Below, piece after piece: positions 1 through 31,948 of a stretch of DNA of 31,948 bases. Source of the DNA: a virus. The position numbers and the translations under genes are program-made. The stretch covers positions 1 through 31,948 of the IMG/VR virus record IMGVR_UViG_3300025085_000106; one strand, given 5' to 3'. The first letter of the stretch is position 1; each line of letters starts with the position of its first letter. The notes under the pieces are model-generated. The model did not search any database, was not told the origin of the DNA, and saw only the letters and a list, made by a program, of their open reading frames with translations.

Positions 1-7247: not shown

Positions 7248-7256
7248 GTATTTATC
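7248..7256 (-). promoter_or_regulatory. Late-type promoter motif for the gp26-like gene
   Basis: The minus strand reads GATAAATAC here, 34 bases before the start codon at 7213. It matches the motif before gp20 and the 19861 gene exactly. Confidence 0.55.
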
Positions 7257-7288
7257 TAATTAAAATACCAGTTAATTAAAGGAAACCA

Positions 7289-10210
7289 ATGGATCAGAAC
7301 GAATTACAATATACAATGAAAGCAGTCTACTCACAATATCCGTGGGCAGGTGAAGAAACCGCAGAACAGTTAGCCGGTTTAACAAGGTCAAACAGTATAA
7401 AAACTACGGCTTTGGCTACTGCTATTGTTAGATTGAACTCGGCTTCTGATGCTAAAGCATTGCTTAATAATATTAAAGAAACAGCAAACCAGCTTGATCA
7501 GTCGGTAATAGACGGCAGGGAGAAGTTGCAACAGGCAGACAAAAACATACGAAGGCTGGGCAGAGCATCATTATCCGGCAGTTCACAATCTGGACTCGAA
7601 TCAATGATCGAACTTGCTGGTGCAGGTGCTGAAGCAATGGATCATGCAGCAAGCTCTTTAGCATCAGCAGGTGGTAAAATAGGTAAAGTAGCAAGTGGAT
7701 TTTCTTGGGCAACAGGCGGTGCAGTTGCATTAACAGGTGTCGGCGCAGCCTTTGCCAAAATAATAACAACGCAAGAAAAAGATCTACGAACAATGATTGA
7801 TATGGGAATGGTATTAGGTAATACATCAGATTATACACACATGCGTGGTAATGCTGTTGCAGCCGGTATGTCATTAACAGATTATGCAGCAATGGTTCAG
7901 AATACATCAGAATTTTTAGTTAATATAGGACAGAACAATTTAGTATCAGGACAAGGATTGATGAGTAATTTTTTAACCGATGATAAGAAAATAAAAAGAG
8001 TTAAAAATTTTGGATATAGTCCAAAAGTGTTATCAGGCTTACTAGCAGAAGAATCAGAACAGTTGTATAAACTTAATCAAATTAATGAACTTAATGACGC
8101 TGATCAAACACGAGTTATAGACAGTTTTGAAGCAGCAAACTCTATGGGAATATATCTAGCTGATACATTGGGTGTGCAACGTAGTGCTTTATTAGAATCA
8201 AGAAAAATGATAAGAGAAGATGCAGACTTTCAATTAGCGATGCATCAAAATTCTGCATATTTAAATAAAACATATGGTGAGGGAGCAGCAAAGAAGGTTC
8301 AAGAATCAGCAGACTGGCTTGCTATGCTAGGCAATGCAACACTAGGCGAAACGATTACAAAAATGTTAACAGATACATTCACTGGCACAGTTTCAGACAT
8401 TCAGTATGATACTTCAGCGATTAATAATATACAAAATGAACAACTTGCAGCAATGCTACAACGACTTGATCCAGGAGTCTTTGAAGGCATGATGGACTTT
8501 TTATCTACTGGTGCACAAGGAAAAATTAATGGACCAGAAGAAAATGCTGCAAAATTTAGAGAAATACTATTACTTATAAAAAACTCTCCTACTCTATCAG
8601 GTATAGATCCCACAAGTATCGAAGTCAATAGATTAATAGCAAGCATGAATCTATTGCCAGAAGAATATTTCTCAGGCACCGAAGCAGAAATGAGAGCAAA
8701 GATGGAATCAGCAAGCGAGGCAATTGATGGAGCAGACGATTCAATTGAAATTCTTGGTGGACTAAGTAAAGCATTCTTAAAAGCTCAACATACCTTTACT
8801 CCAGGATTTGAAACAATGGGAACAGTGATGGGAGTGTTGGAAAGTTCAGTAGGAACATTTGCTGACTTCTGGAGAGATATATTTGGATTAGATCGCACGG
8901 CAGAAACTAGTATGGAACTAGCATTGGAAAAAGACAAAAAACATATTGGTCCAGGCGAGCGGTTCTATATAGATCATAATTATTCTGTTGGCGGATCAGC
9001 ACCGATTAAAACAAACACAGTTCCGGGGTATGATGATGAAAGTAACGCCATTGTAGACAAAGCGAATAAAGAAGCTGCATATAAAGAAATGATCAGTATT
9101 AGAACACTTATAAAAACTACACAAGATGAAATGTATATTGTAAGTAGCGATATAAAGAAAACAGGATATAAAACACTTGTTGACGAAGTAGCCAATATTG
9201 AAGCTAAGATTAAAACAGCATCAACTAAAGGTGAAGATATTTCTGGGCTTCAGTTAGAGTTAGTTAACGCACAGAAAAAACTTACAGAGGCCGAAGCTAT
9301 TGCACAACCATTAATAGATCAACGAGATATGCTTAAAGAAAGAATTGGGCATTTAGCATCGTATCAAGACCAATTGGGATCATATATTGGAGACAAGGGA
9401 AAAATAAGAAGAAATAGACTATCCGAGTATGAGCAAGGGTCTTCCTTACAAGGTATAGTTATAGCACAATTAAAAGAACAAGGAATTACTGACCCTGTCG
9501 CACAAGCAAATATATTAGGAATGATACAAGGCGAATCAGCATTTAGAGTGATAGAAGAACAATCATATGCAAAAACATCTAATATTAGAATTAGAGCAGC
9601 ACTGGGCAATCGTGTTAAAGGTTTAAATGATGATCAACTAGACAAATTGAAAAAAGATCCTAAGGCATTTTTTGATTATGTATATGGTGGTGACATGGGC
9701 AACGAAGGTGAAGGTTATAAGTATAGAGGACGAGGCTTTATACAATTAACAGGTAAAGAAAATTATAAACTTGTTGGAGAAATGATTGGTCAAGATTTAG
9801 TAGGTAATCCAGACTTGATGTTAGACCCAAATATTTCAGCGGCAGCAAGTGCTGCCTATTTTAATTTGCCTTGGTGGCAAGAATACAAGTCAGATTTAGG
9901 AAATATGGATACCGTGTATAGAGTTGTGTATGGAAAAACAGCAACAAGTTCTGGACGCACTGCTGATTTAAACCAGAGAACAGATTATGCAAATCAATTT
10001 TTAAATGCAATGAATACAGGGCAGATAACTGAAGCAAAACAAGTAACACCAGAAATACAAGCATTACAAACGCAAATTATAGATATACTAAAAATAGTAG
10101 AAGGCGACATTCCTTTAACAGAAGGCCAAGAAACTGAATTGGCAACACTAGAAGCACAACTGGCAGATGAAATGCGAAAGTTAAAAATAGAAATGAGCGG
10201 AGAACAATAA
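7289..10210 (+). CDS. Tape-measure-like tail protein with GH19 muralytic domain
   Basis: The 973-residue virion protein has an alpha-helical N-terminal part and an Ala/Gly-rich hydrophobic segment near residues 130-160 (GGAVALTGVGAAFAK). A coiled-coil-like stretch at about 600-690 is followed by a chitinase-like GH19 domain at about 715-885. The GH19 signature is clear: ILGMIQGESAF with catalytic-type Glu749, YRGRGFIQLTG at 812-822, then GNPDLMLDP. The domain would cut peptidoglycan during DNA entry. The N-terminus (PWAGEETAEQL) and the IDMG segment resemble those of the next gene, suggesting duplication. An AAAGGAAA ribosome site precedes the ATG and the next gene starts two bases after the stop. 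It is probably a tail-lumen or tail-tip protein. Confidence 0.75.
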   Translation: MDQNELQYTMKAVYSQYPWAGEETAEQLAGLTRSNSIKTTALATAIVRLNSASDAKALLNNIKETANQLDQSVIDGREKLQQADKNIRRLGRASLSGSSQSGLESMIELAGAGAEAMDHAASSLASAGGKIGKVASGFSWATGGAVALTGVGAAFAKIITTQEKDLRTMIDMGMVLGNTSDYTHMRGNAVAAGMSLTDYAAMVQNTSEFLVNIGQNNLVSGQGLMSNFLTDDKKIKRVKNFGYSPKVLSGLLAEESEQLYKLNQINELNDADQTRVIDSFEAANSMGIYLADTLGVQRSALLESRKMIREDADFQLAMHQNSAYLNKTYGEGAAKKVQESADWLAMLGNATLGETITKMLTDTFTGTVSDIQYDTSAINNIQNEQLAAMLQRLDPGVFEGMMDFLSTGAQGKINGPEENAAKFREILLLIKNSPTLSGIDPTSIEVNRLIASMNLLPEEYFSGTEAEMRAKMESASEAIDGADDSIEILGGLSKAFLKAQHTFTPGFETMGTVMGVLESSVGTFADFWRDIFGLDRTAETSMELALEKDKKHIGPGERFYIDHNYSVGGSAPIKTNTVPGYDDESNAIVDKANKEAAYKEMISIRTLIKTTQDEMYIVSSDIKKTGYKTLVDEVANIEAKIKTASTKGEDISGLQLELVNAQKKLTEAEAIAQPLIDQRDMLKERIGHLASYQDQLGSYIGDKGKIRRNRLSEYEQGSSLQGIVIAQLKEQGITDPVAQANILGMIQGESAFRVIEEQSYAKTSNIRIRAALGNRVKGLNDDQLDKLKKDPKAFFDYVYGGDMGNEGEGYKYRGRGFIQLTGKENYKLVGEMIGQDLVGNPDLMLDPNISAAASAAYFNLPWWQEYKSDLGNMDTVYRVVYGKTATSSGRTADLNQRTDYANQFLNAMNTGQITEAKQVTPEIQALQTQIIDILKIVEGDIPLTEGQETELATLEAQLADEMRKLKIEMSGEQ

Positions 10211-10211
10211 A

Positions 10212-12926
10212 ATGGCAGACAGAATGGTAACATTAAACTTGGGTGGAATGGAAGTTCAAGTGCCACAGTGGGCAAGCGAAGAAACAATGAATAGAGTTGT
10301 TTCGTATATGTCTGCAGAAAATAAAACATCTAAAGATCTTAATAAGATGATGTCTAAGGTAGGCGGTAATGTAAATGATCTTCAAAAAGAAATTTCCGGA
10401 TTGCTAACAGCAACACAAAAAGATAATGTGCAAGATCAACAACAAGAAAAGAAATCTGAAAGATTCTCCACCTTATTAGTTAAAAATTCAGAAGGTCTAA
10501 TGAAAACTGCTACTTTCTTTGGTAATACAGAAAAACCACTTAGTGCAATTGTAAGTGCAGGCGGCTCTCTAGTCAAAGGAGCAAAAGATTCATCGGGTGG
10601 ATTAAAACTGTTTGACGGTCTTATGAAATCAGGTAGTTTATGGTCAAACGCACTAGGAACAGCAGGTAATATAGCAGTTGATGCCATGTTAGCATATGCA
10701 GGTTGGAATGCAGCTAAGATAGAACAGTTTGCAGGAGCTCAGTCAAAAATAATTGATGCAGGTGTTGTATATAACGGCGGCGCAGCTGCATTTGACGAAT
10801 TACGAAAAAACACATTATCAACAGGTGTATCATACACATCATTAATTGACAATGTTCATAACTTTGGCGAAGGTATGTTAGGACTAGGCGGAACAATGAG
10901 CGAAGGTGTTCTACAATTTACAAGATTCTATCAAGCGTTAGATGAGACAGCAGGAAACTTTGGAGACTTGGGATTGTCTAGTAAAGACATGCAATCACAA
11001 TACGGTGAGTTTATACATTATGCACGTAGAACAGGAATGATAAATTCAGATTTGAATAATAGTGCTGAAGATGTTAATAGGTCATTTATTGACTTACAAA
11101 TAGAAGCAGGCACAGTTGCCAGTTTAACATCATTAACTAGAAACGAAGCAATGCGTAGGCAACTTGGCGCCTTTGATGAATTTGGCGAAGCGGCAGCAAT
11201 GTCATTGGAAGATCTAGGCTTATCAAATAAGGCAGATACTCTTAAAGCTATAACTAAGAATGTAGGATTATTAGCACCAGACGATGAGCATATGCAAGTA
11301 TTATTGGATGCATTCCAACAAGAAGCATTTGAAAAATCAAAAACTGGTGATTTTACTAGTTTTGATCTAAGCGGCAGAATGCAGGAAATGATGAAAGGTT
11401 CTGAGGCCGCACTGGCAAATGTTTATCCTAATTTCGTTGAAGGTATAGAAGCAATGATGCAAACAGGTGAAGCATCAAATGATGATGTTCGTGACTTTAT
11501 ATTTAATGCTCTTAACACTGCAGATACAACAAGGTTTTCAACATTTAATGCGGCAGCAGATACTATATCTGGACAAACACAACGATTGGCAGCAAATGCA
11601 ATTGTATTAAAACGTAAATTTGGTAATTTAGGAAACCCAGAAGAATTTGCAAAAGAAAAAGCAAATATGAAGAAAAATTTAAAGGAAGCAGGTAAAGTTA
11701 CAATGGAAATGAATAACATGACTAGGCGTTTCTTGGAAGTGCAAGAAACACTTACTATGGACATGGAAACAGTAGCTAATATATTTAATGGTGTATATGA
11801 TTTGTTTGGTAAAACAAGTAATAAAATGACATCACTTGCGGCTCTATCTGAAAGTGAACAAGAGACAAACAACTTTGGTGGGAAAATTGGCGTTGACATG
11901 CAAGATGCCACAATTGCAGTAACAGGTGGCGTAGCATATCGTCCTCAATATGAATCAGCTGCAGATGAGGAAGGCGATACTGCAAAAGTTAAAGAAGCAA
12001 AAAAAGCCAATAGATCGATCGGATACATTACAGAAGAAGATATTGAAGGACTAACACAAATTGAAAATGTTGAAAATTCATTAATGCAGTTAAATTCACT
12101 TGCACCAGAAATGCGTAGACGTATGTTAAATGCAATGAAGGAGTTTGATGAAAAGTATAAAGACACAGACACAAAGATGACAGTAACAACTGGTAGCACG
12201 TTAAAGCAAACAGGAGATAAAGATACATGGGCTAATAACTCAATGGGTGCTAGTATTCTTATACTACAGGGTGATCAGATTGTAACTAATGATGATACCG
12301 GAATGTATTCTAAAGAATTAGCATCTATACTTAATAATAATAACTTAATAAACGACACAGGCGCAGGAACCGGACAAATAGTCCCACAAGAAGCTAAAAG
12401 TCAAACTATTAATAATTTTAAATCAGGTGACACTGGTGGACATTTAACAATCCAACCTGCAGAAACAAGAAAACATGGTGGACCAGTTGACGCAGGAAAT
12501 CCTTACATTGTTGGAGATCAGTTAGGACTAAACACAGCAGAGCTATTTGTTCCAAACACAGACGGAACAATTCTTAGTAATAAAGAAACAAAGAGCATGC
12601 ATCAGGAAACGATACCTGGCAAGTCACCAGACAGAACAATTTCTAGTAATATAGAAATAATGCAAGCACTAATGCCAGAAATAGCAAAATCAATGGAAAT
12701 GATGCCTGGCAATTCACCAGTTCGAAGCAAGATATTAGAAATGATACAAAATAACTTGACAAATCCAAATATATCGCGTAAAATAAACAATAGTCAAGAA
12801 TTAACAGAAATTATCAATAGTAAAAGACATACCATTGAGGCATTAGTTCAACTTAGAACAATAGTTAAGAGACTCAATAAAAAATATAATTTAGATATTG
12901 ACATCGATATGATGAACTCGAGATAA
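10212..12926 (+). CDS. Tail tape measure-like protein
   Basis: The 904-residue protein is largely helical with an Ala/Gly-rich hydrophobic stretch at about 140-175. Near residues 754-790 it has the motif common at the C-terminus of tape measure proteins: HGGPVDAGNPYIVGDQ, then AELFVPNTDGTILS. Tape measure proteins set tail length and pass through the tail tube on DNA ejection. Its first residues (VPQWASEETMNRV) and the segment around IIDAGVVY resemble the preceding gene, so the two are likely paralogues. A GCGGAGA ribosome site lies within the end of the previous gene. It ends just upstream of the late-type promoter of gp20. Confidence 0.75.
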   Translation: MADRMVTLNLGGMEVQVPQWASEETMNRVVSYMSAENKTSKDLNKMMSKVGGNVNDLQKEISGLLTATQKDNVQDQQQEKKSERFSTLLVKNSEGLMKTATFFGNTEKPLSAIVSAGGSLVKGAKDSSGGLKLFDGLMKSGSLWSNALGTAGNIAVDAMLAYAGWNAAKIEQFAGAQSKIIDAGVVYNGGAAAFDELRKNTLSTGVSYTSLIDNVHNFGEGMLGLGGTMSEGVLQFTRFYQALDETAGNFGDLGLSSKDMQSQYGEFIHYARRTGMINSDLNNSAEDVNRSFIDLQIEAGTVASLTSLTRNEAMRRQLGAFDEFGEAAAMSLEDLGLSNKADTLKAITKNVGLLAPDDEHMQVLLDAFQQEAFEKSKTGDFTSFDLSGRMQEMMKGSEAALANVYPNFVEGIEAMMQTGEASNDDVRDFIFNALNTADTTRFSTFNAAADTISGQTQRLAANAIVLKRKFGNLGNPEEFAKEKANMKKNLKEAGKVTMEMNNMTRRFLEVQETLTMDMETVANIFNGVYDLFGKTSNKMTSLAALSESEQETNNFGGKIGVDMQDATIAVTGGVAYRPQYESAADEEGDTAKVKEAKKANRSIGYITEEDIEGLTQIENVENSLMQLNSLAPEMRRRMLNAMKEFDEKYKDTDTKMTVTTGSTLKQTGDKDTWANNSMGASILILQGDQIVTNDDTGMYSKELASILNNNNLINDTGAGTGQIVPQEAKSQTINNFKSGDTGGHLTIQPAETRKHGGPVDAGNPYIVGDQLGLNTAELFVPNTDGTILSNKETKSMHQETIPGKSPDRTISSNIEIMQALMPEIAKSMEMMPGNSPVRSKILEMIQNNLTNPNISRKINNSQELTEIINSKRHTIEALVQLRTIVKRLNKKYNLDIDIDMMNSR

Positions 12927-12930
12927 ATAC
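12922..12930 (+). promoter_or_regulatory. Late-type promoter motif for the head module
   Basis: GATAAATAC overlaps the stop of the tape-measure-like gene and lies 25 bases before the portal start. It is identical to the motif before the 19861 gene and to the minus-strand motif before the gp26-like gene. It probably drives gp20 and the head genes after it. Confidence 0.6.
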
Positions 12931-12955
12931 ACTTATAATAAAGGTAACCTAACAT

Positions 12956-14620
12956 ATGAGCTGGAAAAAACACTTTACAAAATACGATCCATCAGGTAGT
13001 GGATCATTTGGACAAAAAACAAACAGATGGGCCAGTTGGCTTCCTGAAGTATATAGCGGACAACCAAATCGTGTTGAACGTTATACTCAATACGATATTA
13101 TGGATCAAGACAGTGAAATTAACTCAGCCCTAGATACTATTGCTGAATTTGCCACACAATCAGACCCAGATACAAAGTTACCATTTAAAGTTCATTATAA
13201 AGAAGAAGCAACAGAATCTGAAGTAAATGCATTAGAAACAGCACTTAGACAATGGGTCAACATAAATGACTTTGATAGAAGAATACATGGATTATTCAGA
13301 GCAACTATTAAATATGGCGATCAGTTTTTTATTAGAGATCCAGAAAACTATAAATTATTTTGGGTTAATGTGCAAGATGTTTCCAAGGCTATTATTAACG
13401 AAAGCACAGGCAAAGACATTGAGCAGTATCTAATTAAAAATATCAGTCTTAACTTACATGATATGGTTGTAGTAGATACAAAACAAACATCTGATGTATC
13501 ACAAAGTTCTACAGTATTAACAAGCAACAAATCCAACGCAGGCGTTATACAAACAGGTGCACCGGGTGGCGGAACAACCGAGTATGCTGTTGATTCAGCA
13601 AACGTATTACATATCGCATTAAGTGATGGATTAACAAATGCATGGCCATTTGGTAACAGTATCCTTGATAGTGTATTTAAAGTATACAAACAAAAAGAAT
13701 TATTAGAAGATAGTATTATTATCTATCGTGTTCAAAGAGCTCCAGAACGTAGAGTATTTTATGTAGACGTTGGTAACTTACCACCGCATAAAGCTATGAG
13801 TTTTGTTGAGCGAACAAAGAACGAAGTTCACCAAACACGTATTCCAAATATGAGTGGTGGTGGAACAAAGGTTATGGATGCAGCGTATAACCCGCTGTCA
13901 ATCATGGAAGATTACTTTTTTGCCCAAACGGCAGAAGGACGTGGATCTAAAGTTGAAGTTTTACCAGGTGGTGAAAACCTAGGCGAAATTGATGACCTAA
14001 AATATTTCAATAACAAACTAATGCGTGGACTACGTATACCAAGTAGTTACTTACCAACAGGAGCTGAGGACGGATCAGCATCATATACTGACGGACGAGT
14101 TGGCACAGCAATGATACAAGAATTTAGGTTCAGCAAATACTGTGAAAGATTACAAGACACAATACTTCCACCATTGGACAAAGAGTTTAAAATGTTCTTA
14201 AAGAACAGAGGTATTGAAGTTTCGAGTAGTTTATTTGAATTAAACTTTATTGAACCACAGAGCTTTAGTCAATACAGAGAGCTAGAACTTGACACAGCAC
14301 GTGCAAGTCTATTCTCACAAGTTGAAGCAACACCATACATGTCTAAGAGATTTATATTAAGTAAGTATCTTGGATTAACTGAAGATGAACTTATTAATAA
14401 CGAGCGTATGTGGAAAGAAGAAAATTCTCAAAACTCGTTTACTAATGATTCACAGACAGATTTAGGTGGTATGGGTATTAGAAACACAGACCTAGACACA
14501 TTTGAACCAACAGATGTAGACGCCGAAAACGAAGAAGGAGAAGGCGACTTTGATGCCGGTGCTGACACATCTCCACTAGGAAATGATGCAGGATTAGAAG
14601 GAGATACAGATGAGATTTAG
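12956..14620 (+). CDS. 20: Portal vertex protein gp20
   Basis: The 554-residue protein matches T4-type portal proteins. It starts MSWKKHFTKYDPSGSGSF and continues with RWASWLPEVYSGQPNRVERY and YDIMDQDSEINSALDTIAEF, followed by the conserved RVQRAPERRVFYVDVGNLPP core. The dodecameric ring occupies one capsid vertex, starts prohead assembly, is the DNA channel, and joins the tail. T4 gp20 is 524 residues; the extra length is a very acidic C-terminal tail after residue 505. An AAAGG ribosome site precedes the start. It leads the head gene cluster in standard T4 order. Confidence 0.95.
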   Translation: MSWKKHFTKYDPSGSGSFGQKTNRWASWLPEVYSGQPNRVERYTQYDIMDQDSEINSALDTIAEFATQSDPDTKLPFKVHYKEEATESEVNALETALRQWVNINDFDRRIHGLFRATIKYGDQFFIRDPENYKLFWVNVQDVSKAIINESTGKDIEQYLIKNISLNLHDMVVVDTKQTSDVSQSSTVLTSNKSNAGVIQTGAPGGGTTEYAVDSANVLHIALSDGLTNAWPFGNSILDSVFKVYKQKELLEDSIIIYRVQRAPERRVFYVDVGNLPPHKAMSFVERTKNEVHQTRIPNMSGGGTKVMDAAYNPLSIMEDYFFAQTAEGRGSKVEVLPGGENLGEIDDLKYFNNKLMRGLRIPSSYLPTGAEDGSASYTDGRVGTAMIQEFRFSKYCERLQDTILPPLDKEFKMFLKNRGIEVSSSLFELNFIEPQSFSQYRELELDTARASLFSQVEATPYMSKRFILSKYLGLTEDELINNERMWKEENSQNSFTNDSQTDLGGMGIRNTDLDTFEPTDVDAENEEGEGDFDAGADTSPLGNDAGLEGDTDEI

Positions 14621-14810
14621 TGACATGGCGCAAAACGCCGAAGATGATAACTATAACAAATGGGATCTAGATGATACTAGACGTCCTAAGTTAACATTAC
14701 GTCATTTGCATAAGCTACGTAACATGAAAGAGCTTGCAAAGGCAGAACATGCAGAACGTGTAGAAAGTTATAAAGATATCTACGGATCTGCAGGTAACGA
14801 CGGCGAATAA
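14610..14810 (+). CDS. Small prohead protein in the gp67 position
   Basis: The 66-residue charged protein starts inside the end of gp20 with a strong GAAGGAG ribosome site at 14597-14603. It has an acidic N-terminal part (AEDDNYNKWDLDD) and a basic middle (KLTLRHLHKLRNMKELAKAE) likely to form one helix. In T4 the small prohead core protein gp67 is encoded between gp20 and gp21, so position suggests the same role. Direct similarity to T4 gp67 is not evident, so the function is inferred from gene order. A rho-independent terminator follows 28 bases after the stop. Confidence 0.65.
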   Translation: MRFSDMAQNAEDDNYNKWDLDDTRRPKLTLRHLHKLRNMKELAKAEHAERVESYKDIYGSAGNDGE

Positions 14811-14838
14811 TCGCCTAAAATGGTAAATATAATACGGG

Positions 14839-14861
14839 CCGCATCAAAAGTGCGGTTTTTT
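14839..14861 (+). terminator. Rho-independent terminator after the gp67-like gene
   Basis: CCGCA (14839-14843) pairs with TGCGG (14851-14855), with a T-G extension, and is followed by six T residues. It separates gp20 and the small gene from the acidic core protein and gp21-23, allowing different expression of portal and capsid. Confidence 0.8.
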
Positions 14862-14939
14862 ATGTATTATATGTTGGTCTACACCAAGACTTCTTAAATA
14901 TATATGTTACAACCTGACTTGTTAAAGGAGAACAAAACA

Positions 14940-15824
14940 ATGAGTACTCGAGATCGTTATACAAAGATAATCGAGAGCTTAGTGAACGGAGACGAAGCAT
15001 CAGCTTCAGATCTATTACATGAGGCTTTCGTTGAAAAAGCACGTGAAATCTGGAATGATATCGTCGAAGCAGATGAAATCGTTGAAGATGGCGTAGCAGA
15101 AGAAGAAATTGAAGAAGCTATCGGCAATGAAGAAGCTGATGATTTCCTAGATGACATCGAATCAGATGAAGCAGAAATTGAGGCCGAAGAGGCTTTTGGT
15201 GAAGATGAGGAGCCAGAAATGGACGACTTGGAAGCAGCAGAAGAGTTAGGCGGAGATGAAGAAACACCAGCAGACATAGACATGGACGGCGATATAGACG
15301 CACATGACGAAGAGCATGGTGACATCGAAGACAAATTAGTTAGTGTGGAAGACGCACTATCTGATCTTAAAGCAGAATTTGCCAAAATTATGGGCGACGA
15401 CGAAGTTGAAGGCGACATGGAACCAGAAATGGACATGGAACCAGAAATGGACATGGAACCAGAAATGGAAGAAGCGTTTGTAGAGGCAAAAGAAGAAGAA
15501 GCGGACGAAGTTACTGAAGAAGCAGAATCAGACGATGATGCAGAAGAACTTGAAGAAGCAGCTGATCTAAAGAAAGTCGGTAAAGACGGCGCAATGCACC
15601 CAGTAGACATGCCAGCAGGCGATGATGGTAAAGCATCACCAGTTGCAGGTAAAAATGACATGGGCGGCAAAGCAGTTGACATGACAAAAGACAGCAAAGG
15701 ATCTGACAAAGGTTTATCAGACAAATCAGCAAAAGATATGGGCGTAGCTCATCCAGGAGATGGTGCTAAACTATCACCGGAGACTAAAGGCCATGGCGCT
15801 GAGAAAAAAGGTAAATCTGCGTAA
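14940..15824 (+). CDS. Very acidic prohead core/scaffold protein (gp68 position)
   Basis: The ATG at 14940 is chosen over one 36 bases upstream because AAAGGAG lies 9 bases before it. The 294-residue protein begins MSTRDRYTKIIESLVNGDEA, then is extremely rich in Glu and Asp to about residue 200, with a threefold EPEMDM repeat. It changes to a Lys/Gly/Ser-rich tail (KGSDKGLSDKSAKDMG). This composition fits an internal prohead core protein that is degraded by gp21 at maturation. Position between gp20 and gp21 matches T4 gp67/gp68, but no direct homology is claimed. The stop overlaps the gp21 start as TAATG. Confidence 0.65.
   Translation: MSTRDRYTKIIESLVNGDEASASDLLHEAFVEKAREIWNDIVEADEIVEDGVAEEEIEEAIGNEEADDFLDDIESDEAEIEAEEAFGEDEEPEMDDLEAAEELGGDEETPADIDMDGDIDAHDEEHGDIEDKLVSVEDALSDLKAEFAKIMGDDEVEGDMEPEMDMEPEMDMEPEMEEAFVEAKEEEADEVTEEAESDDDAEELEEAADLKKVGKDGAMHPVDMPAGDDGKASPVAGKNDMGGKAVDMTKDSKGSDKGLSDKSAKDMGVAHPGDGAKLSPETKGHGAEKKGKSA
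15414..15467 (+). repeat. Three tandem copies of an 18-base unit
   Basis: GACATGGAACCAGAAATG occurs three times exactly in a row and encodes the DMEPEM repeats of the acidic core protein. The identical codons imply recent slippage or recombination. Confidence 0.9.
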
Positions 15825-16462
15825 TGTTTACACTTAAAGAACACCTTACATTTGACCAAGCTAAAATCGTAACCGAAGCCGTGGATAACGGCAAAGGCGG
15901 TAAAAACTTGTTCATGGAAGGTATCTTTGTCCAAGGTGCTAAACAAAATCAGAACCAAAGAATTTACCCCGTTAATGAAATTACCAAAGCTGTTAATTCA
16001 GTTCAGAGTAAAATTGACGAGGGTTTTACAGTATTAGGCGAAGCTGACCACCCAGATGACTTACAAGTTAATTTGGACCGAGTGTCACATATGATTGAAC
16101 GTATGTGGATGCAAGGTAGCGATGGTTATGGAAGACTAAAATTGTTGCCAACTCCAATGGGAAATATTTGTATTACCCTATTAGAGAACGGCGTTAAACT
16201 TGGTGTATCATCACGCGGTAGTGGTAATGTTACAGAAAGTGGAAATGTAAGCGACTTTGAAATCCAAACGGTTGACATAGTTGCAAACCCATCGGCTCCC
16301 GATGCGTATCCAGATCCACTTTATGAACAAATTATGAATGGCAAAAGAGGTAATATTTTACTAGACGTTGCCGCAGCTAAAACAAAAGATGATGCAGCAC
16401 AAAAATATCTCCAGGAAGAGGTATTGAAGTTCATTGAATCACTAGATATTAGGAGAAAGTAA
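15824..16462 (+). CDS. 21: Prohead core protease gp21
   Basis: The 212-residue serine protease matches the T4 gp21 (S77) family. The catalytic histidine lies in VLGEADHPDD (H76) and the nucleophile in GVSSRGSGNV (Ser129/130). QNQRIYPVNEI near residue 45 and VDIVANPSAPDAYPDPL near residue 160 are also typical. It acts inside the prohead, cutting scaffold, core and capsid proteins after short L/I-x-E motifs. Length equals T4 gp21 (212). Start and stop both overlap neighbours as TAATG, so synthesis is coupled to the core protein and gp22. Confidence 0.93.
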   Translation: MFTLKEHLTFDQAKIVTEAVDNGKGGKNLFMEGIFVQGAKQNQNQRIYPVNEITKAVNSVQSKIDEGFTVLGEADHPDDLQVNLDRVSHMIERMWMQGSDGYGRLKLLPTPMGNICITLLENGVKLGVSSRGSGNVTESGNVSDFEIQTVDIVANPSAPDAYPDPLYEQIMNGKRGNILLDVAAAKTKDDAAQKYLQEEVLKFIESLDIRRK

Positions 16463-17571
16463 TGGCTCATGCAATAGAACAACTCCTAAGTTCAGAAGTC
16501 CTATCAGAAGAAGTGCGTTCAACACTTTCCGAAGCATGGAATGAGAAACTAGCAGAAACTCGTGAAGAGATCACAACTGAATTACGCGAAGAATTCGCTA
16601 ATCGTTATGAAACAGATAAAGAGCAGATGGTGTCCGCACTTGATAGCATGTTATCTGAAACAATAAAAGGCGAATTAGAAGAATTCCAAGCAGATAAACA
16701 AAAAGCAGTTGAGGCTCAGGTAGAGTATAAGCGTAAGATTTCAGAACATGCAGAACTACTTGATGGTTTTGTAATGGAAACTCTTAAAAAAGAGGTTACA
16801 GAACTACGCGAAGACAGAAAACTTCAAGAAGGAAACTTTGAGAAGTTGGAAGACTTTGTTATGGAACAACTTACTTCAGAACTTAACGAATTCCACCAGG
16901 ACAAGAAAGACCTTATTGAACAGAAGGTTAAACTTGTCTCAGAAGGTAAAGATATGATTGCTAAAGCAAAAGCAGACTTTATTGATAAATCTTCAGGCAA
17001 ACTAGCTGACATTGTAGAATCTACAATTAAAACAGAACTAGGTATGCTTAAAGAGGATATAAAATCCGCTAAAGAAAACATGTTCGGTCGCAAAATTTTC
17101 GAAACATTTGCAGCTGAATTCATGGGTTCACACCTTGCAGAAGGCACACATATCTCTAAACTTTCAACAGAACTTTTAGACGTGAAGACTCAATTAGAGG
17201 AATCACAAAAAGAGATCACTGACAGAGAGGCTAAAATTGAAGAAGCAACTAAAGAAGTTGCAGCAATCAACGAAAGCCGAGCACGTGAAACAGCAATGGC
17301 TGAATTATTAGCACCTTTGTCAAAAGACAAACGTAAGTTGATGTCAAACTTACTTGAATCAGTTAATACACCAAAACTGAAAGCAGCATTTAATAAATAT
17401 CTGCCAACAGTGTTAAATGAAACAGTAAAGAAAGCAGAAACAAACAAAACACAGCTAAATGAGACTCAGAAGACTGAGATCACAGGTGATAAGCAGGCAA
17501 CTACGCAGGAAACTAGCAGCGAAGCTGAAATTATTAACCTCAAAAAATTAGCAGGTATCATTACAAATTAA
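16462..17571 (+). CDS. 22: Prohead core scaffold protein gp22
   Basis: The 369-residue protein is Glu/Lys-rich and almost wholly alpha-helical, with long coiled-coil stretches (EELTTELREEF-like segments, ITDREAKIEEATKEVAAI). This is as expected for the major scaffold that templates the T4 prohead and is digested by gp21. The conserved-type KRKLMSNLLESV and the final LKKLAGIIT peptide resemble the C-terminal part of marine T4-like gp22 proteins. T4 gp22 is 269 residues. AGGAGAA lies within the end of gp21 and the start overlaps its stop. gp23 follows after 10 bases. Confidence 0.88.
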   Translation: MAHAIEQLLSSEVLSEEVRSTLSEAWNEKLAETREEITTELREEFANRYETDKEQMVSALDSMLSETIKGELEEFQADKQKAVEAQVEYKRKISEHAELLDGFVMETLKKEVTELREDRKLQEGNFEKLEDFVMEQLTSELNEFHQDKKDLIEQKVKLVSEGKDMIAKAKADFIDKSSGKLADIVESTIKTELGMLKEDIKSAKENMFGRKIFETFAAEFMGSHLAEGTHISKLSTELLDVKTQLEESQKEITDREAKIEEATKEVAAINESRARETAMAELLAPLSKDKRKLMSNLLESVNTPKLKAAFNKYLPTVLNETVKKAETNKTQLNETQKTEITGDKQATTQETSSEAEIINLKKLAGIITN

Positions 17572-17581
17572 GGAGTATACC

Positions 17582-18742
17582 ATGTCAAACTTATTTGAAA
17601 ATTGGGACGTAACTAAAGGCGCCCTAACTGACGGTTTAGACGGCAATAAAAAGGTTGTTATGGAGTCAGTTCTTGAGAATACCAAGAGCTATCTTTCAGA
17701 ATCAGCAGCTGCCGGATCAACTATGTCAGGCAACATCGCAACATTAAACAAAGTAATTCTACCAGTAATCAGACGTGTAATGCCGACGGTTATTGCGAAC
17801 GAATTAGTTGGTGTTCAACCAATGACTGGTCCAGTAGGCCAGATCCACACTTTACGTATCCGTTATTCACAAGCAGCAGCAGGTGTTGCCGCTGGTGATG
17901 AAGCACTTAGCCCATTTGCAATTGCAAAAGGTTACTCAGGTGATGCGGCTACAGGTGGTCCATCTTCAACAAGCTCATTAGAAGCTGAAGCAGGACGTAA
18001 AATGTCAATTCAAGTGTTGAAACAAACAGTTGAAGCTAAAACACGTAAATTGTCAGCACGTTGGACTTTTGAAGCGGCACAAGATGCCAATTCAATGCAC
18101 GGTCTAGACGTAGAAGCAGAAATTATGCAAGCACTTGCACAAGAAATTACTGCTGAAATTGACCAAGAAGTTCTAACTTCATTACGCACACTGGCAGGCA
18201 CAGCTACTGACTCATATGATCAAGCAGCAGTATCAGGTCAAGCAACTTTCGTTGGTGACCAGCATGCCGCACTAGCAGTTCTTATTAACAGAGCAGCTAA
18301 CTTGATCGCAGCAAGAACACGTCGTGGCGCAGGTAACTACGTAGTTGTTTCACCAACTATGTTAACTGTTCTACAAAGTGCGACAACTTCAGCGTTCGCA
18401 AGAACAACTGAAGGTCCATTTGAAGCACCAACTAACACTAAATTTGTTGGAACTTTGAATAACACTGTTCGTGTATTTGTTGATCAATATGCATCAGATT
18501 CTACACCAGTTCTTGTTGGATATAAAGGTGAAGGCGAAATCGACGCAGCAGCGTTCTATTGCCCATACATCCCACTTATGTCTTCAGGCACAGTATTAGA
18601 CCCGGCAACTTTCGAGCCAACAGTGTCATTCATGACACGTTATGGTTATGTAGAGCTTAACAACCAAGCTTCATCTCTTGGTAACGCGGCTGACTACTTA
18701 GCGAAAATTGACGTTAATGCAGGTAACCTATCATTTAAGTAA
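17582..18742 (+). CDS. 23: Major capsid protein gp23
   Basis: The 386-residue protein has the T4 gp23 hallmarks: VILPVIRRVMPTVIANELVGVQPMTGPVGQIH, a RKLSARWTFEAAQD segment, the GNYVVVSPTMLTVLQS segment, and SFMTRYGYVEL near the C-terminus. It forms the hexameric lattice of the head. A likely gp21 cut lies after LSE at residue 40 (LSE/SAAAG), giving a mature protein of about 346 residues. It is clearly shorter than T4 gp23 (521), probably missing the insertion domain. An AAGGAG ribosome site precedes the start and a strong terminator follows. Confidence 0.95.
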   Translation: MSNLFENWDVTKGALTDGLDGNKKVVMESVLENTKSYLSESAAAGSTMSGNIATLNKVILPVIRRVMPTVIANELVGVQPMTGPVGQIHTLRIRYSQAAAGVAAGDEALSPFAIAKGYSGDAATGGPSSTSSLEAEAGRKMSIQVLKQTVEAKTRKLSARWTFEAAQDANSMHGLDVEAEIMQALAQEITAEIDQEVLTSLRTLAGTATDSYDQAAVSGQATFVGDQHAALAVLINRAANLIAARTRRGAGNYVVVSPTMLTVLQSATTSAFARTTEGPFEAPTNTKFVGTLNNTVRVFVDQYASDSTPVLVGYKGEGEIDAAAFYCPYIPLMSSGTVLDPATFEPTVSFMTRYGYVELNNQASSLGNAADYLAKIDVNAGNLSFK

Positions 18743-18765
18743 TACTTAAATTAGATATATTGACG

Positions 18766-18797
18766 GAGCAGGTCCCTTTTAAGGGGCCTGTTCTTTT
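18766..18797 (+). terminator. Rho-independent terminator after gp23
   Basis: GAGCAGG and CCCTT pair with AAGGG and CCTGTTC to make a long GC-rich stem, followed by TTTT. It ends the head operon before the outer-membrane protein cassette. Confidence 0.8.
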
Positions 18798-18806
18798 GAT
18801 AAATAA
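18798..18806 (+). promoter_or_regulatory. Late-type promoter motif before the outer-membrane gene
   Basis: GATAAATAA starts directly after the terminator, upstream of the host-type promoter. It fits the late motif used before other virion genes and would give the cassette a second, late promoter. Confidence 0.4.
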
Positions 18807-18810
18807 AAAA

Positions 18811-18828
18811 GTCAACATTTCGGTTGAC
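18811..18828. promoter_or_regulatory. Inverted repeat overlapping the -35 box (possible operator)
   Basis: GTCAAC and GTTGAC form a perfect inverted repeat around ATTTCG. The right half overlaps TTGACA of the host-type promoter, so a bound dimer would block it. Confidence 0.4.
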
Positions 18829-18852
18829 AAGATTCACATATACACGTATAAT
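18824..18852 (+). promoter_or_regulatory. Perfect sigma70 consensus promoter of the outer-membrane gene
   Basis: TTGACA (18824-18829), exactly 17 bases, TATAAT (18847-18852). Transcription would begin near 18859, giving a leader of about 70 bases with a 7-base-pair hairpin (18894-18911) before the AGAGGGA ribosome site. The upstream CGGTTGAC matches the gp55 promoter. Confidence 0.85.
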
Positions 18853-18929
18853 TAAAAGTTACATTTGGTTATTGAGTTAACTAATGGATAGAAGCTGACT
18901 ACGAAGTTAGCATTTTAGAGGGAAAAAAT

Positions 18930-19739
18930 ATGAAAACAACAGTAAGCGTTTTGGCTATTCTGTTTGCAACATCAGTTGCAGCACAGGCCGAAACAACAAC
19001 AACCACAGTAGCGGCATCACCGGTTCTTCCGTTGACTACAACTATTGATGTTGATGTTTCTAAAAACTCAACAACTGGCAAGTATGTCAGTAACACAACA
19101 CTTAACCTTGACCTAGATTCAACTGGTCCAGCGTTTGGTGGGTTTGATCTTAAAATTACAGATGGCACAATTGCATTAGGTGATTGGCAGATCGGAACAG
19201 CAGTTGCAGGTGCAACAGTATCACTAGGTAAGCAAGGCGACTTGTTTCCATCAGCAGGACTAGAAGTAGTAGGTTCAACTACACTTGCTAATCCTACGGT
19301 AAACGAATCAGTGATGGCTAAAGCAGGTGGTCTTTCATTAATGGCCGGTTTTGACAGTTTATCAACTGACGTAACTGATCTTGATAACGTTCAGGCAGCA
19401 TACGACTTTAAAGTCGGTGTTATCGGAATGGGTGCAGCAATTGATTATAACACTGACACTAAAGCAAAATCTTATGGCGTAAGTTCATCACTTGACCTTA
19501 CATCAAGCATGTCAGTGGGTGGCACAGCAACATATTCTGCTGATAAGCTAGGATATGAATTAAATGCAAATGCTGGAGTAATTTCAGTGTTTGTTAACGG
19601 CGACGAAGATAATAAACTTCAACACGTTGGTGCAGGAGTTAAAAGTTCATTCAAGGGAATTGATCTTTATGCAGAAGCATCGTATGATACAGATGCAGAA
19701 AGTTTAACACCGGCAATCGGTGCATCATTTAAATTTTAA
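18930..19739 (+). CDS. Secreted outer-membrane beta-barrel (porin-like) protein
   Basis: The 269-residue protein has a clear Sec signal peptide (MKTTVSVLAILFATSVAAQA, predicted cut after residue 20). A body of alternating beta-strand segments rich in Gly, Ser, Thr and Val follows, and it ends in Phe (GASFKF), the usual signature for outer-membrane barrel insertion. No porin subfamily is recognised. It probably acts in the infected host's outer membrane, for example by changing permeability or blocking superinfecting phages; this is inference. It is flanked by terminators on both sides and has its own sigma70 promoter and an AGAGGGA ribosome site, so it behaves as an independently expressed accessory gene between capsid and fibre genes. 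A virion surface protein is possible but would not need a signal peptide. Confidence 0.7.
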   Translation: MKTTVSVLAILFATSVAAQAETTTTTVAASPVLPLTTTIDVDVSKNSTTGKYVSNTTLNLDLDSTGPAFGGFDLKITDGTIALGDWQIGTAVAGATVSLGKQGDLFPSAGLEVVGSTTLANPTVNESVMAKAGGLSLMAGFDSLSTDVTDLDNVQAAYDFKVGVIGMGAAIDYNTDTKAKSYGVSSSLDLTSSMSVGGTATYSADKLGYELNANAGVISVFVNGDEDNKLQHVGAGVKSSFKGIDLYAEASYDTDAESLTPAIGASFKF

Positions 19740-19766
19740 ATTAATTTAAAAATTATTGCAATAATT

Positions 19767-19790
19767 AAGGGCCTTAACGGGCCCTTTTTT
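19767..19790 (+). terminator. Rho-independent terminator after the outer-membrane gene
   Basis: AAGGGCC pairs with GGCCCTT around a 6-base loop, followed by six T residues (two of them also in the stem). It closes the accessory cassette 27 bases after its stop. Confidence 0.85.
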
Positions 19791-19818
19791 AATTCTAAAT
19801 ATATATATTCTTTTTTTG

Positions 19819-19827
19819 GATAAATAC
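19819..19827 (+). promoter_or_regulatory. Late-type promoter motif for the fibre module
   Basis: GATAAATAC, 33 bases before the start at 19861, follows the terminator of the outer-membrane gene. It probably drives the 19861, 20502 and 23636 genes, which have no other promoter-like motif between them. Confidence 0.6.
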
Positions 19828-19860
19828 ATATTGTAAAGAGAACATAAGGAAGAATAACGT

Positions 19861-20448
19861 ATGGCATCATATATAAAACCAGATAACGATCAATTAGTAA
19901 TTAAAAGTATTAAAGATCTTGATTTAAATGCTTTAAGTAGCACAGACTCTGCTCTGCATGTCGAAGGCGGCGCATGGGTTGGTGGAAGTTTATATATTGG
20001 AGGCACAATAGTTTCATCTGGTGATGTTATAACACTAGGAAACGCAAGTGGATCTGTAGCATTTAACAGCAACATATCAACTGACTTACTGCCAAGCGTT
20101 ACAAAAACACACGATATTGGTAGTAGTTCCAATATGTGGGATCAACTCAATATACAAACAGTTATTGTAAGCACAACAACTGAAACAACAGAAATTACAG
20201 CAAGCACATCATTATCAGCAATTGATGGTTCTACTGCGGTTGCTCTTGTTTTAGCAGATGGCACAGAAGGCCAACAAAAAATTATTACTGTATCAGATAC
20301 CCCATCAGGTCCTGCTACAGTTACTCCAACAAATGGAGCAGGTTTTACTTCAATCACTTTTACAGCAAAAGGCGATAGTGCAACATTAGTATTTGTAAAT
20401 GGCAGTTGGAACATTGTTTCGCACTTCCGTTCTAGCGTAAACGTTTAA
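19861..20448 (+). CDS. Virion structural / short tail fibre-like protein
   Basis: The 195-residue protein starts MASYIKPDNDQLVIKSIKDL. It contains GSLYIGGTIVSSGDVITLGN and HDIGSSSNMWDQLNIQ, a version of the DLGSxxxxWxxL element also present in the last gene of the window (YDLGSTTKKWRDLFLSQG). This element is common in phage fibre and receptor-binding proteins. The C-terminal half is beta-rich and Thr/Ser-rich with no known enzyme motif. AAGGAAG lies before the ATG and a late-type motif lies upstream. It is first in the fibre module and most likely a fibre or decoration component. Confidence 0.6.
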   Translation: MASYIKPDNDQLVIKSIKDLDLNALSSTDSALHVEGGAWVGGSLYIGGTIVSSGDVITLGNASGSVAFNSNISTDLLPSVTKTHDIGSSSNMWDQLNIQTVIVSTTTETTEITASTSLSAIDGSTAVALVLADGTEGQQKIITVSDTPSGPATVTPTNGAGFTSITFTAKGDSATLVFVNGSWNIVSHFRSSVNV

Positions 20449-20501
20449 TATCGTTGCGTAAGTAACATAACCATTATGGTAAAGTTGAAAAAGGGAAGAG
20501 T

Positions 20502-23500
20502 ATGTCGATTAATATTAACCACAATAGTGGAAAGATATCAACAAGTGATAAAGATTTAAAACTTGATGCAGAGGGCAATAACAATATTAGTGCCCAAACA
20601 AACAGAATCGTTGATGTAGTAGATCCTGTTGATGATCAAGATGCTGTCACAAAAATATTTTTAGAAACTAGACTTACGGCTGTTGATAGCGGAAATGACG
20701 CTGACACAGATGACATACTTGAAATCATTGAAAATATAAGAACAGATTCTTATGTTAAGTCCGTAGACTTTGTTTCTGACTTAACATCAGGTGGTGCAGG
20801 ATTAACAGCAACACTAACTATTAGCTCAGTAGGTAATCCAAACAGATATACAATTGATTGGGGTGACGGAAATACAACCACAGCCACAACAGATTCAACT
20901 CCCACACATACATATGCTTCTAATAGCGGATCTCCGTTTGATGTAGACGTAACAGCGTTTAACAATACAGGAACAGGAGCAGGTAGCTCAGCACAAAAAA
21001 TAAGAGAAGACTACATAGCCATTTTTACAGGCGACCCAGCAGTTTCATTTGTAGTATACGATGCACCAACAGGTGGCAACGCAATTACATATTGGGATGA
21101 TGGCGATACTGTCTATTTTGAAAATACAACAACTAACACATCAGGAGCAACAATTCAATACACATGGAATTGGGGTGATGGCTCATCAGATGAAGTTATT
21201 AATAGCGATAGTGTAGCAGGCGGTGTTGGTGGAGGACGTTTAGCCCACACGTTTGCTCTTAGCACAGAAGCAGAAGTGCAAAGAACCGTTACACTAACAT
21301 TAGACAGTCATAGCACAGCTACGCCATCATTACTCCCAATTGACGACGATGCTTCATATAAAATTTATGATGAACACACGCCCGACACAACTTCTGATCT
21401 TACTACAGGTATTAACGAAGAAGCCAATAACGGTCTTACTGTAATATTTACAAACAATACAGAAAATACAATTGGTAATCACACACAGTTTGGAACAACG
21501 TATAGATGGGCGTTTGGCGATGGAACAATCACAACAGTAAACGCAGGAAGTAATCAATCTGGTGATACAGGACAAACAATATCACATAAGTATACACTTT
21601 CAAGCAATAATACACCTCAAGACTTTACAGGTAACTTACAAGTTATAAACGATCATAGTAACAGTCCTTTCTCAAGTTCAAACTTTACAATTCATGTTGA
21701 GCCAGATGTTAGAGCAAGCATCTCAGGTAGTGCAGATACAGTTTCAGATCGCAATGGCGATAATCAATATGACGTATATGACGGCGTAGATTATGACGGC
21801 GTAAACAGAGCATTAGTTACTGTAAGTAACACAAGTGAAAATGGTGACAATCATGAATATGATTGGAACGATAGCAGTGCTAATGATAATGAAGCAGGAC
21901 TAAACAGTGTCCAACATGACTTTACAGGTGTTACACCAGGTAACTACCAATTAGACTTTACAGCAAGCGGAACACCGGATATAACCGCACAAACAGATTC
22001 AGCTAACTTAACCTTTCAAGTAAATGCAGTTCCAAATGCACCAAGCGGATTAAGTAGCAAAACAATTTCACTAACAGACTCAGCACAAGGACTTAGTCCT
22101 AAACTGGCACATGGGTTCACAGAAAACAGTGCATCGGCTCCATTAGTAGCAGGTGCAAGTTTGGAAACAACTACAGCAAGACGATACACAAGTGGAAACC
22201 TTGACACTAGTGTTGCACAAAATTCATATAATGGATTAAGTGGAACAGTAAAATCAGTTGTCAATGGCGTCGACGATGGTTCTCAAAACTTTACAACTTC
22301 CTTAAACGAAAACGGCACTTTTGGAAGTCTTGTTGTTAGTGATCAAAGAGATGCAAACGATAGTATAAGTTCTTCAACTTATCCTACAGGTTTTTATCAA
22401 ACATTTGATTCAAAAATTTCTAAACCATTTTCTGAATATACAATTGGTGTTAACGACCAACGTATAGAACACAGTGAAACAGGCAACACAAACTATGTTA
22501 CAGTGGTTTGTGACGACCTAACAAGTAGCCCAACTATTGATGTAGCTAGTGCAACACTTACAGAAGATGTTGCCGGTAGCTATAGATATATTTCGGGCAT
22601 ACCATACTATAACACAGGAAGTCCAAAATTAACAATGGCTGGTGTTACAGTAAACAATTGGATTGGACAGGCATATAGAGATACAAATAATGTGTTTGAA
22701 ATATCTAATGGTGCTAATTTAGAAAGCACAAGTGGCGCAACTATTAGCACTCAATATAAGAGTTATTCAGATTTAGAGAATACCCCTTACCTAAACGCTG
22801 GCATTCCAACAGCGAACACTTTAACTTATCAATTTGCTGATCAAACAATCGATATTACTAATTCAAGTATAGCGGCTGTGGAAACTTTGAAAGTTAGAGC
22901 ATATAATGTCAATGGCACTGGAAACTTTGTTTCTCTTCCCGAGAAAGTTCAAGTGCATACAGCGACACCATTTGGAATAATTGAGTCGTCCATACCTGTA
23001 GAATCCAGTTTAGGTAATGGGGTAGTCACAGACAATGCAATTCGTATTGCAGACTTTGTGGCGGATTCTACGGACACTCCTACTATTGTCGGATCAACTG
23101 ATTATACTGCTACACCATTCACTGGTGCAATTAGTGTAAGTGGAAGTCAAGAAGCTACTGTAAGATGGGGTGTGTTAAAACACGACACTGCAGATTATAG
23201 CACAGGCTACCTACCAGTTGGTCCTGATAGAAGTTCAGATACAGGAACACAATACTTTACATTTGCATTCCGTAGACAAGTTGTTGCTAACTTCGACATT
23301 AGCATTAACTCTACGGGCATTGCAGGTATGTGGATTGCAGCTCCTGGAACTGGCATAGATACTGCAAGTGGATTAAATGGTTGGATCGAATGCACAAGTC
23401 AATATGCAGGTGCAGGTGTTCCTGGTAGTGATACTGGAAACGGAGGTAACGGATCAGATGGCTGTGCATTAACAGGTGCAGATGTTGTTCCAACAAACAC

Positions 23501-23636
23501 AAGCATTAACTCAAGCTACACAATGACACTAGGTGCTGAAAACATGAGTAATGCAACAAACAATGTTGTGTTGGTTAGAATAGCAATTGCTAGTGGCAAA
23601 CAAATAAACAGTCTATCAATAGGAGAAGCTAACTAA
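20502..23636 (+). CDS. Virion protein with PKD (Ig-like) domain repeats
   Basis: The 1044-residue protein opens with a fibre-type element (RIVDVVDPVDDQDAVTKIF, residues 35-53). It then has PKD-like Ig domains marked by WGDG-type motifs: IDWGDGN near 120, WNWGDGS near 225, WAFGDGT near 338 and a degenerate YDWNDSS near 455, each followed by a HTY/HTF/HKY-like strand. PKD domains are beta-sandwich surface modules that bind carbohydrates or proteins. The rest is Ser/Thr/Asn-rich beta structure with no catalytic motif. It is probably a long surface fibre or adhesin used in host attachment. An AAGGGAAG ribosome site precedes the ATG and the stop overlaps the next start (TAATG). Confidence 0.7.
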   Translation: MSININHNSGKISTSDKDLKLDAEGNNNISAQTNRIVDVVDPVDDQDAVTKIFLETRLTAVDSGNDADTDDILEIIENIRTDSYVKSVDFVSDLTSGGAGLTATLTISSVGNPNRYTIDWGDGNTTTATTDSTPTHTYASNSGSPFDVDVTAFNNTGTGAGSSAQKIREDYIAIFTGDPAVSFVVYDAPTGGNAITYWDDGDTVYFENTTTNTSGATIQYTWNWGDGSSDEVINSDSVAGGVGGGRLAHTFALSTEAEVQRTVTLTLDSHSTATPSLLPIDDDASYKIYDEHTPDTTSDLTTGINEEANNGLTVIFTNNTENTIGNHTQFGTTYRWAFGDGTITTVNAGSNQSGDTGQTISHKYTLSSNNTPQDFTGNLQVINDHSNSPFSSSNFTIHVEPDVRASISGSADTVSDRNGDNQYDVYDGVDYDGVNRALVTVSNTSENGDNHEYDWNDSSANDNEAGLNSVQHDFTGVTPGNYQLDFTASGTPDITAQTDSANLTFQVNAVPNAPSGLSSKTISLTDSAQGLSPKLAHGFTENSASAPLVAGASLETTTARRYTSGNLDTSVAQNSYNGLSGTVKSVVNGVDDGSQNFTTSLNENGTFGSLVVSDQRDANDSISSSTYPTGFYQTFDSKISKPFSEYTIGVNDQRIEHSETGNTNYVTVVCDDLTSSPTIDVASATLTEDVAGSYRYISGIPYYNTGSPKLTMAGVTVNNWIGQAYRDTNNVFEISNGANLESTSGATISTQYKSYSDLENTPYLNAGIPTANTLTYQFADQTIDITNSSIAAVETLKVRAYNVNGTGNFVSLPEKVQVHTATPFGIIESSIPVESSLGNGVVTDNAIRIADFVADSTDTPTIVGSTDYTATPFTGAISVSGSQEATVRWGVLKHDTADYSTGYLPVGPDRSSDTGTQYFTFAFRRQVVANFDISINSTGIAGMWIAAPGTGIDTASGLNGWIECTSQYAGAGVPGSDTGNGGNGSDGCALTGADVVPTNTSINSSYTMTLGAENMSNATNNVVLVRIAIASGKQINSLSIGEAN

Positions 23637-25219
23637 TGGCAATATCCGATAATCAAAAGTTAGACTATCTATTTAAGAAAGTTGGATTCGGTGCCACTAA
23701 GACTGACACAGTCTTTAATAAATTAGCGGCCAACGAAAGTTTACCAAGTCCACTACTGATACGTGGTGATACGATTTGGGCAGAGTCGGCACAAATACCA
23801 AGTGTAAAACCTTCTGCTTCTAATAGCTATGTAACGCTACAAACGGCAGTTGAAACTACAGCTGATATTACAGCGTCAACAAACAGAACATGGAAAACAG
23901 GAATAACAGACTGGATTCCAACAGAATTTGGATCAACATATCTTGTAAACGTTTATATTCACACTAGCGGAGATTCTGCTGGTGCTGAAACAATGTCCAA
24001 CAAAGTCTTTACTACTGGTAGTGGTAATAACGATGAATGGTTCTTTGATTATCAATCAGGTGTATTAAACTTTATTGGTGAAAACTTACCAGATGGTAAA
24101 TCGTTTACAGGTAAAAGTGTTTATATTACAGGTGCTACATACAGCGGACAGTTTGGCGTAGCATCAGCAAGTATATCAGCTGATATTAGCACACTACAAT
24201 CTCAAGTTCAAAGCATACTTACAAACACAGATCCTGCAGCACTAGACTCGCTTACAGAGATCGTAAATGCGTTTCAAACAGCTGATGGAACGTTCGCAAC
24301 ATCAACAGAGCTTGCTAACGTAAACACCGCTATACGAAGCGATTTGGCACTTACAGTTGAAGAAATTAACGACCCGTCATCAAACGTAAGTGTAGCAGAT
24401 GTAACAGGATTGAAATTTGATGTTGATGGTGGTTTTGCACTAACAGACAACAGCGATGGCACAGTTACAATTACACTTGAGTCAACGTTTAAAACGTGGC
24501 ACATATACGATACGGTAAGTGATTTAACACCAACTGATATTGTTGCAAGTGCTGTTGACGAAATTGATATTCGTGCTGGTAATAATATTACTATTACACC
24601 AGTTACAACACCTGGATCAAAAGGCATAACAATTGCTAGTGATGTAAGTGGAATACTTGACTTAGGTATCAGTGACGGAACAAACGGCCAAATACTACAA
24701 ACAGATGGTAATGGCGGATTTAGTTTTGTAGACGGACAACTAACACAGTCGTCACTTCCAGCATCACAAGAATTTACAGCAGACGGTATAGGTTACTCAT
24801 TTACACTTACTGATGCTCCAGCAGGAGAAGAAGAAATTGATGTGTATGTTAACGATGTCTTACAACGACCTAGCATCTACTCTGTAAGTGGAACTACGCT
24901 AACATTTAATGTGTTACCAGATTCTGGATTTAACATTTATGTCAAGTATAGATATCCATATGCAACAATGTCATCACCTGCCAATAACAGTATAGAAAAC
25001 CATCACTTAAATTTGATATATACTAGTAGTCAGTATACAGGAAACAACTCCACTACAGATTACTTAATACAACCTGGACATACTGTTCACAGTGTATTGG
25101 TTATTGTAGACGGATTAATTCTACCACCAACTGAATACAGCATTAGCGGATCAACGCTAACCATTACTACTGCACCATCCACTAACGCAGTAGTTGACTT
25201 TAGATACTTACCAAATTAA
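23636..25219 (+). CDS. Marine T4-like virion structural protein (fibre/baseplate associated)
   Basis: The 527-residue protein opens with LDYLFKKVGFGATKTDT and SPLLIRGDTIWAESAQIP, an N-terminus I associate with structural proteins of marine T4-like phages. A central NTDPAALDSLTEIVNAFQ module (DNA 24223-24287) is shared with the repeat fibre downstream. The C-terminal third has two related beta units (AGEEEIDVYVNDVLQRPSIY and a later VDGLILPPTEYSISG), resembling a unit near the end of the next gene (ADAFVFVGGVIQDPVTHY). No enzyme motif is seen. It is probably a fibre attachment or fibre protein. AGGAGAAG lies before the overlapped ATG. Confidence 0.65.
   Translation: MAISDNQKLDYLFKKVGFGATKTDTVFNKLAANESLPSPLLIRGDTIWAESAQIPSVKPSASNSYVTLQTAVETTADITASTNRTWKTGITDWIPTEFGSTYLVNVYIHTSGDSAGAETMSNKVFTTGSGNNDEWFFDYQSGVLNFIGENLPDGKSFTGKSVYITGATYSGQFGVASASISADISTLQSQVQSILTNTDPAALDSLTEIVNAFQTADGTFATSTELANVNTAIRSDLALTVEEINDPSSNVSVADVTGLKFDVDGGFALTDNSDGTVTITLESTFKTWHIYDTVSDLTPTDIVASAVDEIDIRAGNNITITPVTTPGSKGITIASDVSGILDLGISDGTNGQILQTDGNGGFSFVDGQLTQSSLPASQEFTADGIGYSFTLTDAPAGEEEIDVYVNDVLQRPSIYSVSGTTLTFNVLPDSGFNIYVKYRYPYATMSSPANNSIENHHLNLIYTSSQYTGNNSTTDYLIQPGHTVHSVLVIVDGLILPPTEYSISGSTLTITTAPSTNAVVDFRYLPN
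24223..24287 (+). repeat. DPAALDSL module, copy in the 23636 gene
   Basis: About 65 bases encoding NTDPAALDSLTEIVNAFQTAD. It is closely related in DNA to copies at 25850, 26648 and 28637 in the next gene. Confidence 0.8.
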
Positions 25220-25222
25220 AGT

Positions 25223-25231
25223 CATAAATAT
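25223..25231 (+). promoter_or_regulatory. Late-type promoter motif, distal, for the repeat fibre gene
   Basis: CATAAATAT lies just after the stop of the 23636 gene. A transcript from here would contain the whole folded leader at 25256-25344, unlike one from the proximal motif. Confidence 0.35.
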
Positions 25232-25255
25232 CATTTTCATACGTTATAATCTTCA

Positions 25256-31948: not shown

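Follow-up and report, generated by a model that had tools for sequence, protein, structure and literature searches.

The gene between the major capsid gene (gp23) and a fibre-like structural gene of a T4-like phage is probably a moron-like early cassette, whose product (OMP269) would be an exported, porin-like outer-membrane protein that alters passage across the host envelope. The window, that is, the whole 31,948-nucleotide stretch analyzed, comprises positions 1 to 31,948 of IMG/VR virus record IMGVR_UViG_3300025085_000106. Strong Pfam matches for gp23, gp20, and the S77 prohead protease identified the window as a stretch of a T4-like myovirus. The nearest named records of gp23 were those of large myophages (Phosso, 70% identity; Vibrio phage 2.275.O, 68%; PA5oct, 67.5%; GAP32 and CBB, 64.5%). 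The gene order is that of CBB, with a gp55-like sigma factor, a gp47/46-like pair, the portal, the protease, a coiled protein, and gp23, followed by fibres. From the end of gp23 (18742) to the start of the next structural gene (19861), the OMP269 gene is the only gene. Elsewhere in the window, a 973-aa protein (7289-10210), whose C-terminal part resembles an endolysin (PHROG 181, residues 726-928), adjoins virion genes.

Cassette anatomy and promoter class

The sequence-only reading had described a gp23 terminator, a TTGACA-N17-TATAAT promoter, a signal-peptide protein with a terminal Phe, and a second terminator, and had likened this layout to that of a moron. All of these elements were found in the sequence (Table 1). 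The gp23 terminator was partly picked up by the program listing at 18774-18786, and in the alignment of relatives, its hairpin lay at the same place with an altered loop. With its own conserved promoter and its own terminator both present, the predicted status of the cassette as an independent transcription unit is supported.

The perfect promoter consensus was also borne out. Twenty promoter-like sites were listed in 16-22 kb, and this was the only one to match at 12/12. When the whole window was shuffled by dinucleotides, a 12/12 site (spacer 16-18, either strand) arose in 20 of 400 shuffles (mean 0.0575); a perfect promoter is therefore expected by chance in about 5% of such windows, and perfection alone is not decisive. 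Across eight homologous upstream sequences, none of the 12 hexamer columns varied, compared with 10 of the 17 spacer columns (Fisher p 0.0012), and the 17-base spacer length was kept in all eight. The invariance of the hexamers beside a varying spacer suggests that the promoter is under selection as a sigma-70 site. An inverted repeat overlapping the -35 element had been missed by the earlier reading. Its arms were retained in most relatives, with one position altered in L090/L093 and in L092 (L numbers denote loci), and the changes in L090 and L092 kept G-U pairing on the + strand only. This repeat may serve as an operator, or it may terminate leftward transcription. No Pho-box-like control element was seen by eye in the cassette promoter.

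All seven distinct 5′ leaders folded into two hairpins ahead of an exposed Shine-Dalgarno sequence (folding z -1.7 to -4.4). Hairpin 1 could not be aligned, and its support is the like folding of these leaders. For hairpin 2, the covariation score was reached by 26 of 500 shuffles, which is suggestive and of modest strength. The leader of E. coli ompA is an analogue in which hairpins stabilize the mRNA, and the two hairpins of the cassette may act likewise.

The gene that follows the cassette has a late promoter: in 33 of 38 loci, ATAAATA stood 30-63 bases ahead of the fibre-like gene, and the remaining five had CTAAATAC. In the window, GATAAATA also directly preceded three other genes, which start at 7213 (minus strand), 12956, and 25346; six copies were present versus 2.19 expected, a number reached in 4 of 100 shuffles, so the apparent enrichment over chance is modest. 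The copy at 18798, upstream of the cassette, had likewise been missed by the earlier reading, and it is probably not essential because only three of the eight aligned upstream sequences contain it. Thus, the cassette has no conserved upstream ATAAATA of the kind that marks T4-type late genes, whereas the sigma-70 promoter was present in all eight sequences. For CBB, a near relative, early genes were reported to have RpoD-type promoters, and late structural genes ATAAATA (PMC5259590). Together with this scheme and the gp55-like sigma factor, the contrast between the sigma-70 promoter and the late promoter of the downstream fibre-like gene suggests that the cassette belongs to a host/early promoter class inside a late module. 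Its predicted expression by host RNA polymerase is well supported and would probably be early; late read-through or a second start via the 18798 GATAAATA is possible in this phage. Of the claim that a host-type promoter drives strong early expression, the promoter itself held up, being selected and of another type than the late one before the fibre-like gene, and the early timing is deduced from the promoter class.

Table 1. Locations of the cassette elements, its neighbors, and comparison features (window positions unless a locus is named)
Feature	Location	Strand	Evidence or remark
gp55-like late sigma factor	816..1700	+	46% identity to CBB_244 "sigma factor for late transcription", E 2e-76
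gp23 major capsid gene, left slot border	17582..18742	+	PF07068 E 6.9e-100; PHROG 138
gp23 intrinsic terminator	18769..18797	+	hairpin CAGGTCCC/GGGGCCTG (18769-18790) and T-rich tail; sequence
GATAAATA, late-promoter-like, upstream of cassette	18798..18805	+	in 3/8 aligned upstream sequences
Inverted repeat GTCAAC-N6-GTTGAC	18811..18828	.	overlaps -35; next to run of A; sequence
Sigma-70 promoter	18824..18852	+	TTGACA (18824-18829), 17 nt, TATAAT (18847-18852); 12/12 match
Leader hairpin 1	18865..18884	+	hairpin kept in 7/7 leaders though sequence differs greatly among relatives
Leader hairpin 2	18889..18917	+	core GCUGACU/AGUUAGC; 49/49 cells paired; one compensatory pair
Shine-Dalgarno-like AGAGGGA	18917..18923	+	sequence
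OMP269, 269-aa predicted outer-membrane-type protein	18930..19739	+	starts MKTTVSVLAILFATSVAAQA, ends ASFKF
Sec signal peptide of OMP269	18930..18989	+	sequence; conserved in relatives
Cassette terminator	19767..19786	+	8-pair stem and T tail
Late promoter GATAAATA of fibre-like gene	19819..19826	+	motif
Conserved fibre-like structural gene, 195 aa, right slot border	19861..20448	+	
OMP338, second porin-like phage family	L083:5785-6798; L096-L114		
manA RNA, examples	L012:3131-3335; L013:7302-7508; L130:6692-6896; L139:6690-6895		
GOLLD RNA	L132:6309-6769; L146:6445-6905; L145		192 bits (gathering 150), tRNA match inside; L145 by similarity

OMP269 and its relatives

The mature OMP269 has approximately 249 residues, no Cys, and a terminal Phe, with cleavage by signal peptidase I presumed at AQA/E from the AxA rule. 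Every complete member of the family ends in an aromatic residue (F). Read by eye, the protein thus combines a Sec signal peptide with a C-terminal aromatic residue, as outer-membrane barrels do. The alternation of hydrophobicity was scored with a home-made measure, which gave z 5.7 for the OMP269 of the window and z 4.2-6.0 for four family members, compared with z 1.6-1.9 for OmpF, OmpC, and OmpX; none of 11 negatives exceeded 3.0, the value of a PKD-bearing fibre. This score is crude, since it places the phage protein above true porins. In Pfam, OMP269 weakly matched YfaZ (E 0.08; 13 bits against a gathering cut-off of 23 bits), and two of eight family members weakly matched DcaP (E 0.0018; 17.7 against 27 bits); a further weak match was to NspA (E 0.026). 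All of these weak matches were to outer-membrane proteins and none exceeded a curated cut-off, with some made by just one or two members. A profile search of the PDB with OMP269 gave no match, and NspA was not confirmed.

AlphaFold models of OMP269 had pLDDT values of 33.6 (single sequence) and 32.9 (8-member alignment). Foldseek searches of PDB and BFVD with the low-confidence model returned nothing below E 0.001, and barrels (LptD, R. blastica porin, VDAC) were mixed in the list with propellers and others. Residues 96-127 form the most conserved stretch of the protein, and this conservation would suit a pore-lining loop. The signal peptide, the C-terminus, the strand alternation, and the weak outer-membrane family matches suggest that OMP269 is likely an outer-membrane barrel. 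Of the earlier claim of a phage-made barrel, Sec export and the outer-membrane features were upheld, and with models at pLDDT ~33, the barrel itself is a prediction, as is the outer-membrane location.

The earlier reading had also proposed a homology search against host porins and phage proteins. A tblastn search with OMP269, run against 50,697 phage and 72,556 plasmid records, found nothing, NCBIfam gave no match, and PHROG gave insignificant matches only. No bacterial relatives were detected in two scans of 84,980 genomes, which required short conserved stretches and could have missed distant porins. The homology search thus returned no relative among phage records and, among cellular families, only the weak outer-membrane matches given above. 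The OMP269 family appears to be new, as judged by searches that very distant relatives would escape. Word searches of open-licence literature found no paper on OMP269 or on a gp23-fibre cargo slot.

Within the family, dN/dS values of 0.11-0.39 (21 pairs) were obtained for OMP269, compared with 0.05-0.10 for gp23 (six pairs with the window), which points to purifying selection on the OMP269 gene overall. The L004 and L091 alleles were 98-100% identical in codons 1-90 and 69-90% identical beyond, and those of L091 and L092 were 97-100% identical over codons 91-210 and 72-93% identical elsewhere. The alleles are therefore mosaic, suggesting that parts have been swapped between phages.

Contents of the gp23-fibre slot

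The slot was surveyed at one locus per contig in 42 contigs with both borders (the window and 41 others). As expected for moron-like presence and absence at a single site, OMP269 was found in 10 of the 42 slots, 11 had a gap of less than 200 bp, and the rest had other contents. All 10 contigs whose gp23 was at least 95.5% identical to that of the window carried OMP269, and none did below this value, indicating fixation within one clade and not a scattered distribution. Among the other contents, a PiT-like transporter occurred in 5/42 slots, four of which also had a manA RNA; manA without the PiT-like gene occurred in 10/42 and GOLLD RNA in 3/42. Single slots held a 133-aa signal-peptide protein (L119), an HNH-type gene with a tRNA (L128), or leftward unknown genes (L010). 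In the cultured relative PA5oct, a homing endonuclease lies between the capsid and fibre genes, and CBB has a T5orf172 gene there.

The manA RNA lay just upstream of the fibre gene in 14/42 slots, often with a sigma-70-like promoter; manA was counted by similarity to a copy confirmed by Rfam, and some copies fall below Rfam's own threshold. Glutamine riboswitches were also seen in the slot (L121:6309-6418, L125:6311-6420, L139:6406-6455, and L129:5636-5685), arranged as tandem pairs in L121, L125, L126, and L127. The PiT-like cargo (L011:1401-2357, L121:3096-4058) appeared to be a diverged phosphate transporter; this assignment came from a phmmer match to 6l85 (E 0.0023), and no Pfam match was obtained at E 0.001. 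The 133-aa protein of L119 (3367-3768) has a signal peptide near-identical to that of OMP269 and a different body ending in TFSW. When it was considered as a remnant of OMP269, the match was confined to the signal peptide.

Cargo next to gp23 was also found in contigs without the fibre border. L009 carried a PstS-family protein, and in L007 (5002-6727), a metallophosphoesterase (LpxH-like) and a GT4 glycosyltransferase directly followed gp23. We take the L007 pair to resemble, possibly, PlcP/Agt of phosphate-saving lipid remodelling. OMP269 and phosphate genes never occurred in one slot among the loci examined. In 24 chosen slots, near-consensus sigma-70 sites (10-11/12) were present before manA, GOLLD, and some PiT-like cargo. 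A 10/12 site was often matched by shuffles, and a 12/12 site was found only for OMP269; the L119, L011, L010, and L007 slots had no sigma-70 site above chance. GOLLD RNA is the subject of PMC12286853.

Candidate functions and known systems

In the explanation that we favor, the cassette is cargo in a variable gp23-fibre slot that belongs to a clade of marine, jumbo-type T4-like phages. Host RNA polymerase would read it from its own sigma-70 promoter, probably early, and the leader hairpins could stabilize the mRNA. OMP269 would be exported by Sec and lose its signal peptide to signal peptidase I, and the host BAM machinery would then place it in the outer membrane, where it would form a small porin-like beta-barrel; we infer the insertion, the barrel, and the pore function from sequence features. 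The likeliest gain would be changed passage across the host envelope during infection, that is, uptake of solutes or nutrients. Nutrient uptake is the first choice because phosphate-uptake-type cargo (the PstS family and PiT-like genes) follows gp23 in other members; for OMP269, the putative phosphate link consists solely of this company at the slot.

The main rival, which we rate as possible and on the unlikely side, is that the same early outer-membrane protein excludes superinfection, with receptor masking or mimicry, or remodelling of the surface, blocking later adsorption or injection. Early expression and a surface location, both predicted, would suit this role, as would the envelope-related genes of relatives at this position (the L007 glycosyltransferase and metallophosphoesterase). 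The mosaic alleles also fit, but mosaicism can likewise arise from ordinary phage recombination. OMP269 matched no PADLOC model at E 1, and the gene is under apparent purifying selection, with a most conserved stretch that resembles a functional core and not a variable exposed loop.

In another reading, which is improbable, OMP269 forms no outer-membrane barrel and is instead a beta-rich protein that is secreted, stays in the periplasm, or decorates the virion. The lack of a confident structure and the virion genes on both flanks are consistent with this reading, whereas the signal peptide, the terminal F of all complete members, and the restriction of weak matches to outer-membrane families argue for a barrel; in addition, the alternation of OMP269 exceeds that of all negatives, beta-rich fibres included. 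The signal peptide and a promoter that is not of the late type led us to discard the virion-gene reading. The least probable of the readings is a late or lysis-related outer-membrane pore of the kind proposed for CsgG of Melnitz and the pelagimyophages; phage outer-membrane pores with a proposed lysis role have been published (PMC9004378). The GATAAATA motif upstream of the cassette in the window and the TAAATAC-type motifs seen by eye upstream of the unrelated OMP338 would agree with late action, but the late-type motif is far less conserved before the cassette than the sigma-70 promoter is.

Beyond the favored explanation of a nutrient-passage protein, we tentatively propose that the gp23-fibre interval is a standard slot in the late module, often occupied by units with sigma-70-like promoters (phage-only outer-membrane proteins, phosphate-uptake genes, manA, and GOLLD). 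OMP269 would then be a phage-invented channel or surface protein without a known cellular counterpart, whose alleles are reshuffled to match hosts or exclude rivals. If the favored explanation is right, these phages would use a family absent from the searched collections to remodel the host outer membrane as soon as infection starts. The shared slot would offer a simple location in which to search uncultured marine phages for envelope, phosphate, and RNA cargo, and it would allow a direct test of whether large RNAs (GOLLD, manA) serve like protein morons.

Morons are autonomous extra genes of phages, such as Lom and Bor of lambda and the Lc porin gene of phage PA-2. Like them, the cassette is an additional gene flanked by conserved ones; it has a promoter and a terminator of its own, its product is predicted to be envelope-directed, and relatives lack it at the same site. 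Unlike Lom, Bor, and Lc, OMP269 occurs in a virulent-type T4-like jumbo lineage and not in a lambdoid prophage. By the searches made, which started from the OMP269 family, that family is unrelated to the moron examples. The similarity to YfaZ, DcaP, and NspA is weak and local, not full-length.

A second porin-like phage family, OMP338, resembles OMP269 in having a signal peptide, a terminal KYKF, and strand alternation (z 3.5). The family belongs to a different gp23 clade (gp23 just ~74-75% identical), where 18 of 20 loci have it directly after gp23, 117-288 bp away, and its upstream motif is late-type, not sigma-70. In L113, OMP338 lies after genes that we take to be ribonucleotide-reductase-like. 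Searches of Pfam, PHROG, and phage records gave no notable match for OMP338, and common descent with OMP269 was rejected (hhalign probability 1.4%, no sequence similarity).

Marine T4-like phages also carry, by its description, a cyanophage outer membrane protein-like beta barrel domain (PF24653, Phage_OMP), which none of eight OMP269 members matched at E 10. The CsgG/CsgF proteins of the pelagimyophages and Melnitz provide an outer-membrane channel encoded by marine myophages; they differ from OMP269 and are sited between the replication and structural modules (PMC7029224, PMC9004378). The view that such a protein is unusual among T4-like structural genes therefore applies to this family, which had no phage-record match, and not to phage outer-membrane proteins in general, which are known from Phage_OMP, pelagimyophage CsgG, and OMP338. 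Autonomous cargo genes whose products are outer-membrane proteins are a kind already known.
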